The translations under genes were made by a program, and so were the position numbers. The notes beneath the pieces were generated by a model. It saw only the letters and a program-made list of their open reading frames with translations. It was not told where the DNA came from and made no database searches. 64,000 nucleotides of DNA from Pseudomonas viridiflava (GTDB taxonomy: Bacteria; Pseudomonadota; Gammaproteobacteria; Pseudomonadales; Pseudomonadaceae), in the NCBI RefSeq assembly GCF_900580675.1, contig NZ_UTBG01000001.1, positions 124,001 through 188,000 of the forward strand, read 5' to 3'. Every line of letters starts with the position of its first letter. The stretch's first letter is position 1. Below, in pieces: positions 1 through 64,000 of the stretch.

Positions 1-367
1 CGGCCAAGCCATGTCGGTTGCCGATGCGGTGCTGGTGGTGGTGCAGCCGGATGTGGCGTCGTTCAGCACTCTGGACCAGATGGACAGCCTGCTCGCGCCG
101 TACCTGCAACGCGAAAAACCGCCGCAACGCCTCTACGTGATCAACCAATTGGACGCTGCGCACCGCTTCAGCCTGGACATGGCCGACGTGTTCAAGGCGC
201 GCCTCGGTAGCGCCCTGCTGGGCACGGTCCACCGCGACTCGGCGTTCAGCGAAGCCCAAGCCTACGGGCGTGATCCCCTCGACCCTACCGTCAACAGTAT
301 CGGCTGCCAGGACGTCCACGCCCTGTGCCGCGCCTTGCTCGAACGAATCGACTCGGACCTTCCATGA
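1..367 (+). CDS. wssA: WssA, MinD/BcsQ-like protein (C-terminal part)
   Basis: Only the last ~120 codons are in the window; the frame is open from base 2. The visible part aligns along its whole length with the C-terminal half of WssJ at the other end of the operon (shared stretches such as SVAD.VLV, STLDQ/GTLDQ, LDMA..F..RLG, VHRD and DPLD). It is the C-terminal part of a ParA/MinD-type ATPase fold, as in BcsQ of other cellulose operons, which is linked to placing cellulose synthase at the cell pole. The P-loop lies outside the window. Its TGA stop overlaps the wssB start (ATGA), so it is translationally coupled and belongs to the same operon. Confidence 0.85.
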   Translation, partial: GQAMSVADAVLVVVQPDVASFSTLDQMDSLLAPYLQREKPPQRLYVINQLDAAHRFSLDMADVFKARLGSALLGTVHRDSAFSEAQAYGRDPLDPTVNSIGCQDVHALCRALLERIDSDLP

Positions 368-2583
368 CCGACAATACGTCCTCCACGCCCTTCATCGAAG
401 GGCGCGCTGAACAGCGCCTGAATGGCGCCATCGCGCGCTTCAATCGCTGGCCGTCGGCGCTGCGTACGGTGCTGGTTTTCGCCAGTTGCGTGCTCGGTGC
501 CTTGCTGTTGTTGGGCATCATCAGCGCGCCGCTGGACCTCTACAGCCAGTGCCTGTTTGCCGCCGTGTGCTTTATGGCGGTGCTGGTGCTGCGCAAGATC
601 CCGGGGCGCCTGGCGATCCTCGCGCTGGTGGTGCTGTCGCTGGTGGCCTCGCTGCGCTACATGTTCTGGCGCATCACCTCGACCCTGGGTTTTGAAACCT
701 GGGTCGACATGTTTTTCGGCTACGGCCTGGTCGCCGCCGAGTTCTATGCGCTGATCGTGCTGATCTTCGGCTACGTGCAAACCGCCTGGCCGCTGCGCCG
801 CACGCCGGTATGGCTCAAGACCGAACCCGAAGAATGGCCGACGGTCGACGTGTTCATCCCCACTTATAACGAAGCCCTGAGCATCGTTAAGTTGACCATT
901 TTTGCCGCCCAGGCGATGGACTGGCCCAAGGACAAGCTGCGCGTCCATGTGCTCGATGACGGCCGCCGTGACGAGTTCCGCGACTTCTGCCGCAAGGTCG
1001 GGGTGAACTACATCCGTCGCGATAACAACTTCCACGCCAAGGCCGGCAACCTCAACGAAGCGTTGAAGATCACCGACGGCGAATACGTCGCGCTGTTCGA
1101 CGCCGACCACGTGCCGACGCGCTCCTTCCTGCAGGTGAGCCTGGGCTGGTTCCTGAAGGACCCGAAGCTGGCGATGCTGCAAACGCCGCACTTCTTCTTC
1201 TCGCCGGATCCGTTCGAAAAGAACCTCGACACCTTCCGCGCCGTGCCCAACGAGGGCGAGCTGTTCTACGGCCTGGTGCAGGACGGCAACGACCTGTGGA
1301 ACGCGACGTTCTTCTGCGGCTCGTGTGCGGTGATCCGCCGTAAGCCGCTGCTGGAAATCGGCGGCGTGGCCGTCGAAACCGTCACCGAAGACGCCCACAC
1401 CGCGCTCAAGCTCAACCGCCTGGGCTACAACACCGCTTACCTGGCCATCCCGCAAGCTGCTGGCCTGGCCACCGAAAGCCTGTCGCGCCACATCAACCAG
1501 CGGATTCGCTGGGCACGCGGCATGGCGCAGATTTTCCGCACCGACAACCCGCTGCTCGGCAAGGGCCTGAAGTGGGGCCAGCGCGTCTGCTATGCCAACG
1601 CCATGCTGCACTTCTTCTATGGTCTGCCGCGCCTGGTGTTTCTCACCGCGCCGTTGGCCTACCTGATTTTCGGCGCGGAAATTTTCCACGCCTCGGCGCT
1701 GATGATCGTCGCCTACGTGCTGCCTCACCTGGTGCACTCCAGCCTGACCAACTCACGCATCCAGGGGCGCTTCCGGCACTCGTTCTGGAACGAGGTGTAC
1801 GAGACGGTACTGGCCTGGTACATCCTGCCGCCGGTGCTGGTCGCGCTGGTCAACCCCAAGGCCGGTGGCTTCAACGTCACCGACAAGGGCGGGATCATCG
1901 ACAAGCAGTTCTTCGACTGGAAACTGGCGCGGCCGTACCTGGTGCTGTTGGCGGTGAACCTGGTCGGGCTGGGTTTCGGTATCCATCAGTTGGTCTGGGG
2001 CGATGCGTCCACCGCTGTGACGGTGGCGATCAACCTGACCTGGACCCTCTATAACCTGATCATCACCAGTGCCGCCGTGGCCGTGGCATCCGAGACACGC
2101 CAAGTGCGCTCCGAGCCACGTGTGAGTGCGAAATTGCCGGTCAGCGTGATCTGCGCCGACGGCCGCGTGCTCGCCGGTATCACCCAGGATTTCTCGCAGA
2201 ACGGCTTTGGCCTGATCCTGGATGAAGGTCACTCCATCAGCCAGGGCGAACGGGTGCAGCTGGTGCTGTCGCGTAACGGCCTGGACAGTTTGTTCCAGGC
2301 GCGAGTCGCGTTCAGCAAGGGGGCGCAGATCGGCGCGCAATTTGAATCGCTGTCGCTGCGCGAACAAAGCGAGCTTGTGCGTCTGACGTTTTCCCGCGCC
2401 GACACCTGGGCAGCCAGTTGGGGGGCCGGTCAGCCCGATACACCGCTGGCGGCGCTGCGTGAAGTCGGCGGCATTGGCATTGGCGGCCTGTTCACCCTGT
2501 GCCGCGCCACATTATTTGAATTGCGAATGGCCTTGCGCCGCATTTCCTCAAAACCGCTCGATACGCTGATGGACAAGCCATGA
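364..2583 (+). CDS. wssB: WssB, cellulose synthase catalytic subunit (BcsA-type)
   Basis: Inner-membrane processive GT2 glycosyltransferase that polymerises UDP-glucose into beta-1,4-glucan and extrudes it. The 739-residue product has N-terminal membrane segments, then the GT-A core with the aspartate pair in VLDDGR (about 198), DADH (about 246), TED (about 343) and Q-x-x-RW (about 379), then further membrane helices and a C-terminal PilZ domain from about residue 580 (RSEPR followed by DFSQNG), which binds cyclic-di-GMP. The ATG at 364 is preferred over one at 325 because it overlaps the wssA stop as ATGA. It works with WssC in the membrane. Confidence 0.97.
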   Translation: MTDNTSSTPFIEGRAEQRLNGAIARFNRWPSALRTVLVFASCVLGALLLLGIISAPLDLYSQCLFAAVCFMAVLVLRKIPGRLAILALVVLSLVASLRYMFWRITSTLGFETWVDMFFGYGLVAAEFYALIVLIFGYVQTAWPLRRTPVWLKTEPEEWPTVDVFIPTYNEALSIVKLTIFAAQAMDWPKDKLRVHVLDDGRRDEFRDFCRKVGVNYIRRDNNFHAKAGNLNEALKITDGEYVALFDADHVPTRSFLQVSLGWFLKDPKLAMLQTPHFFFSPDPFEKNLDTFRAVPNEGELFYGLVQDGNDLWNATFFCGSCAVIRRKPLLEIGGVAVETVTEDAHTALKLNRLGYNTAYLAIPQAAGLATESLSRHINQRIRWARGMAQIFRTDNPLLGKGLKWGQRVCYANAMLHFFYGLPRLVFLTAPLAYLIFGAEIFHASALMIVAYVLPHLVHSSLTNSRIQGRFRHSFWNEVYETVLAWYILPPVLVALVNPKAGGFNVTDKGGIIDKQFFDWKLARPYLVLLAVNLVGLGFGIHQLVWGDASTAVTVAINLTWTLYNLIITSAAVAVASETRQVRSEPRVSAKLPVSVICADGRVLAGITQDFSQNGFGLILDEGHSISQGERVQLVLSRNGLDSLFQARVAFSKGAQIGAQFESLSLREQSELVRLTFSRADTWAASWGAGQPDTPLAALREVGGIGIGGLFTLCRATLFELRMALRRISSKPLDTLMDKP

Positions 2584-4853
2584 CTTCCACACGCTTTTTT
2601 GCGCGCGCCCACTCGCGTGCGGCACTCACGTTGCTGATTGCCTCGCTGCTGGGACTGAGCCCGCTGCTGCAGGCCTCCGACAAATCGTCCGCCGCGCCTG
2701 TCGCTGTGCAGGGCGCCGATGACGGCTACAGCCTCACCCTCAAGCAATTGGGGCGTCGAGACACCATGAACCTGCAAGGAGTGGAGTCGTCCGATAGCGT
2801 CAACTTCGACATTCGTGCCGACCAAGTAGTGACCGGCGCGCAAGTGCTGCTCAACTATAGCTACTCGCCAGCGCTGCTGGCGGACCTGTCGCAGATCAAC
2901 GTGCTGGTCAACGACGAAGTCGCCGCCAGCATCCCGCTGACCAAGGTAGGCGCCGGTACGGCGCAACAGACTCTGGTACAGATCCCGCCGCGCCTGATCA
3001 CTGAATTCAACCGCCTGCGGGTGCAGTTCATCGGTCACTACACTATGTCCTGCGAAGACCCTTTGCACAGCAGCCTATGGGCAAAAATCAGCAACAGCAG
3101 CGAACTGAAATTGCAGGTGTCGCAGATCCAGTTGAAAGACGACCTGTCGGTGTTGCCGCTGCCGTTCTTCGACAAGCGCGATGCGCGCCAGGTCAACCTG
3201 CCGTTTGTGTTTGCCACCGCCCCGGATAACGCCACGCTGGAAGCTGCGGCCACCTTGTCGTCGTGGTTCGGCGCACTGGCCAGCTACCGTGGCGCGACAT
3301 TCCCCGCCACCTATGGCGCGATTCCCGCCAAGGGCAACGCGATTGTCTTGGTGCTGAGCCCGAACGCGGTCGACGTCAACGGCGTAAAAGTCGCGCAGGC
3401 CACCGGGCCGACGCTCAACCTGATCACCAACCCCAACGACCCACGGGGCAAGCTGTTGATCGTATCCGGCCGCGATGGCGCCGAACTCAAGCGCGCCGCG
3501 ACGGCTGTGGCCCTTGGCAGCCCGGTGTTGGCCGGCAGCAGCGTGGTCATCGACAAGCTCGAAAGCCTCGCGCCGCGCCGCCCGTATGACGCGCCGAACT
3601 GGGTGCCGAGTGATCGCCCGGTGCGCCTGGGTGAACTGGTCGACTTGAAAAAACTCAGCGTCGCGGGCTACAACCCCGGCGCCATCAACGTCGACTTCCG
3701 CCTGCCGCCTGACCTGTTCAATTGGCGTGAAGAAGGCGTGCCGTTGCACCTCAAGTACCGCTACACCCCGCAACAGGTGTCGACCAATTCGTCGCTGCTG
3801 GTTGGGCTGGATGACCAGTTCATGAAGGCCATGCCGCTGCCATCGATTACCAGCCTGGCGGACGGCAAGACACTGCTGAGTATGATGCAGAAAGACAACA
3901 CGCTGCCGCGCGAAGCCAACGTACTGTTGCCTATCAGCTCGGCGTCGCCGATGTCCAAGCTGCAACTGCGCTTTATGTACGATTACATCAAGGAAGGCGA
4001 ATGCCGCGATATCATCGTCGATAACATGCGCGGCACTATCGACCCGGATTCGAGCCTGGACATCACCGGCTATCAGCACTTCATCGCCATGCCCAACCTG
4101 GGCGTGTTCAATGATGCCGGCTTCCCGTTCACGCGCCTGGCAGATCTTTCCGAGTCGGCCGTGGTGTTGCCGGACACATTCGGCACCAATGAGCTGAGCG
4201 CCTACCTCACCATCCTCGGCCGCTTCGGCGAGTCCACCGGCTATCCGGCCACCGCCGTCAAAGTGGTGCAGGCCAAAGATGTGCAAAGTGTTGCCGACAA
4301 AGACTTGCTCGTGATCGCCACCGGCGCTGACCAGCCGTTGCTCAAGCAGTGGCAGCGCTACCTGCCGGCCAGCGTCAACGGGATGCAACAGCACTTCAAA
4401 TTGTCTGACCTGCCGCGTTACGTGAGCAACTGGGTCAGTCCCGACGCCGAGGCCAATAAGCACGCTGCCAATTCAGCGATTAGCTTCAACAGCTTGAGTA
4501 CCAGCACCTGGTTTGCCGGTTTCGAATCCCCGCTCAAGGCCGGGCGCAGTGTAGTGCTGATCTCCAGCACCCAGCCAGAAGGCCTGCAGGCCGCGACGGC
4601 GGTGCTGATCGGCGGTGACCAGTACAAAGAAACGATCCAGGGCAGTCTCGCCGTGGTACAGGGCACTCAGGTCAGTTCGCTGGTGGCTGACCAGCAGTAC
4701 TACGTCGGCAAGCTGGGGCTGTTCAAGCAGGTGCAATGGCAGCTGTCGCAGAACCTTGGCTGGATGCTGGTGTTCACCTTCCTTGGCCTGGTGATTGTGA
4801 CCTGCCTGATTTACCTGTCGCTGCGCGCACGTGCAAAACGGCGGCTGGCATGA
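2580..4853 (+). CDS. wssC: WssC, cellulose synthase periplasmic subunit (BcsB-type)
   Basis: Membrane-anchored periplasmic partner of WssB that guides the nascent glucan. The 757-residue protein starts with a signal sequence (hydrophobic stretch about residues 13-28), has the large carbohydrate-binding/flavodoxin-like BcsB body, and ends with one membrane helix (about 725-747) followed by a basic tail, the usual BcsB topology. The start overlaps the wssB stop by four bases and the stop overlaps the wssD start, so expression is coupled on both sides. Confidence 0.95.
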   Translation: MTSTRFFARAHSRAALTLLIASLLGLSPLLQASDKSSAAPVAVQGADDGYSLTLKQLGRRDTMNLQGVESSDSVNFDIRADQVVTGAQVLLNYSYSPALLADLSQINVLVNDEVAASIPLTKVGAGTAQQTLVQIPPRLITEFNRLRVQFIGHYTMSCEDPLHSSLWAKISNSSELKLQVSQIQLKDDLSVLPLPFFDKRDARQVNLPFVFATAPDNATLEAAATLSSWFGALASYRGATFPATYGAIPAKGNAIVLVLSPNAVDVNGVKVAQATGPTLNLITNPNDPRGKLLIVSGRDGAELKRAATAVALGSPVLAGSSVVIDKLESLAPRRPYDAPNWVPSDRPVRLGELVDLKKLSVAGYNPGAINVDFRLPPDLFNWREEGVPLHLKYRYTPQQVSTNSSLLVGLDDQFMKAMPLPSITSLADGKTLLSMMQKDNTLPREANVLLPISSASPMSKLQLRFMYDYIKEGECRDIIVDNMRGTIDPDSSLDITGYQHFIAMPNLGVFNDAGFPFTRLADLSESAVVLPDTFGTNELSAYLTILGRFGESTGYPATAVKVVQAKDVQSVADKDLLVIATGADQPLLKQWQRYLPASVNGMQQHFKLSDLPRYVSNWVSPDAEANKHAANSAISFNSLSTSTWFAGFESPLKAGRSVVLISSTQPEGLQAATAVLIGGDQYKETIQGSLAVVQGTQVSSLVADQQYYVGKLGLFKQVQWQLSQNLGWMLVFTFLGLVIVTCLIYLSLRARAKRRLA

Positions 4854-6046
4854 TGCGTAAAGCCGGTTGGGTTGCGTTGTGCGCCGCGCTTTTCGCCGGG
4901 GCAGCCCAGGCGCAAACGTGCGATCCGCAATGGCCCCTGTGGCAGAACTACGCGACGCGCTTTGTGCAGGAAGACGGGCGGGTATTGAACTCGTCCCTGA
5001 ACCCCAGCGAAAGCAATTCCGAAGGGCAGTCGTACGCCATGTTCTTTGCCCTGGTGGGCAACGACCGCGCGCGTTTCGACAAGCTCTGGGCGTGGACCAA
5101 GTCCAATATGGCAGGCAACGACATCAGCCGCACTCTGCCTGCCTGGTTGTGGGGCAAGAACAAGGACGGCGAGTGGGGCGTGATCGACGCCAACTCTGCC
5201 AGCGACGCGGACCTGTGGATTGCCTACGCGCTGCTTGAAGCGGCGCGGCTGTGGAATGTACCGCAGTACCGCGCTGATGCGCAGTTGATGTTGGCGAATG
5301 TCGAAAAGACCTTGATCGTGCGTGTGCCAGGCCTGGGCAAGATGCTGTTGCCCGGGCCGGTGGGATACAGCTACCCGCAAGGTTTGTGGCGCTTCAACCC
5401 CAGCTATCAAGTCCTGGCGCAATTGCGACGCTTCCACAAGGAGCGCCCCAACGGCGGATGGAACGAAGTGGCCGAGAGTAACGCCAAGATGCTCGCCGAT
5501 CCCAAGGGCAACCCCCATGGCATCGCCGCTAATTGGGTGGGTTACCGCGCTACCAGCGCAAATGCCGGCATGTTTGTGGTCGACCCGTATTCCGATGACC
5601 TCGGTAGCTACGACGCGATTCGCACCTACCTGTGGGCGGGCATGACCGCCAAGGGCGACCCGCTGGCGGCGCCGATGCTCAAGGCGTTGAGCGGCTTTTC
5701 GCGGGCGACGGCGGCCTCTCCCAGTGGCTTGCCACCGGAGAAGCTCCACGTGCTCACCGGTGTTGCCGAAAAGAACAACGGTTTTTCGCCGCTGGGCTTC
5801 TCGGCCTCTGCCCTGGTGTTTTTCCAGGCGCGTGGCGAAACCGCGCTGATGCAACTGCAAAAAAACAAGTTGGATGAGGTGCTGGGCAAGACCCTGACCG
5901 CATTGGCGCCCGATGACGCGCAGCCGCTGTATTACGACTACATGCTCAGCCTGTTCAGCCAAGGCTTTACCGATCAAAAGTACCGATTCGAACAGGACGG
6001 TACGGTCAAATTATTCTGGGAGGCCGCATGCGCCGCCACACGCTAG
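4850..6046 (+). CDS. wssD: WssD, periplasmic endoglucanase, GH8 (BcsZ-type)
   Basis: Periplasmic beta-1,4-endoglucanase that trims cellulose during secretion. The 398-residue product has a signal peptide ending near AQA-Q and GH8 features: the acidic residue in the SEGQSY motif (about residue 58, the usual proton donor) and SDADLW (about 119-123). Two tandem ATGs at 4850 and 4853 overlap the wssC stop (ATGATG); either could start translation, and a longer in-frame extension inside wssC is unlikely because it would precede the signal peptide. The 3' end overlaps wssE by 19 bases. Confidence 0.94.
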   Translation: MMRKAGWVALCAALFAGAAQAQTCDPQWPLWQNYATRFVQEDGRVLNSSLNPSESNSEGQSYAMFFALVGNDRARFDKLWAWTKSNMAGNDISRTLPAWLWGKNKDGEWGVIDANSASDADLWIAYALLEAARLWNVPQYRADAQLMLANVEKTLIVRVPGLGKMLLPGPVGYSYPQGLWRFNPSYQVLAQLRRFHKERPNGGWNEVAESNAKMLADPKGNPHGIAANWVGYRATSANAGMFVVDPYSDDLGSYDAIRTYLWAGMTAKGDPLAAPMLKALSGFSRATAASPSGLPPEKLHVLTGVAEKNNGFSPLGFSASALVFFQARGETALMQLQKNKLDEVLGKTLTALAPDDAQPLYYDYMLSLFSQGFTDQKYRFEQDGTVKLFWEAACAATR

Positions 6047-9000
6047 CCCTCACGATGTTGGCCACCCTGGCGTCCAGCGCCAGCTTCGCCGCGTCCACCG
6101 ACCCACAAGCCGTGCTGATCGAGCAGGGTTACTATTGGCAGTCGAAGAAAAACCCGGAGCGGGCCGCTGAATCCTGGCAGAAGCTTCTGGGGCTTAGCCC
6201 TGAACAGCCGGACGCGCTTTACGGAATGGGCCTGATCCAGGTGCAACAACAGCACCCGGAAGAGGCGCAAAAATACCTGGCCCGCTTGCGCGCGATCTCG
6301 CCGCAGCCACGCCAGGCGTTGCAGCTCGAGCAAGACATCGCCGTCAACACGCCGACCAACGCCGCGCTGCTGGAGCAAGCCCGTGAACTGGGCGAGCCAG
6401 TTGAAGAGCGCGAGCAGGCCGTGGCGCTGTATCGCCGGATTTTCCAGGGGCGCCAGCCTCAGGGCCTGATCGCCCGTGAGTATTACAACGCCCTGGCGTT
6501 TACGCCCAAAGGCACGGCCGAAGGCATTGCCGGCCTGCAGCGTGTAACGCGTGAACGGCCTGACGACTCGATCGCCGCACTGTTCCTCGCCCGGCATCTG
6601 GCGCGCAACCCGAGCACGCGTGTCGACGGTATCCGTGCCATGGCGCGCCTGGCACCCAACAACGAAGTCGGCGGCGCCGCTGACGAGGGCTGGCGCTTTG
6701 CGCTGGTGTGGCTTGGTGCGCCTGATCGTGAACAGGTGCCGTTGTTCCAGGAGTTCCTGGCCAAGCACCCGGACGACAGTGAAATCCGTGCCCTAATGAA
6801 CAAGGGCATTGCCCAGGGCAAGGGTGGCGGCGGCTGGCAGCGCGACCCAAAGCTGGTCAAGGCCTTCAAAGCACTCGACGACGGTGACCTGAAAACCGCC
6901 GAGCCGTTACTGGCGGCGCGGCTGGCTGAAAAGTCCAACGATGTCGACGCGCTTGGCGGCATGGGCGTGGTTCGTCAACAGCAGCAACGCTTCAGCGACG
7001 CGGAGAATTACCTGGCCCAGGCCACCCGCTTGCCCGGCGGTGCAGCCTGGCAAAAGGCCCTGAACGACGTGCGTTACTGGAGCCTGCTGAGCCAGGCCCG
7101 CGAGGCCCAGACGGCCGGCCGTTTGAGTCAGGCGCGTGACCTCGCGGCCCAGGCCGAGCGCCTGAACCCGGGCAGGTCTGACGCTACCGTGGCGCTGGCC
7201 GGTTTCCAGGCCCAGGACAATCAGTTCGATGCCTCCGAGGCCAGCTACCGCAAAGTGCTGGCGCGCAACCCGGGCGACCCGGACGCCTTGAATGGCCTGA
7301 TCGGTGTGCTGTCGCAATCCGGCCGCCCGGACGAAGCCTTGAAACTGATCGACTCGCTGTCACCCGCTGATCGCAGCAAATTTTCTTCGAGCGTAAAAAT
7401 CAAGGCCTTACGCGCCACGCAGATGGGCAAGCTGGCCGATCAACGGGGCGACTTGAAAGGCGCGCAAGCGGCCTATCAGCAAGCCATCGACGCCGATCCG
7501 GAGAACCCATGGACGCGTTTCGCGTTGGCACGCGTTTACCTGCGCGACGGGCAGATTCGCAACGCCCGCGCCTTGATCGACGGCCTGCTCAAAAGCCAAC
7601 CCAACCAGCCGGACACGCTGTACACCAGCACCTTGCTGTCGGTTGAACTGGACGAGTGGAAAGCAGCGGATGCCACGCTTTCGCGCATTCCTGCTGGCCA
7701 GCGCACGGCGGATATGAACGAACTGGCCAGCGACATCGCGCTGCACAAGCAGACCGAAATCGCTATCGAAAGCGCCCGTCGTGGTCAGCGTCCCGAGGCC
7801 TTGGCGCTGCTGGGCCGCAGTGCAACGCTGGCGGGTAAAAAACCTGAACGCCTGGCGGTGCTGGCGTCTGCTTATGTTGACGTAGGCGCGCCGGAAGAAG
7901 GCTTGCAGATCATGCAAGGCGTGCTGGAAAAAACGCCAAACCCCACGCCCGACCAGAAGCTGCTCTACGCCAGCGTGCTGCTCAAGGCAAACCATTACAC
8001 CGAGGCCGGTGACATTCTGCGCGACATGCAGGGCCAACCGCTGAGTGACGCCGGGCGCCAACGCTACGAAGACCTTATCTTCCAGTATCGGGTTAAGCAG
8101 GCCGACGCGCTGCGTGAAAAGAACGACTTGGTAGCGGCCTACGACATGCTCTCGCCGGCTCTGGTGCAACGCCCCCACGACACGTCGGCCATCGCGGTGC
8201 TGGCGCGTATGTATGCCGACGGAGGCGACGGCAAGAAAGCCATGGCGCTTTACGAACCGCTCGTGCAGCAGAACCCCAACAACGCTCGCCTGCAACTGGG
8301 CCTGGCCGGTATCGCCTTGAAGGGTGGCAACCGCAGCCTGGCGGAGTCGGCCACCGACAAGGCGCTGCGGCTGGACCCGACCAATGCCGAGACCCTGACC
8401 GCCGCAGGTCAGATCTACCAGGGCCTGGGTCGTAACGCCGAGGCCGCCGAACTGCTACGTCGCGCGCTGGCGATTGAAAACACCCAGCGCACCCAGGCGC
8501 GCTCGGCTTTGGCCGACGCCCAAGGCGTGGCCTACAACCCGTTTGTCGGCCTGCCGGGCCAGCGTCGCCAGATAACCGATTTGGCGGTTGATCGCGGCGC
8601 GGTTCCACCGCCGATCGATGCGCCGGCCAATTTGATGCCCACGCCGGTATCGGCGCCTGGAAATACAGTGGCCGCTGCCGGCTTTGCCCCTTCGAACAAA
8701 CTGAGCGACCCGTTCGTGCCACCTACGCGCATCGCCGCGCTGGATAACCCCACGTTGAGTCCGGCACGCCGTGCGCTTGATGGCTTGCTGCGTGATCGCA
8801 GTGGTTACCTGGTGCAAGGCTTGAGTGTGCGCAGTAACAATGGTGAAAGCGGTTTGAGCAAAATCACCGACGTGGAGACGCCGTTCGAGGCGCGCATGCC
8901 GGTGGGTGATTACAACGTTGCGTTGCGTGTAACGCCGGTGAGCTTGAGTTCCGGTTCGGTCAAGGCCATTTCTGCGACGCGTTTTGGCGCTGGCGCAGGA

Positions 9001-9918
9001 GAGGACGGCGCCAAGAGAGAAAACGGTGTCGGCCTGGCAGTTGCAGTTGAAGACCCGGCGCAGGGCGTAAAGGGTGACATCGGTGTCAGCCCGCTTGGCT
9101 TCACCTATAGCACTGTGGTCGGTGGCGTTAGTGTGAATAGACCGTTCACCGAAGGCGGCAACCTGCGCTATGGCGTGAATGTTTCGAGGCGCCCGATCAC
9201 CGATAGCGTGACCTCGTTTGCCGGTTCAAAAGCCAGGATCACTAACACCGATGGCGAGGTCATCGAGAAGAAGTGGGGAGGTGTAACCGCCAACGGCGGG
9301 CGTGCCGAGTTGAGCTACGACAACCAGGAAGTGGGTGCCTACGGCTACGCGTCATTGCACCAGCTACTCGGCAATCACGTTGAAGACAACACCCGCATGG
9401 AGTTGGGCAGCGGCGTTTATTGGTACCTGCGCAACACGCCAACAGATACGCTCACGCTGGGTATCAGCGGTATGGCCATGGGCTTCAAGGACAACCAGGG
9501 TAACTACACCTACGGCAATGGCGGCTACTTCAGCCCGCAACGCTTCTTCTCAATTGCCGTGCCGGTTCGTTGGGCGCAGAGCTTCGACCGTTTCAGCTAC
9601 GAGTTGAAAAGTTCGGTGGGCGTGCAGCATATCGCGCAAGATGGCGCCGATTACTTCCCGACGGAGAATCAACTGCAAGCCGCATTTGATAATCCGAAAT
9701 ACAACAGCAGCAGCAAGACCGGCGTCGGCTACAGCCTCAACGCAGCCGCCGAATACCGTCTTACTTCCCGCTTTTATCTGGGTGGCGAAGTCGGTGTCGA
9801 CAACGCCCAGGATTACCGCCAGTACGTCGGCAACGCGTACCTGCGTTACCTGTTTGAAGACCTGAGCGGGCCAATGCCCTTGCCGGTCAGCCCGTACCGT
9901 TCCCCCTATTCGAATTGA
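6028..9918 (+). CDS. wssE: WssE, cellulose export protein with TPRs and outer-membrane barrel (BcsC-type)
   Basis: The 1296-residue product has a signal peptide (cleavage near FAA-S, about residue 23), then a long alpha-helical array of TPR-like repeats (about 25-830), a Pro-rich linker, and a C-terminal BcsC domain predicted to form the outer-membrane beta-barrel that exports cellulose (about 930-1290, rich in alternating aromatic and polar residues). The ATG at 6028 follows a GGGAGG ribosome-binding site inside the end of wssD. The barrel and TPR order matches BcsC, combining the roles of AlgE and AlgK in alginate export. Confidence 0.95.
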   Translation: MRRHTLALTMLATLASSASFAASTDPQAVLIEQGYYWQSKKNPERAAESWQKLLGLSPEQPDALYGMGLIQVQQQHPEEAQKYLARLRAISPQPRQALQLEQDIAVNTPTNAALLEQARELGEPVEEREQAVALYRRIFQGRQPQGLIAREYYNALAFTPKGTAEGIAGLQRVTRERPDDSIAALFLARHLARNPSTRVDGIRAMARLAPNNEVGGAADEGWRFALVWLGAPDREQVPLFQEFLAKHPDDSEIRALMNKGIAQGKGGGGWQRDPKLVKAFKALDDGDLKTAEPLLAARLAEKSNDVDALGGMGVVRQQQQRFSDAENYLAQATRLPGGAAWQKALNDVRYWSLLSQAREAQTAGRLSQARDLAAQAERLNPGRSDATVALAGFQAQDNQFDASEASYRKVLARNPGDPDALNGLIGVLSQSGRPDEALKLIDSLSPADRSKFSSSVKIKALRATQMGKLADQRGDLKGAQAAYQQAIDADPENPWTRFALARVYLRDGQIRNARALIDGLLKSQPNQPDTLYTSTLLSVELDEWKAADATLSRIPAGQRTADMNELASDIALHKQTEIAIESARRGQRPEALALLGRSATLAGKKPERLAVLASAYVDVGAPEEGLQIMQGVLEKTPNPTPDQKLLYASVLLKANHYTEAGDILRDMQGQPLSDAGRQRYEDLIFQYRVKQADALREKNDLVAAYDMLSPALVQRPHDTSAIAVLARMYADGGDGKKAMALYEPLVQQNPNNARLQLGLAGIALKGGNRSLAESATDKALRLDPTNAETLTAAGQIYQGLGRNAEAAELLRRALAIENTQRTQARSALADAQGVAYNPFVGLPGQRRQITDLAVDRGAVPPPIDAPANLMPTPVSAPGNTVAAAGFAPSNKLSDPFVPPTRIAALDNPTLSPARRALDGLLRDRSGYLVQGLSVRSNNGESGLSKITDVETPFEARMPVGDYNVALRVTPVSLSSGSVKAISATRFGAGAGEDGAKRENGVGLAVAVEDPAQGVKGDIGVSPLGFTYSTVVGGVSVNRPFTEGGNLRYGVNVSRRPITDSVTSFAGSKARITNTDGEVIEKKWGGVTANGGRAELSYDNQEVGAYGYASLHQLLGNHVEDNTRMELGSGVYWYLRNTPTDTLTLGISGMAMGFKDNQGNYTYGNGGYFSPQRFFSIAVPVRWAQSFDRFSYELKSSVGVQHIAQDGADYFPTENQLQAAFDNPKYNSSSKTGVGYSLNAAAEYRLTSRFYLGGEVGVDNAQDYRQYVGNAYLRYLFEDLSGPMPLPVSPYRSPYSN

Positions 9919-9934
9919 TTGATCGGAGTCATCC

Positions 9935-10597
9935 ATGCCTGTTTCCGCAATTGCCGGCCTGACCCTGCTGGTACTCGGCGAAAGCCATTTGAGCTTCCCT
10001 GACCATTTGCTGGACCCGCTGCAAGCCAACCTCACGGCGCAAGGCGCCAAGGTTCACACCCTCGGCGCTTGCGGTGCCGGCGCGGCCGATTGGATCGTGC
10101 CGAAGAAAGTCGATTGCGGCGCCGAGAACCTGCCAGGCGGCAAGCCCGAAGTGTTCGGCAAGAACGCCATGAGCACCACGCCGGTCAAGGACTTGATCGC
10201 CAAGGACAAACCGGACCTCGTGGTGATCATCATCGGTGACACAATGGCCTCCTACCCGGACCCGCAGTTTCCGAAAGTCTGGGCCTGGAAGAGCGTGACC
10301 TCGCTGACCAAGGCTATCAGCGAAACCGGCACCAAATGCGTGTGGGTCGGCCCGGCCTGGGGCAAGGTCGGCAGCATGTACAAGAAGGACGACGCGCGCA
10401 CCAAGCTGATGTCGCAATTCCTTGCGACCAACGTGGCGCCGTGCACCTATATCGATTCGTTGACCTTCTCCAAACCGGGCCAGTGGATCACCACCGACGG
10501 CCAGCACTTCACCATCGACGGCTACCAGAAGTGGGCCAAGGCCATCGGCGGCGCGCTGTCGACGTTACCTGCGGACGCTGTGAGGGGAGCCAAGTGA
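9935..10597 (+). CDS. wssF: WssF, SGNH-hydrolase-like protein of the cellulose acetylation module
   Basis: A 220-residue protein with an SGNH/GDSL-type outline: a GESH nucleophile block very near the N terminus (about residues 14-17) and a DGQH block near the C terminus (about 188-191) that would supply the Asp and His. By its place before the alginate-like acetylation genes it probably takes part in transferring acetyl groups onto cellulose. It starts 16 bases after wssE behind a GGAG site. Oddly, only about 13 hydrophobic residues precede the GESH block, so there is no ordinary cleavable signal peptide although acetylation is expected to be periplasmic. Confidence 0.8.
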   Translation: MPVSAIAGLTLLVLGESHLSFPDHLLDPLQANLTAQGAKVHTLGACGAGAADWIVPKKVDCGAENLPGGKPEVFGKNAMSTTPVKDLIAKDKPDLVVIIIGDTMASYPDPQFPKVWAWKSVTSLTKAISETGTKCVWVGPAWGKVGSMYKKDDARTKLMSQFLATNVAPCTYIDSLTFSKPGQWITTDGQHFTIDGYQKWAKAIGGALSTLPADAVRGAK

Positions 10598-11262
10598 TGA
10601 AGCGCATCACCCTGGGCCTGGCGGTTTTGCTCGCCAACGTCAGCGCCCACAGCGCCGACATTCCGCTGTACTCCACCGGGCCGGAAAAGGACTCGGCATT
10701 CCTGCGTTTTGCCAATGGCACCGACAACGAATTGAAACTGGTCGCCGAAGGCTCCAAGGCCAGCCTGGTATTGGCTGGCGACAAGCTGGTTTCCGATTAC
10801 CTGCCGGTGTCCGGTGGCAGCGCGCCGATCAAGGGCGTGTTGAGCCAGGGAAGCAATACCGCCGACCTGGCCGTCACCGTGGCCCCAGGCGAATTCGCCA
10901 CGGTGGTAGCAGTTGCTGACGCCAAGGGCGGTATTCGCCAGGTGGTGATCCATGAGCAGCCGGACGACTTCAACGCACTCAAAGCCTCCCTGGCCTTTAT
11001 CAACGCCGACGCCACCTGCGCCGACGCCAGCCTGGAAGCCGTGGCGCAAAAGGCCGAGCTGTTCAAAAAGGTCGCTGAAGGTTCGGTGCAGCGGCGCATG
11101 ATCAACCCGGTGGAATTGTCGGTGCAGCTCAAATGCGCCGGCGCGCCGGTTGGCCAGCCGCTGTCGTTCACCCTCAAGGCCGGCGAGCGCTACAGCGTAT
11201 TAGCCGTCCCTTCCGACACAGGCTCGAAGTTGCTGTTCGCCTCTGACGCACTCGCTAACTGA
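10597..11262 (+). CDS. wssG: WssG, periplasmic acetylation protein (AlgF-type)
   Basis: A 221-residue secreted protein with a clear signal peptide (MKRITLGLAVLLANVSAHSA). The body resembles AlgF, the periplasmic adaptor of alginate O-acetylation. The start at 10597 overlaps the wssF stop (ATGA); the reading frame extends further upstream inside wssF, but only this start places the signal peptide at the N terminus. With WssH and WssI it forms the acetyl-transfer complex inferred from the alginate paradigm. Confidence 0.88.
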   Translation: MKRITLGLAVLLANVSAHSADIPLYSTGPEKDSAFLRFANGTDNELKLVAEGSKASLVLAGDKLVSDYLPVSGGSAPIKGVLSQGSNTADLAVTVAPGEFATVVAVADAKGGIRQVVIHEQPDDFNALKASLAFINADATCADASLEAVAQKAELFKKVAEGSVQRRMINPVELSVQLKCAGAPVGQPLSFTLKAGERYSVLAVPSDTGSKLLFASDALAN

Positions 11263-11279
11263 TCGGGCCCGACACCACC

Positions 11280-12695
11280 ATGGTCTTTGCCTCACTCGAA
11301 TTCCTCACGCTGTTCCTGCCGGCCTTCCTGTTGATCTATGCCCTGGCTCGTCCGAGCTGGCGCAACGTCATCCTGTTGATCGGCAGCTGGTTGTTCTACG
11401 GCTGGCTGAGCCCGTTGTTCCTGTTCCTGCACATGGTCTTGACCGTGGTGGCATGGGTCGGCGGCTTGCTGGTGGACCGCTCCCGTGAGGACGGCAAAGG
11501 CCGGGTGCGCCTGTTGATCGCGTTGATCGTGTTCAACACGGCGGTACTGTGTTGGTACAAGTACGCCAACATCGTCGCCGGCACCGTGAGTGAGGTGATC
11601 ACCTGGTACGGTGCGGTGCCGCTGGACTGGCAACGCGTGGCCTTGCCGGCCGGCTTGTCGTTCATCGTGTTGCAGGCGATTTCCTACCTGGTGGACGTGC
11701 ACCGGCACACGGTGCCGGTGGAGCGTAGCTTCATCAATTACGCCACCTATATTTCGATGTTCGGCCACTCGATTGCCGGCCCGATCATCCGTTACGACTG
11801 GGTTCGCCGTGAGCTGAACCAGCGTTATTTCAACTGGCCGAATTTCGCCCTGGGCGCACGGCGCTTCATGATCGGCATGGGCATGAAAGTGCTGGTGGCC
11901 GACACCCTGTCGCCGCTGGTGGACATTGCCTTCCACCTGGAAAACCCAAGCCTGGTGGATGCCTGGATCGGCTGCCTGGCGTATTCGCTGCAACTGTTTT
12001 TCGACTTCGCCGGCTACAGCGCCATGGCCATCGGCCTGGGCCTGATGCTGGGCTTCCACTTCCCGGAAAACTTCAACCGGCCATACCTGGCCAGCAGCAT
12101 CCAGGACTTCTGGCGCCGTTGGCACTTGTCGTTGTCCAGCTGGTTGCGCGACTACCTGTACATCGCCCTGGGCGGTAACCGCGATGGCGTCTGGCGCACC
12201 TATCGCAACCTGTTCCTGACCATGGCGATTGCCGGTTTATGGCACGGTGGCGACAGCTGGAACTACCTGCTGTGGGGGTCGGCCCACGGTGTGGCGCTGT
12301 GTGTTGACCGCGCCTGGTCGCGCTCGAGCCTGCCGAGCATCCCGCCGGTGTTGTCGCACGTCCTCACGCTGCTGTTTGTGTGCCTGGCCTGGACCTTGTT
12401 CCGCGCGCCGGACTTCCATTCGGCACTGACCATGTACGCCGGCCAGTTCGGTATGCACGGCATGGCCCTGGGTGACGCAATGGCCGTGGCTATGCGCCCG
12501 GCCCATGGCATGGCGGCCTTGTTGGCCCTGGTGTGCATCATCGCGCCAATCTGGCAGGTGCGTTGCGAGCAGCGTTTCGGCACCCAGCCCTGGTTTGTGG
12601 TGGCCGCCTCGATGTGGCCGGTGGCCGGGTTTGTGTTGTCGTTCGCGCTGATTGCCAGCCGCGACGCCGTACCGTTTCTGTACTTTCAGTTTTAA
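11280..12695 (+). CDS. wssH: WssH, MBOAT O-acetyltransferase (AlgI-type)
   Basis: A 471-residue polytopic inner-membrane protein of the membrane-bound O-acyltransferase family, predicted to pass acetyl groups from the cytoplasm to periplasmic acceptors for cellulose acetylation. Family signatures are RRWH followed by SSWLRDY, and GLWHGG with the invariant MBOAT histidine near residue 321. The length matches AlgI. The ATG at 11280 is 17 bases after wssG with only a weak ribosome-binding site. Confidence 0.94.
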   Translation: MVFASLEFLTLFLPAFLLIYALARPSWRNVILLIGSWLFYGWLSPLFLFLHMVLTVVAWVGGLLVDRSREDGKGRVRLLIALIVFNTAVLCWYKYANIVAGTVSEVITWYGAVPLDWQRVALPAGLSFIVLQAISYLVDVHRHTVPVERSFINYATYISMFGHSIAGPIIRYDWVRRELNQRYFNWPNFALGARRFMIGMGMKVLVADTLSPLVDIAFHLENPSLVDAWIGCLAYSLQLFFDFAGYSAMAIGLGLMLGFHFPENFNRPYLASSIQDFWRRWHLSLSSWLRDYLYIALGGNRDGVWRTYRNLFLTMAIAGLWHGGDSWNYLLWGSAHGVALCVDRAWSRSSLPSIPPVLSHVLTLLFVCLAWTLFRAPDFHSALTMYAGQFGMHGMALGDAMAVAMRPAHGMAALLALVCIIAPIWQVRCEQRFGTQPWFVVAASMWPVAGFVLSFALIASRDAVPFLYFQF

Positions 12696-12707
12696 GGACG
12701 CCCGACC

Positions 12708-13832
12708 ATGCCCGCTCCTACCGCGCCGACTCCTCCGAGCGACCTGGCCGTTCGCACCAGCCCCCTGGCGGCCTGGGTGCTGGTGCCTTTCCTGGCGGCG
12801 GGGCTGCTGTCCTGCGCCTGGCTGATGGTCAAAGGGCCGATCAGCTACGTGCCGGCCAAGGTCGACAGCGACATGCTGCTGCACGGCGACCTGACCCACC
12901 GTTTTGCCAAGGAACTGGCCAAGGCGCCGATGGCGATCCAGGCCGCCAACCTCGAGCGTGGCAGCAGTTGGCTGATGTTCGGTGACACCGGGCCGCGCGT
13001 GCGCCCGGGTTGCCCCGGCTGGCTGTTTATCAGCGATGAGCTGCGCATTAACCGCCACGCGCAAGCCAACGCACAAACCAAGGCCCAGGCCGTGATCGAC
13101 TTGCAGCAGCAACTGGGCAAAAAAGGCATCGACCTGCAAGTGGTGGTGGTGCCGGACAAGAGCCGTATCGCCGCCGCCCAACTGTGCGGCCTGTACCGCC
13201 CAGCCGTGCTCGACAGCCGCATTCAGGACTGGACCGCGGCCTTGCAGGCTGCCGGCGTGTCAGCGCTGGACCTGACTGACACCCTCAAGCCGCTGGGCGC
13301 GCAAGCCTACCTGCGCACCGACACCCACTGGAGCGAAATCGGCTCCAATGCGGGCGCCCAGGCCCTGGCGCAACGCATCCAGCAGCGCGGCATAAAGGCC
13401 ACGCCCGAGCAGGCCTTCGACATTACCCAGGCGCCGCTCGCCGTGCGTCCCGGTGACCTGGTGCGCCTGGCCGGCCTGGATTGGCTGTCGCCCAAACTAC
13501 AGCCGCCCGGCGAGTCGGTCGCGGCCAGCTCCGCCCATGAAGCCGGTGGCGCGACCAGCAATGCCGACGACCTGTTTGGCGATGCCGGCCTGCCCAATGT
13601 GGCGCTGATCGGCACCTCGTTCTCGCGTAATTCGAACTTCGTTGGCTTCTTGCAAAAAGCCCTGAACGCCCCGGTGGGCAACTTCAGCAAGGACGGTGGT
13701 GAATTTTCTGGCGCGGCCAAGGCCTACTTCGAAAGCCCGGCGTTCAAGCAAACTCCGCCTAAGTTGTTGATTTGGGAGATTCCGGAGCGGGATCTGCAAA
13801 CGCCCTACGATTTGATCACCATTGGTCAGTAA
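12708..13832 (+). CDS. wssI: WssI, periplasmic acetyltransferase of the AlgJ/AlgX type
   Basis: A 374-residue protein with one N-terminal signal-anchor helix (about residues 20-40) and a periplasmic SGNH-like AlgJ/AlgX fold. The expected triad blocks are visible: D-T-H in RTDTHW (about residue 205) and a serine in GTSFSRN (about 304). It probably receives acetyl groups from WssH and acetylates the glucan. It starts 12 bases after wssH behind AAGGA and ends at a weak hairpin before wssJ. Confidence 0.9.
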   Translation: MPAPTAPTPPSDLAVRTSPLAAWVLVPFLAAGLLSCAWLMVKGPISYVPAKVDSDMLLHGDLTHRFAKELAKAPMAIQAANLERGSSWLMFGDTGPRVRPGCPGWLFISDELRINRHAQANAQTKAQAVIDLQQQLGKKGIDLQVVVVPDKSRIAAAQLCGLYRPAVLDSRIQDWTAALQAAGVSALDLTDTLKPLGAQAYLRTDTHWSEIGSNAGAQALAQRIQQRGIKATPEQAFDITQAPLAVRPGDLVRLAGLDWLSPKLQPPGESVAASSAHEAGGATSNADDLFGDAGLPNVALIGTSFSRNSNFVGFLQKALNAPVGNFSKDGGEFSGAAKAYFESPAFKQTPPKLLIWEIPERDLQTPYDLITIGQ

Positions 13833-13843
13833 TTTGACGATTT

Positions 13844-13868
13844 GCCGCCTGTCTAAAAAATAGGCGGC
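13844..13868 (+). other. Hairpin in the wssI-wssJ gap
   Basis: Perfect 7-bp arms, GCCGCCT and AGGCGGC, around an 11-base A-rich loop, 12 bases after the wssI stop. No T-run follows, so it is not a clear intrinsic terminator; it may stabilise or process the mRNA. The remaining ~140 bases to wssJ hold a GGGAG ribosome-binding site but no promoter I could call. Confidence 0.5.
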
Positions 13869-14007
13869 CATCTCATCAAAATAATGACACTTTGACGGCC
13901 CTGACACAGAATGCCAGCACAGAGACGCCTACAAAAAGACCTGCGGTAAGCCTTCTCCTTGCCGACCCTCCACGTCTTTAAAGGCGCGTCGTGTGGGAGC
14001 CCGGGCT

Positions 14008-14943
14008 ATGAGCCTTACTGATCAGCTGTTTGAGTTATTCGGCAAGAACGTGGCCCGCGACCCGCAGGGGCTGAATGCGCGGATGCACTTTTTCGGCAGC
14101 ATCCCCGTCGACGACGGCACCCCGTTCCCGCCTCAACAACCCCCCAGTGCGAATGAACACTCCCAGACAGTAGACGTTGGCTTGTCGCGGCCAAAAGTCG
14201 TGGCGCTGGTGTCGGTGAATGGCGGTGTGGGCCGCAGCACACTGGCCACGGCGCTGAGCAGCGGTTTGCAGCGAAGCGGCGAATCGGTATTGACCCTGGA
14301 ACTGGACCCGCAAAACGCCTTGCGTCATCACTTTGGTGTCGACGCGGACGTGCCCGGTCTCGGCCGCATCAGCCTGCAAAATGCGCCGTGGGATCAGATC
14401 CGCCAGCCTGGGTACGCCGGTTGCCAATTGATCACCTTTGGCGACACCGATACCCGACAGCAAGAGAACCTGCAGCGCTGGCTCCAGCATGAGCCGGACT
14501 GGTTGGCGCAGCGCCTGGCCGCCCTGAACCTGAGCGCACGGCACACTGTGATCATTGATACCCCCGCCGGCAACAACGTTTACTTCCACCAGGCCTTGAG
14601 TGTGGCCGATGTGGTGTTGGTGATCGCCCAGGCGGACGCCGCGTCCCTCGGCACCCTCGACCAATTGGACGTACTGTTGGCGCCGCACCTTGCGCGCGAG
14701 CAGCCACCGCGTGTGCTCTTTGTGCTCAATAAACTGGACGAGGGCAATGCCTTCTGCCTGGACATGGCCGAAGCATTCAAGCAGCGCCTGGGACGAGCGC
14801 CACTGGAGGTGCATCGCGACATCGCCATCAGCGAAGCCCTGGCGTTTGGCACCGACCCGTTGGACAACCAGGCGACAAGCCTGGCGGCGGACGATATCAA
14901 CGACCTGTGCCGGTTGTTGAAGGCACCCAAAAGTCTCTGGTAA
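14008..14943 (+). CDS. wssJ: WssJ, MinD/BcsQ-like protein, paralogue of WssA
   Basis: A 311-residue ParA/MinD-like protein. The deviant Walker A is NGGVGRST (about residues 74-81), where the usual KGGxGKT/S lysines are Asn and Arg; a D-T-P Walker-B-like segment follows (IDTPAG). The C-terminal half closely matches WssA at the other end of the operon. The ATG at 14008 has GGGAG seven bases upstream; a GTG at 13993 is a less likely start. A role in positioning or accessory assembly of cellulose synthase is inferred from BcsQ. It lies 175 bases after wssI, a longer gap than within the rest of the operon. Confidence 0.88.
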   Translation: MSLTDQLFELFGKNVARDPQGLNARMHFFGSIPVDDGTPFPPQQPPSANEHSQTVDVGLSRPKVVALVSVNGGVGRSTLATALSSGLQRSGESVLTLELDPQNALRHHFGVDADVPGLGRISLQNAPWDQIRQPGYAGCQLITFGDTDTRQQENLQRWLQHEPDWLAQRLAALNLSARHTVIIDTPAGNNVYFHQALSVADVVLVIAQADAASLGTLDQLDVLLAPHLAREQPPRVLFVLNKLDEGNAFCLDMAEAFKQRLGRAPLEVHRDIAISEALAFGTDPLDNQATSLAADDINDLCRLLKAPKSLW

Positions 14944-15169
14944 AGCGCGGTCCAGATGCTTATGCACAATCGGTTGATAGACATGTCACGAAACAGCCAT
15001 TTTGTGGAGCTGTTCTCATAACCACGCAACTGCTTGTTTTACGTGCGGTTTATTTTGTGAACAAAAAATGACCAGCGCACCTTTCGACCTGTAACGCTGA
15101 CGGCTACAGGCCTTGTAAAGAATTCATCAACAGAGTTATCCACAGGCTTGGGTACGACAATTTCGCCCC
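14944..15169. other. Convergent gap with a perfect DnaA box
   Basis: 226 bases between the ends of wssJ and the leftward methyltransferase gene. It contains a perfect DnaA box TTATCCACA at 15136-15144 and an AT-rich imperfect dyad around 15050-15070. No gene, and no clear terminator, was seen. Confidence 0.5.
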
Positions 15170-16357
15170 TTAATCGCGCTCGGCAAGCACCATCAAGTTG
15201 CGCGGCGTCAGTGCAGATTCGCAGAAGGTGCCAACCGCGACCCTGTAGCCTTTTTCCGCCAGGAACAGTGCCCGATCCAGCACCAGCCAAACCTCCAGCG
15301 GGCGCCGAAACAGCCCACGCACCAACTCCAGGTTTCTGACCTCGGCCAAGCGCCGCCAACCGAACGCCTCCAGCGCCGCCCAATCCTGCTCACCTGTGGA
15401 TAAGCCTTTGCGGTTCGTCAGCTCTTGGCAGTAATTGGCGAAGGGTTGGTCCAGCCAACTGGCCGGCAGAGAGGGCGTGGGCAGGTAGTCGTCGCAGTGG
15501 CGTAATTGGCGTTGCAGCTGATCGAAGCCCAGGCGCCGGGCCATGGAGGTGTCCCGTTGCTTACGCACGCGTGTGCCTGCGGTGACGGTTTCGCTCAGGG
15601 GCAGGCCGAGGTCATCGACCGACAGCTGCAAGCGCGAAGCGCGGCCCAGGCGGGATAACGGCTGGTAGGTATCGGCGTTGATTCGGTTGTAGCAGCAGGG
15701 TGCCAGCGCCAGCTGTTTGCAGCCGGCGCGGCTGGCCAGTTGCAGCAGGCGCACGTGCAGGTCGCCGCAGGCATGCAGGGCGACTGGCGTGTGTTGCGGG
15801 CCGATTGCGACGTCTGCCATCACATCTTGCAGGCGATGGGTCACGGGCAAATGATGGTGGTCGCTCAAGGCTTGGCCGGAGGCGATCAATGCCGGGTCGT
15901 ACTCGAGGCAGGTCAGCTGTTGCCCGGTTTGCAGCAGGCGGCGGCCGAGGTGGCCTTTGCCGGCGCACCAGTCCAGCCAGTGTGCAGGCGGTTGCGCAAA
16001 CTGCAGGGCGGCGCCGAAGGCTTCGATTTGCTGCCATTTGCGTCCGGGCACGTCGACATTCAGGCGATGCCGCGCAGGTTCCAGCGGGTGCGTGGGTAAC
16101 TTATCCACAATGCTGAGGCGCAAGGCCTGCTCGGCGAGTTGTGGAAATGGCGCCGGCGCGTGCAACGCATGGGGGTGGTTGTGACTGGTTTCAGCCTCCG
16201 CCAGCGAGCGTTGGCGCAGCCATCGGGCGAGTTCGGGGTGTTGGGTTTCCCAGGGCAAATGCCGATGAGTAAAGGGCCGTGGTTGCCACAGCCCTTGGTG
16301 CTCAGTCAGAAACGCATCCAGCGCCTGAAAGCGTGCTTCAACGTCCCTGGCAGGCAT
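15170..16357 (-). CDS. SAM-dependent methyltransferase (Methyltransf_32-like)
   Basis: A 395-residue cytoplasmic protein. The central part has a class I methyltransferase glycine motif (DWCAGKGHLGRR, about residues 165-176) and a later APCCYNR segment, as in the Methyltransf_32/GSTCD group of putative RNA or protein methyltransferases. The substrate is unknown. The ATG at 16357 overlaps the upstream permease gene by 20 bases, so it is probably co-transcribed with the ABC importer. The coding sequence carries two perfect DnaA boxes (15395-15403 and 16101-16109). Confidence 0.75.
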   Translation of the reverse strand: MPARDVEARFQALDAFLTEHQGLWQPRPFTHRHLPWETQHPELARWLRQRSLAEAETSHNHPHALHAPAPFPQLAEQALRLSIVDKLPTHPLEPARHRLNVDVPGRKWQQIEAFGAALQFAQPPAHWLDWCAGKGHLGRRLLQTGQQLTCLEYDPALIASGQALSDHHHLPVTHRLQDVMADVAIGPQHTPVALHACGDLHVRLLQLASRAGCKQLALAPCCYNRINADTYQPLSRLGRASRLQLSVDDLGLPLSETVTAGTRVRKQRDTSMARRLGFDQLQRQLRHCDDYLPTPSLPASWLDQPFANYCQELTNRKGLSTGEQDWAALEAFGWRRLAEVRNLELVRGLFRRPLEVWLVLDRALFLAEKGYRVAVGTFCESALTPRNLMVLAERD

Positions 16358-17069
16358 CGACGCGCAGCCAGCGTTCGAGCAGTTTGAAGCCGCGTACCAG
16401 GATGTAGGCCATCAACAGGTAGAACAGGCCGGCAGCGAAGAAAATCTCAACCGGCAGGTAGGTACGCGCAATGATGGTTCGCGCCATGCCGGTCAGTTCC
16501 AGCAAGGTCACGGTGCTGGCCAGGGCGCTGGCCTTGAGCATCAGGATCACTTCGTTGCTGTAGGCCGGCAGGCCGATGCGCGAGGCGCGCGGCAGGATGA
16601 TGTAAAACAGCGTTTTCGGCCTGGACATGCCCAGGGCACGTGCCGCTTCGATCTCACCGGGCGGGATGGCCTGGATCGCGCCGCGCAGGATCTCGGCAAT
16701 GTAGGCCGCGGTGTGCAAGGTCATGGTCGCGGTGGCGCACCAGAACGGATCGCGCAGGTACGGCCACATAAAGCTGCTGCGCACCGCATCGAACTGCGCC
16801 AGGCCGTAGTAGACCAGGAACAACTGCACCAGCAGCGGCGTGCCGCGGAAGAAGAAAATATAGGCGTAGGGCAGGGCGCTGACATACCAACGGCGTGAGG
16901 AGCGGGCGATGCCAAGGGGAATCGCCAGCAGCAGGCCAGCAATCACCGCGATGGCGACCAGTTCCAGGGTCAGGGTCGCGCCCTGGGCGAGTTTCGGCAG
17001 CCACTTGATGATCACGGCCCAGTTCAGGCCCAGGTCGAAGTGCGACAGCCAGCTGTAGTCACCGCTCAT
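16338..17069 (-). CDS. Amino-acid ABC transporter permease (HisM-type)
   Basis: A 243-residue inner-membrane permease of the polar amino acid family. It has about five hydrophobic helices and the cytoplasmic EAA loop for ATPase contact (EIEAARALGMSRPKTLF). It pairs with the next permease as a heterodimer, as in HisQM. Its ATG overlaps the stop of the partner gene (ATGA). The cluster order is binding protein, HisQ-like, HisM-like, with the ATPase first, all leftward. Confidence 0.9.
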   Translation of the reverse strand: MSGDYSWLSHFDLGLNWAVIIKWLPKLAQGATLTLELVAIAVIAGLLLAIPLGIARSSRRWYVSALPYAYIFFFRGTPLLVQLFLVYYGLAQFDAVRSSFMWPYLRDPFWCATATMTLHTAAYIAEILRGAIQAIPPGEIEAARALGMSRPKTLFYIILPRASRIGLPAYSNEVILMLKASALASTVTLLELTGMARTIIARTYLPVEIFFAAGLFYLLMAYILVRGFKLLERWLRVDACQGR

Positions 17070-17761
17070 TGGGTGCTCCTTGCAAAGCCGCGGGCGGCGC
17101 GTTTTTCCAGGAAGTGCATGCTGACCATGGCCAACACAGTGAGGCCCAGGTACATGAACGCCGCGACCATGAAGAAGGTGAACGGCTGCTTGGTCACGGT
17201 CACGCCGATCTGCGCGTGGCGCATGATTTCTTCAAGGCCGATCACCGAAACCAGCGCGGTGTCTTTCATCAGGATCATGAACAGGTTGCCCAGGCCCGGC
17301 AGGGCGATGCGCCACATCTGCGGCATGATCAAGCGGGTGAAAATGCGAAACTTCGACAGCCCCAGCGCCACACCGGCTTCACGGTGGCCTTCGGGGATGG
17401 CGAGGATCGCGCCACGGAACACTTCGGTGGCGTAGGCGCCAAAGCACAGGCCAAGGGCGATGACCCCGGCGGCGAAGGCACTCAGGGAAAGGTCGGGGTT
17501 ACCGAAAAACTCCCCCAGCGCACGCATCAGGTTGACCGTGCCGAAGTAAATCAGCAGGACCCACAGCAGCTCGGGAATGCCGCGAACGATGGTCGAGTAA
17601 GCCCCGCCAAGCCATTGCAACGGCTTGTACGGCGACGTCTTGGCCAAGGCGCCGGCGAGGCCGAGCACCAGCCCCAGGCACAGGGCCGTGAGTGCCAGTT
17701 TGACGGTCATCAGCGCGCCGGCGGCAAGCGCCGGGCCGAATCCGTAGAGATCGAAATTCAT
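17066..17761 (-). CDS. Amino-acid ABC transporter permease (HisQ-type)
   Basis: A 231-residue polytopic permease with the EAA loop around EAGVALGLSKFRIF. It forms the membrane channel with the adjacent HisM-type subunit. It is separated from the binding-protein gene by 77 bases containing a very strong hairpin, which fits the usual lower expression of permeases relative to binding protein. Confidence 0.9.
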   Translation of the reverse strand: MNFDLYGFGPALAAGALMTVKLALTALCLGLVLGLAGALAKTSPYKPLQWLGGAYSTIVRGIPELLWVLLIYFGTVNLMRALGEFFGNPDLSLSAFAAGVIALGLCFGAYATEVFRGAILAIPEGHREAGVALGLSKFRIFTRLIMPQMWRIALPGLGNLFMILMKDTALVSVIGLEEIMRHAQIGVTVTKQPFTFFMVAAFMYLGLTVLAMVSMHFLEKRAARGFARSTQ

Positions 17762-17798
17762 GGTGTTTTTTTCATATCGCGGCAGGCATTGCTGGAAG

Positions 17799-17824
17799 CC
17801 GGCGCGCCCTGTGGGGCGCGCCGG
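17799..17824 (-). other. Strong intercistronic hairpin between binding protein and permease
   Basis: Perfect 11-bp GC-rich arms (CCGGCGCGCCC at 17799-17809 and its complement at 17814-17824) with a 4-base loop. On the leftward transcript it lies 15 bases after the binding-protein stop. No T-run follows, so it is more likely a partial terminator or an exonuclease barrier protecting the upstream message than a full stop. Confidence 0.7.
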
Positions 17825-17838
17825 TCAGGCCGTTCAGA

Positions 17839-18591
17839 TCATTCGATGCTGAACGGGAAGTACTTGTCGTTGATCTTCTTGTAGGTGCCGTCTGCCTTGA
17901 TCTCTGCCAGGGCTTTGTTCAGGCGCTCGCGCAGCGGGTCGCCCTTGCGTACGGCGATACCGATCTTGTCGCTTTCTACAACCGGGTCGCCCTTGAACTC
18001 ATAAGCCGAACCGTCTTTGCTCTTGAGCCATTCGTATTGCACGTACTTGTCGGCGAGAATCCCGTCCAAACGGCCGGACGTCAGGTCGAGGTAGGCGTTT
18101 TCCTGAGTGTCGTAGAGCTTGGCTTCGGTATCAGGCAGCTTGTCTTCCAGGTAAGTGCCGGCCAGCGTCGCGCGCTGTGCACCGATGACCTTGCCTTTGA
18201 GGTAAGCCGCGTCGGGCTTGAAGTCCGCAGTGGCTTTCGGCGCGATGAACTGCAGTTTGTTGGAGTAGTACGGGTCGGTGAAGTCGACGGCTTGCTTGCG
18301 CTCATCGGTGATCGACAGCGAGGACACCAGGAAGTCGAACTTCTTGGCGTTCAGGGCCGGGATGATGCCGTCCCAGTCGGACACGTACACTTCGCACTTC
18401 TCGACTTTCATCTTGGCGCACAGGGCGTCGCCGATGTCTTTGTCGAAGCCGACCACGTTACCGCTGGCGTCTTTATTGTTGAAGGGCGGGTAGGCCGCTT
18501 CAATCCCCATTTTCAGGGTTTCTGCCATGGCCGTGGCGCTGAACGCCATCGAGACGGCCGCGGCCAAAAGGAATTTTTTATAGTTCTGCAT
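17839..18591 (-). CDS. Periplasmic basic/polar amino-acid binding protein (HisJ/ArgT-type)
   Basis: The 250-residue product is a solute-binding protein family 3 member with a typical signal peptide (MQNYKKFLLAAAVSMAFSAT..., cut near AMA-E). Family segments include YPPF, a GFD(K/V)D-type motif, and R-(x)-GT-like binding residues in AQRATLAGTYLED. It captures a lysine/arginine/ornithine/histidine-type substrate; the exact ligand cannot be read from sequence. The ATG at 18591 has GGAGC eight bases upstream; a longer frame to 18657 overlaps the ATPase gene and lacks a signal at its start. Confidence 0.9.
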   Translation of the reverse strand: MQNYKKFLLAAAVSMAFSATAMAETLKMGIEAAYPPFNNKDASGNVVGFDKDIGDALCAKMKVEKCEVYVSDWDGIIPALNAKKFDFLVSSLSITDERKQAVDFTDPYYSNKLQFIAPKATADFKPDAAYLKGKVIGAQRATLAGTYLEDKLPDTEAKLYDTQENAYLDLTSGRLDGILADKYVQYEWLKSKDGSAYEFKGDPVVESDKIGIAVRKGDPLRERLNKALAEIKADGTYKKINDKYFPFSIE

Positions 18592-18604
18592 GCATGTTGC
18601 TCCG

Positions 18605-19378
18605 TTAGCGGTTGCTCGACATGAATTGTTTGCAGCGCGCCGAAAGCGGGTTTTCAAACACCTGCTGTGGCGATCCTTGCTCTTCGATCAGGCCCTGGTG
18701 CAGGAACACCACTTCACTGGAAACCTGGCGGGCAAAGCCCATCTCGTGGGTGACCAGCAGCATGGTGCGGCCTTCTTCGGCCAGCGCGCGGATCACATTA
18801 AGTACTTCCTGGACCATTTCCGGGTCAAGCGCCGATGTGGGCTCGTCGAACAGAATGACCTTGGGTTGCATCGCCAGGGTGCGCGCGATGGCAGCGCGTT
18901 GTTGCTGGCCGCCGGACAATTGCGCCGGGTAGGCGTGGCGCTTGTCGCTGATGCCGACCTTGGCCAGCAGGGCTTCGGCCCCTTCTATCGCTTCGGCCTT
19001 GCTCTGGCCGAGCACGCGGCGGGGCGCCTCGATGATGTTGTCGAGGATGCTCATGTGCGGCCACAGGTTAAAGTTTTGAAACACAAAACCGATTTCGCTG
19101 CGCAGGCGGTTGATCTGCTTGCCATCGGCAGCCATCAGCTCGCCGTTTTTTGCAGCCTTGAGCTTGAGTTCTTCGCCGGCGACCAGGATCTGCCCCTGGT
19201 GCGGGTTTTCCAGCAGGTTGATACAACGCAGGAACGTGGACTTGCCGGAACCGGAAGAACCCAGGATCGAGATCACGTCGCCGTCGCGGGCGGTCAGCGA
19301 GATACCTTTGAGTACCTCCAGCTCACCATAGCGTTTATGCAAGTTGCGGATTTCAAGCGCGGGCGTGGCCTCGGCCAT
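18605..19378 (-). CDS. Amino-acid ABC transporter ATP-binding protein (HisP-type)
   Basis: A 257-residue ABC ATPase powering the importer. Walker A is GSSGSGKST, the signature is LSGGQQQR, and Walker B with its glutamate is ILFDEPTSALD; the H-loop is in LLVTHEMGFA. The start at 19378 follows GAGGA; the open frame extends 56 codons further without a ribosome-binding site. First gene of the leftward importer operon, 13 bases ahead of the binding-protein gene. Confidence 0.93.
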   Translation of the reverse strand: MAEATPALEIRNLHKRYGELEVLKGISLTARDGDVISILGSSGSGKSTFLRCINLLENPHQGQILVAGEELKLKAAKNGELMAADGKQINRLRSEIGFVFQNFNLWPHMSILDNIIEAPRRVLGQSKAEAIEGAEALLAKVGISDKRHAYPAQLSGGQQQRAAIARTLAMQPKVILFDEPTSALDPEMVQEVLNVIRALAEEGRTMLLVTHEMGFARQVSSEVVFLHQGLIEEQGSPQQVFENPLSARCKQFMSSNR

Positions 19379-19933
19379 GTGCGGTCCTCTTTGTGTTCGT
19401 TGCGTACGGCGCAGTCGGGCCGCCTCTGTGGCGAGGCGCCAAGCTAGCATAGCGTTCGGATGGCAGCCAACAGCGCGGCCGGGGTTAAACAGGCGGTGTG
19501 CGGCAGGGTGTCGCATCGGCACAGCAGCGTGTCGCGCCATCAACAACCGAACAGCCGTTTTAACCTGTGAAACCGCAGGCTTCGCGTAAAAAAGGGCGCG
19601 ATGGTGCCAGCTTTGGCCGGGGGTTGGAAGGGTTAACCGGGCAAACGGTGCTTATCAGCCCTTTTATGATGCGTCACGTACTTTTCGTGTGTGTTTTTGG
19701 TGCGCTGGTTCGTCTTGAAAGTGGGTCACACGGTAACGCTATAGCGGAATGCCATTGTTCTCAATGACTTGCGACAATTGTGCAATCGTCCTGCAGCCCG
19801 CGCCAATCAAGGATCTGAAACATTTTGGCGCAAATCTTGCGTAAAAAATAAAGAACGCCCTGTTGGTTTCTTTTCACGAGAAAGAGCGCAGGCCGGGCGG
19901 ACCGTTTTCGCAATTCCTCGTAAAGGTGTGTCA
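19379..19933. other. Divergent intergenic region between ABC operon and gabP
   Basis: About 555 bases with no supportable gene. It should hold the promoters of both flanking transcripts. The clearest element is an imperfect dyad at 19769-19785 (TTGC, ACAATTGT, GCAA), a possible operator for gabP. Short open frames here lack ribosome-binding sites and coding character. Confidence 0.45.
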
Positions 19934-21325
19934 ATGAGTAGTACGCAAAGCTCCAATGACCTCGAACAGGGGCTCAAACCGCGTCACGTCACCATGCTGT
20001 CGATTGCCGGTGTAATCGGCGCAGGTTTGTTTGTCGGCTCCGGCCATGCGATTGCTGCCGCCGGCCCTGCCGTACTGCTGGCGTATGCCGCTGCGGGCAC
20101 GCTGGTGGTATTGGTGATGCGCATGCTCGCCGAAATGGCCGTGGCCTCGCCCGACACCGGTTCGTTCTCCACGTATGCCGACCGCGCAATCGGTCACTGG
20201 GCCGGTTTCACCATCGGCTGGCTGTACTGGTGGTTCTGGGTGCTGGTGATTCCGCTGGAAGCCAACGCCGCCGCGACCATCCTGCATGCCTGGTTCCCGG
20301 ACGTGGCCATCTGGGCCTTCACCCTGATCATCACCCTGCTGCTGACCGCGACCAACCTGTTCAGCGTGAAGAACTACGGTGAATTCGAGTTCTGGTTTGC
20401 GCTGATCAAAGTCGTGGCGATTGTGGCCTTTGTGCTCCTCGGCCTGGCGGCGATTTTCGACTTCCTGCCGACCAGCCAAGTCAGCGGTGTTTCGCACCTG
20501 TTCGACACCCAAGGCTTTATGCCGAACGGCATGGGCGCGGTATTGGCCGCCATCCTGACTACCATGTTCTCTTTTATGGGCACCGAGATCGTCACTATCG
20601 CGGCGGCTGAATCGAAGAACCCTGGCCAGCAAATCACCAAGGCCACCAACTCGGTGATCTGGCGGATTGGTTTGTTCTACCTGCTGTCGATCTTCATCGT
20701 GGTGTCCCTGGTGCCATGGAACGATCCGACCCTGGCGGCGGTAGGTTCCTACCAGACCGTGCTGGAACGCATGGGCATTCCGAATGCCAAGCTGATCGTT
20801 GACCTGGTGGTATTGGTTGCCGTGACCAGCTGCCTGAACTCGGCGCTGTACACCGCTTCGCGCATGCTGTTCTCCCTGGGCCGTCGCGGTGATGCACCGG
20901 CGGTGGCCAAGCGCACCAACAAGAGCGGCACGCCTTACTGGGCAGTGTTGCTGTCGACCGGCGCTGCCTTCCTGGCGGTATTCGCCAACTACGTGGCTCC
21001 GGCTGCGGTGTTCGAATTCCTGCTGGCCAGCTCCGGCGCCATCGCGCTGCTGGTGTATTTGGTCATCGCAGTATCGCAACTGCGTATGCGCCAGAAGCGC
21101 ACGGCGGCGGGCGAGAAGATTGTGTTCAAGATGTGGCTGTTCCCAGGCCTGACCTACGCGGTGATGGTCTTCATCGTGGGCACGTTGACCATCATGCTGT
21201 TCCAGGAAGCGCACCGGGTCGAGATCATCGCGACCGGGGTGTTGAGCTTGCTGGTGGTGCTGGCGGGGTTGTTCGTGTCCAGCCGTCGCAAGGCTCAGAA
21301 GGTAGGCGCTGCTGTGCTCAACTGA
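19934..21325 (+). CDS. gabP: 4-aminobutyrate (GABA) permease
   Basis: The 463-residue APC-family transporter has about 12 membrane helices and closely resembles E. coli GabP throughout (GLK.RHVTMLSIAGVIGA, WLYWWFWVLVIPLEAN, NSVIWRI, SCLNSALYTASRM). It imports GABA and related omega-amino acids with protons. The ATG at 19934 follows AAAGG; an open frame back to 19769 is not homologous to the family. No GABA catabolic genes are adjacent. Confidence 0.88.
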   Translation: MSSTQSSNDLEQGLKPRHVTMLSIAGVIGAGLFVGSGHAIAAAGPAVLLAYAAAGTLVVLVMRMLAEMAVASPDTGSFSTYADRAIGHWAGFTIGWLYWWFWVLVIPLEANAAATILHAWFPDVAIWAFTLIITLLLTATNLFSVKNYGEFEFWFALIKVVAIVAFVLLGLAAIFDFLPTSQVSGVSHLFDTQGFMPNGMGAVLAAILTTMFSFMGTEIVTIAAAESKNPGQQITKATNSVIWRIGLFYLLSIFIVVSLVPWNDPTLAAVGSYQTVLERMGIPNAKLIVDLVVLVAVTSCLNSALYTASRMLFSLGRRGDAPAVAKRTNKSGTPYWAVLLSTGAAFLAVFANYVAPAAVFEFLLASSGAIALLVYLVIAVSQLRMRQKRTAAGEKIVFKMWLFPGLTYAVMVFIVGTLTIMLFQEAHRVEIIATGVLSLLVVLAGLFVSSRRKAQKVGAAVLN

Positions 21326-21330
21326 TGGTG

Positions 21331-21351
21331 TGCGGTGCTTGATGCACCGCA
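21331..21351 (+). terminator. Possible terminator hairpin after gabP
   Basis: Perfect 8-bp arms TGCGGTGC and GCACCGCA with a 5-base loop, starting 5 bases after the gabP stop. There is no T-run, so its strength is uncertain; a REPIN follows immediately. Confidence 0.45.
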
Positions 21352-21357
21352 GTTCAA

Positions 21358-21449
21358 ATGTGGGAGCGGGCTTGCTCGCGAAAGCAGTGTGTCAGTCGCC
21401 ATATATGCAGGCTGATCCACCGCATTCGCGAGCAAGCCCGCTCCCACAT
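21358..21449. repeat. REPIN (two inverted REP palindromes)
   Basis: Two REP units of the TGTGGGAGCGGGCTTGCTCG type in inverted orientation, separated by ~40 bases. Pseudomonas REPINs are thought to be spread by RAYT transposases encoded elsewhere. It separates the convergent gabP and the small leftward gene, and can act as an mRNA 3'-end barrier. Confidence 0.9.
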
Positions 21450-21460
21450 TTTGTTTTGAG

Positions 21461-21874
21461 TCAGTCTGCTGAGTTGACCAGCGCCTGGGACGCCGCCACA
21501 TAATCGGCCTGGAACTCTGGCGACTCGACCCACGCCAGCGCGGCCGCTTCATCCTCGCTGTCCGTGGCCCACTGCCGGTACTCGATCAGTGCTGCCAGGA
21601 TGAAATCGGTGGCTTCCTCTTCGCCTTCCTGCTGCAGCACCAGCGCCAACAGCGGGTGCGCCAGGAACACCGCGCACATTGCCTGCTGGCTGGTCTCGCC
21701 TGCGGTGCGCATCTCGACGAACAGCTCGGTCAAATCCACTGATTCAAGGTCAATGCGGCTGTCATCGCCGGCAAACGCGTCGGGTTTGGTGGCGGCGGCG
21801 CGGTGTGTACGGTTCTGCTTGGCCTTGGCCTTCGCCCGGTGGGCACGTTTTTGCTGCTTGTTCGGCGAGGCCAT
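21461..21874 (-). CDS. Conserved hypothetical protein with basic N terminus
   Basis: The 137-residue protein has a very basic, Lys/Arg/Gln-rich first ~35 residues (MASPNKQQKRAHRAKAKAKQ) and an acidic, helical remainder. I do not recognise a domain. The start at 21874 follows GGACGTGAG; the open frame upstream overlaps the hydrolase gene. It lies 17 bases after the leftward hydrolase gene, so the two probably share a transcript. The basic tail could bind nucleic acid; that is inference only. Confidence 0.7.
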   Translation of the reverse strand: MASPNKQQKRAHRAKAKAKQNRTHRAAATKPDAFAGDDSRIDLESVDLTELFVEMRTAGETSQQAMCAVFLAHPLLALVLQQEGEEEATDFILAALIEYRQWATDSEDEAAALAWVESPEFQADYVAASQALVNSAD

Positions 21875-21891
21875 GGGCTCACGTCCTTGGG

Positions 21892-22863
21892 TCAGGATCT
21901 GGATGGGGTATTGAAGCGCAGGTTGGTGGAAATCCCAAGGGCATCTGCATTTAATTGGCCGTTTTGCAGCCACGCCAACGCGATCGGCCACAACCGGTCC
22001 TGATACTCGCTACGAAAAAAAGCGAAATGCCCGACGTGTTCTTCGCCGATGTCTTCGGGCGCGATCCGCAGATGAGTGCCCTCGCAGCCATCGAAGTAAC
22101 CCAGCAAGCGCTCGACCGCCGCAACGGTGCCGAAGGGATCATCGGTGATGCTGATCGCCAGCATCTGCGCCTTCACGCGGCTGAAGGGCAGGCCATCGAG
22201 GGTGCGCCCGCTGGGGCGTGTTTCATAGCTGGGTGTCGGCGTGCTCCAGTCGCGCACCACGCCTGCCGGCGTATCCTCGAGCCAGCCCAGCCGTTTGCCG
22301 GGGAAATATCCGCACAGCGCCGTGAGCAGCGGCATTGCCACATGCCACTTGGCAAACATTCGCCAGCGCGTGCTGGCCTGGTAATCGCGCCAGTAAGCGA
22401 ACTGCGCGCCAACCGTCACGACTCGCCGGATCAGCGCGCCGGAAGCCCCGAGCCCCGCCGCACAACCGCCGAAACTGTGGCCGACCACATCAATCGGTTG
22501 ACCTGGAAACTCACGCTGCGCGCGCAACAGAATCGCCTCGAAATCCAGCACGCCCCAGTCCGACCATGAGGCCTTGAAGCCTCGCAGCGAACCCTTGCGC
22601 GACTCACCGATGCCGCGATAGTCGTAGGTGATGACATCGAAGCCATTGGCGAACAGGTAGTCGGCAAAGCGCACGTAATGGCGGCAGCGCACGGAGGTGG
22701 CGGCGTTGATGATCACGACGGGGCGTTCGAGGTCGGTCCTGACATGGCGCCAGGTGAAACCGCCCAGCAGGTAGTTGTCGGCGGCGGGCTCTTTGAACGA
22801 TTCGCTTTGGCCAGGCTTGGATGTGGTGACAGGTTTTAACCCTCTGGTGTCATTCAAGTTCAT
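21892..22863 (-). CDS. Alpha/beta-hydrolase family protein
   Basis: A 323-residue protein with an alpha/beta-hydrolase core. The nucleophile elbow is GHSFGG, an early YDYRGIGES segment follows the family oxyanion region, and a late HVGHF segment probably supplies the catalytic histidine. No signal peptide is evident, so it is likely cytoplasmic. Substrate unknown; esterase or lipase-like activity is plausible. It starts at 22863 and is the first gene of a leftward pair with the small basic protein. Confidence 0.8.
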   Translation of the reverse strand: MNLNDTRGLKPVTTSKPGQSESFKEPAADNYLLGGFTWRHVRTDLERPVVIINAATSVRCRHYVRFADYLFANGFDVITYDYRGIGESRKGSLRGFKASWSDWGVLDFEAILLRAQREFPGQPIDVVGHSFGGCAAGLGASGALIRRVVTVGAQFAYWRDYQASTRWRMFAKWHVAMPLLTALCGYFPGKRLGWLEDTPAGVVRDWSTPTPSYETRPSGRTLDGLPFSRVKAQMLAISITDDPFGTVAAVERLLGYFDGCEGTHLRIAPEDIGEEHVGHFAFFRSEYQDRLWPIALAWLQNGQLNADALGISTNLRFNTPSRS

Positions 22864-22935
22864 CGCTTCCGAGTCCGTGCCTGGTTTTTATTTTTTTGGT
22901 AACAGTTAGCCAGTTTGCCAGCACTGTACGTTTTC

Positions 22936-22971
22936 CGAAGGTCTCATTAGCCTTCGTTGCTCCTGAGGAGC
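22936..22971. promoter_or_regulatory. Two adjacent dyads upstream of the toxin-antitoxin pair
   Basis: Arms CGAAGG/CCTTCG (22936-22956, 9-base loop) are followed three bases later by GCTCCTGAGGAGC (22959-22971), a near-perfect dyad. They lie 90-125 bases ahead of the antitoxin start. Toxin-antitoxin operons are usually autorepressed at such dyads; assignment as operators is inference. Confidence 0.35.
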
Positions 22972-23061
22972 CCAAAGCCCGTCGAAAAGCCATACATCCG
23001 AGAGAACCGACAGAAAACCATGGACAGATTAGACTGGCAGGCGTCCACCACGGAGGTCTTT

Positions 23062-23253
23062 ATGAGCATTCCACTTTCTCCCATCGTTTCAGAGTTTGGA
23101 ACTGAAGAGGAGGCCGACAGCTATGACCGGTGGTTTCGTGCCAGGGTCCAGGCTTCAATTGATGATCCCCGGCCAAGTGTTCCTCACGATCAGGTCATGG
23201 CAGAGATGCGTGCGCTGATCGAGTCGAAGCAAAAAGAGCGTGATGCGGGTTGA
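23062..23253 (+). CDS. Antitoxin of a RelBE/ParDE-type pair
   Basis: A 63-residue acidic protein (MSIPLSPIVSEFGTEEEA...) with a short helical C-terminal tail typical of antitoxins that wrap a RelE/ParE toxin. The ATG at 23062 has a strong GGAGG site six bases upstream; an open frame from 22957 lacks one. It overlaps the toxin gene by 14 bases, the usual translational coupling. The DNA-binding class is not obvious. Confidence 0.8.
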   Translation: MSIPLSPIVSEFGTEEEADSYDRWFRARVQASIDDPRPSVPHDQVMAEMRALIESKQKERDAG

Positions 23254-23512
23254 GTGGCGGCCCGAGGCGAGGGCCGAACTCAGAGCAATCCTTGAATACA
23301 TCGTTGAGCGCAATATTGCGGCGGCGAGTGATTTGCGTGAAGCCATTGAGACCGCGACAACGGCAGTTCCACAACATCCCTACCTGTATAGATTGGGCAG
23401 AGTATTGGGTACTCGAGAGATCGTTGTGCATCCCAACTATCTGGTGATTTATCGTATAACGGATCGGGTTGAAATACTGTCGGTGCTGCACGCGCGCCAA
23501 GAGTATCCGTGA
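23240..23512 (+). CDS. RelE/ParE-family toxin
   Basis: The 90-residue product (GTG at 23240, or ATG at 23243) has the ParE/RelE superfamily outline: an N-terminal helical part with W-x-P-E-A-x-x-(E/D)L, a central R-x-GR segment, and the C-terminal strands ...REIVVHPNYLVIYRI...VEILSVLHARQEYP. The R-x-(Y/I)...VLH.RQ ending is typical of ParE-like toxins, which target gyrase, but RelE-like RNase activity cannot be excluded. Encoded in an overlapping pair with its antitoxin. Confidence 0.87.
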   Translation: MMRVEWRPEARAELRAILEYIVERNIAAASDLREAIETATTAVPQHPYLYRLGRVLGTREIVVHPNYLVIYRITDRVEILSVLHARQEYP

Positions 23513-23592
23513 GACGCAAACCGCGTTTACCACTCGACCTTATGTCCGTAGATGCATAGGCTTGCGCCTTTGCGGCCCGCCAGAGCGTCTTC

Positions 23593-24558
23593 ATGACCCG
23601 CGACACCCTCGAACACAACCAGATCCCGGTCTACTTTGGCGCTGTCCTTCTGGCTGCAGTTTTCGGCTTGCTCGCGCCTTCATTGGCGCATGGCTTCGGC
23701 GTGTGGGTCACGCCCGCCATCGCGGTGCTGATGTATGCCATGTTCCTGCAAATCCCCTTTCTGGATTTGCGTGAGGGTCTGGGTAACAAGCGTTTCCTGT
23801 CGGCGCTGTTGCTGGCCAATTTCATCCTGGTGCCGTTGCTGGTGTGGGCCTTGACCCGCGGTCTGGTGGAGCGCCCGGCATTGTTGGTGGGTGCATTGCT
23901 GGTGTTGCTGACGCCTTGTATCGATTACGTGGTGGTGTTTACCCATATCGGCAAAGGCGATTCGCGATTGATGCTGGCGGCAACGCCGGTGCTGCTGTTG
24001 CTGCAGTTGGCGCTGTTGCCGGTGTACCTGGGTTTTATGCTGGGTGCGCAGTCCGAGGTGGTGGTGGAGGCGGGGCCGTTTGTCGAGGCGTTCCTGTTGT
24101 TAATTGTGCTGCCAATGGTGCTGGCGGTGATCACCACGGCCATGGCGCGACGATCAACGCTGATCACTGCCTGGAACAACGCCTGGACATGGTTGCCGGT
24201 ACCGGCGATGGCGCTGGTGCTGTTCGTGGTGGTCGCCTCGCAAATCACCTCGGTGGTGCGCGATATCAGCCTGCTGTTGCCGGTGATCCCGCTGTATGTC
24301 GCCTTCCTGGTGTTGGCCCCGCTGATGGGGGTGTTGGCGTCGCGGCTGTTTGCGTTACCGGCGGCAACGGCGCGGGCAGTGGTGTTCAGCGCATCGACGC
24401 GTAACTCGCTGGTGGTGTTACCCCTGGCCCTGGCCTTGCCCGAAGACGTGCGTGGGCTGGCTGCGACGGCGGTGATCCTGCAAACCCTGGTAGAGCTGGT
24501 GGGCGAGTTGATCTATGTTCGGCTGATTCCGAAATGGGTGTGGCCCGCGGGTCGGTAA
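23593..24558 (+). CDS. Bile acid:sodium symporter / arsenite-type permease family
   Basis: A 321-residue membrane protein with about 9-10 hydrophobic helices, of the BASS superfamily that includes ACR3 arsenite exporters. Supporting segments are LLTPCIDYVVVFTHIGKGD (a cysteine in the fourth helix region) and VFSASTRNSLVVLPLALALP. No arsR or arsC is adjacent, so the substrate is uncertain. The ATG at 23593 follows the toxin gene by 80 bases. Confidence 0.75.
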   Translation: MTRDTLEHNQIPVYFGAVLLAAVFGLLAPSLAHGFGVWVTPAIAVLMYAMFLQIPFLDLREGLGNKRFLSALLLANFILVPLLVWALTRGLVERPALLVGALLVLLTPCIDYVVVFTHIGKGDSRLMLAATPVLLLLQLALLPVYLGFMLGAQSEVVVEAGPFVEAFLLLIVLPMVLAVITTAMARRSTLITAWNNAWTWLPVPAMALVLFVVVASQITSVVRDISLLLPVIPLYVAFLVLAPLMGVLASRLFALPAATARAVVFSASTRNSLVVLPLALALPEDVRGLAATAVILQTLVELVGELIYVRLIPKWVWPAGR

Positions 24559-24645
24559 ACGCGCGAATGTTCAAGTCTGTTCAGGCGCTATTCAGGGGTG
24601 GGCTCGGCAACATAGGTCGGCGCTCCCCACCTGACAGGTCTACCG

Positions 24646-26250
24646 ATGGATCATCGCAACCGTTTCCGCCTGGAATCCCTGGGTATCTTTCTGATTGCCT
24701 TGTTGCTCTTTACCCTGGGCATCTGGGATCAGCAGCCCCAGGGATTTGACGGACGCTGGGCGCTGTTCCTGCAGGAAATGTTTCGCCATGGTGCGGGTCT
24801 TTTCCCAACCACCTACGGGCAGCCCTACGCGGACTACCCCGGCACAGCGACGTTCTTCAGTTTTATATTCGCCAAGCTTTTTGGCGCGCCTAACCATTTA
24901 GCCAATATCTTGCCCACTGCGCTTGCGTCTGCCGGGGTGGTGGCGCTGATCTACCGTCTGCTGGTGCCGTATGGTCGCAGCTGGGCGCTGCTCACCGTGC
25001 TGCTGACCTTGCTCACCACCCAGTTGCTCGAAAAGTCGCGCTCGGTGTGCCTGGATCAGATGGTGGCGCTGTTATGTGTAGGCAGTTTTTACCTGCTGCA
25101 CACGGGTGAGCGCCTCGGCTCGCGGTGGCGCCAGCTCGCGGTATTTCCGCTGTTCATCCTGGGCTTTGCGATTCGCGGGCCTTTGGGGTTGATCGAAGTC
25201 TGCGGTGTGGTGTGTGTGTATTGGGCGCTGGCCCGACCCGGTGAAAGGGTCAGGCAGGTATTGATCCACGGCATTGTCGGGCTGGTGTTGTTGGCGGTCT
25301 GCTGGTGGCTGCTGGTGAAATTGGCGCGATTCAGCGGCGGCGACGGGTTTGCCGATGAAGTGTTCAAGATGCAGGTGGGCGGGCGCCTGGATGAAACCGG
25401 CGAGCCATTCTATTTTTACTTTCAATTGAGTTTGTACCGCTATTTCCCGGTAGTGCCTTTGGCGTTGGCGACGATGGTTGCGCTGCGCCATCGCTGGTCC
25501 GAGCGATCTGATGACACTGTGCAGCTTGTCATGCGGCTCGGTGCCTGTGGCTTGATGATTTTGCTCGGGTTGTCGGTGCCGCACTTCAAGCGCGCCTATT
25601 ACATCCTGCCCATGGTGCCGATGTTTGCCGCTGTCGCCGCCTATGGGTTGCTCCAGGCGCAAAACTGGCTCGTTGGCGTGCGCCGATGCTACGAGTGGCT
25701 CGTCGTAGCGCTGCCGGCGTTGTGCGTGGTTGTGGTGTTTGTCTGCCGGCATAGCTGGCAGAAACACGGCTACTGGCCTGAGGTCTCGGTGCCGTTGTTG
25801 ATTGGCGCGCTGCTGGCGTTGCAGGTGGCGGCGCTGATCGCCTGGCGTCGGGCAGGGCGGCTGGTGTGGCTCAGTGCGTTTGCGCTGCTGGCGCAGTGGC
25901 TGGTGTTGGTGGCGGTGGTGGAGCCCGCCAAGGACTTGCAGTTCGACACTCGCCAATTTGTCAGCCAGGTCGAAGCGCTGCGCGTGTCACAGCCTGGGCC
26001 ACTGGTGTTTGTGAACCTCGGCAAGGACACCTGGGCGGTGCGCTACATGATGAACCTGGCGCATGACGAGCTGCCGTTGTTTGTCAGTGCTGCCGAAGTC
26101 CAGCGGTTAGCCACGTTGCCCCGCCCGTCATGGGTGATCGTGGCGCGCAAGGAAACCGCGCTGCTGAAGGGAACGCCTCTGGAGCATCTGGCTCCAAGCT
26201 TTGAAGGGCGGTTGAACGACAACCCATTAATGGTGTTTTTGCTGAAATGA
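24646..26250 (+). CDS. ArnT/PMT-like membrane glycosyltransferase (GT39/GT83 type)
   Basis: A 534-residue protein with many membrane helices. The first periplasmic loop carries FDGRWALFLQEM and YADYPGT, in the position of the DE-x-RYA and PPL motifs of lipid-linked sugar transferases such as ArnT. The usual acidic pair is degenerate (F-D-G), so activity is uncertain. It may glycosylate a surface lipid or polymer using a polyprenyl-phosphate donor. No sugar-synthesis genes are adjacent. Confidence 0.7.
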   Translation: MDHRNRFRLESLGIFLIALLLFTLGIWDQQPQGFDGRWALFLQEMFRHGAGLFPTTYGQPYADYPGTATFFSFIFAKLFGAPNHLANILPTALASAGVVALIYRLLVPYGRSWALLTVLLTLLTTQLLEKSRSVCLDQMVALLCVGSFYLLHTGERLGSRWRQLAVFPLFILGFAIRGPLGLIEVCGVVCVYWALARPGERVRQVLIHGIVGLVLLAVCWWLLVKLARFSGGDGFADEVFKMQVGGRLDETGEPFYFYFQLSLYRYFPVVPLALATMVALRHRWSERSDDTVQLVMRLGACGLMILLGLSVPHFKRAYYILPMVPMFAAVAAYGLLQAQNWLVGVRRCYEWLVVALPALCVVVVFVCRHSWQKHGYWPEVSVPLLIGALLALQVAALIAWRRAGRLVWLSAFALLAQWLVLVAVVEPAKDLQFDTRQFVSQVEALRVSQPGPLVFVNLGKDTWAVRYMMNLAHDELPLFVSAAEVQRLATLPRPSWVIVARKETALLKGTPLEHLAPSFEGRLNDNPLMVFLLK

Positions 26251-26338
26251 ATCAGCCACTTGCTGTATGTTCGCCGGCCGAATGACCGATGAGTCATTTA
26301 AATCTGCCGTTTTTAGTGACTGCCGTACTGGAAGCATT

Positions 26339-26629
26339 ATGGATATGACAAAAAAGGACTTTAAGCGGCCCGGCTGTGGCCATGTAATCGAGCGCTCCCG
26401 ATTTGGCAGGCTGAGCATCTGCTTTGACGGCGGTTGCAGCTACCCTGCGATGATCAACGTGCTGAGTGCAGTCTTCAAGCGCTACGGGCGCCTGGTGCGT
26501 TTTGGCGAGCAGCTGTCGGCGCAGGGCTGGATTGATCGGGTGGAGGAGCGTGGTTATCAAATCTCCGATCAGGAGCGGGTGGCGGTGTTTACGTTGATGC
26601 GCGATCGAGAAGTCACGCTTAAGCAGTAA
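26339..26629 (+). CDS. Small hypothetical protein
   Basis: A 96-residue protein I do not recognise. It begins MDMTKKDFKRPGCGHV, has two cysteines in a C-G-H...C-F-D-G-G-C pattern, and a helical C-terminal half. The ATG at 26339 has GGAAG a few bases upstream; an upstream in-frame ATG at 26267 is possible. It converges on the broken fic gene with a 12-base gap. Confidence 0.5.
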   Translation: MDMTKKDFKRPGCGHVIERSRFGRLSICFDGGCSYPAMINVLSAVFKRYGRLVRFGEQLSAQGWIDRVEERGYQISDQERVAVFTLMRDREVTLKQ

Positions 26630-26641
26630 CCTTGATCGTGC

Positions 26642-27795
26642 CTAGGGCTTATCCAGTTGCTCGGGGATGAAGCCCTCATCGCGCAGCGATTTGATGATGC
26701 CTCTGATCAAATAATTGTTGGAAAAACCAATGGTGTACTGCCGTGCACCAGGGGTGATGGGCAGCAGCATGCCTTGATCGACCAATTTTTTTATCTGGTA
26801 GGTTCTTTGCGCAGCCGACAGCTTCGGCAGGGCGGCGGCGATATCGCTTGATTTGACCACTTTCAATTGAATGGCCGTGCTCAGGATTCGCTCCTCGATG
26901 GGTGTTATCCATCCACGTTCCTTGGCCAAGGAAACAGTTGGCGCAAGGATATGCCTGGTTAAGTAGTCATAGTCGGTGAGTCTGCCGACTTTCTCCAGTT
27001 CGTCCTTTATGCCGCCCAGGACATATGTGCACCAGGCTTCAAGGCCTTCCTGGGTGCCCGTGTCTGCTGTAGAGAGCATCGCGTAGTACTTTTCTCTATC
27101 AATGCAAAACACTGCGGTGGGATTTAGTACGCGACCCCCATTACTGACATTGAAGCCGTACTTCATTAGCAGAGCGTAGGTAAGAAGACGTACGACACGA
27201 CATTGCCGTTACCGAAGGGGTGAATCCAGCCGAATCGGTGATGAGCCAATGCAACTTTCATCAGGTCGTACTTGGGCGCATCCTGCTTATTCACAAAGGC
27301 AATCAGCTCTTGCATGTACCCCGGTACCATCACCGCCTCGGGAGGTAGATGGTCTGACTGGGCAATTCGCACTGCTGCTGCTCGGTAAGTGCCTGGCGTA
27401 CGATCGCCCTCGCGTTTCAGGCCCTGAACCGTGATCGAGTGAAGTTCTCGAATGGCGAATTCGGTCAAGTCCGAGCCCGGCTGTACGACGCTTTCGACAT
27501 AGTCCATGGCTTTTTCAATATTTGCGATTTCTCGTAGCTGGTCGGAGCCCTCAGCGTTCCCATCAACTTTACTTTCGATGTAATCGGCCAGTGTTGTGTG
27601 GTTGCCTTCAATGCGCGCGGAGCCCAGGCTTTCCAGCGTGTGGAATAGATCTTTTAACTGGAAGAACACGGCGGGCGGTGTGTCACCGCCGAGTTGCAAG
27701 CGCCTCAGATGTTCCAATTCACTGAGTACGTCCACCAGGCTCGAGTCGAACGATGGGTTCAACAGTTCCAGATCGTGATGAAGAAACTCAGCCAT
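26642..27795 (-). pseudogene. Fic-family protein, broken by a one-base deletion in the active-site motif
   Basis: Read leftward, the first frame (27795 to 27166) gives a Fic N-terminal region and reaches ...[12 protein letters not shown] before running into an out-of-frame tail and stop. The second frame (27166 to 26642) continues a normal Fic C terminus (KYGFNVSNGG..., then a winged-helix-like end). Adding one G at about 27201 would restore N-G-R-V-V-R-L-L-T and join the two frames into one ~384-residue protein with the complete HPF-x-NGNGR AMPylation motif. Fic proteins transfer AMP to target hydroxyls. Codon use looks less biased than in the neighbours. A sequencing error is the alternative. 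Confidence 0.85.
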
Positions 27796-28300
27796 ATCGA
27801 AAAATATCTCTGATTGGTTTTCAGGTTATCTCGAAAAATTTTGCCCTGATGCCCACAAAATAGGCGTTTAGGGCCTCATGAGGTGCCACACTATCTCAAA
27901 ACTGCTGTTCAGATAAGTGAAAAGCGTCTGAAATGAAACTGTGTTCGGCTACCAGACTTGCTGATCTGGAAGCGGGCTTGAGATGGGGGGTGCGGGCCTA
28001 AGGTTGGCTATATCAGCACACCGTTGACGGGCCTACGTATTCATTAGGTAAAAGCATCTTGCCTTCCCCCGCAGTCGGCGAAGTAATGGATAAAACCACA
28101 GTTCAAGGTGTTATCAGCAAATCTCCGTCAGTCTCTATTGGGATGGTGCACCTGAAGGAAGCGATTCTGGCGTCTGACGGCATGGCTCCCGGTGGAGTGC
28201 TTGGGTGGCGGATAGAAGAGCGCGTCGCCGTCTGGGAATGACATGTGTCCAAAGGACTGGATTGGCCCGCTTTTATAGGCTTTTAGGAGGGATGAATCCA
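27796..28300. other. Gap between the fic pseudogene and tRNA-Phe
   Basis: About 500 bases without a supportable gene. A 50-codon open frame from 28086 to 28241 (MDKTTVQGV...) has only a weak upstream site and no recognisable family. The position next to a tRNA gene and a broken accessory gene suggests decayed foreign DNA, but I saw no repeat of the tRNA 3' end here. Confidence 0.4.
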
Positions 28301-28306
28301 AGACAA

Positions 28307-28333
28307 CAAAAAACCCGCACTAGGCGGGTTTTT
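28307..28333 (-). terminator. Intrinsic terminator of tRNA-Phe
   Basis: AAAAAACCCGC-acta-GGCGGGTTTTTT type hairpin with A and T runs on both sides, 43 bases beyond the tRNA 3' end on the leftward strand. It can work in both directions. Confidence 0.85.
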
Positions 28334-28375
28334 TGTGTGTTTCAGATGATGCTTGCACCACCTGAAACTAATAAG

Positions 28376-28451
28376 TGGTGCCCAGAGACGGAATCGAACC
28401 GCCGACACGGGGATTTTCAATCCCCTGCTCTACCGACTGAGCTATCTGGGC
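28376..28451 (-). tRNA. tRNA-Phe (GAA)
   Basis: The leftward strand folds as a complete cloverleaf beginning GCCCAGATAGCTCAG and ending TCTGGGCACCA, with encoded CCA. The anticodon loop reads TTGAAAA with anticodon GAA. Length is 76 bases including CCA. It is followed by an intrinsic terminator. Confidence 0.97.
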
Positions 28452-28554
28452 AACGGGGCGCATTAAACGGGTTTTTCAGGGGGTCGTCAAGCAAGTTTTC
28501 AAAAAATATTTAATTATTACCGTCGCTTACGTGCCGACCCCGATTTTTGATCAA

Positions 28555-28827
28555 TTATTGAGCAGGCGGCACGTAGCCGTCGGCCTTGGCGTATTCCTCG
28601 CCGGAAAAGAACTTGTCCATCTCGCCCGACAGGTATTTGCGGTCTTCGGCGTTCATCATGTTCAGGCGCTTTTCGTTGATCAGCAGGGTCTGGTGTTTAA
28701 GCCAGTCGCCCCACGCCTGAGCGGAGATGTGGTCGAAAATGTCCTGGCCCTTGGCGCCCGGATACGGAGGGCGTTCCAGGCCTGGCAATTCTTCTTTGTA
28801 CTTGCGGCACATTACGGTGCGGGTCAT
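28555..28827 (-). CDS. yggX: YggX, Fe(2+)-trafficking / oxidative-damage protection protein
   Basis: A 90-residue cytoplasmic protein matching the YggX family ([46 protein letters not shown]). It protects iron-sulfur clusters from oxidation and supports iron supply. Its ATG overlaps the mutY stop by four bases, so MutY (an Fe-S enzyme) and YggX are translationally coupled, as in other gammaproteobacteria. Confidence 0.96.
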
Positions 28828-29891
28828 GACGACACTCCTGCATTCAATACGTCGGCCGCGCGCTTCAGCAGTTTCTTGACCGGGGCGGCAAGGCCCAGGC
28901 GCGGCGGGGTGGCGAGGTTATACCAGAGCCAGTCGGCCTCGGCCACGTGATGGGCGGATTCCTCGACCTGCACCAGCCAGGGTTCGATGGCCAACTGGAA
29001 GTGGCTGAAGGTGTGGATCAGCCCCGGCAGTTCCTGCGGCTTGCCCAATTCGAGCGCGTGCTGGTTGGCGAGGTGTTCAAGGTCACCCAGCTCGTCAAGC
29101 TCGGGCAAACTCCACAAACCGCCCCACAGGCCCGTAGAAGGGCGACGGTAAAGCAGGATCGCGCCCTCGGCATTCGCCAGCAGCGGCATCAGCGTGCGCT
29201 TCTGTGGGATGGTCTTGCGCGGTTTGGGGATCGGGTAGCGCGTCTCCAGGCCGAGCATGTGGGCTTCGCAGCCTTTTTCCAGCGGGCACAGCAGGCAGCT
29301 GGGTTTGCTGCGGGTGCAGAGGGTGGCGCCCATGTCCATCATCGCCTGGGTGTAGGCGTTGACGCGGTCATGCGGCGTGAAGCGCTCTGCGGTCGCCCAC
29401 AGCTGCTTGGCGACCTTCGGTTCGCCTGGATAACCCTCTTGAGCCGTAAACCGCGCCAGCACGCGCTTGACGTTGCCGTCGAGGATCGGCGCGCGCAGGC
29501 CCATGCTCAGGCTGGCAATCGCGCCAGCGGTGGACAGGCCGATGCCCGGCAGCTCGGTGAGCTTTTCGACATCCCTGGGAAACTCCCCGCCGTACTCGGC
29601 GACCACAATCTTCGCGGTCTTTTGCAGGTTGCGCGCCCGGGTGTAGTAACCCAGGCCGGTCCACAGGTGCAGCACTTCGTCTTCCGGCGCGGCAGCCAGG
29701 GCCTCGACCGTCGGCAGCGACGCCATGAAGCGGTCGAAGTAATTGAGCACCGTGCTCACCTGGGTCTGTTGCAACATGATCTCCGAGACCCACACCCGGT
29801 AGGGCGTGATGCCCTGCTGCCAGGGCAGGTCATGGCGACCGTGGCGGTCGTACCAGTTGAGTACGGCCTCTGAAAACTGCTCGCTTCTCAT
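28824..29891 (-). CDS. mutY: A/G-specific adenine DNA glycosylase MutY
   Basis: A 355-residue base-excision repair enzyme that removes adenine mispaired with 8-oxoguanine. It shows the helix-hairpin-helix [12 protein letters not shown] with the catalytic aspartate in ILDGNVKRV, and the Fe-S ligand set C-x6-C-x2-C-x5-C ([17 protein letters not shown]). The C-terminal NUDIX-like domain for 8-oxoG recognition is present. The start overlaps the asmA stop. Confidence 0.96.
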
Positions 29892-32104
29892 CGTTTGAAC
29901 AGGCCTTTCAAAGCATCTTTCAACTGCGGATTCTTCACCTTGTCGAGTTTCTCTTCCAGCTTGTCGCTGAGCTTGTTGCCGGCGGCTTTGATGGCGACTT
30001 GGGTCAGCCCGTCCTTGTCCAGGCGGCAGGCCTTGGCGCCCAGCTCCAGCGGGCCACGGCAGCGCAGCGGCACTTCAATGTTCTGGAAGTTGGCGCCGAC
30101 CTGGCAGGCCGGGTCCGGTGTGTCGCGCTGGTCGCCTTCGACGATGATGCCGACGCGGTAATCCATGCCCAACACGCGCAAGTCGACATCGCCGTTGCCG
30201 TTGACCGTCAGCCCTGGAATACGCACTTTCAGGTCAGGGTTGCTGGCCACACCGTTGCGGAAGGTCAGGTTGCCGCGCAGTTCCTGGAACGGCGTGTCCT
30301 TGCCTTGCGGCGTAGTGCTCAAGGTTTTGCGGTTGAGCAGGGCAATGCCGGTGCACAGTTGCTGTTCAAGGTTGGCGTTGAGCAGCACGCCGTTGTTGAT
30401 CACAAAGCTGGCCGTGCCGTTGAGGCTGTCGATCAGCGCCTTTTGGCTGTTGCCACGGCCGGTGAGGTTGCTGTCCAGAGTGAGCTGGCCTTTCACCGGT
30501 GGGGTTTGCCCCTGGGCTTGCAGGATGCGCTCGACCGGCACTTGCCTGATATGGCTTTGCAGCGCCAGTACCGGGATGTCCTGGCGCACGTCGAGGGTGC
30601 CGTTGGCCTGGAAGGTGCCGTTGTAAAGGCCGCCGCTCAGTGTGTCGAGCTTGAGCTGGCCGTCGATGCCGGAAGCTTTCAGCGCAGCGTTCTGGATCGG
30701 CAGTTTGCTCAGGGTCAATTGGCCGAAGGCGAGGTCGGCATTCACGTCCAGGGTGCGCAGGCGCGTCAACGGCAGCAACTTGTCGGTGCTCCACGCGCCT
30801 TTGGTCGGTGCGTCCGGCAGCGGTGTGGTGCCACCGGCGGCCATGGCGCCGGCTTCGCTGTTCTGCACTTCGGCCTGGCGGGCGGCGGTCGCGCCTTTGG
30901 CGGATTCGGATTTGGCCGGCAGGTAGTTGTCGGCATTGAAGGTGTCGCCCTTGAGCTGAACCCGCAGCGACTGTTTGGCAAAGTCGTCCACGGCAACGCG
31001 ACCGGTGAAGGTGCTGCCGTCGAGTTTCAGGTTCAGGTCTTCCAGCGCCACGCTGGTCGGCGTGCCTTTGAGACGGCTGACCAGTTCGACCTTGCTCAGG
31101 CTGCCTTCGGCCATTGGCGGCAGCGGGTGGCCGACGCTGTCGAGGAACTTGGCCAGGTCGAACTGGGCAATGGACAGGGCGCCGCTGAGTTGCGGGGTCT
31201 TGTCCAGGTCGTTGACCTTCAGCTCGCCCAGGGCGCGCAGTTGGTTGGCGGAAAGTTTCAGGTTGGTCCATTCGGCGATATTCGCCGCCTGGTCCACCAG
31301 GAGTTGGCCCTGAGTGGAGAAGGTCACGGTCTTGCCTTGCAGCGGTTCGCCCGTGGCTTCGCCGCTGATTTTCATGTCTTCGAACTGGTAGCGCTTGAGG
31401 GCCCGCTGGATGCGCAGGTTGCCGTTGAGCTCGGTCTTGATGCGCATCACCGGCTGGTTGCTGCCGAAAAATGCGGTCAACTTCACCGGAATGCTCGCGC
31501 CTTCGTGCACGGCGCCTGCGCTCAACTGGATGCTTTCGGCGCTGAACTGCTTGCCGGTCTGTTCATCGTTGTATTCAACGCGGGCGTTGTTGATGGTCAG
31601 GCTGTCGATATCCAGGCGAATCGGCTTGGCCGGCTTCTCTGGTTCGGTTTCGGCCGGTTGCTCAACCGGAGCAGGGGTGCCGGTGGTGGTTGCCACGGTT
31701 ACGTTCTTGCCGATGTCTTCCCAGTTGCCATGGCCTTGCTTGTCACGGGTAAGACGCAGGTTAAGGCCTTCGACGCGCACGTCGCTCATCTGCACTTCAC
31801 GGCGCAGCAGCGGCAGCACGCGCACTGACAGGCCAAGCATCTGCAGGTCGGCAAACGGTTGGGTCGGGTTGGTCAGGGTCGCGACGCTGGCTTCGTGCAG
31901 TTCAAGGCCGAGCCAGGGGAACAGGCTCCAGCCGATATCGCCATTGAGCGTCAGCTCGATGTGGGCCTTGTCGCGGGCAATCTGGCGAATCTCGTCTTTA
32001 TAGTCGTTGGGATCGAAGAGATGGGTCAGGGCAAAGCCCAGAGCCACAATGATCAGCAACAGCCCGAGAAGTACCAGACCCAGGATTTTGCCGAACGCTT
32101 TCAT
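29888..32104 (-). CDS. AsmA-family protein
   Basis: A 738-residue protein with one N-terminal membrane helix (about residues 4-24) and a long periplasmic body with AsmA N- and C-terminal regions. AsmA-like proteins are thought to help move lipids across the periplasm and affect outer-membrane assembly. The ATG at 32104 is preferred (AAGGA upstream) over one nine codons earlier. It heads the leftward asmA-mutY-yggX operon. Confidence 0.9.
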   Translation of the reverse strand: MKAFGKILGLVLLGLLLIIVALGFALTHLFDPNDYKDEIRQIARDKAHIELTLNGDIGWSLFPWLGLELHEASVATLTNPTQPFADLQMLGLSVRVLPLLRREVQMSDVRVEGLNLRLTRDKQGHGNWEDIGKNVTVATTTGTPAPVEQPAETEPEKPAKPIRLDIDSLTINNARVEYNDEQTGKQFSAESIQLSAGAVHEGASIPVKLTAFFGSNQPVMRIKTELNGNLRIQRALKRYQFEDMKISGEATGEPLQGKTVTFSTQGQLLVDQAANIAEWTNLKLSANQLRALGELKVNDLDKTPQLSGALSIAQFDLAKFLDSVGHPLPPMAEGSLSKVELVSRLKGTPTSVALEDLNLKLDGSTFTGRVAVDDFAKQSLRVQLKGDTFNADNYLPAKSESAKGATAARQAEVQNSEAGAMAAGGTTPLPDAPTKGAWSTDKLLPLTRLRTLDVNADLAFGQLTLSKLPIQNAALKASGIDGQLKLDTLSGGLYNGTFQANGTLDVRQDIPVLALQSHIRQVPVERILQAQGQTPPVKGQLTLDSNLTGRGNSQKALIDSLNGTASFVINNGVLLNANLEQQLCTGIALLNRKTLSTTPQGKDTPFQELRGNLTFRNGVASNPDLKVRIPGLTVNGNGDVDLRVLGMDYRVGIIVEGDQRDTPDPACQVGANFQNIEVPLRCRGPLELGAKACRLDKDGLTQVAIKAAGNKLSDKLEEKLDKVKNPQLKDALKGLFKR

Positions 32105-32430
32105 GGGCGAGTCCTTGTATGTCGATTTCAAAATTTAGCCGCAGAGTATAACGCCCGACGGCCTGCGTCAGTTCGCGGATCGTTACATTGTATCCAGCCC
32201 CTGGAAAACAGGATTTTGGCGTCAAATAAAACGAATTTCCTGAAAAAGGTGATATCAGTTTGGTTTTTCTGTCACTCACAGATGCTAATCTGCGCAAGTT
32301 CGTCTGCCTTCTGCGACACAACGTCGCGCTCAAATGGAGCTTTACTCAACAACAACGGCCAACGCTTTGCGTGCAAGGCCGAGGGAGAGAGCGCCTGACG
32401 GACACATACTAACAACTGGGGGAAACACCA
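32105..32430. other. Divergent promoter region, asmA and MFS transporter
   Basis: About 326 bases between divergent genes, relatively AT-rich around 32220-32280. It should hold promoters for both directions; I could not fix -35/-10 pairs. No gene seen. A GGGGGA ribosome-binding site precedes the transporter start. Confidence 0.4.
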
Positions 32431-34092
32431 ATGAGCACTAGCACTGTGGCCGGCAATACTGCCGCACAGCCTGCGTTCCTGTCCAAGGAGCGCATTATCG
32501 CCAAGCCGGGGTTCAACCGCTGGCTGGTTCCACCGGCCGCCTTGGCCATCCACCTGTGCATCGGCATGGCCTACGGGTTCTCGGTGTTCTGGCTGCCGCT
32601 GTCCAAGGCGCTGGGTATCACCAAACCGCTCGCTTGCGCGCCGGACATGGGTTTTATCGCTCAAGTCTTTTCGTCCCAATGCGACTGGCCCATCTCCATG
32701 CTGGGCTGGATCTACACCTTGTTCTTCATCTTCCTGGGCTGCTCGGCAGCGATCTGGGGCGGCTGGCTGGAACATGCCGGGCCACGTAAAGCCGGCGTTG
32801 TATCGGCCTTGTGCTGGTGCGGCGGCCTGTTGATCTCTGCGCTGGGCATCTATACCCACCAGATCTGGTTGATGTGGATCGGCTCCGGGGTGATTGGCGG
32901 TATCGGCCTGGGCCTGGGCTATATCTCGCCCGTGTCGACCCTGATCAAGTGGTTCCCGGACAAGCGCGGTATGGCCACCGGTATGGCGATCATGGGCTTC
33001 GGCGGCGGCGCGATGGTGGGTGCACCCCTGGCCGCAGCGCTGATGGGCCACTTTGCTACCCCGACCAGCGTGGGCGTGTGGCAGAGCTTCGTGGTGATGG
33101 CGGCGATTTACTTCGTGTTCATGATTGCCGGCGCACTGCTTTACCGCGTTCCGCCGACCGGCTGGAAGCCTGAGGGCTGGACTCCGCCGGCGAAAAAAGC
33201 CAGCAACTCGATGATCACCCACCGTCACGTGCATGTGAACGTGGCGTGGAAAACCCCGCAATTCCGCCTGGTATGGCTGGTGCTGTGCCTGAACGTGTCT
33301 GCCGGTATCGGCATCCTCGGCATGGCTTCGCCGCTGCTGCAGGAAGTGTTCGGCGGCAAGTTGCTGGGTGTTGACGTGCCGTTCGGCCAACTGGACGCCG
33401 GCCAACTGGCCTCCATCGCGGCCATCGCGGCAGGCTTCACCGGTCTGTTGAGCCTGTTCAACATTGGTGGTCGGTTCTTCTGGGCGTCGTTCTCCGACTA
33501 CCTGGGCCGTAAAAACACCTACTTCGTGTTCTTCGCCCTGGGCTTTGCCCTGTACGCGCTGATCCCGAACCTGGGGCACCTGGGCAACGTGGCGCTGTTT
33601 GTGGCAGCGTTCTGCGTCATCCTGTCGATGTACGGCGGTGGTTTCGCGACGGTTCCGGCTTACCTGGCCGACCTGTTCGGCACCCAAATGGTCGGTGCGA
33701 TCCACGGTCGCTTGCTGACTGCCTGGGCCGCGGCGGGCGTGTTGGGCCCGGTGCTGGTGAATTACCTGCGTGAGTACCAGTTGAGCATCGGCGTTGAACG
33801 CGCCGCGGCCTACGACATCACCTTGTACATCCTCGCCGGCCTGCTGGTGCTGGGTTTCATCTGCAACCTGCTGGTTCGTCCGGTGGCCGACAAGTACTTC
33901 ATGACCGACGCCGAACTCGCCGCCGAGCAGGCGCTGGGTCATGACAAAGGCGCTGATGCGACCACTTCCCTGGAGTGGAAAGCAGCCTCTGGCACCGTGC
34001 CATTGGCTATCGCCGCCTGGCTGGTAGTGGGTATTCCGTTGGCGTGGGGTGTGTGGGTGACCCTGCAGAAGACGGCGGTACTGTTCCACTAA
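32431..34092 (+). CDS. OFA-family MFS transporter (oxalate/formate or monocarboxylate type)
   Basis: A 553-residue major facilitator with 12 core helices plus an extra C-terminal helix (about 528-547). It carries the MFS loop motif in WGGWLEHAGPRKAG and SDYLGRKNTYFV. The central SPVSTLIKWFPDKRGMATG segment is typical of the oxalate/formate antiporter family, which carries small carboxylates such as oxalate, lactate or pyruvate. The substrate is not deducible; no decarboxylase gene is adjacent. Confidence 0.85.
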   Translation: MSTSTVAGNTAAQPAFLSKERIIAKPGFNRWLVPPAALAIHLCIGMAYGFSVFWLPLSKALGITKPLACAPDMGFIAQVFSSQCDWPISMLGWIYTLFFIFLGCSAAIWGGWLEHAGPRKAGVVSALCWCGGLLISALGIYTHQIWLMWIGSGVIGGIGLGLGYISPVSTLIKWFPDKRGMATGMAIMGFGGGAMVGAPLAAALMGHFATPTSVGVWQSFVVMAAIYFVFMIAGALLYRVPPTGWKPEGWTPPAKKASNSMITHRHVHVNVAWKTPQFRLVWLVLCLNVSAGIGILGMASPLLQEVFGGKLLGVDVPFGQLDAGQLASIAAIAAGFTGLLSLFNIGGRFFWASFSDYLGRKNTYFVFFALGFALYALIPNLGHLGNVALFVAAFCVILSMYGGGFATVPAYLADLFGTQMVGAIHGRLLTAWAAAGVLGPVLVNYLREYQLSIGVERAAAYDITLYILAGLLVLGFICNLLVRPVADKYFMTDAELAAEQALGHDKGADATTSLEWKAASGTVPLAIAAWLVVGIPLAWGVWVTLQKTAVLFH

Positions 34093-34120
34093 GTTGCTGT
34101 AGTCGGGTGAGCCCGGTTCC

Positions 34121-34288
34121 TGTGGGAGCCGGGCTTGTTGTGGCGAGGGAGCTTGCTCCCGCTGGGTCGCGAAGCGGCCCCGATCAAGTCACCGCGTTGC
34201 TTCTGGCTGATCGCGGTGACACGTCTTGGGGGCTGCTGCGCAGCCCAGCGGGAGCAAGCTCCCTCGCCACATAAGCCAGCTCCCACAC
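34121..34288. repeat. Composite REPIN: one REP palindrome pair inside another
   Basis: Inner arms of the GTGGCGAGGGAGCTTGCTCC type (about 34139-34162 and 34247-34271) are flanked by outer arms beginning TGTGGGAGC (34121) and ending GCTCCCACA (34288). A second inner hairpin at the centre has GGGGCTGCTGCGCAGCCC-type symmetry. It lies between the transporter gene and hisB. Confidence 0.85.
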
Positions 34289-34363
34289 TTGTACTGACAT
34301 GTCTATCCCCGACACTCCATCAGTCTTATCCCCTCCGATGTTTCTGTTTAGCGCCCGCGCCCC

Positions 34364-34369
34364 TATAAT
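34364..34369 (+). promoter_or_regulatory. Likely -10 element for the his cluster
   Basis: A perfect TATAAT lies 38 bases upstream of the hisB start. The hexamer 17 bases further upstream (TTTCTG) is a weak -35. It is downstream of the composite REPIN, so hisB probably has its own promoter. Confidence 0.5.
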
Positions 34370-34406
34370 GGCTGCCTTTTTCGCCCAATGATTTGCGGAG
34401 CTGGTG

Positions 34407-35000
34407 ATGGCCGAACGTAAGGCGTCCGTCGAGCGCGACACTCTGGAAACCCAGATCAAAGCCTCGATCAACCTGGATGGCACCGGAAAGGCCCGATTTG
34501 ATATCGGTGTCCCTTTTCTTGAGCACATGCTGGACCAGATCGCCCGTCACGGGCTGATCGACCTGGATATCGTCAGCAAGGGCGACCTGCATATCGACGA
34601 CCACCATACGGTGGAAGACGTCGGTATCACGTTGGGCCAGGCATTTGCCAAAGCCATCGGCGACAAAAAAGGCATCCGTCGCTACGGCCATGCCTATGTC
34701 CCGCTGGACGAAGCGCTGTCGCGTGTGGTCATCGACTTCTCCGGCCGCCCAGGCCTGCAGATGCACGTGCCCTACACCCGCGCCACCGTGGGCGGCTTTG
34801 ACGTTGATCTGTTCCAGGAATTTTTCCAGGGTTTCGTCAACCACGCACTGGTCAGCCTGCACATCGACAACCTGCGCGGCACCAACACCCACCACCAGAT
34901 CGAAACCGTGTTCAAGGCTTTCGGCCGCGCGCTGCGCATGGCCGTGGAGCTCGATGACCGCATGGCCGGGCAGATGCCTTCGACCAAGGGCGTTCTGTAA
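34407..35000 (+). CDS. hisB: Imidazoleglycerol-phosphate dehydratase
   Basis: A 197-residue monofunctional HisB catalysing the dehydration of imidazole-glycerol phosphate to imidazole-acetol phosphate in histidine synthesis. Metal-binding motifs HxDxHHTxED ([10 protein letters not shown]) and NTHHQIE are intact. The ATG at 34407 has GGAG six bases upstream. The stop overlaps the hisH start (TAATG). Confidence 0.98.
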
Positions 35001-35638
35001 TGCAGACGGTCGCGGTAATCGATTACGGCATGGGTAACCTGCACTCGGTGGCCAAGGCCCTCGAGCACGTAGGCGCCGGCAAGGTGCTGATCACCAGCGA
35101 TGCCAACGTGATTCGCGAAGCCGACCGCGTGGTGTTCCCGGGTGTCGGCGCGATTCGCGATTGCATGGCCGAGATTCGCCGTCTGCGCTTTGACAGCCTG
35201 GTGCGTGAAGTCAGCCAGGACCGCCCGTTTCTCGGGATCTGCGTGGGCATGCAAGCCTTGCTCGACAGCAGTGAAGAGAACGACGGCGTCGACTGCATCG
35301 GCCTGTTTCCTGGCCAGGTGAAGTTCTTCGGCAAAGACCTGCACGAAGACGGCGAACACCTGAAGGTCCCGCACATGGGCTGGAACGAAGTACGCCAGAC
35401 CGTGGATCACCCGCTGTGGCACGAAGTGCCGGACATGGCGCGCTTCTACTTTGTGCACAGCTACTACATCGCCGCCGGTAAACCAGGCCAGGTGGTGGGT
35501 GGCGGGCACTACGGCGTCGACTTCGCCGCAGCGCTGGCCGAAGGTTCGCGGTTTGCCGTGCAGTTTCACCCGGAGAAGAGCCATACCCATGGCCTGCAAT
35601 TGCTGCAGAACTTCGCCGCGTGGGATGGTCGCTGGTAA
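35000..35638 (+). CDS. hisH: Imidazole glycerol phosphate synthase, glutaminase subunit
   Basis: A 212-residue class I glutamine amidotransferase. It releases ammonia for HisF. The nucleophile cysteine is in GICVGMQ, and the His and Glu of the triad are in HPEKSH. It overlaps hisB by one base and is followed directly by the DUF2164 gene. Confidence 0.98.
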
Positions 35639-35896
35639 ATGGCCAAGAAGCCGAAGCAGCCGATCCTGAACCTCATGCCCGAACAGGAGCGTGAGGCTAC
35701 CGACAAGATCCAGCGCTTCATGGAAGACCGCTTCGAGCTCAAATTGGGCTCGTTCGAGGTCGCCGAGATTCTTGAGCTGTTCACCACCGAAGTGGCGCCG
35801 CACTATTACAACAGGGCGATTTTCGACACGCAGACGCTCCTTAAAGAAAGGTTCGAAAGCATCGAAAGCGACCTGTGGTCGCTTGAGAAACCCTGA
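35639..35896 (+). CDS. DUF2164 family protein
   Basis: An 85-residue protein matching DUF2164 (QEREATDKIQRFMEDRFELK, FEVAEILELF, VAPHYYNRAIFDTQTLL). Function unknown. It starts at the base after the hisH stop and lies between hisH and hisA, an arrangement kept in Pseudomonas, which suggests co-expression but not necessarily a role in histidine synthesis. Confidence 0.88.
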   Translation: MAKKPKQPILNLMPEQEREATDKIQRFMEDRFELKLGSFEVAEILELFTTEVAPHYYNRAIFDTQTLLKERFESIESDLWSLEKP

Positions 35897-35935
35897 TTTC
35901 CCAAGCATTGCTGAATATCGAATAAGGTTTGCCAG

Positions 35936-36673
35936 ATGCTGATTATCCCCGCTATCGATCTCAAGGACGGCGCTTGTGTACGCCTGCGCCAGGGCCGCAT
36001 GGAAGACTCCACCGTGTTCTCCGATGACCCGGTGAGCATGGCCGCCAAATGGGTGGAAGGGGGCTGCCGTCGTCTGCATCTGGTGGACTTGAACGGCGCC
36101 TTCGAAGGCCAGCCGGTCAATGGTGAAGTGGTCACCGCGATCGCCAAGCGCTACCCGCACCTGCCGATCCAGATCGGTGGCGGCATTCGCTCTCTGGAAA
36201 CCATCGAGCACTACGTCAAAGCCGGCGTGAGCTACGTGATCATCGGTACCAAGGCCGTGAAAGACCCGGCCTTTGTCGCCGAAGCCTGCCGCGCGTTCCC
36301 CGGCAAGGTGATCGTGGGCCTGGACGCCAAGGACGGTTTCGTCGCCACCGACGGCTGGGCTGAAATCAGCACCATCCAGGTGATCGACCTGGCCAGGCAG
36401 TTCGAAGCCGACGGCGTGTCCGCCATCGTTTATACCGACATCGCCAAAGACGGCATGATGCAGGGCTGCAACGTACCCTTCACCGCCGCGCTGGCCGCCG
36501 CCACCAAGATCCCGGTGATCGCTTCCGGTGGTATTCACAACTTGGGCGACATTAAGTCGCTGCTGGACGCGAAGGCGCCAGGGATCATCGGCGCCATCAC
36601 CGGCCGTGCGATCTACGAAGGTACTCTGGACGTCGCCGAAGCCCAGGCTTACTGCGATGCCTACAACGGCTGA
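35936..36673 (+). CDS. hisA: ProFAR isomerase HisA
   Basis: A 245-residue TIM-barrel enzyme catalysing the fourth step of histidine synthesis (ProFAR to PRFAR). The catalytic aspartates are in IDLKDG (residue 8) and GLDAKDG (about 130); phosphate-binding GGG and ASGG motifs are present. It lies 9 bases ahead of hisF. Confidence 0.98.
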
Positions 36674-36682
36674 GGACTGACC

Positions 36683-37453
36683 ATGGCGCTGGCCAAACGC
36701 ATCATCCCTTGCCTGGACGTCGACAACGGTCGCGTGGTCAAGGGCGTCAAGTTCGAGAACATCCGTGACGCCGGCGACCCGGTGGAAATCGCCCGTCGCT
36801 ACGATGAGCAAGGTGCCGACGAGATTACCTTTCTCGACATCACCGCCAGCGTTGACGGCCGCGACACCACGCTGCATACCGTCGAGCGCATGGCCAGCCA
36901 GGTGTTTATCCCGCTGACCGTAGGCGGTGGCGTGCGCACCGTGCAGGACATCCGCAACCTGCTGAATGCCGGCGCGGACAAGGTTTCGATCAACACTGCG
37001 GCGGTGTTCAACCCGGAGTTTGTCGGCGAAGCCGCGCAGCACTTCGGTTCGCAATGCATCGTGGTGGCCATCGACGCCAAGAAAGTCTCCGGGCCGGGTG
37101 AAACCCCACGCTGGGAGATCTTCACCCACGGCGGCCGCAAGCCTACCGGCCTGGACGCAGTGGAGTGGGCGATGAAGATGGAAGCCCTGGGCGCCGGTGA
37201 AATCCTGCTGACCAGCATGGACCAGGACGGCATGAAAAACGGCTTCGACCTGGGCGTGACCCGCGCCATCAGCGATGCGCTGGGTATTCCGGTGATTGCT
37301 TCCGGCGGTGTCGGCAACCTGCAGCACCTGGCTGACGGCGTGATCGAAGGCCACGCCAGCGCGGTGCTGGCGGCGAGTATTTTCCACTTTGGCGAATACA
37401 CGGTTCCCGAGGCCAAGGCCTACATGGCGGCGCGTGGTATCGTCGTTCGCTAA
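36683..37453 (+). CDS. hisF: Imidazole glycerol phosphate synthase, cyclase subunit
   Basis: A 256-residue TIM-barrel cyclase that uses ammonia from HisH to form imidazole-glycerol phosphate and AICAR. Catalytic aspartates are in [12 protein letters not shown] (about 11) and AIDAKKV (about 130). It is homologous to HisA, as expected. It ends before a long hairpin. Confidence 0.98.
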
Positions 37454-37466
37454 ACGTCACTGGACA

Positions 37467-37504
37467 CCATGGCAGGCGCGCGGCACTCTCTGCGCTTGCC
37501 ATGG
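37467..37504 (+). terminator. Long hairpin after hisF
   Basis: Thirteen-base arms, CCATGGCAGGCGC and GCGCTTGCCATGG, with one wobble position and a 12-base loop, 13 bases after the hisF stop and 15 bases before the next gene. No T-run follows, so it may partly terminate or attenuate read-through from the his genes into the binding-protein gene. Confidence 0.55.
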
Positions 37505-37519
37505 ATTCCGGTAGCCTAC

Positions 37520-38275
37520 ATGTTCAAGACCCTGCTGCTCGCCCTCGCCAGTACTTCCGTGCTGCTGGCCGTTTCGGCCCGTGCCGAAGCACCGTCCGAT
37601 GCCTCCCTGGTGTTGCTGACGGAAAACTTCCCGCCGTACAACATGGCAAAAAATGGCAAGAACTTCGCCAAGGAAGAGAACATCGAAGGCATTGCCGTGG
37701 ACATCGTCCGTGAGACCTTCAAGCGTGCCGGCATTTCCTACAACCTCACCCTGCGCTTCCCCTGGGAGCGAATCTACAAACTCGCCCTGGAAAAACCCGG
37801 CTACGGCGTATTCGTGATGGCGCGTCTGCCGGATCGCGAAGCGCTGTTCAAATGGGTCGGCCCCATCGGCCCGGATGACTGGGTGCTGCTGGCCAAGGCC
37901 GACAGCAAGATCCAGCTCGATGATCTGGAGCACGCACGGCGCTACAAGATCGGCGCCTATAAAGGCGACGCCATCGCCGAGACCCTGGAGAAACAGGGCC
38001 TTAACCCGCTGGTGGTGCTGCGCGACCAGGACAATGCGCAAAAGCTGCTGGATGGCCAGATCGACCTGTGGGCCACCGGCGACCCGGCGGGCCGTTATCT
38101 GGCGCGCCAGGTCGGGGTGACCGGGCTAAAAACAGTACTTCGCTTCAACAGTGCCGAGCTGTACCTGGCGCTGAATAAAGAAGTGCCTGATGAGGTAGTG
38201 GCCAAGCTTCAGGCCGCGCTGGATCAGTTACGACAGGAAGGGGTCGTCGATGAAATCATCGGGCATTACCTCTAG
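37520..38275 (+). CDS. Periplasmic substrate-binding protein (family 3-like)
   Basis: A 251-residue secreted protein. The signal peptide is MFKTLLLALASTSVLLAVSA with a cut near ARA-E. The body follows the PBP2/SBP family 3 pattern (LTENFPPYNM, GIAVDIVRETFKRAG, FPWERIYKLAL). No permease or ATPase is adjacent, so it may be an orphan receptor or serve a distant transporter. The ATG at 37520 lacks a strong ribosome-binding site. Its last 48 bases overlap the convergent Vps62-like gene. Confidence 0.82.
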   Translation: MFKTLLLALASTSVLLAVSARAEAPSDASLVLLTENFPPYNMAKNGKNFAKEENIEGIAVDIVRETFKRAGISYNLTLRFPWERIYKLALEKPGYGVFVMARLPDREALFKWVGPIGPDDWVLLAKADSKIQLDDLEHARRYKIGAYKGDAIAETLEKQGLNPLVVLRDQDNAQKLLDGQIDLWATGDPAGRYLARQVGVTGLKTVLRFNSAELYLALNKEVPDEVVAKLQAALDQLRQEGVVDEIIGHYL

Positions 38276-39541
38276 GCTGTTTTCCGTGGGTTCGGGCAGT
38301 TCCCCTGGCACCTCTTCCGGCAACGCTTCTGGCACCACCACGGCAGGAAGCGCCGTTTCGGGTTGCGGGTACTCGCTGAAGTAGACGTCATCGCCATTGG
38401 CATAGCTGAGGGTCTGCCCCAATTGGCTGCCGTCTGCCCGGAGCAGTTTGTATTCACTCCTGACCAGATAAGCCCCAACGGATTGATTCGCCGGAATGTA
38501 CGCCATTACGTCCAGCAGGCTCGTCTTGCCCCAGCCTTTGGCCGATAAGCCAGTATGTGTGAAGTCGCGACTCAGCCTGGCACTGGCATTCAGTGGGTGG
38601 CGCGGCAACCATTCAGCTTCCAGATTGACCCCGGTCAAGGCGCGCAGGTCCACGGAGTGGGTGTCGATCTCTCCCTTGGCGACTGTCCAGCTGAACGTCT
38701 TGCTGACCGGTGTGGTGTTTTGGCCGCTGACCACCAAGGTGTACTGGTCCTTTCTTTGCAGCTTGTAGATTGGGCAGTCCTGCAGTTGTTCGAGGGGCGT
38801 TAATGCCGGGTCTCTAACCGTAAACCAGGGCAGCTCGCATACATGCGTTCCATCGCTCTGCGAAAATGCCATCAGGTTTTCAGGGGACATGACCGTCGGA
38901 ATTGGCGGCAAGGGCTCAGCCTGCAGTGTGAGGTCCAGGCGCAGGGCATGCACTGAATGCCGGGTTGGCTTGGCAAAACCCTCGCTGCCGGCGAATGTGC
39001 CCGGCGCCAGGTAGGCTTCCCCCGGAAGAGGTTGTGGAGTGGAAATTCCCCAGGCACTGAAATCCCGGTCAGCGCCGCTGCCTTTGTCGCTCCAGATCAA
39101 CTGGTCAACGTAGGCATGGGTCGTGAGGTCTTCCCTGACACAGCGAATTGTGTTGCGCGGCGGTTTGTCATTGCCGACACCGCACACCAGGCCCAGCGCT
39201 ACATACCCTTCGGGCGCGATCGGTCTCCATATTGAGACGGCGTTGCGATGCCTTGGTCCCGAATGCTCCCAGACCTTCTCGAAATCGTCGGGCGCGCGCA
39301 AGGCGGTGCCATTCACCCGGTCCACGTCGCTGACCACGGCGACGACTTGCAGTTGATTGATATTGTGATGATCCGCCACCGCCACATCACCCAGCGAGAT
39401 GAAGTTGCCCAGCGTGTCGGAGGATGTGCTCGGGCGCCAGAAGCTGACGGGCTTTTCGGCGCGGGTGCCCTTGTCGTTCCACACCGGAACGAATTCGGTG
39501 GTGAAGTTGATGAGCAGGTCTTTGTATTGCAGTGAGTTCAT
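38228..39541 (-). CDS. Vps62-related protein (DUF946-like)
   Basis: A 437-residue protein without a signal peptide. The N-terminal half shows the repeat pattern of Vps62/DUF946 proteins: F-WRP...TLGNFISLGDVAV (about residues 34-54) and I-WRP...GYVALGLVCG (about 103-121), with a third weaker unit (about 148-180). This family is best known from fungi and plants and is scattered in bacteria. The C-terminal half is unassigned and ends in a Pro/Glu-rich tail. Function is unknown; a role at membranes or against eukaryotes is speculative. Confidence 0.7.
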   Translation of the reverse strand: MNSLQYKDLLINFTTEFVPVWNDKGTRAEKPVSFWRPSTSSDTLGNFISLGDVAVADHHNINQLQVVAVVSDVDRVNGTALRAPDDFEKVWEHSGPRHRNAVSIWRPIAPEGYVALGLVCGVGNDKPPRNTIRCVREDLTTHAYVDQLIWSDKGSGADRDFSAWGISTPQPLPGEAYLAPGTFAGSEGFAKPTRHSVHALRLDLTLQAEPLPPIPTVMSPENLMAFSQSDGTHVCELPWFTVRDPALTPLEQLQDCPIYKLQRKDQYTLVVSGQNTTPVSKTFSWTVAKGEIDTHSVDLRALTGVNLEAEWLPRHPLNASARLSRDFTHTGLSAKGWGKTSLLDVMAYIPANQSVGAYLVRSEYKLLRADGSQLGQTLSYANGDDVYFSEYPQPETALPAVVVPEALPEEVPGELPEPTENSLEVMPDDFIDDPFLS

Positions 39542-39626
39542 GTGAGGACTCTCCAGTTGATCCGAAGATCCACTATCGAAGAGTCGGCCCGGTCACGCGC
39601 GGTAGCTATGTAGCGCTGGAATGTAA

Positions 39627-40400
39627 CTAGCGGTAAATGCCGTTTTTTCCATGGCCGACCATGGCCTGATTGCTGCGCAGGCTGATCATCAGCTTGATGT
39701 CGATCCACTCCACGCCCTGGGCCTTGAGCTTGGGCAGTTCGCGCTCCAGCACCGCCAGGGTTTGTGGGTAAGGATGGCCGATCATCACCGCCGAGCCCTG
39801 CTTGTGGGCCAGCTTGATTGCAGTCTGCAATTGCGTGGTAATCGCGGCTTCGGTGCGCTCGTCATCGAGGAACACGTCCCGTGACACACTCGCCAGGCCG
39901 ATCTTTTGCGCTTGCGCAGCGGCTACGGTTTGCGCGCTGGTGCGGCTGTCGACGAAAAACTTGTGGCGCCGCTGCAACTCGCCCATCAGCCAGGCCATCG
40001 CTTCCGGCTGCGCGGTCATGCGGCTGCCCATATGGTTGTTGATGCCTGCGGTGTAGGGCACGGCCTGGAACGCCGCGTCGAGGCGCTTGCCGAGTTCGTC
40101 GAGGGAAAGCTCGGGGTGCCAGGCGAACGGGCCGGTGGCCGGGTCCATGGGCATGTGCAGAATCACGATCTTGCCGGCCTTGTGGGCTTCGCGGGCGAAT
40201 TCGGCAGCGTGGGGCGTGTCGGGCATGATCGCCGTGGTCACCGGGCCGGGCAGGGCGAGCACACGCCGATCCCTGGGCAGGTTTTGCCCAAGGTCGTCGA
40301 TGATCAGGGTCAGGTAGGCTTTGTGCGGTTCACTGGCGGGGGCCGCGTGGGCGACCCCTGCCAGGCTGCAGAGCACAGCGATGATCAAGGCAAAACGCAT
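39627..40400 (-). CDS. Divergent polysaccharide deacetylase family protein (YibQ-like)
   Basis: A 257-residue periplasmic protein with signal peptide (cut near AHA-A). It matches the divergent polysaccharide deacetylase family: LIIDDLGQ, LALPGPVTTAIMPDTPHA, HMPMDP, NNHMGSRMT, and VFLDDERT. Substrate unknown. It starts one base after the ctpA stop, in the conserved leftward order gpmI-envC-ctpA-this gene, which points to envelope or peptidoglycan work. Confidence 0.88.
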   Translation of the reverse strand: MRFALIIAVLCSLAGVAHAAPASEPHKAYLTLIIDDLGQNLPRDRRVLALPGPVTTAIMPDTPHAAEFAREAHKAGKIVILHMPMDPATGPFAWHPELSLDELGKRLDAAFQAVPYTAGINNHMGSRMTAQPEAMAWLMGELQRRHKFFVDSRTSAQTVAAAQAQKIGLASVSRDVFLDDERTEAAITTQLQTAIKLAHKQGSAVMIGHPYPQTLAVLERELPKLKAQGVEWIDIKLMISLRSNQAMVGHGKNGIYR

Positions 40401-40401
40401 A

Positions 40402-41718
40402 TCAACGGCTGCGCGTGATGCTCAAGCCTTTGAGCAGGCTGAGTGCCTGGGCCAGCTGATAATCGTCGTCCTGCGGCATCGGCTTGGCTTTTGCGCCGCT
40501 GCCGGTCGGCTGGTCGGCGCCGCCGTTGCCATTGCCCAGGTGACCTTGCAGGTCAGCCTCTTTGTAGTACTCGCTGTCGATCTCGTTAGTGATCTTGGCC
40601 TTGCGCACTTCGATGTCCGGCACGATGCCCTGGGCCTGGATCGAGCGGCCGTTCGGCGTGTAGTACAGCGCGGTGGTGATCTTCAGCGCACGGTCGTTGT
40701 TCAGCGGCAGTACGGTTTGCACCGAGCCTTTGCCAAAGCTGGTGGTGCCCATCAGCACGCCGCGTTTCTGGTCCTGCAGGGCACCGGCGACGATTTCCGA
40801 GGCCGAGGCGCTGCCGCCGTTGATCAGCACGGCCAGCGGCACGTTTTCGCTGAGGTCGTTACCGGTGGCCGAGAAGCGCAACTCGGAGTTGGCGATACGG
40901 CCCTTGGTGTACACGATCAGGCCTTTGGTGATGAAGTGGTCGACCACTTCCACCGCCGACTGCAGCACACCGCCCGGGTTGTTACGCAGGTCAAGCACGA
41001 TGCCGTTGAGTTTCTTGCCGTTGTCTTTGCGCAGCTTGGCCAGGGCCTTGGCCACTTCGTCGCCGGTCTTGACCTGGAACTGGGTGATGCGGATGTAGCC
41101 GTAGCCCGATTCCAGCAGCTGGCTCTTCACGCTCTTGACCACGATGGTGGCGCGGGTCAGGGTCACGTCAAACGGGTTGCCGCCATCGCGCACCAGGGTC
41201 AGGGTGATTTTCTGGCCGAGCTTGCCGCGCATCTTGTCGACGGCTTCGGTCATAGTCTGGCCACGGGTCGGCTGGCCATTGATCTTGACGATAAAGTCGC
41301 CGGCCTGGATGCCGGCCTTGGATGCCGGGGTGTCATCGATCGGCGAGACGACCTTGATGTTGCCGTCTTCGGCGCCCACTTCGATGCCCAGGCCGCCGAA
41401 CTCACCGCTGGTGCTTTCCTGCAGCTCGGCAAAATCTTCCGGGCCCAGGTAGGCGGAGTGCGGGTCGAGGTTGCTGAGCATGCCTTTGATGGCATTTTCC
41501 AGCAGGGTCTTGTCGTCTACGGGTTCGACATACGCGGCCTTGATCCGGTCCATGACCTCGGCGAAGGTGCGCAACTCGTCCAGCGGCAACGGCGCCTTGG
41601 TGGTCGCGGCCGAAGCGGCAGGCGCCGCTGGGGCGGCCTGGTCGGCGAAAGCCAGCGGCGCACCGATCACCAGGGCGATCGTCAGGGCCAGCGAAGTGAG
41701 GCGGGACAAATGCAGCAT
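40402..41718 (-). CDS. ctpA: Carboxyl-terminal processing protease CtpA (S41)
   Basis: A 438-residue exported serine protease. It has a signal peptide (cut near AFA-D), a PDZ domain (GLGIEV to the LVRDG region) and the S41 core with the catalytic serine in NGGSASASEI and lysine in SFGKGSVQT. Such proteases degrade envelope proteins, including cell-wall hydrolases. The start at 41718 has AGGAG upstream; a longer frame overlaps envC and lacks the signal at its N terminus. Confidence 0.93.
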   Translation of the reverse strand: MLHLSRLTSLALTIALVIGAPLAFADQAAPAAPAASAATTKAPLPLDELRTFAEVMDRIKAAYVEPVDDKTLLENAIKGMLSNLDPHSAYLGPEDFAELQESTSGEFGGLGIEVGAEDGNIKVVSPIDDTPASKAGIQAGDFIVKINGQPTRGQTMTEAVDKMRGKLGQKITLTLVRDGGNPFDVTLTRATIVVKSVKSQLLESGYGYIRITQFQVKTGDEVAKALAKLRKDNGKKLNGIVLDLRNNPGGVLQSAVEVVDHFITKGLIVYTKGRIANSELRFSATGNDLSENVPLAVLINGGSASASEIVAGALQDQKRGVLMGTTSFGKGSVQTVLPLNNDRALKITTALYYTPNGRSIQAQGIVPDIEVRKAKITNEIDSEYYKEADLQGHLGNGNGGADQPTGSGAKAKPMPQDDDYQLAQALSLLKGLSITRSR

Positions 41719-41749
41719 GTCGAACGAACTCCTAATGTAGATGCGACCC

Positions 41750-43045
41750 TTATCCTTGGGTTCTGCACCATTGTGCGGGATCGCTCGGGCGACCCTGCTG
41801 ACGAATAGCGAAGTACAGCGCCGGGGTGTCCTGGCCACCACTGTTACCGACAGTGGAGATGGATTCACCGGCTTTTACAACATCACCTGCCGACTTGAGT
41901 AATGTCTGATTGTGGCCGTAAAGGCTCAAATAGCCATTACCGTGGTCAAGAATCACCAACAAGCCGGCGCCGCGCAGCCAATCGGCAAACACCACGCGCC
42001 CGCCATGTACGGCGTGAACCTGGCTGCCGGCGGAGGCGCTGATCATCACCCCGTCCCACTTGGCACGGGTGTCATCGCCACGGGTTTCACCGAAGCGTGC
42101 CAGTAATCGACCATCAACGGGCCATGGAAGTTTGCCGCGAGCTGAAGCAAAAGGCCCGCCGAACGATTCGCCGGCACTCGAAACCAGCGGACCAGGCGCT
42201 GCACGCACCGGTTTACGCGGCGCTGGGGCATCGGTGGTGGCTGCCAGTTCGGCCTCACGCTGACGCTTTTTTTCGGCTTCCTGCTGGGCGATCAGCGCTT
42301 TCTGCCGCGCTTCTTCAGCCTCGCGTGCCTGGCGGGCCAGGGTTTCTTCGATGGTTTTGAGCACTTTCGCCAAGTCAGCCTGGTCTTGCTCACGGGCCTG
42401 CAGCCTGGCGTCGCGGGCCTTCACATCGTCATTGAGCTTGGCCAGGGCCAGTTGGCGCTCCTTGCGAACCTTGTCCAGCTCGTTGCGCTGGGTGTCGAGG
42501 GCGCTTTTCTGGTCCTGCAGTTGCGATTGCTGGTTGGCGATTTCCTGTTCGACGTTGACCAGCTGGCGCAGGGTCTCGTTGAAGCTTTTCAGCTGCTCCA
42601 GGCGGGCCTTGCTCAGGTAGTCGTAGTAGGTCAGGGTGCGCGCGAATTTTTCCGGGTTCTGCTGGTTGAGCAGCAGCTTGAGGTATTCCTGGCGGCCGCT
42701 CTGGTAAGCGGCTCGGGCCTGGATCGCGATCAGGCGTTGCTGTTCAACGCGTGCGCTCTGGAGTTTTTTTTTCTCAGCGTCGAGTCGCTCCAGTTCCGAC
42801 TCGCTCTTCTTTAATTCTTTTTGTAGCTCCTGGACTTGCTTCTCGAGCTTGCCCATTTCGGTTTCCGTGCCGCGCAGGTCTTTCTGCACCCCGGATTTTT
42901 CTTCCTGGAGCTTGCCGAGCAGTTTTTTCAGCTCGGTAATGTCCTGACGCGTAGCGTCCAACTGTTGTTGGGTTTGTGCGCGCTCGTCGGCAAACGCCGG
43001 TTGGAGCAGGCAGACAAGAGCAAGAGTAATCAAGGCGCGAAGCAT
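41750..43045 (-). CDS. envC: Murein hydrolase activator EnvC-like (M23/LytM domain)
   Basis: A 431-residue exported protein with signal peptide (cut near AFA-D), a long coiled coil (about residues 22-270, Gln/Glu/Lys-rich), a Pro/Ala linker, and a C-terminal LytM domain. The HxH zinc motif of active M23 enzymes reads G-H-N-Q here, so the domain is degenerate, as in EnvC, which activates amidases at the septum. The start at 43045 places the signal peptide correctly. 31 bases upstream of ctpA. Confidence 0.92.
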   Translation of the reverse strand: MLRALITLALVCLLQPAFADERAQTQQQLDATRQDITELKKLLGKLQEEKSGVQKDLRGTETEMGKLEKQVQELQKELKKSESELERLDAEKKKLQSARVEQQRLIAIQARAAYQSGRQEYLKLLLNQQNPEKFARTLTYYDYLSKARLEQLKSFNETLRQLVNVEQEIANQQSQLQDQKSALDTQRNELDKVRKERQLALAKLNDDVKARDARLQAREQDQADLAKVLKTIEETLARQAREAEEARQKALIAQQEAEKKRQREAELAATTDAPAPRKPVRAAPGPLVSSAGESFGGPFASARGKLPWPVDGRLLARFGETRGDDTRAKWDGVMISASAGSQVHAVHGGRVVFADWLRGAGLLVILDHGNGYLSLYGHNQTLLKSAGDVVKAGESISTVGNSGGQDTPALYFAIRQQGRPSDPAQWCRTQG

Positions 43046-43191
43046 AGAGGCGGGCGACACCAGGGAAAGGGACGGCCTAGTATGCCCGCCAAGCGCCGCA
43101 AAAAAAACGCCCAATTCGGGCTGGAGAGCAAGATAGGTGCCGAGTGGCGGGCATATGGCAAAAAGATATCTGCCAAACGCTGGAGATCAAA

Positions 43192-43279
43192 TGTGGGAGG
43201 GGGCTTGCTCCCGAAGGCGGTGAGTCAGTCAATAGATGTCGACTGATCCACCGCTTTCGGGAGCAAGCCCCCTCCCACA
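43192..43279. repeat. REPIN (GGGGGCTTGCTCCC type)
   Basis: Two inverted REP units of the TGTGGGAGGGGGCTTGCTCC type with a ~30-base centre. It lies between the 3' end of gpmI and the promoter region of envC. It is the only complete pair of this subtype in the window. Confidence 0.9.
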
Positions 43280-43302
43280 AGGTTTTGCGGTGTGTTTTAA
43301 AG

Positions 43303-44829
43303 TCAAACCAGGATTGATGTGCCCGTCATCTCTTTCGGCTTCTCCAACCCCATCAGCATCAGCATGGTCGGCGCCACATCCGCCAGTACGCCGCCATCAC
43401 GCACTTTGAAATCACGCTTGCCGACATAGATGAACGGCACCGGTTCGGTGGTGTGGGCGGTGTGGGCCTGGCCGGTGGATTCGTCGGACATCTGCTCGCA
43501 GTTACCGTGGTCGGCGGTGATCAGCGCTTCGCCGCCGACTTTTTCCAGGGCGTCGACGATGCGGCCCACGCACAGGTCCAGGCATTCCACGGCCTTGGTG
43601 GCGGCTTCCAGGTTGCCGCTGTGGCCGACCATGTCGCCGTTGGCGTAGTTGACCACGATCACGTCATAGCGCTGGTTATCGATGGCATCGACGATCTTGT
43701 CGGTGACTTCCGGCGCGCTCATTTCCGGCTGCAGGTCGTAGGTGGCGACTTTTGGCGACGGGATCAGGATGCGCTCTTCGCCCGGGAACGGTTCTTCGCG
43801 CCCGCCGGAGAAGAAGAAGGTCACGTGGGCGTATTTTTCGGTTTCGGCGATGCGCAGCTGGGTTTTGCCGTTTTTGGCCAGATAGTCGCCCAACACGTTT
43901 TCCAGGCTGCCGGGGGCAAAAGCCGACGGGGCCGGGATGTTGGCGGCATAGTGGGTGAGCATCACGAACTCGGTCTTTGGACGGCGCGCGCGCTCGAAGT
44001 CCTTGAACCCCTCGTCGACGAACACATGGCTCAGCTCGCGGGCACGGTCGGCGCGGAAGTTCATGAACACCACGGCATCGCCGTCTTCGACTTTCACCGG
44101 CTCGCCGATCGTGGTGGCTTTGACGAACTCATCGCTCTCGCCACGCGCGTAGGCGGCTTCCAGGCCTTCCTGGGCGGTGGCGGCGTTGAATTCGGCCTGG
44201 CCGTCGACGATCAGGTTGTAGGCCTGGGACACGCGGTCCCAGCGGTTGTCGCGGTCCATCGCAAAGTAACGGCCGACCAGGCTGGCGATGCGGCCCTTGC
44301 CCAGCGCGGCAAAAGTGGCGTCCAGCAGTTCGATGGACGATTGCGCGCTTTTTGGTGGGGTGTCGCGGCCGTCGAGGAAGGCGTGCAGGTAGATTTTGTC
44401 GGCGCCGCGCTTGAAGGCCAGCTCGGCCATGGCGATCAGGTGGTCCTGGTGGCTGTGCACGCCACCGTCCGAGAGCAGGCCCATGAAGTGCACGGCTTTG
44501 CCGGCAGCGACGGCTTTATCTACCGCAGCGCAGATGGCCGGGTTTTCGAAAAACTCGCCATCACGGATCGATTTGGTCACGCGGGTGAAGTCTTGATAGA
44601 CCACTCGTCCGGCGCCGAGATTCATATGGCCGACTTCCGAGTTGCCCATTTGGCCGTCCGGCAGGCCTACGTCCATGCCCGAGCCGGAGATCAGGCCGTT
44701 GGGTACGGTGGCGGCCAGGCGGTCGAGTACCGGCTTCCTGGCCGCGTACACCGCGTTGTCGTGGTGGCTTTCACTGTGTCCGAAGCCATCGAGAATTATC
44801 AGGACCAAAGGTTTAGGCGTAGTAGTCAT
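43303..44829 (-). CDS. gpmI: 2,3-bisphosphoglycerate-independent phosphoglycerate mutase
   Basis: A 508-residue Mn-dependent glycolytic enzyme interconverting 3- and 2-phosphoglycerate. Metal and catalytic motifs: LIILDGFG, the phosphoserine site in [19 protein letters not shown] DGGVHSH, DGRDTPP, and ADHGNCEQM. The start at 44829 has GAGAGGA upstream; a longer frame lacks a site. It is monomeric in type and matches the usual length. Confidence 0.97.
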
Positions 44830-44920
44830 AGATCCTCTCGCGGCAGTAATAAAGGAAGACAATTGAAAAGTGAGTGGCAGTTTAAAGCGAAGTTCCAACG
44901 CCGTCACCGCTTTACGGGGG

Positions 44921-44948
44921 TTGGCCCCCCCTGACGGCTGTGTATACT
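44921..44948 (+). promoter_or_regulatory. Promoter for the rhodanese-grxC-secB transcript
   Basis: TTGGCC (-35, 44921-44926) and TATACT (-10, 44943-44948) with a 16-base spacer, 33 bases ahead of the next start. Sigma-70 type by appearance. Confidence 0.55.
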
Positions 44949-44980
44949 TACCGCCATTTTAACGCCCTGGAACCTCCTTG

Positions 44981-45394
44981 ATGGTTGATCACCTGATTGC
45001 ATTTGCCACTGCCCACTACCTGCTCGTGGGTGCCTTCGTCATCCTGCTGGCGCTGCTGATCGCTCACGAGATGAGCCGCGGTGGCCGCAGCCTGAGCACG
45101 TCGGAGCTGACCGCGCTGGTCAACAAGGATGAGGCCGTTGTCGTGGATATCCGCCCGGTCAAGGACTTTGCCGCCGGTCATATCGTCGGCGCACTGAACA
45201 TTCCGCAGGACAAGCTGATTGCACGCCTGGCCGAGCTGGAAAAATACAAGGCCAAGACCATTATCCTGGTCGACGCCCAAGGCCAGCACGCCGGCACCCA
45301 CGCCCGCGAAATGCTCAAGGTCGGTTTCACCGCCGCCAAACTGTCCGGCGGTATCGGCAGCTGGAAGGCCGATAACCTGCCGCTGGTGAAGTGA
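44981..45394 (+). CDS. Membrane-anchored rhodanese-like protein lacking the catalytic cysteine
   Basis: A 137-residue protein with one N-terminal membrane helix (about 8-27) and a rhodanese fold (VVVDIRP...DFAAGHIVGALNIP). The active-site loop reads VDAQGQHA where active sulfurtransferases have a cysteine, so it is probably non-catalytic or binding only. It lies one base ahead of grxC, and with secB forms a conserved cluster. Confidence 0.88.
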   Translation: MVDHLIAFATAHYLLVGAFVILLALLIAHEMSRGGRSLSTSELTALVNKDEAVVVDIRPVKDFAAGHIVGALNIPQDKLIARLAELEKYKAKTIILVDAQGQHAGTHAREMLKVGFTAAKLSGGIGSWKADNLPLVK

Positions 45395-45395
45395 T

Positions 45396-45650
45396 ATGAG
45401 CCAGGTTGTCGTGTATTCCAGCGATTGGTGCCCTTACTGCATGCGGGCCAAGGCCTTGCTGGAGAAAAAGGGCGTTGCCTTCGAAGAGATCAAGGTCGAC
45501 GGCAAACCCCAGGTGCGCGCCGAAATGGCCCAGAAGGCGGGACGCACGTCCGTGCCGCAGATCTGGATCGGCGCCAAACACATCGGTGGTTGCGACGACC
45601 TGTTCGCCCTGGAGCGCGCCGGTAAACTCGATGCGCTGCTGCTCGTCTGA
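45396..45650 (+). CDS. grxC: Glutaredoxin 3
   Basis: An 84-residue thioredoxin-fold protein with the redox motif CPYC (SDWCPYCMRAK), the TSVPQIWI cis-proline segment and GGCDDL glutathione-binding end. It reduces disulfides and mixed disulfides with glutathione. It sits between the rhodanese-like gene and secB. Confidence 0.96.
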   Translation: MSQVVVYSSDWCPYCMRAKALLEKKGVAFEEIKVDGKPQVRAEMAQKAGRTSVPQIWIGAKHIGGCDDLFALERAGKLDALLLV

Positions 45651-45692
45651 CTCCTAAACCCTAAAAGACCCCAAGATCAAGAAGGATCTGCG

Positions 45693-46169
45693 ATGACTGA
45701 CCAACAGAACACCGAAGCAGCAGAAGCCCAGCCACAATTCTCGTTGCAGCGGATCTACGTGCGTGACCTGTCGTTCGAAGCGCCGAAAAGCCCGGCCATC
45801 TTCCGTCAGGAATGGACCCCAAGCGTTGCGCTGGACCTGAACACCCGTCAAAAACCCCTGGAAGGCGACTTCCACGAGGTTGTGCTGACCCTGTCGGTGA
45901 CCGTCAAGAACGGTGAAGAAGTGGCTTTCATCGCTGAAGTGCAGCAGGCCGGTATCTTCCTGATCCAAGGCCTGGACGATGCGTCCATGAGCCACACCCT
46001 GGGCGCGTTCTGCCCGAACATCCTCTTCCCGTATGCCCGTGAGACCCTGGACAGCCTGGTTACCCGTGGCTCGTTCCCGGCACTGATGCTGGCTCCGGTG
46101 AACTTCGATGCCCTGTACGCTCAAGAGCTGCAGCGCATGCAAAGTGAAGGCTCGTCGACCGTTCAATAA
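45693..46169 (+). CDS. secB: Protein-export chaperone SecB
   Basis: A 158-residue cytoplasmic chaperone that keeps preproteins unfolded and hands them to SecA. It has the family segments [35 protein letters not shown] and the flexible C-terminal tail. AAGGA lies upstream of the ATG. Length matches the family. Confidence 0.97.
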
Positions 46170-46184
46170 ACCGACGCGGTAAAA

Positions 46185-46278
46185 AATGTGGGAGCGGGCT
46201 TGCTCGCGAATGCGGTACTTCAGTCGATACATTCATTGACTGACACACCGCTTTCGCGAGCAAGCCCGCTCCCACATT
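46185..46278. repeat. REPIN between secB and trmL
   Basis: Two inverted units of the TGTGGGAGCGGGCTTGCTCG type. It lies between the convergent ends of secB and trmL, 16 bases after the secB stop and 12 bases from the trmL stop, so it probably serves as the 3' end structure for both. Confidence 0.9.
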
Positions 46279-46290
46279 GGTTATGTGGTG

Positions 46291-46746
46291 TTATTTAAAG
46301 CCGAGTTGGCGCCAGCCTTCGTAGACGGCAACCGCCACGGTGTTGGATAGGTTCAGGCTGCGGCAGCCTTCGCGCATCGGCAAACGCAGACGATGGCCGT
46401 CGGGCAGGGCGTCGAGCACCTCGGCCGGCAGGCCACGGCTTTCGGGGCCGAACAGGAAGGCGTCGCCCTCGGCGAAGCTGGCATCATGGAACGGCCGCGA
46501 TCCCTTGGTGGTGAACGCGAACAGCCGTGGCTGGCCCAGGCTTTCCAGGCAGCTGGCCAGGTCGGCGTGACGCTTGAGGGTGGCGTACTCGTGGTAGTCC
46601 AGCCCGGCACGGCGCAGGCGCTTGTCGTCCATGTCGAAGCCCAGCGGCTCGATCAAATGCAGGTGGCAGCCACTGTTGGCGCACAGCCTGATAACGTTGC
46701 CGGTATTCGGCGGAATTTCTGGTTGAAAAAGGATGACGTGAAACAT
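46291..46746 (-). CDS. trmL: tRNA (cytidine(34)-2'-O)-methyltransferase TrmL
   Basis: A 151-residue SPOUT methyltransferase that methylates the wobble base of tRNA-Leu isoacceptors. The knot motifs are NTGNVIRLCAN, LFGPESRGLP and LNLSNTVAVAVYE. The start at 46746 (MFHVILFQPEIPPN) is the family start; the open frame runs far upstream only because the sRNA region has no stops in that frame. Its ATG overlaps the divergent neighbour's ATG on the other strand. Confidence 0.95.
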   Translation of the reverse strand: MFHVILFQPEIPPNTGNVIRLCANSGCHLHLIEPLGFDMDDKRLRRAGLDYHEYATLKRHADLASCLESLGQPRLFAFTTKGSRPFHDASFAEGDAFLFGPESRGLPAEVLDALPDGHRLRLPMREGCRSLNLSNTVAVAVYEGWRQLGFK

Positions 46747-47185
46747 GCACGGCTCCGAAGGCAAAGATGCGCTGCATTCTACCCCTGAAGACGACCCAAG
46801 GCCGAAGCTATTGCCCAGGGTCATGGGGTCATTGGCGATTGTCGGCCTGATGGTGGGTTTGATGATCGGCCGCCTGACCACCCCCGACCCGGTCGAGCTG
46901 CAGCAGGTAGAGACCGCTGCGGACGGCGTGGTGGTGTGGTTCAACAGTGAACCCAAGCTGCACGGCGAGCATATCGACGGCACCGTGGCGCTGCTGTTCG
47001 ACGCGCAAGGCAAGGCCGCCGGCGGGCAACTCAAGGTAAATGACAAGGACGTGAACTGGCGCATCCGCAAGACCGATGGCGGCTTGCTGCTGAACCTGGT
47101 GGCGGCTCGGCCATTGCGTGGGGAGTGGAAGGGCGAGGAGGCTGATGGCCGCTGGCGGCTGGAGATCCATCTCCAAGAGCAATAA
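46745..47185 (+). CDS. Conserved hypothetical membrane-anchored protein
   Basis: A 146-residue protein with one membrane helix (about residues 27-45) and a C-terminal globular part (VVVWFNSEPKLHGEHIDGTVALLF..., ending RWRLEIHLQEQ). No family recognised. Gene order (secB, trmL, this gene, sRNA, ntrC) matches the region in P. aeruginosa as I recall it. Its start codon shares two bases with the divergent trmL start. Confidence 0.75.
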   Translation: MHGSEGKDALHSTPEDDPRPKLLPRVMGSLAIVGLMVGLMIGRLTTPDPVELQQVETAADGVVVWFNSEPKLHGEHIDGTVALLFDAQGKAAGGQLKVNDKDVNWRIRKTDGGLLLNLVAARPLRGEWKGEEADGRWRLEIHLQEQ

Positions 47186-47480
47186 AAGAGGGAATCCCCG
47201 GCCTGCCTGTACCAAGGTCCCCAAAACGGGCTGGGGCTATGCGCGCTGTGCCGCATAAGCCCCGGTGTAAAGAAGGGAGTTCCCGGCCTGCCTGTACCAG
47301 GGCTCCCAAAACGGGGTGAAGCTGCAATGAGCTTCGGTATTAAAGAGGGAGTCCCCGGCCTGCCTGTACCGGGGTTCCCCAAAGCGGTGTGGAGCGCGAC
47401 GCGGTTCGCATCAAGCACTCCGGGTGTAAAGAGGGGATTCTCGGCCTGCCTGTACCAAGGTCCCCGAAACTGGGTAGTAC
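47180..47480 (-). ncRNA. nrsZ: NrsZ-type nitrogen-regulated sRNA with four tandem hairpin modules
   Basis: Between ntrC and the membrane-protein gene are four copies of a ~46-base module at 47185-47230, 47269-47316, 47342-47388 and 47428-47472. On the leftward strand each folds into an outer stem GGGRR/YYCCC and an inner stem such as CCCCGG/CCGGGG, with paired changes between copies, around the invariant loop UACAGGCAGG, then a UCUUU run. The modules are joined by three unrelated hairpins. A sigma-54-type promoter lies directly upstream (47490-47505). Position next to ntrC, promoter class and modular repeats match NrsZ of P. aeruginosa, a processed, NtrBC/RpoN-dependent sRNA; exact ends are estimates. 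Confidence 0.8.
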
Positions 47481-47489
47481 TGGGGTTAT

Positions 47490-47505
47490 TGCAGGGCGCG
47501 TGCCA
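47490..47505 (-). promoter_or_regulatory. Sigma-54 promoter of the NrsZ-type sRNA
   Basis: On the leftward strand TGGCACGCGCCCTGCA, with GG and GC ten bases apart. It matches the -24/-12 consensus TGGCACG-N4-TTGC at all but one position. The predicted start near 47480 falls just before the first module. Confidence 0.8.
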
Positions 47506-47633
47506 GAGTGGCCAGGTTGTGCCAAATAATTTCATCAGAAAGCGCAAAGGCCCGAAATACGGGGCTTTGGTGTTTATGCGGTTTGATTTTTTCTTATTCG
47601 GGCCGGTGTTTCAGGCCGCTGGGATGTGCGCGA

Positions 47634-47663
47634 TGCCGGTTCATGGTGCATTGAAGCGGTGCA
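47634..47663. promoter_or_regulatory. NtrC-like enhancer sites for the sRNA promoter
   Basis: Two overlapping 6-5-6 dyads: TGCATT-GAAGC-GGTGCA (47647-47663) matches TGCACC-N5-GGTGCA at 10 of 12 positions, and TGCCGG-TTCAT-GGTGCA (47634-47650) has one perfect half. They lie about 160-175 bases upstream of the predicted sRNA start. Confidence 0.55.
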
Positions 47664-47690
47664 CGGTCTTCAAACCTTATGGAGAACAAA

Positions 47691-47781
47691 ATGTGGGAGC
47701 GGGCTTGCTCGCGAAGGCGTTGTACCAGCCACCGAATAAGTGACTGGTCCACCGCCTTCGCGAGCAAGCCCGCTCCCACAT
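47691..47781. repeat. REPIN between ntrC and the sRNA promoter
   Basis: Two inverted units of the TGTGGGAGCGGGCTTGCTCG type, 24 bases beyond the ntrC stop on the leftward strand. It probably insulates ntrC transcription from the sRNA gene. Confidence 0.9.
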
Positions 47782-47804
47782 GGGTTCTTCAGTGGGTTCG
47801 AGAT

Positions 47805-49241
47805 TCAGCCCTCATCACCCTCATCGTCATCCCCACCATCCACCTTCATGCCCAGCTCCTTGATCTTGCGCGTCAAGGTATTGCGGCCCCAACCCAGCAG
47901 CACGGCGGCGTCGCGGCGGCGGCCGGCGGTGTGCTTCAGGGCGGTTTCGATCATGATCCGCTCGAACGCCGGCACGGCGCTGTCCAGCAGGTTGGACTGG
48001 CCGCGTGCCAGGGCCTGGTCGGCCCACTGGCGCAGCGCCTGCTCCCAGTTGGTCACCGGTGCCGAATCCTGCGGCAGGCTCAGCAGCTCTGGCGGCAGGT
48101 CGCTGATATGCACTTCGCGGCCGGACGCCATCACGGTGATCCAGCGGCAAGTGTTCTCCAGCTGGCGCACGTTGCCGGGCCACGGCAGGTTCTTCAGGTA
48201 TTCCTCGGTCTCGCTTTTCAGCAGCTTCGGCTCGACGGCCAGCTCCTGGGCGGCGCGGCTGAGGAAGTGGCGGGCGAGGGTCGGGATGTCTTCGCGACGG
48301 TCCGACATACGTGGGATGTGGATGCGGATCACGTTCAGACGATGGAACAAGTCTTCACGGAATTTGCCCGCATGCACCAGGGTTTCGAGGTTCTGGTGGG
48401 TCGCGGCGATGATACGCACGTCGACCTTGACCGGCGTGTGCCCGCCGACGCGGTAGAACTCGCCGTCTGCCAGTACGCGCAGCAAGCGGGTTTGGGTGTC
48501 CGCCGGCATGTCGCCGATTTCATCGAGGAACAGCGTGCCGCCGTCGGCCTGTTCAAAGCGCCCGCGACGCAGGTTGGCCGCGCCGGTGAACGCGCCTTTC
48601 TCGTGGCCGAACAGCTCGGACTCCATCAGGTCTTTCGGAATCGCCGCCATGTTCAACGCAATGAACGGCGACGCCGCCCGTGGGCTGTGGCGGTGCAGGG
48701 CGTGGGCGACCAGCTCTTTACCGGTACCCGACTCGCCGTTGATCAGCACGGTGATGTTGGAGTGGCTCAAGCGCCCGATGGCGCGAAACACTTCCTGCAT
48801 CGCCGGCGCTTCGCCGATGATTTCCGGGGTGCGGGTCAGGACCGGCGGGGCTTCCTGGTTCTGTTGTTCCTGGGCGTGCTGGTTGGCACGCTTGACCAGC
48901 GCCACCGCCTCGTCCACGTCGAACGGCTTGGGCAGGTACTCAAAAGCACCGCCCTGGTAGGACGCGACAGCGCTGTCCAGGTCCGAGTGCGCGGTCATGA
49001 TGATCACCGGCAGGCGCGGGTGCTGCTCGCGAATCCGCGCCAGCAAGTCCAGGCCACTGGCGCCGGGCATGCGGATATCGGAAATGATCACGTCAGGCTG
49101 CTGACGTGCCAGGCGGCTCATCACCCCGTCGGCGCTGTCGAAGCTCTGGGTGGTCATGCCTTCCTGTTGCAAGGCTTTCTCGAGGACCCAGCGGATAGAA
49201 CGGTCGTCATCGACGATCCAGACAGTTTCACTACGGCTCAT
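47805..49241 (-). CDS. ntrC: Nitrogen regulation response regulator NtrC (GlnG)
   Basis: A 478-residue sigma-54 activator. It has a receiver domain with the phospho-acceptor aspartate in IISDIRMPG (residue 55), an AAA+ domain with Walker A GESGTGKE and the sigma-54 contact GAFTGA, and a C-terminal Fis-type helix-turn-helix (DAAVLLGWGRNTLTRKIKELG). It activates nitrogen-scavenging genes when phosphorylated by NtrB. The start overlaps the ntrB stop by four bases. Confidence 0.97.
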   Translation of the reverse strand: MSRSETVWIVDDDRSIRWVLEKALQQEGMTTQSFDSADGVMSRLARQQPDVIISDIRMPGASGLDLLARIREQHPRLPVIIMTAHSDLDSAVASYQGGAFEYLPKPFDVDEAVALVKRANQHAQEQQNQEAPPVLTRTPEIIGEAPAMQEVFRAIGRLSHSNITVLINGESGTGKELVAHALHRHSPRAASPFIALNMAAIPKDLMESELFGHEKGAFTGAANLRRGRFEQADGGTLFLDEIGDMPADTQTRLLRVLADGEFYRVGGHTPVKVDVRIIAATHQNLETLVHAGKFREDLFHRLNVIRIHIPRMSDRREDIPTLARHFLSRAAQELAVEPKLLKSETEEYLKNLPWPGNVRQLENTCRWITVMASGREVHISDLPPELLSLPQDSAPVTNWEQALRQWADQALARGQSNLLDSAVPAFERIMIETALKHTAGRRRDAAVLLGWGRNTLTRKIKELGMKVDGGDDDEGDEG

Positions 49242-50323
49242 GTCGATGGGGCTCCTTGTTCCAGAGGCAGAAAGATCGAGAACGTGGTGTGGCCGGGATG
49301 GCTCTCACATTCGATCAGACCCTGGTGCTGGCTGATGATGTTCTGGGTAATGGCCAGGCCCAGCCCGGTACCGTCCGGGCGGCCGCTGACCATGGGAAAG
49401 AAAATGGTTTCCTGCAGTTCCGCAGGAATGCCCGGGCCGTTGTCGATGATCTCGACCTTGGTCACCAGGCGATGGCGCACGTGGCCAATCGTGAATTGGC
49501 GCAAGGCGCGAGTGCGCAGGCTGATGCGGCCCAGGCGCAGCTCATTCTGGCTGCTGATGGCCTGCATCGCGTTGCGCACGATGTTGAGTACCGCCTGGAT
49601 CATCTGCTCGCGGTCGATCAACACGTCGGGGATGCTTGGGTCGTAGTCGCGCACCAAGGTGATGCAACCCTGGCTTTCGGCTTCGACCAGGTGGCAAACG
49701 CGCTCCAGCACTTCGTGCACGTTGGTCATCGCCAGGGACGGCAACTTGTTGGAGCCGAGCATGCGGTCCACCAGGTTACGCAGGCGGTCGGCCTCCTCAA
49801 TGATGACGTTGGTATAGTCCTTGAGGTGTTCTTCCGGCAGCTCGCGGGCCAGCAGTTGCGCCGCGCCGCGAATGCCGCCGAGGGGGTTCTTGATTTCGTG
49901 GGCGAGGCCGCGCACCAGCATCTTGCTGGTTTCCTGCTTGGACAGCTGCGCTTCCTCTTTGGTGATGCGCAGCAGGCGGTCGCGCGGGTGCACTTCGAGC
50001 AGCAGCAGGGTCGCGCCATTGCTCAGGATCGGGGTCACGGCGTAGTCGACCGTCAACGTCTGGCCGGTCAGGGCCGTGAGCATCGCTTCGCGCTTGGTAA
50101 ACGGGTGCGCCTGCTCCACCGCCTGGCGCAACGAGCTCAAGGCTTCGGCCGACTCGGTGAACAATTCGCTGATGAACTGCCCATGGCTGCGCTGGCCGCT
50201 GATGGCCAGGAGCATCTCTGCCGCCGGGTTCATGTACTCAAGACGCAGGTCGTCATTGAGCAGGATGGTCGCGGTGGTCAGGTTGTCGAGTAACAAACGG
50301 TGCAGTGCATCGCTGATGGTCAT
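49238..50323 (-). CDS. ntrB: Nitrogen regulation sensor kinase NtrB (GlnL)
   Basis: A 361-residue cytoplasmic histidine kinase. It has an N-terminal PAS domain (about 10-110), the H-box GLAHEIKNPLGG with the phospho-histidine (about 142), and the ATPase domain with N-box (NIVRNAMQA) and DNGPGIP, GTGLGLAI boxes. It phosphorylates or dephosphorylates NtrC depending on PII state. Transcribed with ntrC. Confidence 0.97.
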   Translation of the reverse strand: MTISDALHRLLLDNLTTATILLNDDLRLEYMNPAAEMLLAISGQRSHGQFISELFTESAEALSSLRQAVEQAHPFTKREAMLTALTGQTLTVDYAVTPILSNGATLLLLEVHPRDRLLRITKEEAQLSKQETSKMLVRGLAHEIKNPLGGIRGAAQLLARELPEEHLKDYTNVIIEEADRLRNLVDRMLGSNKLPSLAMTNVHEVLERVCHLVEAESQGCITLVRDYDPSIPDVLIDREQMIQAVLNIVRNAMQAISSQNELRLGRISLRTRALRQFTIGHVRHRLVTKVEIIDNGPGIPAELQETIFFPMVSGRPDGTGLGLAITQNIISQHQGLIECESHPGHTTFSIFLPLEQGAPST

Positions 50324-50379
50324 CAGGACCTCTTTTGGAGCAAGGCGCGGGCTTGAGGCACACGCTGATACAAGGAAAA

Positions 50380-50395
50380 TGCAAAAACCAAACCA
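50380..50395 (-). promoter_or_regulatory. Candidate sigma-54 promoter of ntrBC
   Basis: On the leftward strand TGGTTTGGTTTTTGCA, with GG and GC ten bases apart and a consensus TTGCA -12 box; the -24 box is only partial. It lies 57 bases ahead of the ntrB start. Confidence 0.45.
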
Positions 50396-50413
50396 AGGCT
50401 CCGAAAAGAAGCG

Positions 50414-50438
50414 TTAAACCCCTGAAATAAGGGTTTAA
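50414..50438. other. Hairpin upstream of ntrB
   Basis: Perfect 8-bp arms TTAAACCC and GGGTTTAA with a 9-base loop, between the candidate ntrB promoter and the NtrC-like site. Role unknown; it could be an operator or a terminator for the neighbouring gene. Confidence 0.4.
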
Positions 50439-50520
50439 GGCTCGAAACTGTGGCGTTCTGCCAGCTTGGTCGGGAAGTTTCGAACCAAAATGGGCTGGGC
50501 AGGTGGGAAGTGTGCAGGGC

Positions 50521-50541
50521 TTCGCACCAATATAGTGCGAA
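50521..50541. promoter_or_regulatory. NtrC-like binding site upstream of ntrBC
   Basis: TTCGCAC-CAATATA-GTGCGAA, a perfect 7-bp dyad. Read as 6-5-6 it is CGCACC-AATAT-AGTGCG, close to the NtrC consensus TGCACC-N5-GGTGCA. It sits about 160 bases upstream of the predicted ntrB transcript start, consistent with autoregulation. Confidence 0.6.
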
Positions 50542-50625
50542 TTTGTCAGGTCTGTTCAGGAAAGCTGAAAAGGCTTTCCTGGCAGTGAGTCAGAAGGGCA
50601 GTGGGCTGCGTGAAGTTGTCCCGGC

Positions 50626-51252
50626 TCAGGAAGATTTTCTGGGTGTGCTTTTTCGATTGTTGAGGCAGGGCGTGATGACCTCCCGCAGGCCGGCGCTGTC
50701 GTGGGGCAGCACGAACTCGGCGGTCAGAGGCGCATCTCCCGGGAGTGCGGAAGGTAGTTTTATCTTGATGACTTGGCCGCCCATTTCTTTGCTGATCCAC
50801 TCGCGCAGCTCTCGGCGATTAGCCGGCATTGTCAATTTGAATAACACCCCATGTTGCTGCGTGGGTTCCGCACTGTAGTAGCCGTTTACGCGGTAGGTAT
50901 GGGTGGGGAGTGCGCCGCTTGTAAGGCTGAGCGGCCCAGTCGATCGGGCGTCGGGGCCTTCATAGATATTGGGGTTGAAGCGCAATTCATCCGTGTGGGT
51001 GTACAGCGAGATGATTGGGCGCAGAGGCGAGCGATAGCAGGCGACGTGCAGGATCGCGATGCTGGTTTCGTCAGCGTGGGCGGCGATACCCTCGATTCGG
51101 GCGCTGATAATTTTGCTTTCCCGGTAGTGCGCCTGCACCGTCCAGGAAGCGGGCTGGACCTCATTGGTTGGCGGGGTTGAGCTTTCTTCTGCTCCGCTCA
51201 ACGGGCTGAGCATCAGCGTCAGTGAGCATAGGGACCTGCAGGTGAGATTCAT
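50626..51252 (-). CDS. Hypothetical secreted protein
   Basis: A 208-residue protein with a signal-like N terminus (MNLTCRSLCSLTLMLSPLSG). The body looks beta-rich and ends with TAEFVLPHDSAGLREVITPC, a pattern seen in several small periplasmic proteins of unknown function; a distant resemblance to VasI-type proteins is possible but unproven. It lies between ntrB and the chorismate mutase gene, both also leftward, with 129 bases to the latter. Confidence 0.6.
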   Translation of the reverse strand: MNLTCRSLCSLTLMLSPLSGAEESSTPPTNEVQPASWTVQAHYRESKIISARIEGIAAHADETSIAILHVACYRSPLRPIISLYTHTDELRFNPNIYEGPDARSTGPLSLTSGALPTHTYRVNGYYSAEPTQQHGVLFKLTMPANRRELREWISKEMGGQVIKIKLPSALPGDAPLTAEFVLPHDSAGLREVITPCLNNRKSTPRKSS

Positions 51253-51381
51253 CGCGAAGTACGTCGGTGGGTAGCGGCTGGACGCTGCATCGTAGTGAAG
51301 CAGCTGCCTGGGATATGTAAGAAGTTTCCGCTATTTGGCTGGGGTGCGGGAAAGGGCCTGCAATGAACAGGCCTTGGTCCG

Positions 51382-51918
51382 TCAGGGTGTGTAGACACAC
51401 AGTTCGGCGGTGGCGCGTGCCATGGCGATCTGGCTCAAGGGGTCGTTACGCGGTTCGTGCACAGCCACGGCCACCCATTGCGGGCACTTTGGGTTGCTGC
51501 GTTCGGGGCTGAAGTCCGCCAGTTGCTGCAAGAGGCGTTTTTGCAGCTGGTCGAGCTGGGGCCGGATCTTCCCGACAAGGTCAGGGCGCGGGGTGTCGGG
51601 CGCCTTGCCTTGAAACTGCCAGTCGGACAGCCGGGTGTATTGCACCAGTTTGTTCGCTTCGATCTGGGCGCTGAAGAATTGCTCAGCGGTGTCTGGCGTG
51701 ACTTTATAGTCGGGCGCCTGGGCTCTTACGCTGGCGATTACAGCTTGCTCGCGAGGACGATCTTCCACCGCCTTGTGGCTGTCCCATTTGCTCAGGGCCA
51801 CTTGGTCGGCAATGGCCAGGCGCTCGGCGATGCTGGTGAGCAGTGGGGCAAGGGTGGGGGGTGCAGCGCTGGCACTGGCGCTGATGAATAGGAGGGCGAA
51901 TACAAATCGACACTTCAA
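51382..51918 (-). CDS. Secreted chorismate mutase (AroQ-gamma type)
   Basis: A 178-residue periplasmic protein with a signal peptide (cut near ASA-A). It has the AroQ helix with R-x-x-x-A-x-x-V-A-x-x-K (ERLAIADQVALSKW), D/E-R-(E)-(Q) residues in VEDRPREQAVI, and FFSAQIEANKLVQY, as in exported chorismate mutases such as P. aeruginosa *AroQ. It converts chorismate to prephenate outside the cytoplasm for unknown ends. Translation starts at TTG (51918), with AGGGAG eight bases upstream; no ATG is available in frame. A REPIN abuts that ribosome-binding site. Confidence 0.85.
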   Translation of the reverse strand: MKCRFVFALLFISASASAAPPTLAPLLTSIAERLAIADQVALSKWDSHKAVEDRPREQAVIASVRAQAPDYKVTPDTAEQFFSAQIEANKLVQYTRLSDWQFQGKAPDTPRPDLVGKIRPQLDQLQKRLLQQLADFSPERSNPKCPQWVAVAVHEPRNDPLSQIAMARATAELCVYTP

Positions 51919-51930
51919 TGAAAATCTCCC

Positions 51931-52020
51931 TGTGGGAGCGGGCTTGCTCGCGAATGCGGTGTGTCAGTTGATGCATCTGTTGACTGACACACTGCATTCG
52001 CGAGCAAGCCCGCTCCCACA
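51931..52020. repeat. REPIN directly upstream of the chorismate mutase gene
   Basis: Two inverted units of the TGTGGGAGCGGGCTTGCTCG type. One edge touches the Shine-Dalgarno sequence of the chorismate mutase gene (AGGGAG on the leftward strand, 51926-51931), so this element lies in the 5' untranslated region rather than at a 3' end. Confidence 0.9.
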
Positions 52021-52159
52021 TTTTCGATTGGGTTTGCAGATTAGGACCTGCTTCAGCTGCAGGCTACCTCAACTTGCGTGCTTGCCTACAGGTAGGCCAG
52101 AATCCGCCGGCTTGTACGGCTGGCTTGTCGTCTCTATGGTTGCTCGGTCGCTGCTCATC

Positions 52160-52348
52160 AGCGATCAGGTTTAGTAGCCTGATGGTTAAGTTAAGTCGTA
52201 CCACTCCGACCTCTATGGCGGCTGTGCGTAGGGCATCTTCGGGTGCGCCGGCTTTTGCTTAACTTCCCCGGTCTACTAACCTGCGCCCAGCTGCCACCCT
52301 ATCGTTTAGTAGCGAGTCGATGGCGGCCTCATTCGAGGAAGTTAAGAC
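52160..52348 (+). promoter_or_regulatory. Structured mRNA leader of the DUF6124 gene, predicted two-state switch
   Basis: The leader has motif A (GGTTTAGTAGCC, 52168-52179), B (AAGTTAAG, 52188-52195), a UUCG-capped hairpin (52233-52246), B' (CTTAACTTCC, 52258-52267), A' (GGTCTACTAACC, 52270-52281), then a second A core (TTTAGTAG, 52305-52312) and a second B (GGAAGTTAAG, 52337-52346) containing the Shine-Dalgarno GAGGA. B'-A' can pair in nested order with the upstream A-B or with the downstream A-B, but not both; the second pairing hides the ribosome-binding site. Seen directly as complementarity; the switch is inference. Confidence 0.6.
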
Positions 52349-52588
52349 ATGTTCAAGCCAACCCCAAATCCACCCCCGTCCGTCTTTATCATCGCCCCCG
52401 ATACCGACGACGAAGCGCTGATGGTCAACAGCCTGGAAACCTTCGCCTCGGTCAGCGCGTTGCTGCTCGACCTGTCTGAAGAGCTGCACGGCAAAACGCG
52501 CGACACCGTCCTGGCCATCCACCAACTGAGTGCGCTGGGCACGCAGATGGTCGGCAAAATGCTCGACCGCCATACCCCGGCCCGCTGA
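52349..52588 (+). CDS. DUF6124 (formerly DUF3077) family protein
   Basis: A 79-residue protein starting MFKPTPNPPP, the hallmark N terminus of a small Pseudomonas family usually present in several copies per genome. Compared with family members I recall, the segment between the N-terminal MFKPTPNPP and the APDTD motif is short. The C-terminal part is helical (ETFASVSALLLDLSEEL, TVLAIHQLSALGTQMV). Function unknown. The ATG at 52349 is two bases beyond the stem that holds its ribosome-binding site. Confidence 0.8.
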   Translation: MFKPTPNPPPSVFIIAPDTDDEALMVNSLETFASVSALLLDLSEELHGKTRDTVLAIHQLSALGTQMVGKMLDRHTPAR

Positions 52589-52597
52589 ATCCCAGGC

Positions 52598-52628
52598 AAA
52601 AAAAGACCTCCCGAAGGAGGTCTTTTTT
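52598..52628. terminator. Bidirectional intrinsic terminator (DUF6124 gene / glnA)
   Basis: AAAAAGACCTCC-cgaa-GGAGGTCTTTTTT hairpin with A and T runs on both sides, between the convergent DUF6124 gene and glnA. Confidence 0.92.
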
Positions 52629-52661
52629 CGTCACGCGGCTTTAAGTGCCAGCGCTACCGGA

Positions 52662-54068
52662 TCAGCAGCTGTAGTACAGCTCGTATTCCAGTGGGTGTAC
52701 GAAGGTGCGAACCTTGATTTCTTCTGCGCTTTTCAGCTCGATGTAGGCATCGATGAAGTCGTCGCTGAACACGCCGCCTTTGGTCAGGAACGCACGGCCC
52801 TTGTCCAGCTCTTCCAGGGCTTCTTTCAGGCTGCCGCACACTTGTGGGATCTCTTTGGCCTCTTCAGGCGGCAGGTCGTACAAGTTTTTGTCGGCGGCGT
52901 CGCCAGGGTGGATCTTGTTCTGGATACCGTCCAGGCCGGCCATTACCAGGGCAGCGAAGGCCAGGTACGGGTTGGCTGCCGGATCCGGGAAGCGGGCTTC
53001 GATACGGCGAGCGCGCGGGCTGGACACGTAAGGAATACGGATCGAAGCGGAACGGTTGCGAGCCGAGTAGGCCAGCATTACCGGAGCTTCGAAACCTGGG
53101 ACCAGACGCTTGTAGGAGTTGGTCGACGGGTTGGTGAAGCCGTTCAGGGCCTTGCCGTGCTTGATGATACCGCCGATGAAGTACAGGGCAGTGTCGGACA
53201 GGCCGGCATAACCTTCGCCAGCGAAGGTGTTCTTGCCATCTTTGGCGATGGACAGGTGAACGTGCATACCCGAACCGTTATCGCCGTACAGAGGCTTAGG
53301 CATGAAGGTAGCTGTACGGCCGTAAGCAACAGCAGTGTTGTGTACGCAGTACTTCAGGGTCTGAACTTCGTCAGCCTTGGCAACCAGGGTGTTGAACTTC
53401 ACACCGATTTCGTTCTGGCCGGCAGTGGCCACTTCGTGGTGGTGCACTTCGATGACCAGGCCCATGTCTTCCATGGCGTTGCACATGGAGGTACGGATTT
53501 CGTGGTCGTGGTCGAACGGCGGAACCGGGAAGTAACCGCCTTTGATGCCTGGACGGTGGCCATGGTTGCCGCCTTCCACGTCCTGATCGGACATCCACGA
53601 GCCTTGTTCGGAGTAGATCTTGAACATGGAGCCGGAGATATCGGACTTGAACTTAACTTGGTCGAAGATGAAGAATTCTGGCTCCGGGCCTACGAATACG
53701 GTGTCACCGATACCGGTGGACTTCAGGTATTCCTCGGCACGCTTGGCGATCGCACGTGGGTCACGGTCGTAACCTTGCATGGTCGAAGGCTCGATCACGT
53801 CGCACACCAGGATCAGGGTGGCTTCTTCGGTGAACGGGTCGAGCACGGCGGTGCTGTCGTCCGGCATCAGGATCATGTCGGAGGCTTCGATGCCTTTCCA
53901 GCCAGCGATGGAGGAACCGTCGAACATTTTGCCTTCTTCGAAGAAAGCATCATCCAGCGCGTCGCGAGCCGGCATGGTCACGTGGTGCTGAGTACCTTTA
54001 GTGTCCGTGAAGCGCAGATCAATCCATTTAACGTCATGATCTTTGATGAGTTGAACCGACTTCGACAT
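52662..54068 (-). CDS. glnA: Glutamine synthetase type I
   Basis: A 468-residue cytoplasmic enzyme joining ammonium to glutamate with ATP. It has MFDGSSI, the Mn/glutamate motif NGSGMHVH, and the adenylylation tyrosine at residue 397 (NLYDLPPEE), marking it as GlnE-regulated GSI-beta. The ATG at 54068 has GGAGGA upstream; the longer open frame has no ribosome-binding site. The upstream region carries sigma-54 and NtrC-like elements, in line with NtrBC control. Confidence 0.98.
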
Positions 54069-54170
54069 GGTGTCCTCCGGGTGGCTTCGGGCTGGGGTAG
54101 TGGAGTTAGCCCTTAGAATGTGGGTGATGCCGGCGCGAATACTCGACCAAGGCAACCTGCCTCACAAGAG

Positions 54171-54186
54171 AGCAAATTGCATGCCA
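54171..54186 (-). promoter_or_regulatory. Sigma-54 promoter of glnA
   Basis: On the leftward strand TGGCATGCAATTTGCT: GG and GC are ten bases apart, with TGGCA at -24 and TTGC at -12. It lies 102 bases ahead of the glnA start; the predicted transcript start is near 54160. Confidence 0.75.
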
Positions 54187-54258
54187 GTGCGCCAACATGG
54201 CCTTTTTGCCTCAAAATGGCCCCTATAACGGTGCAATCCGTTGAAGCGCAATAAATAA

Positions 54259-54306
54259 CGCACTGCAATGTAGCGTTAATCCGCGCAAATGACCCGTTTT
54301 GGTGCG
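54259..54306. promoter_or_regulatory. Two NtrC-like enhancer sites upstream of glnA
   Basis: CGCACT-GCAAT-GTAGCG (54259-54275) and TGACCC-GTTTT-GGTGCG (54290-54306) both follow the 6-5-6 NtrC dyad; the second has nine of twelve consensus positions. Their centres lie about 107 and 138 bases upstream of the predicted start, close to the -108 and -140 positions in E. coli glnAp2. Confidence 0.55.
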
Positions 54307-54354
54307 ACCAGCCTTCGATGCATATTAACTGGTTAAACCTTGAGCGATTTCCGC

Positions 54355-54360
54355 TATAAT
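54355..54360 (+). promoter_or_regulatory. Likely -10 element for thiI
   Basis: A perfect TATAAT 43 bases upstream of the thiI start. The -35 region is weak (TTAAAC at a 16-base spacing). It lies close to the outer NtrC-like site of the divergent glnA. Confidence 0.5.
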
Positions 54361-54402
54361 CCGCGCCCCCCTTTTTCGGCAGGCCCTGCGCGCGCTGTTT
54401 CC

Positions 54403-55857
54403 ATGAAATTAATCGTTAAAGTGTTCCCCGAGATCACCATCAAAAGCCGACCGGTACGGATGCGTTTCATCCGTCAGTTGGCCAAGAACATCCGTGCCGT
54501 GCTCCGTGACCTGGACCCGGCTGTGGTGGTGAACGGCGTGTGGGACAACCTCGAGCTGGAAACCCGCATTACCGACGCCAAAGCCCTGAAGGACATGACC
54601 GAGCGCCTGAGCTGCATGCCGGGTATCGCACACTTCCTGCAGGTGGATGAGTACCCGCTGGGCGACTTCGACGACATCACCGAAAAGTGCAAATTGCACT
54701 TCGGTGGTGAGCTTGAGGGGAAGATTTTTTCGGTGCGCTGCAAGCGTGCCGGCAAGCACCCGTTCAGCTCCATGGACGTCGAGAAATACGTCGGCAGCAA
54801 GCTGCGTCGCGAGTGCGGCGCCGCCGGAATTTCCCTGAAAGCGCCGCAAATTGAAGTGCGCATGGAAATTCGCGACCAACGGTTGTTTGTGATCCACAGC
54901 CAGCACAACAGCATCGGCGGCTACCCGCTGGGCGCCCTGGAGCAGACCCTGGTATTGATGTCCGGCGGTTTCGATTCCACGGTGGCGGCCTACCAGATCA
55001 TGCGCCGTGGCCTGATGAGCCACTTCTGCTTCTTTAACCTGGGCGGGCGTGCACACGAATTGGGCGTGATGGAAGTCGCGCACTTTATCTGGAAGAAGTA
55101 CGGCAGCTCCCAGCGCGTGCTATTTGTGAGCGTGCCGTTCGAAGAAGTGCTGGGCGAAATTCTCGGCAAAGTCGATAACAGTCATATGGGCGTAGTTTTG
55201 AAGCGTATGATGTTGCGCGCTGCGTCCCGAATCGCCGATCAACTGCAGATCGACGCGCTGGTGACCGGCGAAGCGATCTCCCAGGTGTCCAGCCAGACGC
55301 TGCCGAACCTGTCGCTGATCGACTGCGTGACCGAAAAGCTGGTGCTGCGCCCGCTGATCGCCAGCCACAAACAGGACATCATCGACCTGGCAGAAGAAAT
55401 CGGCACCGCCGACTTTGCCAAGCACATGCCTGAATATTGCGGGGTCATTTCGGTGAACCCCAAGACCCACGCCAAGCGCAACCGCGTGGAGTACGAAGAA
55501 CAACAGTTCGACATGGCGATTCTGGAGCGTGCGCTCGAGAACGCCAAGATGGTCCCGATCGATCGCGTAATCGACGAATTGGGCCAGGATGTGCAGATCG
55601 AAGAAGTCAGCGAAGCCCTGGCCGGTCAGATCGTCGTCGACATCCGTCACCCGGATGCCGCCGAGGATGAGCCGCTGGAAGTTGCTGGCATCGACGTACA
55701 AACGCTGCCGTTCTATGCATTGAACGCGCGTTTCAAGGAACTGGATAACAGCCGTCAGTACCTGCTGTATTGCGACAAAGGCGTGATGAGTCGCCTGCAT
55801 GCCCACCATTTGCTCAGTGAGGGGTATGCCAATGTGCGCGTTTATCGACCGAGCTAA
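54403..55857 (+). CDS. thiI: tRNA 4-thiouridine synthetase ThiI
   Basis: A 484-residue enzyme for 4-thiouridine in tRNA and for sulfur supply in thiamine synthesis. It has a ferredoxin-like and THUMP region (about 1-165), the PP-loop SGGFDST (about 187-193), and a C-terminal rhodanese domain with its catalytic cysteine in LLYCDKG (about 457). A cysteine in EYCGV corresponds to the second redox cysteine. The ATG at 54403 is the family start; an upstream frame from 54340 is not conserved in type. Confidence 0.97.
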
Positions 55858-55996
55858 GAGCCCGGGGCTGTTTGCCTGTGGCCTGCGTCACCGGCCCCCC
55901 GACTCTGCCGTCAAGCTGTAACGGCAAGGCCTGACTCTACTGTTAATCGCTGCCACGACCTGTCAGCACACCGAATCCTCTGATCGAGATACACAA

Positions 55997-57817
55997 GTGA
56001 TCGAAAATCTACGTAACATCGCCATCATTGCTCACGTTGACCATGGTAAAACCACCCTGGTAGACAAACTCCTGCGTCAATCCGGCACCCTGGAGCGCAA
56101 CGAGCTCAACGACGAGCGCGTGATGGACTCCAACGACCAGGAAAAAGAGCGCGGTATTACCATCCTGGCTAAAAACACCGCTATCAACTGGAACGGTTAC
56201 CACATCAACATCGTGGATACCCCGGGCCACGCCGACTTCGGCGGCGAAGTAGAACGCGTAATGTCGATGGTTGACTCCGTTCTGCTGCTGGTTGATGCCC
56301 AGGACGGCCCTATGCCGCAAACCCGTTTCGTGACCAAGAAGGCTTTCGAAGCCGGCCTGCGTCCGATCGTGTGCATCAACAAGGTTGACCGTCCAGGCGC
56401 GCGTCCGGACTGGGTTCTGGACCAGATCTTCGACCTGTTCGACAACCTGGGTGCCACCGAAGAGCAGCTTGATTTCCAAGTGATCTACGCCTCGGCCCTG
56501 AACGGTATTGCCGGTCTGGAACACACCGCCATGGCGGAAGACATGACCCCGCTGTACCAGGCAATCGTTGACCACGTTCCACCGCCGAAGGTTGACCGTG
56601 AAGGCCCGTTCCAGATGCAAATCTCGGCACTGGACTACAACAGCTTCCTGGGTGTTATCGGCGTTGGCCGTATCGCTCGTGGTAGCGTCAAGCCGAACAC
56701 CCCGGTTGTCGCTATCGGCGCCGACGGCAAGAAGCGTAACGGTCGTATCCTGAAGCTGATGGGTCACCACGGTCTGCACCGTATCGACGTTGAAGAAGCT
56801 TTCGCCGGCGACATCGTGTGCGTAAGCGGTATGGACTCGCTGTTCATCTCCGACACCTTGTGCCAGCCGGACACTGTCGAGGCGATGAAGCCTCTGACCG
56901 TTGACGAGCCAACCGTTTCCATGACCTTCCAGGTAAACGACTCGCCTTTCTGCGGTAAAGAAGGCAAGTTCGTGACTTCCCGTAACATCAAGGAACGTCT
57001 GGACAAAGAGCTGCTGTACAACGTTGCTCTGCGCGTTGAAGAAGGCGACTCGGCTGACAAGTTCAAGGTTTCCGGCCGTGGTGAGCTGCACCTCTCGGTA
57101 CTGATCGAAACCATGCGTCGCGAAGGCTTCGAAATGGGCGTTGGTCGTCCTGAAGTGATCATCCGTCAGGTTGACGGCGTGAAGCAGGAACCGTTCGAAA
57201 ACGTCACCATCGACACCCCTGAAGAATCCCAGGGCAAGGTCATGGAAGAGATGGGCCTGCGTAAGGGCGACCTGACCAACATGGTGCCGGATGGCAAAGG
57301 CCGTGTGCGTCTGGAATACAACATCCCTGCACGTGGTCTGATCGGTTTCCGTAACCAGTTCCTGACCCTGACCAACGGTGCTGGCATCCTGACCTCGATC
57401 TTCGATCGCTACGACACCATGAAGTCCGGCGACATGTCCGGCCGTCAGAACGGTGTTCTGGTATCGGTAGAAACCGGCAAGGCACTGACCTACTCCCTGG
57501 AAACCCTCCAGGCGCGTGGCAAGCTGTTCGTTGAACACGGTCAAGAGATCTACAACGGTCAGATCGTTGGTCTGAACAGCCGTGACAACGACATGGGCGT
57601 CAACCCAACCAAAGGCAAGAAGCTCGACAACATGCGTGCTTCGGGTAAAGACGAAACCATCGCCCTGGTTCCACCTGTTCGCTTCACCCTGGAACAGGCT
57701 CTGGAATTCATCCAGGACGACGAGCTGTGCGAAGTGACGCCGAAGTCGATCCGCCTGCGTAAGAAGATCCTGGACGAAGGCGAGCGTACCCGCGCTGCCA
57801 AGAAAGCCAAGAACTGA
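55997..57817 (+). CDS. typA: Ribosome-associated GTPase TypA/BipA
   Basis: A 606-residue translational GTPase. G motifs: AHVDHGKTT (G1), DTPGH (G3), NKVDR (G4); then EF-G-like domains II, III and V and the BipA-specific C-terminal region rich in basic residues. It binds 70S ribosomes under stress and low temperature and helps assembly. Codon choice is strongly optimised, as expected for a highly expressed gene. 140 bases separate it from thiI. Confidence 0.97.
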
Positions 57818-57835
57818 GTTAACTCAGGCTGAATG

Positions 57836-57873
57836 AAAAACGCCCCCGGTCGAAAGGCCGGGGGCGTTTTTTT
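57836..57873 (+). terminator. Intrinsic terminator of typA
   Basis: AAAAACGCCCCCGG-tcgaaagg-CCGGGGGCGTTTTTTT: a GC-rich hairpin followed by a seven-T run, 19 bases after the stop. Confidence 0.95.
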
Positions 57874-57908
57874 ATGCCTGCAGAATTTGTAGTGAATGCG
57901 CCGGCCCC

Positions 57909-57980
57909 ATCGGGAGCAAGCCCCCTCCCACATGTTGATCTGTGAACACATTCAAATGTGGGAGCCGGCTTGCCTGCGAT
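57909..57980. repeat. Two single REP units of different type, inverted
   Basis: A CGGGAGCAAGCCCCCTCCCA unit (57911-57932) and, ~25 bases on, a TGTGGGAGCCGGCTTGCCTG unit (57958-57978). They face away from each other as in a REPIN but belong to different sequence types. Confidence 0.8.
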
Positions 57981-58011
57981 AGGGCCCTCAAGGGCCCCAC
58001 AAAAAATCGGA

Positions 58012-58446
58012 TCAGAACTTGTCGAGGGTCTTGAACTTGGTCTCGCGCACCACTTCCTTCGGCTTGTACGCGCAATACCCCGGGCGTGGGCCGATTTTCG
58101 GGTGGTTGCGGCAGGTGTCCGGGCGCTTGTCATAAATAGTGCAGAAGCGCGTCTTACGATCCAGGTACAGGCAGTCGTTGTTGCTCATGCGCTGCAAGGT
58201 AAAAATTTCGGATTTGTTGTTGTAACGCTCGACAATGCCTTCCTTCTGCAACCGCTTGGCGATGTTCTTCGGCGGGTCGCCGCGCTCGAACTCATCGACG
58301 ATGCCAATGCGGATCAGGTCCTTGATCTTCACCTCGACCGGCAGCGTGCAGCAGCTGGACACGCAGCCGCCGCACATATGGGCGGAATATTTCTGCCAGG
58401 TCTCGAGACGGTCGAGTTCCGCGGCGGCGATCAGTTGAGGCTTCAT
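58012..58446 (-). CDS. YkgJ-family cysteine-cluster protein
   Basis: A 144-residue protein of the putative zinc/iron-chelating YkgJ family. The ligand cysteines are in CGGCVSSCC near the N terminus, and C-x6-FC, RPDTCRNHP and GYCAY further on. It may bind a metal or Fe-S cluster; function unknown. The ATG at 58446 follows GGAAC; a TTG one codon earlier is also possible. Confidence 0.88.
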   Translation of the reverse strand: MKPQLIAAAELDRLETWQKYSAHMCGGCVSSCCTLPVEVKIKDLIRIGIVDEFERGDPPKNIAKRLQKEGIVERYNNKSEIFTLQRMSNNDCLYLDRKTRFCTIYDKRPDTCRNHPKIGPRPGYCAYKPKEVVRETKFKTLDKF

Positions 58447-58684
58447 CAAGGTTCCAGGGTGAGGCGGTATCAGGGCGCGCGATCATACCGGGATTGGTGG
58501 TTTTTTGAACAACATTTTGCAGGTTTCAGCTCAAAGGCCTGGCAATTGCCTGATCGGGCACGACCCCTGCATCTAATTCATGCAAAGGTGAATGAGTTAA
58601 AAAACTGCCGAACCAGAGCGTCTACCGTCTGTCAGACCGTCTAGGCTCTAGCAACTCCTTCTATCTCGCCCGAGGTCGCAATTG
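58447..58684. other. Gap between YkgJ-like gene and glgP
   Basis: About 240 bases between divergent genes. It includes a GAGG site ahead of glgP and partial inverted repeats around 58616-58650, but no promoter I could assign and no gene. Confidence 0.3.
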
Positions 58685-61135
58685 ATGTCTCAGGAACCAC
58701 TTGCACGAGAAGCAGAGGTAGCCGCATTTCGCGATGCCGTCTTGACCAAACTCACCTACGCGGTGGGCAAGGACCCGGATCACGCCTTCGACCATGACTG
58801 GTTCGAGGCCATTGCCCTGGCCGCCCGCGACCAGATGGTCGACCACTGGATGGACCACACGCGGCGGATCTACCGCAAAGGCCAGAAACGCGTTTACTAC
58901 CTTTCCCTGGAATTCCTGATCGGCCGCTTGCTCTACGACAGCCTGAGCAACCTCGGCGTGCTGGAGATCGCCCGCGAAGCGCTGAGCGAACTGGGCGTGG
59001 ACCTGGAGCGCATCCGCCTGCTGGAGCCCGACGCGGCGCTTGGCAACGGTGGCCTGGGCCGTCTGGCGGCGTGCTTTATGGAAAGCATGTCGACCTTGGG
59101 CATCGCCGGCCACGGCTATGGCATTCGTTATGAGCACGGCTTGTTCCGCCAGGCGATTGTCGATGGCTGGCAGCAGGAGCAGACCGAGCGCTGGCTGGAC
59201 TTCGGTAACCCGTGGGAATTCGAGCGCGCCGAGGTGATTTACCCGATCGGCTTTGGCGGCAGCGTCGAAACCCTGCCGGATGCCTCCGGCAAAATGATCC
59301 AGGTATGGTCGCCCAACGAAACCGTACGCGCCGTTGCCTACGACACCCCGGTGGTCGGCTGGCGCGGCGCCAGTGTGAACACCCTGCGCCTGTGGCGTGC
59401 CCGCGCCGTGGAAGACTTGCACCTGGAGCGTTTCAACGCCGGTGACCACTTGGGCGCAGTCGCCGAAGTGGCCCGCGCCGAGAGCATCTCACGCGTGCTT
59501 TACCCGGCCGACAGCACCGAAGCAGGGCAGGAGCTGCGCCTGCGGCAGGAGTACTTCTTCGTCTCGGCCTCCCTGCAGGATTTGCTGCGCCGCCACAAGA
59601 ACATGCACGGCTCGGTACTCAGCCTGGGCGAACACGCCGCCATTCAGCTCAACGACACCCACCCGTCCATCGCGGTGGCCGAGTTGATGCGTCAATTGGT
59701 TGACCTGCATGACATCCCTTGGGAAGCCGCGTGGGACGTCACCGTTGAAACGCTTTCCTACACAAACCACACCTTGTTGCCCGAGGCTTTGGAAACCTGG
59801 CCGGTAGGCCTGATGGAACGCATGCTGCCGCGGCACATGCAGATCATCTACCTGATCAACGCCCAGCACATCGACTCGCTGCGCGCCAAGGGCGTTCACG
59901 ATTTCGACGTACTGCGCGCCGTGTCGCTGATCGAAGAAGACAACGGCCGTCGCGTGCGCATGGGCAACCTGGCGTTCCTCGGTTCGCACAGCGTCAACGG
60001 CGTATCGGGCTTGCACACCCAATTGATGCGTAACACGGTGTTCAGCGAACTGCACAAGCTCTACCCGGAGCGCATCAACAACAAAACCAACGGCATCACC
60101 TTCCGCCGCTGGCTGTACCAGGCCAACCCCAAGCTCACCAATATGCTGGTTGAAGCGCTTGGCCCGGACATTCTCGACAATATGGAAACCCGCCTCACGG
60201 AGCTCGAAACCTTCGCCGAGAAGCAGGCCTTCCGCAAAGCCTTCGCCGATCAGCGCCTGCACAGCAAGCGCGCGCTGGCCGAGATCATCCACGAGCGCCT
60301 GGGCATTTCAGTGAACCCGGCGGCGATGTTCGACGTGCAGGTCAAACGCATCCACGAGTACAAGCGCCAACTGCTGAACCTGCTGCACACCGTGGCGCTG
60401 TACCAGGCGATCCGTGCCGAGCCGGGCACCGACTGGGTGCCGCGCGTGAAAATCTTCGCGGGCAAGGCCGCGGCCAGTTATCACCAGGCCAAGCTGATCA
60501 TCAAGCTCACCAACGACATCGCGCGCACGGTGAACAATGACCCGACCGTGCGCGGTCTGCTCAAAGTGGTGTTCCTGCCCAACTACAACGTCAGCCTGGC
60601 GGAAAGTATTATTCCGGCGGCGGACTTGTCGGAGCAGATCTCCACTGCCGGCTTCGAGGCGTCGGGCACCAGTAACATGAAGTTCGGCCTCAACGGCGCG
60701 CTGACCATCGGCACCATGGACGGCGCCAACGTGGAGATGCACGAGCGCGTAGGCGCCGATCACATGTTTATCTTCGGCCTCAGCGCGCAACAGGTGGAAG
60801 GCCGCAAGCACGCCGGTGAATTCAATGCGGGGCCCGAGATTGCGGCGTCGCATCGTCTGAACGATGTATTGCAGGCGATTCGTGGCGGGGTGTTCTCACC
60901 GGATGATCCGGGCCGCTATGTGGGCTTGATCGACGGGCTGATCGACTACGACCGCTTCCTGGTGTGTGCCGACTTTGACTCCTACTGGGACGCCCAGGCG
61001 CGGGTCGAAGCGCATTGGCATGACTCCAAGGCGTGGTGGCGTTCGGCGGTGCTCAATACGGCACGAATGGGTTGGTTCAGCTCGGACCGGACGATCCGCG
61101 AGTACGCCACCGAGATCTGGAAAGCACTCGACTAA
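58685..61135 (+). CDS. glgP: Glycogen/maltodextrin phosphorylase
   Basis: An 816-residue PLP enzyme that splits alpha-1,4-glucans with phosphate into glucose-1-phosphate. The PLP lysine is in EASGTSNMKFGLNG; other family motifs are LGNGGLGRLAACF, HIAAIQLNDTHPS-like AAIQLNDTHP and KRIHEYKRQLLN. The ATG at 58685 follows a weak GAGG site; a TTG one codon upstream is also open. No other glycogen genes are adjacent. Confidence 0.96.
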   Translation: MSQEPLAREAEVAAFRDAVLTKLTYAVGKDPDHAFDHDWFEAIALAARDQMVDHWMDHTRRIYRKGQKRVYYLSLEFLIGRLLYDSLSNLGVLEIAREALSELGVDLERIRLLEPDAALGNGGLGRLAACFMESMSTLGIAGHGYGIRYEHGLFRQAIVDGWQQEQTERWLDFGNPWEFERAEVIYPIGFGGSVETLPDASGKMIQVWSPNETVRAVAYDTPVVGWRGASVNTLRLWRARAVEDLHLERFNAGDHLGAVAEVARAESISRVLYPADSTEAGQELRLRQEYFFVSASLQDLLRRHKNMHGSVLSLGEHAAIQLNDTHPSIAVAELMRQLVDLHDIPWEAAWDVTVETLSYTNHTLLPEALETWPVGLMERMLPRHMQIIYLINAQHIDSLRAKGVHDFDVLRAVSLIEEDNGRRVRMGNLAFLGSHSVNGVSGLHTQLMRNTVFSELHKLYPERINNKTNGITFRRWLYQANPKLTNMLVEALGPDILDNMETRLTELETFAEKQAFRKAFADQRLHSKRALAEIIHERLGISVNPAAMFDVQVKRIHEYKRQLLNLLHTVALYQAIRAEPGTDWVPRVKIFAGKAAASYHQAKLIIKLTNDIARTVNNDPTVRGLLKVVFLPNYNVSLAESIIPAADLSEQISTAGFEASGTSNMKFGLNGALTIGTMDGANVEMHERVGADHMFIFGLSAQQVEGRKHAGEFNAGPEIAASHRLNDVLQAIRGGVFSPDDPGRYVGLIDGLIDYDRFLVCADFDSYWDAQARVEAHWHDSKAWWRSAVLNTARMGWFSSDRTIREYATEIWKALD

Positions 61136-61149
61136 GCACCGCAATACCC

Positions 61150-61239
61150 CTGTGGGAGGGCTTGCCCGCGATAGCGGCGTGTCAGTTTGCAGAGATGTCG
61201 ACTGGTACACCGCAATCGCGGGCAAGCCCGCTACCACAT
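61150..61239. repeat. REPIN (CTTGCCCGCGAT type)
   Basis: Inverted REP units beginning TGTGGGAGGGCTTGCCCGCG and ending GGGCAAGCCCGCTACCACA, 14 bases after the glgP stop. The two arms differ at a few positions (the right one has a T-to-A change in its CCCACA end), suggesting an older copy. Confidence 0.85.
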
Positions 61240-61288
61240 TGGTTCCGCATCGATATACTGAGCACCGGTTTGCTCAGGGATATCGACC

Positions 61289-64000
61289 ATGCAATGGATT
61301 TTCATGCTGATTGGCCTGGTGCTCGGCTGGACGCTCGATGAGTCGTTCACCGATGCAGGCTTCGGTGCGCTGTTGGGTTTGGGCATTGGCCAGGCGATTC
61401 GCCTGTCGAAGCTTTCGGCTCAGACGGACCAGCAGGCGCGTCAGTTGGAAACCACGCAGAAGGCGCTGATCGCCCTCGGTGAGCGTCTGCGGCACTTGGA
61501 AGTGCCTACCCCGGCAAGCACTGTCGTTGTCGAACCTCCCATTCCTGAACCATCCCCTGTCGCCAAGGTGCCCGATCTTGTGTGGGAGCTTCCGGCTGAC
61601 TTGGCGCCTGCCCCTATGGTCGCCGAAGCCCGCCAACCGCTGCCGGCCGACGCTTGGGCGCCGGCACCCACGCCACAGCCTGAACAGCCTGCCATCCCAC
61701 GTGGGCCCAACCTGATCGAACGCGCCATCAGCGGCGCGCGCAATTGGTTGTTCGGCGGCAACACCGTGCTGCGCGTCGGCGTGGTGCTGTTGTTCCTCGG
61801 TCTGGCGTTCCTGCTGCGCTACGCCACCGAAGGCATGGTGGTGCCGATCGAGTTGCGTTACGCCGGCGTGGCAGCGGCGGCTGTCGGCCTGCTGGGCCTG
61901 GGTTGGTGGCTGCGGTTGCGCAACAGCAATTACGGTTTGATGCTGCAGGGCACCGGTATCGCGGTGTTGTACCTGACGGTGTTTGCCGCCATGCGCCTGC
62001 ACCCGTTGATCGACCCGAGTGCGGCGTTGGGCTTGCTGGTGGCGGTCACCGTGTTCTCGGCGATCCTGGCGATCACCCAGGATGCGCTGGGCTTGGCCTG
62101 CGCGGCGGCGCTCGGGGGCTTTGCCGCACCGATCCTCACGTCGACCGGCGCCGGCAACCATGTCGCGCTGTTCAGTTATTTCGCGTTGCTCAACGCCGGC
62201 ATCCTCGCCATCGCCTGGTTCAAGGCCTGGCGCCTGCTTAACCTGATTGGTTTTGTCGGCACGTTCGGCATCGGTTTCGCCTGGGGCATTCGCTCGTACA
62301 CCCCTGAGTTGCTGTGGAGCACCGAGCCGTTCCTGATTCTGTTCTTCCTGATGTACCTGGCCATCGGCCTGTTATTCGCCCGGCGCAAACTGCTCGAGAT
62401 GCCCGGCGCGCCCGAGGATGAAAGCCGTGGCGCGCTGCTGCGTTGGTCGGCGGCCAAGGGTGACACTGTCGACGGCAGCATGCTGTTCGGCCCACCGCTG
62501 GTGGGGTTTGGCTTGCAGTTCGCGTTGGTGCAGCACTTGGACTTTGCCGCTGCGTTCAGCGCACTGGGCCTGGGGATCATCTATATGGGCCTGGCCCGCG
62601 TGCTGAGCAGCGGCCGCGCCTTGCTGCTGGCGGAAACCTGCCTGGCGCTGGGCGTGATTTTTTCCAGCCTGGCAATTCCCCTGGGGCTCGACGCGCGCTG
62701 GACGGCTGCCGCATGGGCGGTGGAGGGTGCCGGGATTTTCTGGCTTGGTCTGCGCCAACAGCGGCCGCTCGCAAGGGCGTTTGGCCTGCTGCTGCAGTTG
62801 GGGTCGGCGCTGGCCTTCCTCAGCGAATTGCGCATCGGCGAACACACGTTGCTCGACGGTGCCCCGCTGGGCGCGCTGCTGCTGGGTGCCGCTTTGCTGT
62901 TCAGCTTCGACCAATTGCGCAAGGCTCCCACGGAGCAGGCGGCGGATTGGGAGCGCAAAGGCCTGCCGGTGCTGGCGAGCCTTGGCCTGAGCTTTTTGTA
63001 CCTGCTGGCGCCGCTGCTGTTGCTGACCCAAGGCACTGCCATTGCGTGGGCAATCGCTGGTTTGGCGACCCTGTTGGTCGGCCTGCGAATTGGCGCGCGT
63101 ACCTTCCTGTTTACGGCTTTCGCTGTGCAGTTGTTGGGCGGTACGTTATTCCTGCTGCGCTTGCAGGGCGGTGACGGGGCGGCGGTATTCAATGCCGGAT
63201 GGACCGGCTTGTTGACCGCCTCGCTGATTGGCATGGCCCTGGTCGGCGGGATGCTGCTGGCGGCGCGCGATGAGAGGGTGCGCGGCGATGTACGGCTGCT
63301 GCGTGGCCTGTCGGTGGTGCTGCTGGCCGGCCTGGTGCTGATCAATCTCGCGGTGCTGTTCGTGCTGCCATGGGAAAGCGCCAGCGGTGTGTGGGCGGCC
63401 AGTGGTTTGTTGATTATCTGGTTGAGCCTGTACTTGCAGCAGCGCGTGAGCTTTGTGTTCGGCCTGCTGCTGCAAGTGGTCGGCGGTGCCTCCTTCCTGG
63501 TGGCGGCGCCGCAGTTGCTCGGCCCGTTGACAGACGAAGGCTTGCGCCCATTGGCCCACAGCGGTTTCTGGACGCCAATGGTCCTGGGCCTGGCCGCGCT
63601 GGTCGGCGCCTGGCGCTTGCAGCGTGAGCCCCATGCGCCGGTGTTCAGAGTGCTCAAACTGCAACGCCTGTCTGACCTGCTGCTGGTATGGGGCGCGGCG
63701 TGGTGGACGATAGCGTTGATCGCTGAAGTGCTGCGGTTTATCCCCGATGAGCTGCAAGGCTCCTTCCTGCTGGGTATCGCAGCCGTCAGCGTGGCGACCT
63801 GGGCGCTGTTGGCCGAACGCCTGCGCTGGGCGTCGCTGGGCGTGCTGTGCGCGTTGCTGATGCCGGCGGCGGGCGTGGTGTTGCTGGTGTCGGCCCACAA
63901 CTACTATCACCCGGCAGCGCATTACGGCTGGCTCGCCTGGCTGGCGGTGTTCGTGGTGCATTTCGTCGCGCTGCGCCGCTTGGCGGCGAGTGTTCCAGCC
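61289..64000 (+). CDS. DUF2339 multi-spanning membrane protein (5' part)
   Basis: The frame is open from the ATG at 61289 to the window end (904 codons, 3' end missing). It starts with one helix and a coiled-coil segment (QTDQQARQLETTQKAL), a Pro-rich linker, then NLIERAISGARNWLFGGNTVLRVGVVLLFLG and more than 20 hydrophobic helices, the pattern of DUF2339 proteins. These are very large inner-membrane proteins of unknown function. The GGGATATCGACC upstream offers only a weak ribosome-binding site. Confidence 0.88.
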   Translation, partial: MQWIFMLIGLVLGWTLDESFTDAGFGALLGLGIGQAIRLSKLSAQTDQQARQLETTQKALIALGERLRHLEVPTPASTVVVEPPIPEPSPVAKVPDLVWELPADLAPAPMVAEARQPLPADAWAPAPTPQPEQPAIPRGPNLIERAISGARNWLFGGNTVLRVGVVLLFLGLAFLLRYATEGMVVPIELRYAGVAAAAVGLLGLGWWLRLRNSNYGLMLQGTGIAVLYLTVFAAMRLHPLIDPSAALGLLVAVTVFSAILAITQDALGLACAAALGGFAAPILTSTGAGNHVALFSYFALLNAGILAIAWFKAWRLLNLIGFVGTFGIGFAWGIRSYTPELLWSTEPFLILFFLMYLAIGLLFARRKLLEMPGAPEDESRGALLRWSAAKGDTVDGSMLFGPPLVGFGLQFALVQHLDFAAAFSALGLGIIYMGLARVLSSGRALLLAETCLALGVIFSSLAIPLGLDARWTAAAWAVEGAGIFWLGLRQQRPLARAFGLLLQLGSALAFLSELRIGEHTLLDGAPLGALLLGAALLFSFDQLRKAPTEQAADWERKGLPVLASLGLSFLYLLAPLLLLTQGTAIAWAIAGLATLLVGLRIGARTFLFTAFAVQLLGGTLFLLRLQGGDGAAVFNAGWTGLLTASLIGMALVGGMLLAARDERVRGDVRLLRGLSVVLLAGLVLINLAVLFVLPWESASGVWAASGLLIIWLSLYLQQRVSFVFGLLLQVVGGASFLVAAPQLLGPLTDEGLRPLAHSGFWTPMVLGLAALVGAWRLQREPHAPVFRVLKLQRLSDLLLVWGAAWWTIALIAEVLRFIPDELQGSFLLGIAAVSVATWALLAERLRWASLGVLCALLMPAAGVVLLVSAHNYYHPAAHYGWLAWLAVFVVHFVALRRLAASVPA

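Follow-up and report, generated by a model that had tools for sequence, protein, structure and literature searches.

A putative C4 antisense RNA module with both target sites in the leader of a chromosomal DUF6124 gene of Pseudomonas

Introduction

The c4 RNA of phage P1 is described as a trans-acting RNA that represses Ant synthesis (PMC8546580). PMC5320573 deals with the cleavage of this RNA by RNase P and with what its two pairing segments, a' and b', do, and P1 and P7 are described as heteroimmune (PMC12197685). In the P1 genome (AF234172), which we used as a yardstick, C4 is found at 48337-48422 with 68.8 bits. It is preceded by a1 (TTGACAG) and b1 (GTTAGTG), contains b' and a' (CTGTCAA), and is followed directly by a2 (TTGACAG) and then by b2 (GTTAGTGA) before an ATG. 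Related RNAs are also reported from chromosomes: the multi-copy Group 1 C4-like sRNAs of Acinetobacter baumannii are the own finding of PMC5320573, where their processing is seen in RNA-seq and where the presence of C4 in Pseudomonadales is stated with reference to Weinberg 2010. A link of C4 to DUF6124 or DUF3077 genes was not found in the literature searched, i.e., open-licence papers, mostly at the level of title and abstract.

Here, we study a stretch of 64,000 nucleotides from Pseudomonas viridiflava (assembly GCF_900580675.1, contig NZ_UTBG01000001.1, positions 124,001 to 188,000), referred to as the window. The leader of a DUF6124 gene in this window had been read, from the sequence alone, as a two-state RNA switch with segments in the order A-B-B'-A'-A-B, for which no described riboswitch class was known. 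This reading is called the original prediction below.

Results and discussion

The leader belongs to the C4 family

Judged from its sequence, the leader of this chromosomal gene falls into a known class, the C4 antisense RNA modules, and includes the two target sites, see Table 1. The module is located on the chromosome between a chorismate-mutase-type (CM_2) gene and glnA. In an Rfam scan of the window only NrsZ, C4 (RF01695), tRNA and c4-a1b1 (RF03163) reached gathering, and no riboswitch family did. The c4-a1b1 motif has 21 matches in the source genome, and the one in the window is among the only five above gathering. The reading as a novel riboswitch was dropped because the element matches both C4 and c4-a1b1 above gathering. 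P1 has the same anatomy, and the word riboswitch would also imply a ligand, of which there was no sign. The NrsZ (nitrogen-regulated small RNA) hits are two adjacent full-length matches on the minus strand, 47156-47318 and 47330-47476, and form a tandem pair.

The original prediction had read the pattern correctly, while its interpretation is partly supported. Every segment that it named is present at its place, both in the sequence and in the predicted fold: the first A is presented in a hairpin loop, the UUCG hairpin separates B from B', and the second B is complementary to B' over ten bases and contains the Shine-Dalgarno sequence, overlapping the ribosome-binding site of the DUF6124 gene. 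The extent of the leader, given as 52160-52348, has to be revised, as it would be longer and start near 52147, a position set by the promoter-like pair. Upstream of the module, at 51929-52021, GTGGGAGCGGGCTTGCTCGCGAATGCGG and its complement form a long inverted repeat that may be REP-like.

Table 1. Features of the module and its surroundings in window coordinates.
Feature	Position	Strand	Basis and remarks
Promoter-like pair TTGTAC-17 nt-TATGGT	52112..52140	+	Before the leader; pattern TTGnnn-16..18-TAnnnT
c4-a1b1 motif, upstream target of C4	52134..52185	+	Rfam RF03163, 49.6 bits, gathering 46.7
a1 (A) TTAGTAG, in the loop of ATCAGG/CCTGAT	52171..52177	+	Sequence; complementary to a'
b1 (B) AAGTTAAG	52188..52195	+	Sequence; complementary to b'
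C4 antisense RNA, three stems	52211..52301	+	Rfam RF01695, 71.6 bits, gathering 45; predicted fold
UUCG hairpin of C4, GCATC-TTCG-GGTGC	52233..52246	+	Sequence and predicted fold; between b1 and b'
b' (B') CTTAACTTCC, hairpin loop of C4	52258..52267	+	Ten Watson-Crick pairs with b2
a' (A') CTACTAA, single-stranded in C4	52273..52279	+	Seven Watson-Crick pairs with a1, also with a2
a2 (second A) TTAGTAG, just behind C4	52306..52312	+	Sequence
b2 (second B) GGAAGTTAAG, holds Shine-Dalgarno	52337..52346	+	Sequence; ends two bases before ATG 52349
DUF6124 gene, 79 aa	52349..52588	+	ORF; Pfam PF19619, 76.5 bits, cut-off 27
Terminator-like hairpin GACCTCC-CGAA-GGAGGTC, A and T runs flanking	52598..52628	+	Read by eye; between DUF6124 gene and glnA

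The promoter pattern, which was picked after inspection of the sequences, occurs in the 120 nt upstream region of 19/23 C4 loci of the source genome and 76/79 related C4 loci (see below), against a background in other sequence windows of 14/397 (3.5%) and 49/3,385 (1.4%), respectively. A generic sigma-70 scan reported no promoter, the pair in Table 1 included. Similarly, the hairpin behind the gene was not among the matches of a terminator scan; being terminator-like, it would close the transcription unit ahead of glnA.

Differently coded C4 copies in the source genome

The source genome (6.06 Mb, 255 contigs) contains 23 C4 matches above gathering and 17 DUF6124 genes. By coordinates, 16 of these genes lie directly behind a C4, while no C4 can be recognised within the 400 bases upstream of the 17th (L036, on contig C145). 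Other C4s stand before two DUF3077 genes (L001 and L013) and three small ORFs, and two have no clear gene behind them. The small ORFs (behind L002, L008 and L018) encode 88-97 aa without a Pfam match and are possibly a third target family. The two C4s that lack a clear gene are L021 and L003 (G000:C90:84656-84742), the latter having an a1 site and neither a2 nor b2; its a' is the same as that of L005, and its b' is a poor fit to the b2 of L005. In both DUF3077 loci, a short ORF (24 codons in L001, 21 in L013) lies between b2 and the DUF3077 gene, and its stop codon overlaps the start of that gene in the sequence ATGA, a layout reminiscent of icd-ant in P1.

The 23 loci have 16 different a' cores and 23 different b' strings. 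A Watson-Crick match of at least seven bases to a' is found upstream in 21/23 loci and downstream in 21/23; the shorter ones are upstream in L011 and L021 (seven pairs with G-U) and downstream in L003 (three) and L007 (six). For each of the four pairings, a'-a1, a'-a2, b'-b1 and b'-b2, the mean self score of the 23 loci is above all 20,000 permutations. These scores of a' and b' alone replaced duplex energies of the whole guide, which are noisy because the shared GC-rich stems dominate them (by this measure the upstream stretch of the module in the window came 22nd of 23).

When a and b are summed over both sides, the own locus is strictly first for 20 of the 23 C4s and second for L003, L012 and L023. 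Single pairings have many ties, and the own locus is strictly best for b' in 8/23 upstream and 13/23 downstream, and for a' in 7/23 and 9/23, respectively. Five loci, including the window, have the same a', CTACTAA, and here the best partner of each b' is the b2 of its own locus. The margin is wide in four of them (in the window -14.2 vs -2.6 to -8.0 kcal/mol) and narrow in L015 (-10.5 vs -9.8). As single pairings discriminate less and b' separates the CTACTAA loci, the pairing specificity seems to reside in a' and b' together.

C4 modules across Pseudomonas

The best 80 of 129 confirmed protein relatives of the DUF6124 gene product were used as related loci, and 79 of these 80 have a C4 above gathering just upstream. 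The sole exception, L109, has an inverted repeat where C4 would sit and still contains a2. In further loci, one arm of the long C4 stem is missing (L146), a1 is followed by the gene without an intervening C4 (L166), or an Rfam isrK match (65 bits, L129 2653-2728) overlaps the a1b1 motif just before C4.

The same 6-mer of the C4 core is perfectly complementary to both flanks in 99/102 loci (23 from the source genome and 79 related ones, which are related to each other and therefore not 102 independent events), whereas with the flanks of loci of other specificity this holds for 389/9,326 combinations (4.2%). With 7-mers the numbers are 89/102 and 65/9,326 (0.7%). The 6-mer misses are L003, L011 and L122. 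The earlier argument against chance, based on duplicated partners that exclude each other around a ribosome-binding site, is thereby borne out, with strong co-variation across the relatives. A parser for b' and a' did not fit 13 of the 102 C4 sequences, which were kept in the 6-mer test and left out of the following counts. Among the 89 parsed loci, a' has 26 distinct strings and b' has 57, and a Watson-Crick run of at least six joins b' to b1 in 59/89 and to b2 in 72/89, with shorter runs in the rest.

At the genome level, 110 of the 119 Pseudomonas genomes sampled contain C4. At least 20 copies are found in 46 genomes and at least 33 in 16, where the true numbers may be higher because 33 candidates were scored. 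The number of C4s follows that of DUF6124 genes (Spearman 0.88) and of DUF6124 and DUF3077 genes together (0.94), with kinship ignored in both cases. None of the 95 genomes with DUF6124 is without C4, and 14 genomes have C4 and neither DUF6124 nor DUF3077.

The codes change at fixed sites

Nine relatives (L062-L070) share the surroundings of the window. Eight have glnA behind the gene and eight have the CM_2 gene before it, as L069 is without glnA and L063 ends before the CM_2 gene. Together with those from the genus search there are 17 non-identical glnA loci, each with one of two b codes that recur across species. The code of the window, type I, is found in 11 loci, and type II, with b' TTCTACATTC, in 6 loci. 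Between the types b2 is altered along with b', keeping ten pairs in both, b1 is also altered, less perfectly, and a1, a' and a2 are unchanged. Cross-pairing is weaker, not nil: b' of type I has -10.2 kcal/mol on b2 of type II vs -14.2 on its own, and b' of type II has -6.7 on b2 of type I vs -13.2 on its own.

A flank tree was made from the gene and part of glnA of 16 sequences, L152 being left out because of its one very long branch. This tree implies four or more changes of code, and a single type II clade is rejected by the AU test (p 8e-48). The glnA-side sequence alone also gives four code changes, of which well-supported branches force only two. The pair L150 (type I) and L151 (type II) is 98.5% identical upstream, 98.2% in the gene and 97.4% downstream, vs 81.2% in the cassette, while L143 and L151, both type II, are 86.4% identical upstream and 81.3% in the gene, vs 96.8% in the cassette. 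Judging from these identities, the cassette seems to have been swapped independently of the gene behind it.

Other syntenic positions were compared as well. Four genomes (G351, G305, G246 and G233) were added, with 55 C4 matches, of which 49 were used (six of G305 were left out), and flank matching among the 72 loci of the five genomes gave 49 locus pairs in 17 groups. Among the 17 positions, 13 have b codes that are not the same in all genomes, four of these with differing a codes as well, and four positions show no change of code (the groups of L002, L009, L019 and L183). A pair with differing codes is aligned on both flanks in 7/13 groups (L012, L014, L015, L016, L020, L023 and L175); as the remaining ones are aligned on one flank only, and L186/L206 over just 455 bp at 84%, some of these groups may not be true orthologues. 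The same 6-mer matches both flanks in 69/72 loci, the misses being L003, L011 and L222, and the b matches are short or imperfect in several syntenic loci, e.g., L012, L015, L023 and L189. In many Pseudomonas chromosomes, tens of C4 modules are present with codes that vary from one to the next, and the codes differ between species even at corresponding sites.

Proposed mechanism and alternatives

We suggest, with a probability of roughly 85%, that the module is a C4 with both its target sites, and that its antisense pairing across the ribosome-binding site likely silences the translation of DUF6124. As in phage P1, transcription would begin immediately upstream of a1. By analogy with P1, RNase P would then cut C4 out of the leader as an RNA of about 77 nt, and the GG that opens the long C4 stem at 52217 fits the GGW/GG RNase P site given in PMC5320573. 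The single-stranded a' and the looped b' of the free C4 could, as the P1 example suggests, pair in trans with a2 and b2 on the mRNA of the same gene. A C4 bound to b2 would cover the Shine-Dalgarno sequence and block translation. The DUF6124 gene would then be off by default, and on only where C4 is absent or damaged, has another code or is outnumbered.

The original prediction read the leader as a two-state switch. Acting in cis, like an attenuator or riboswitch, b' and a' would pair either with a1 and b1 or with a2 and b2 on one RNA, and no small RNA would be set free. Such a leader would have matching partners on both flanks and the Shine-Dalgarno sequence inside b2, as observed, and as its codes need to match only within one molecule, it would explain their joint drift. 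We nevertheless find it improbable as the main mechanism, although some pairing in cis may take place on the nascent RNA. In the predicted minimum free energy fold of the leader (-86.1 kcal/mol), C4 remains folded and leaves a' and b' unpaired, whereas forcing a1b1 onto b'a' gives -78.3 kcal/mol and forcing b'a' onto a2b2 gives -73.7, i.e., 7.8 and 12.4 kcal/mol less stable. The pairing of b' with b2 alone, when forced, has -79.9 kcal/mol, and the C4 piece by itself is predicted to fold with -40.7. Further, the C4 scaffold is conserved as an RNA in its own right, and the C4 of P1 is described as acting in trans (PMC8546580). RNAcofold, which cannot represent loop pairing, displayed no pairing between C4 and its targets.

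It is very improbable that the antisense module is a decayed phage remnant, a C4 immunity region without present function. C4 is by the origin of its name a phage system, and a few loci have lost parts (L003, L109, L146 and L166). However, the matches are kept in nearly all of the 102 loci, and the DUF6124 gene is under purifying selection, with dN/dS of 0.05-0.29 in ten orthologue pairs. Moreover, no relative of DUF6124 was found in 50,697 phage records (E up to 0.01) or in 72,556 plasmid records (E up to 0.001), and a phage or plasmid home of the gene was rejected on this ground. Finally, inverted repeats that arose by chance and have no function are already refuted by the two Rfam matches above gathering and by the 6-mer counts.

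The predicted structure of DUF6124 is a two-helix hairpin (mean pLDDT 85). No PDB or viral fold matched the model under E 0.001; Rop-like and other helical hairpins came up only at E above 0.9 and were not used. The DUF3077 protein has no match among the phage records and matches phrog_36471, a PHROG of unknown function, with E 2.8e-16. A defence database and NCBIfam gave no match.

Significance and comparison with known systems

The class of RNA is known, while its scale and turnover in Pseudomonas look new. The C4s of this genus go with two chromosomal gene families, DUF6124 and DUF3077, and one cell has tens of differently coded antisense pairs; neither this link nor the turnover of codes was found in the papers searched. 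The turnover of codes at matching sites, with the match to the own flanks kept, is a natural experiment on the evolution of antisense specificity, and the codes form a ready-made set of candidate orthogonal translational repressors. As a tentative idea, and one that we hold to be rather doubtful, it can be imagined that up to dozens of largely orthogonal C4 switches, derived from phage immunity, form a bank that silences the small helical DUF6124 and DUF3077 proteins, and that cassettes with their codes are traded between species at fixed chromosomal sites, like immunity types. If so, a module entering a cell of another type would be expressed.

Compared with translational riboswitches and leader attenuators, the module shares the alternative pairing around the Shine-Dalgarno sequence, but differs in that its C4 scaffold is conserved and its pairing codes are variable. 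The closest system is the C4 of P1 and P7 in the c4-icd-ant operon. Both belong to the same covariance-model family and have the order a1-b1-C4(b',a')-a2-b2-start codon, with a seven-base a' that matches on both sides and a b2 located at the Shine-Dalgarno sequence. In contrast to P1 and P7, the Pseudomonas module is chromosomal, the gene behind it is DUF6124 and not icd/ant (antirepressor), and one genome contains 23 C4 copies with different codes. The Group 1 C4-like sRNAs of A. baumannii are similar in having many chromosomal copies, 21 there, with variable a' and b' (PMC5320573). The targets proposed for them in the part of that paper considered here are other bacterial RNAs or phages, with no single gene family named behind the copies, whereas the C4s of Pseudomonas have their own matching targets on the flanks and are mostly followed by DUF6124 or DUF3077 genes.
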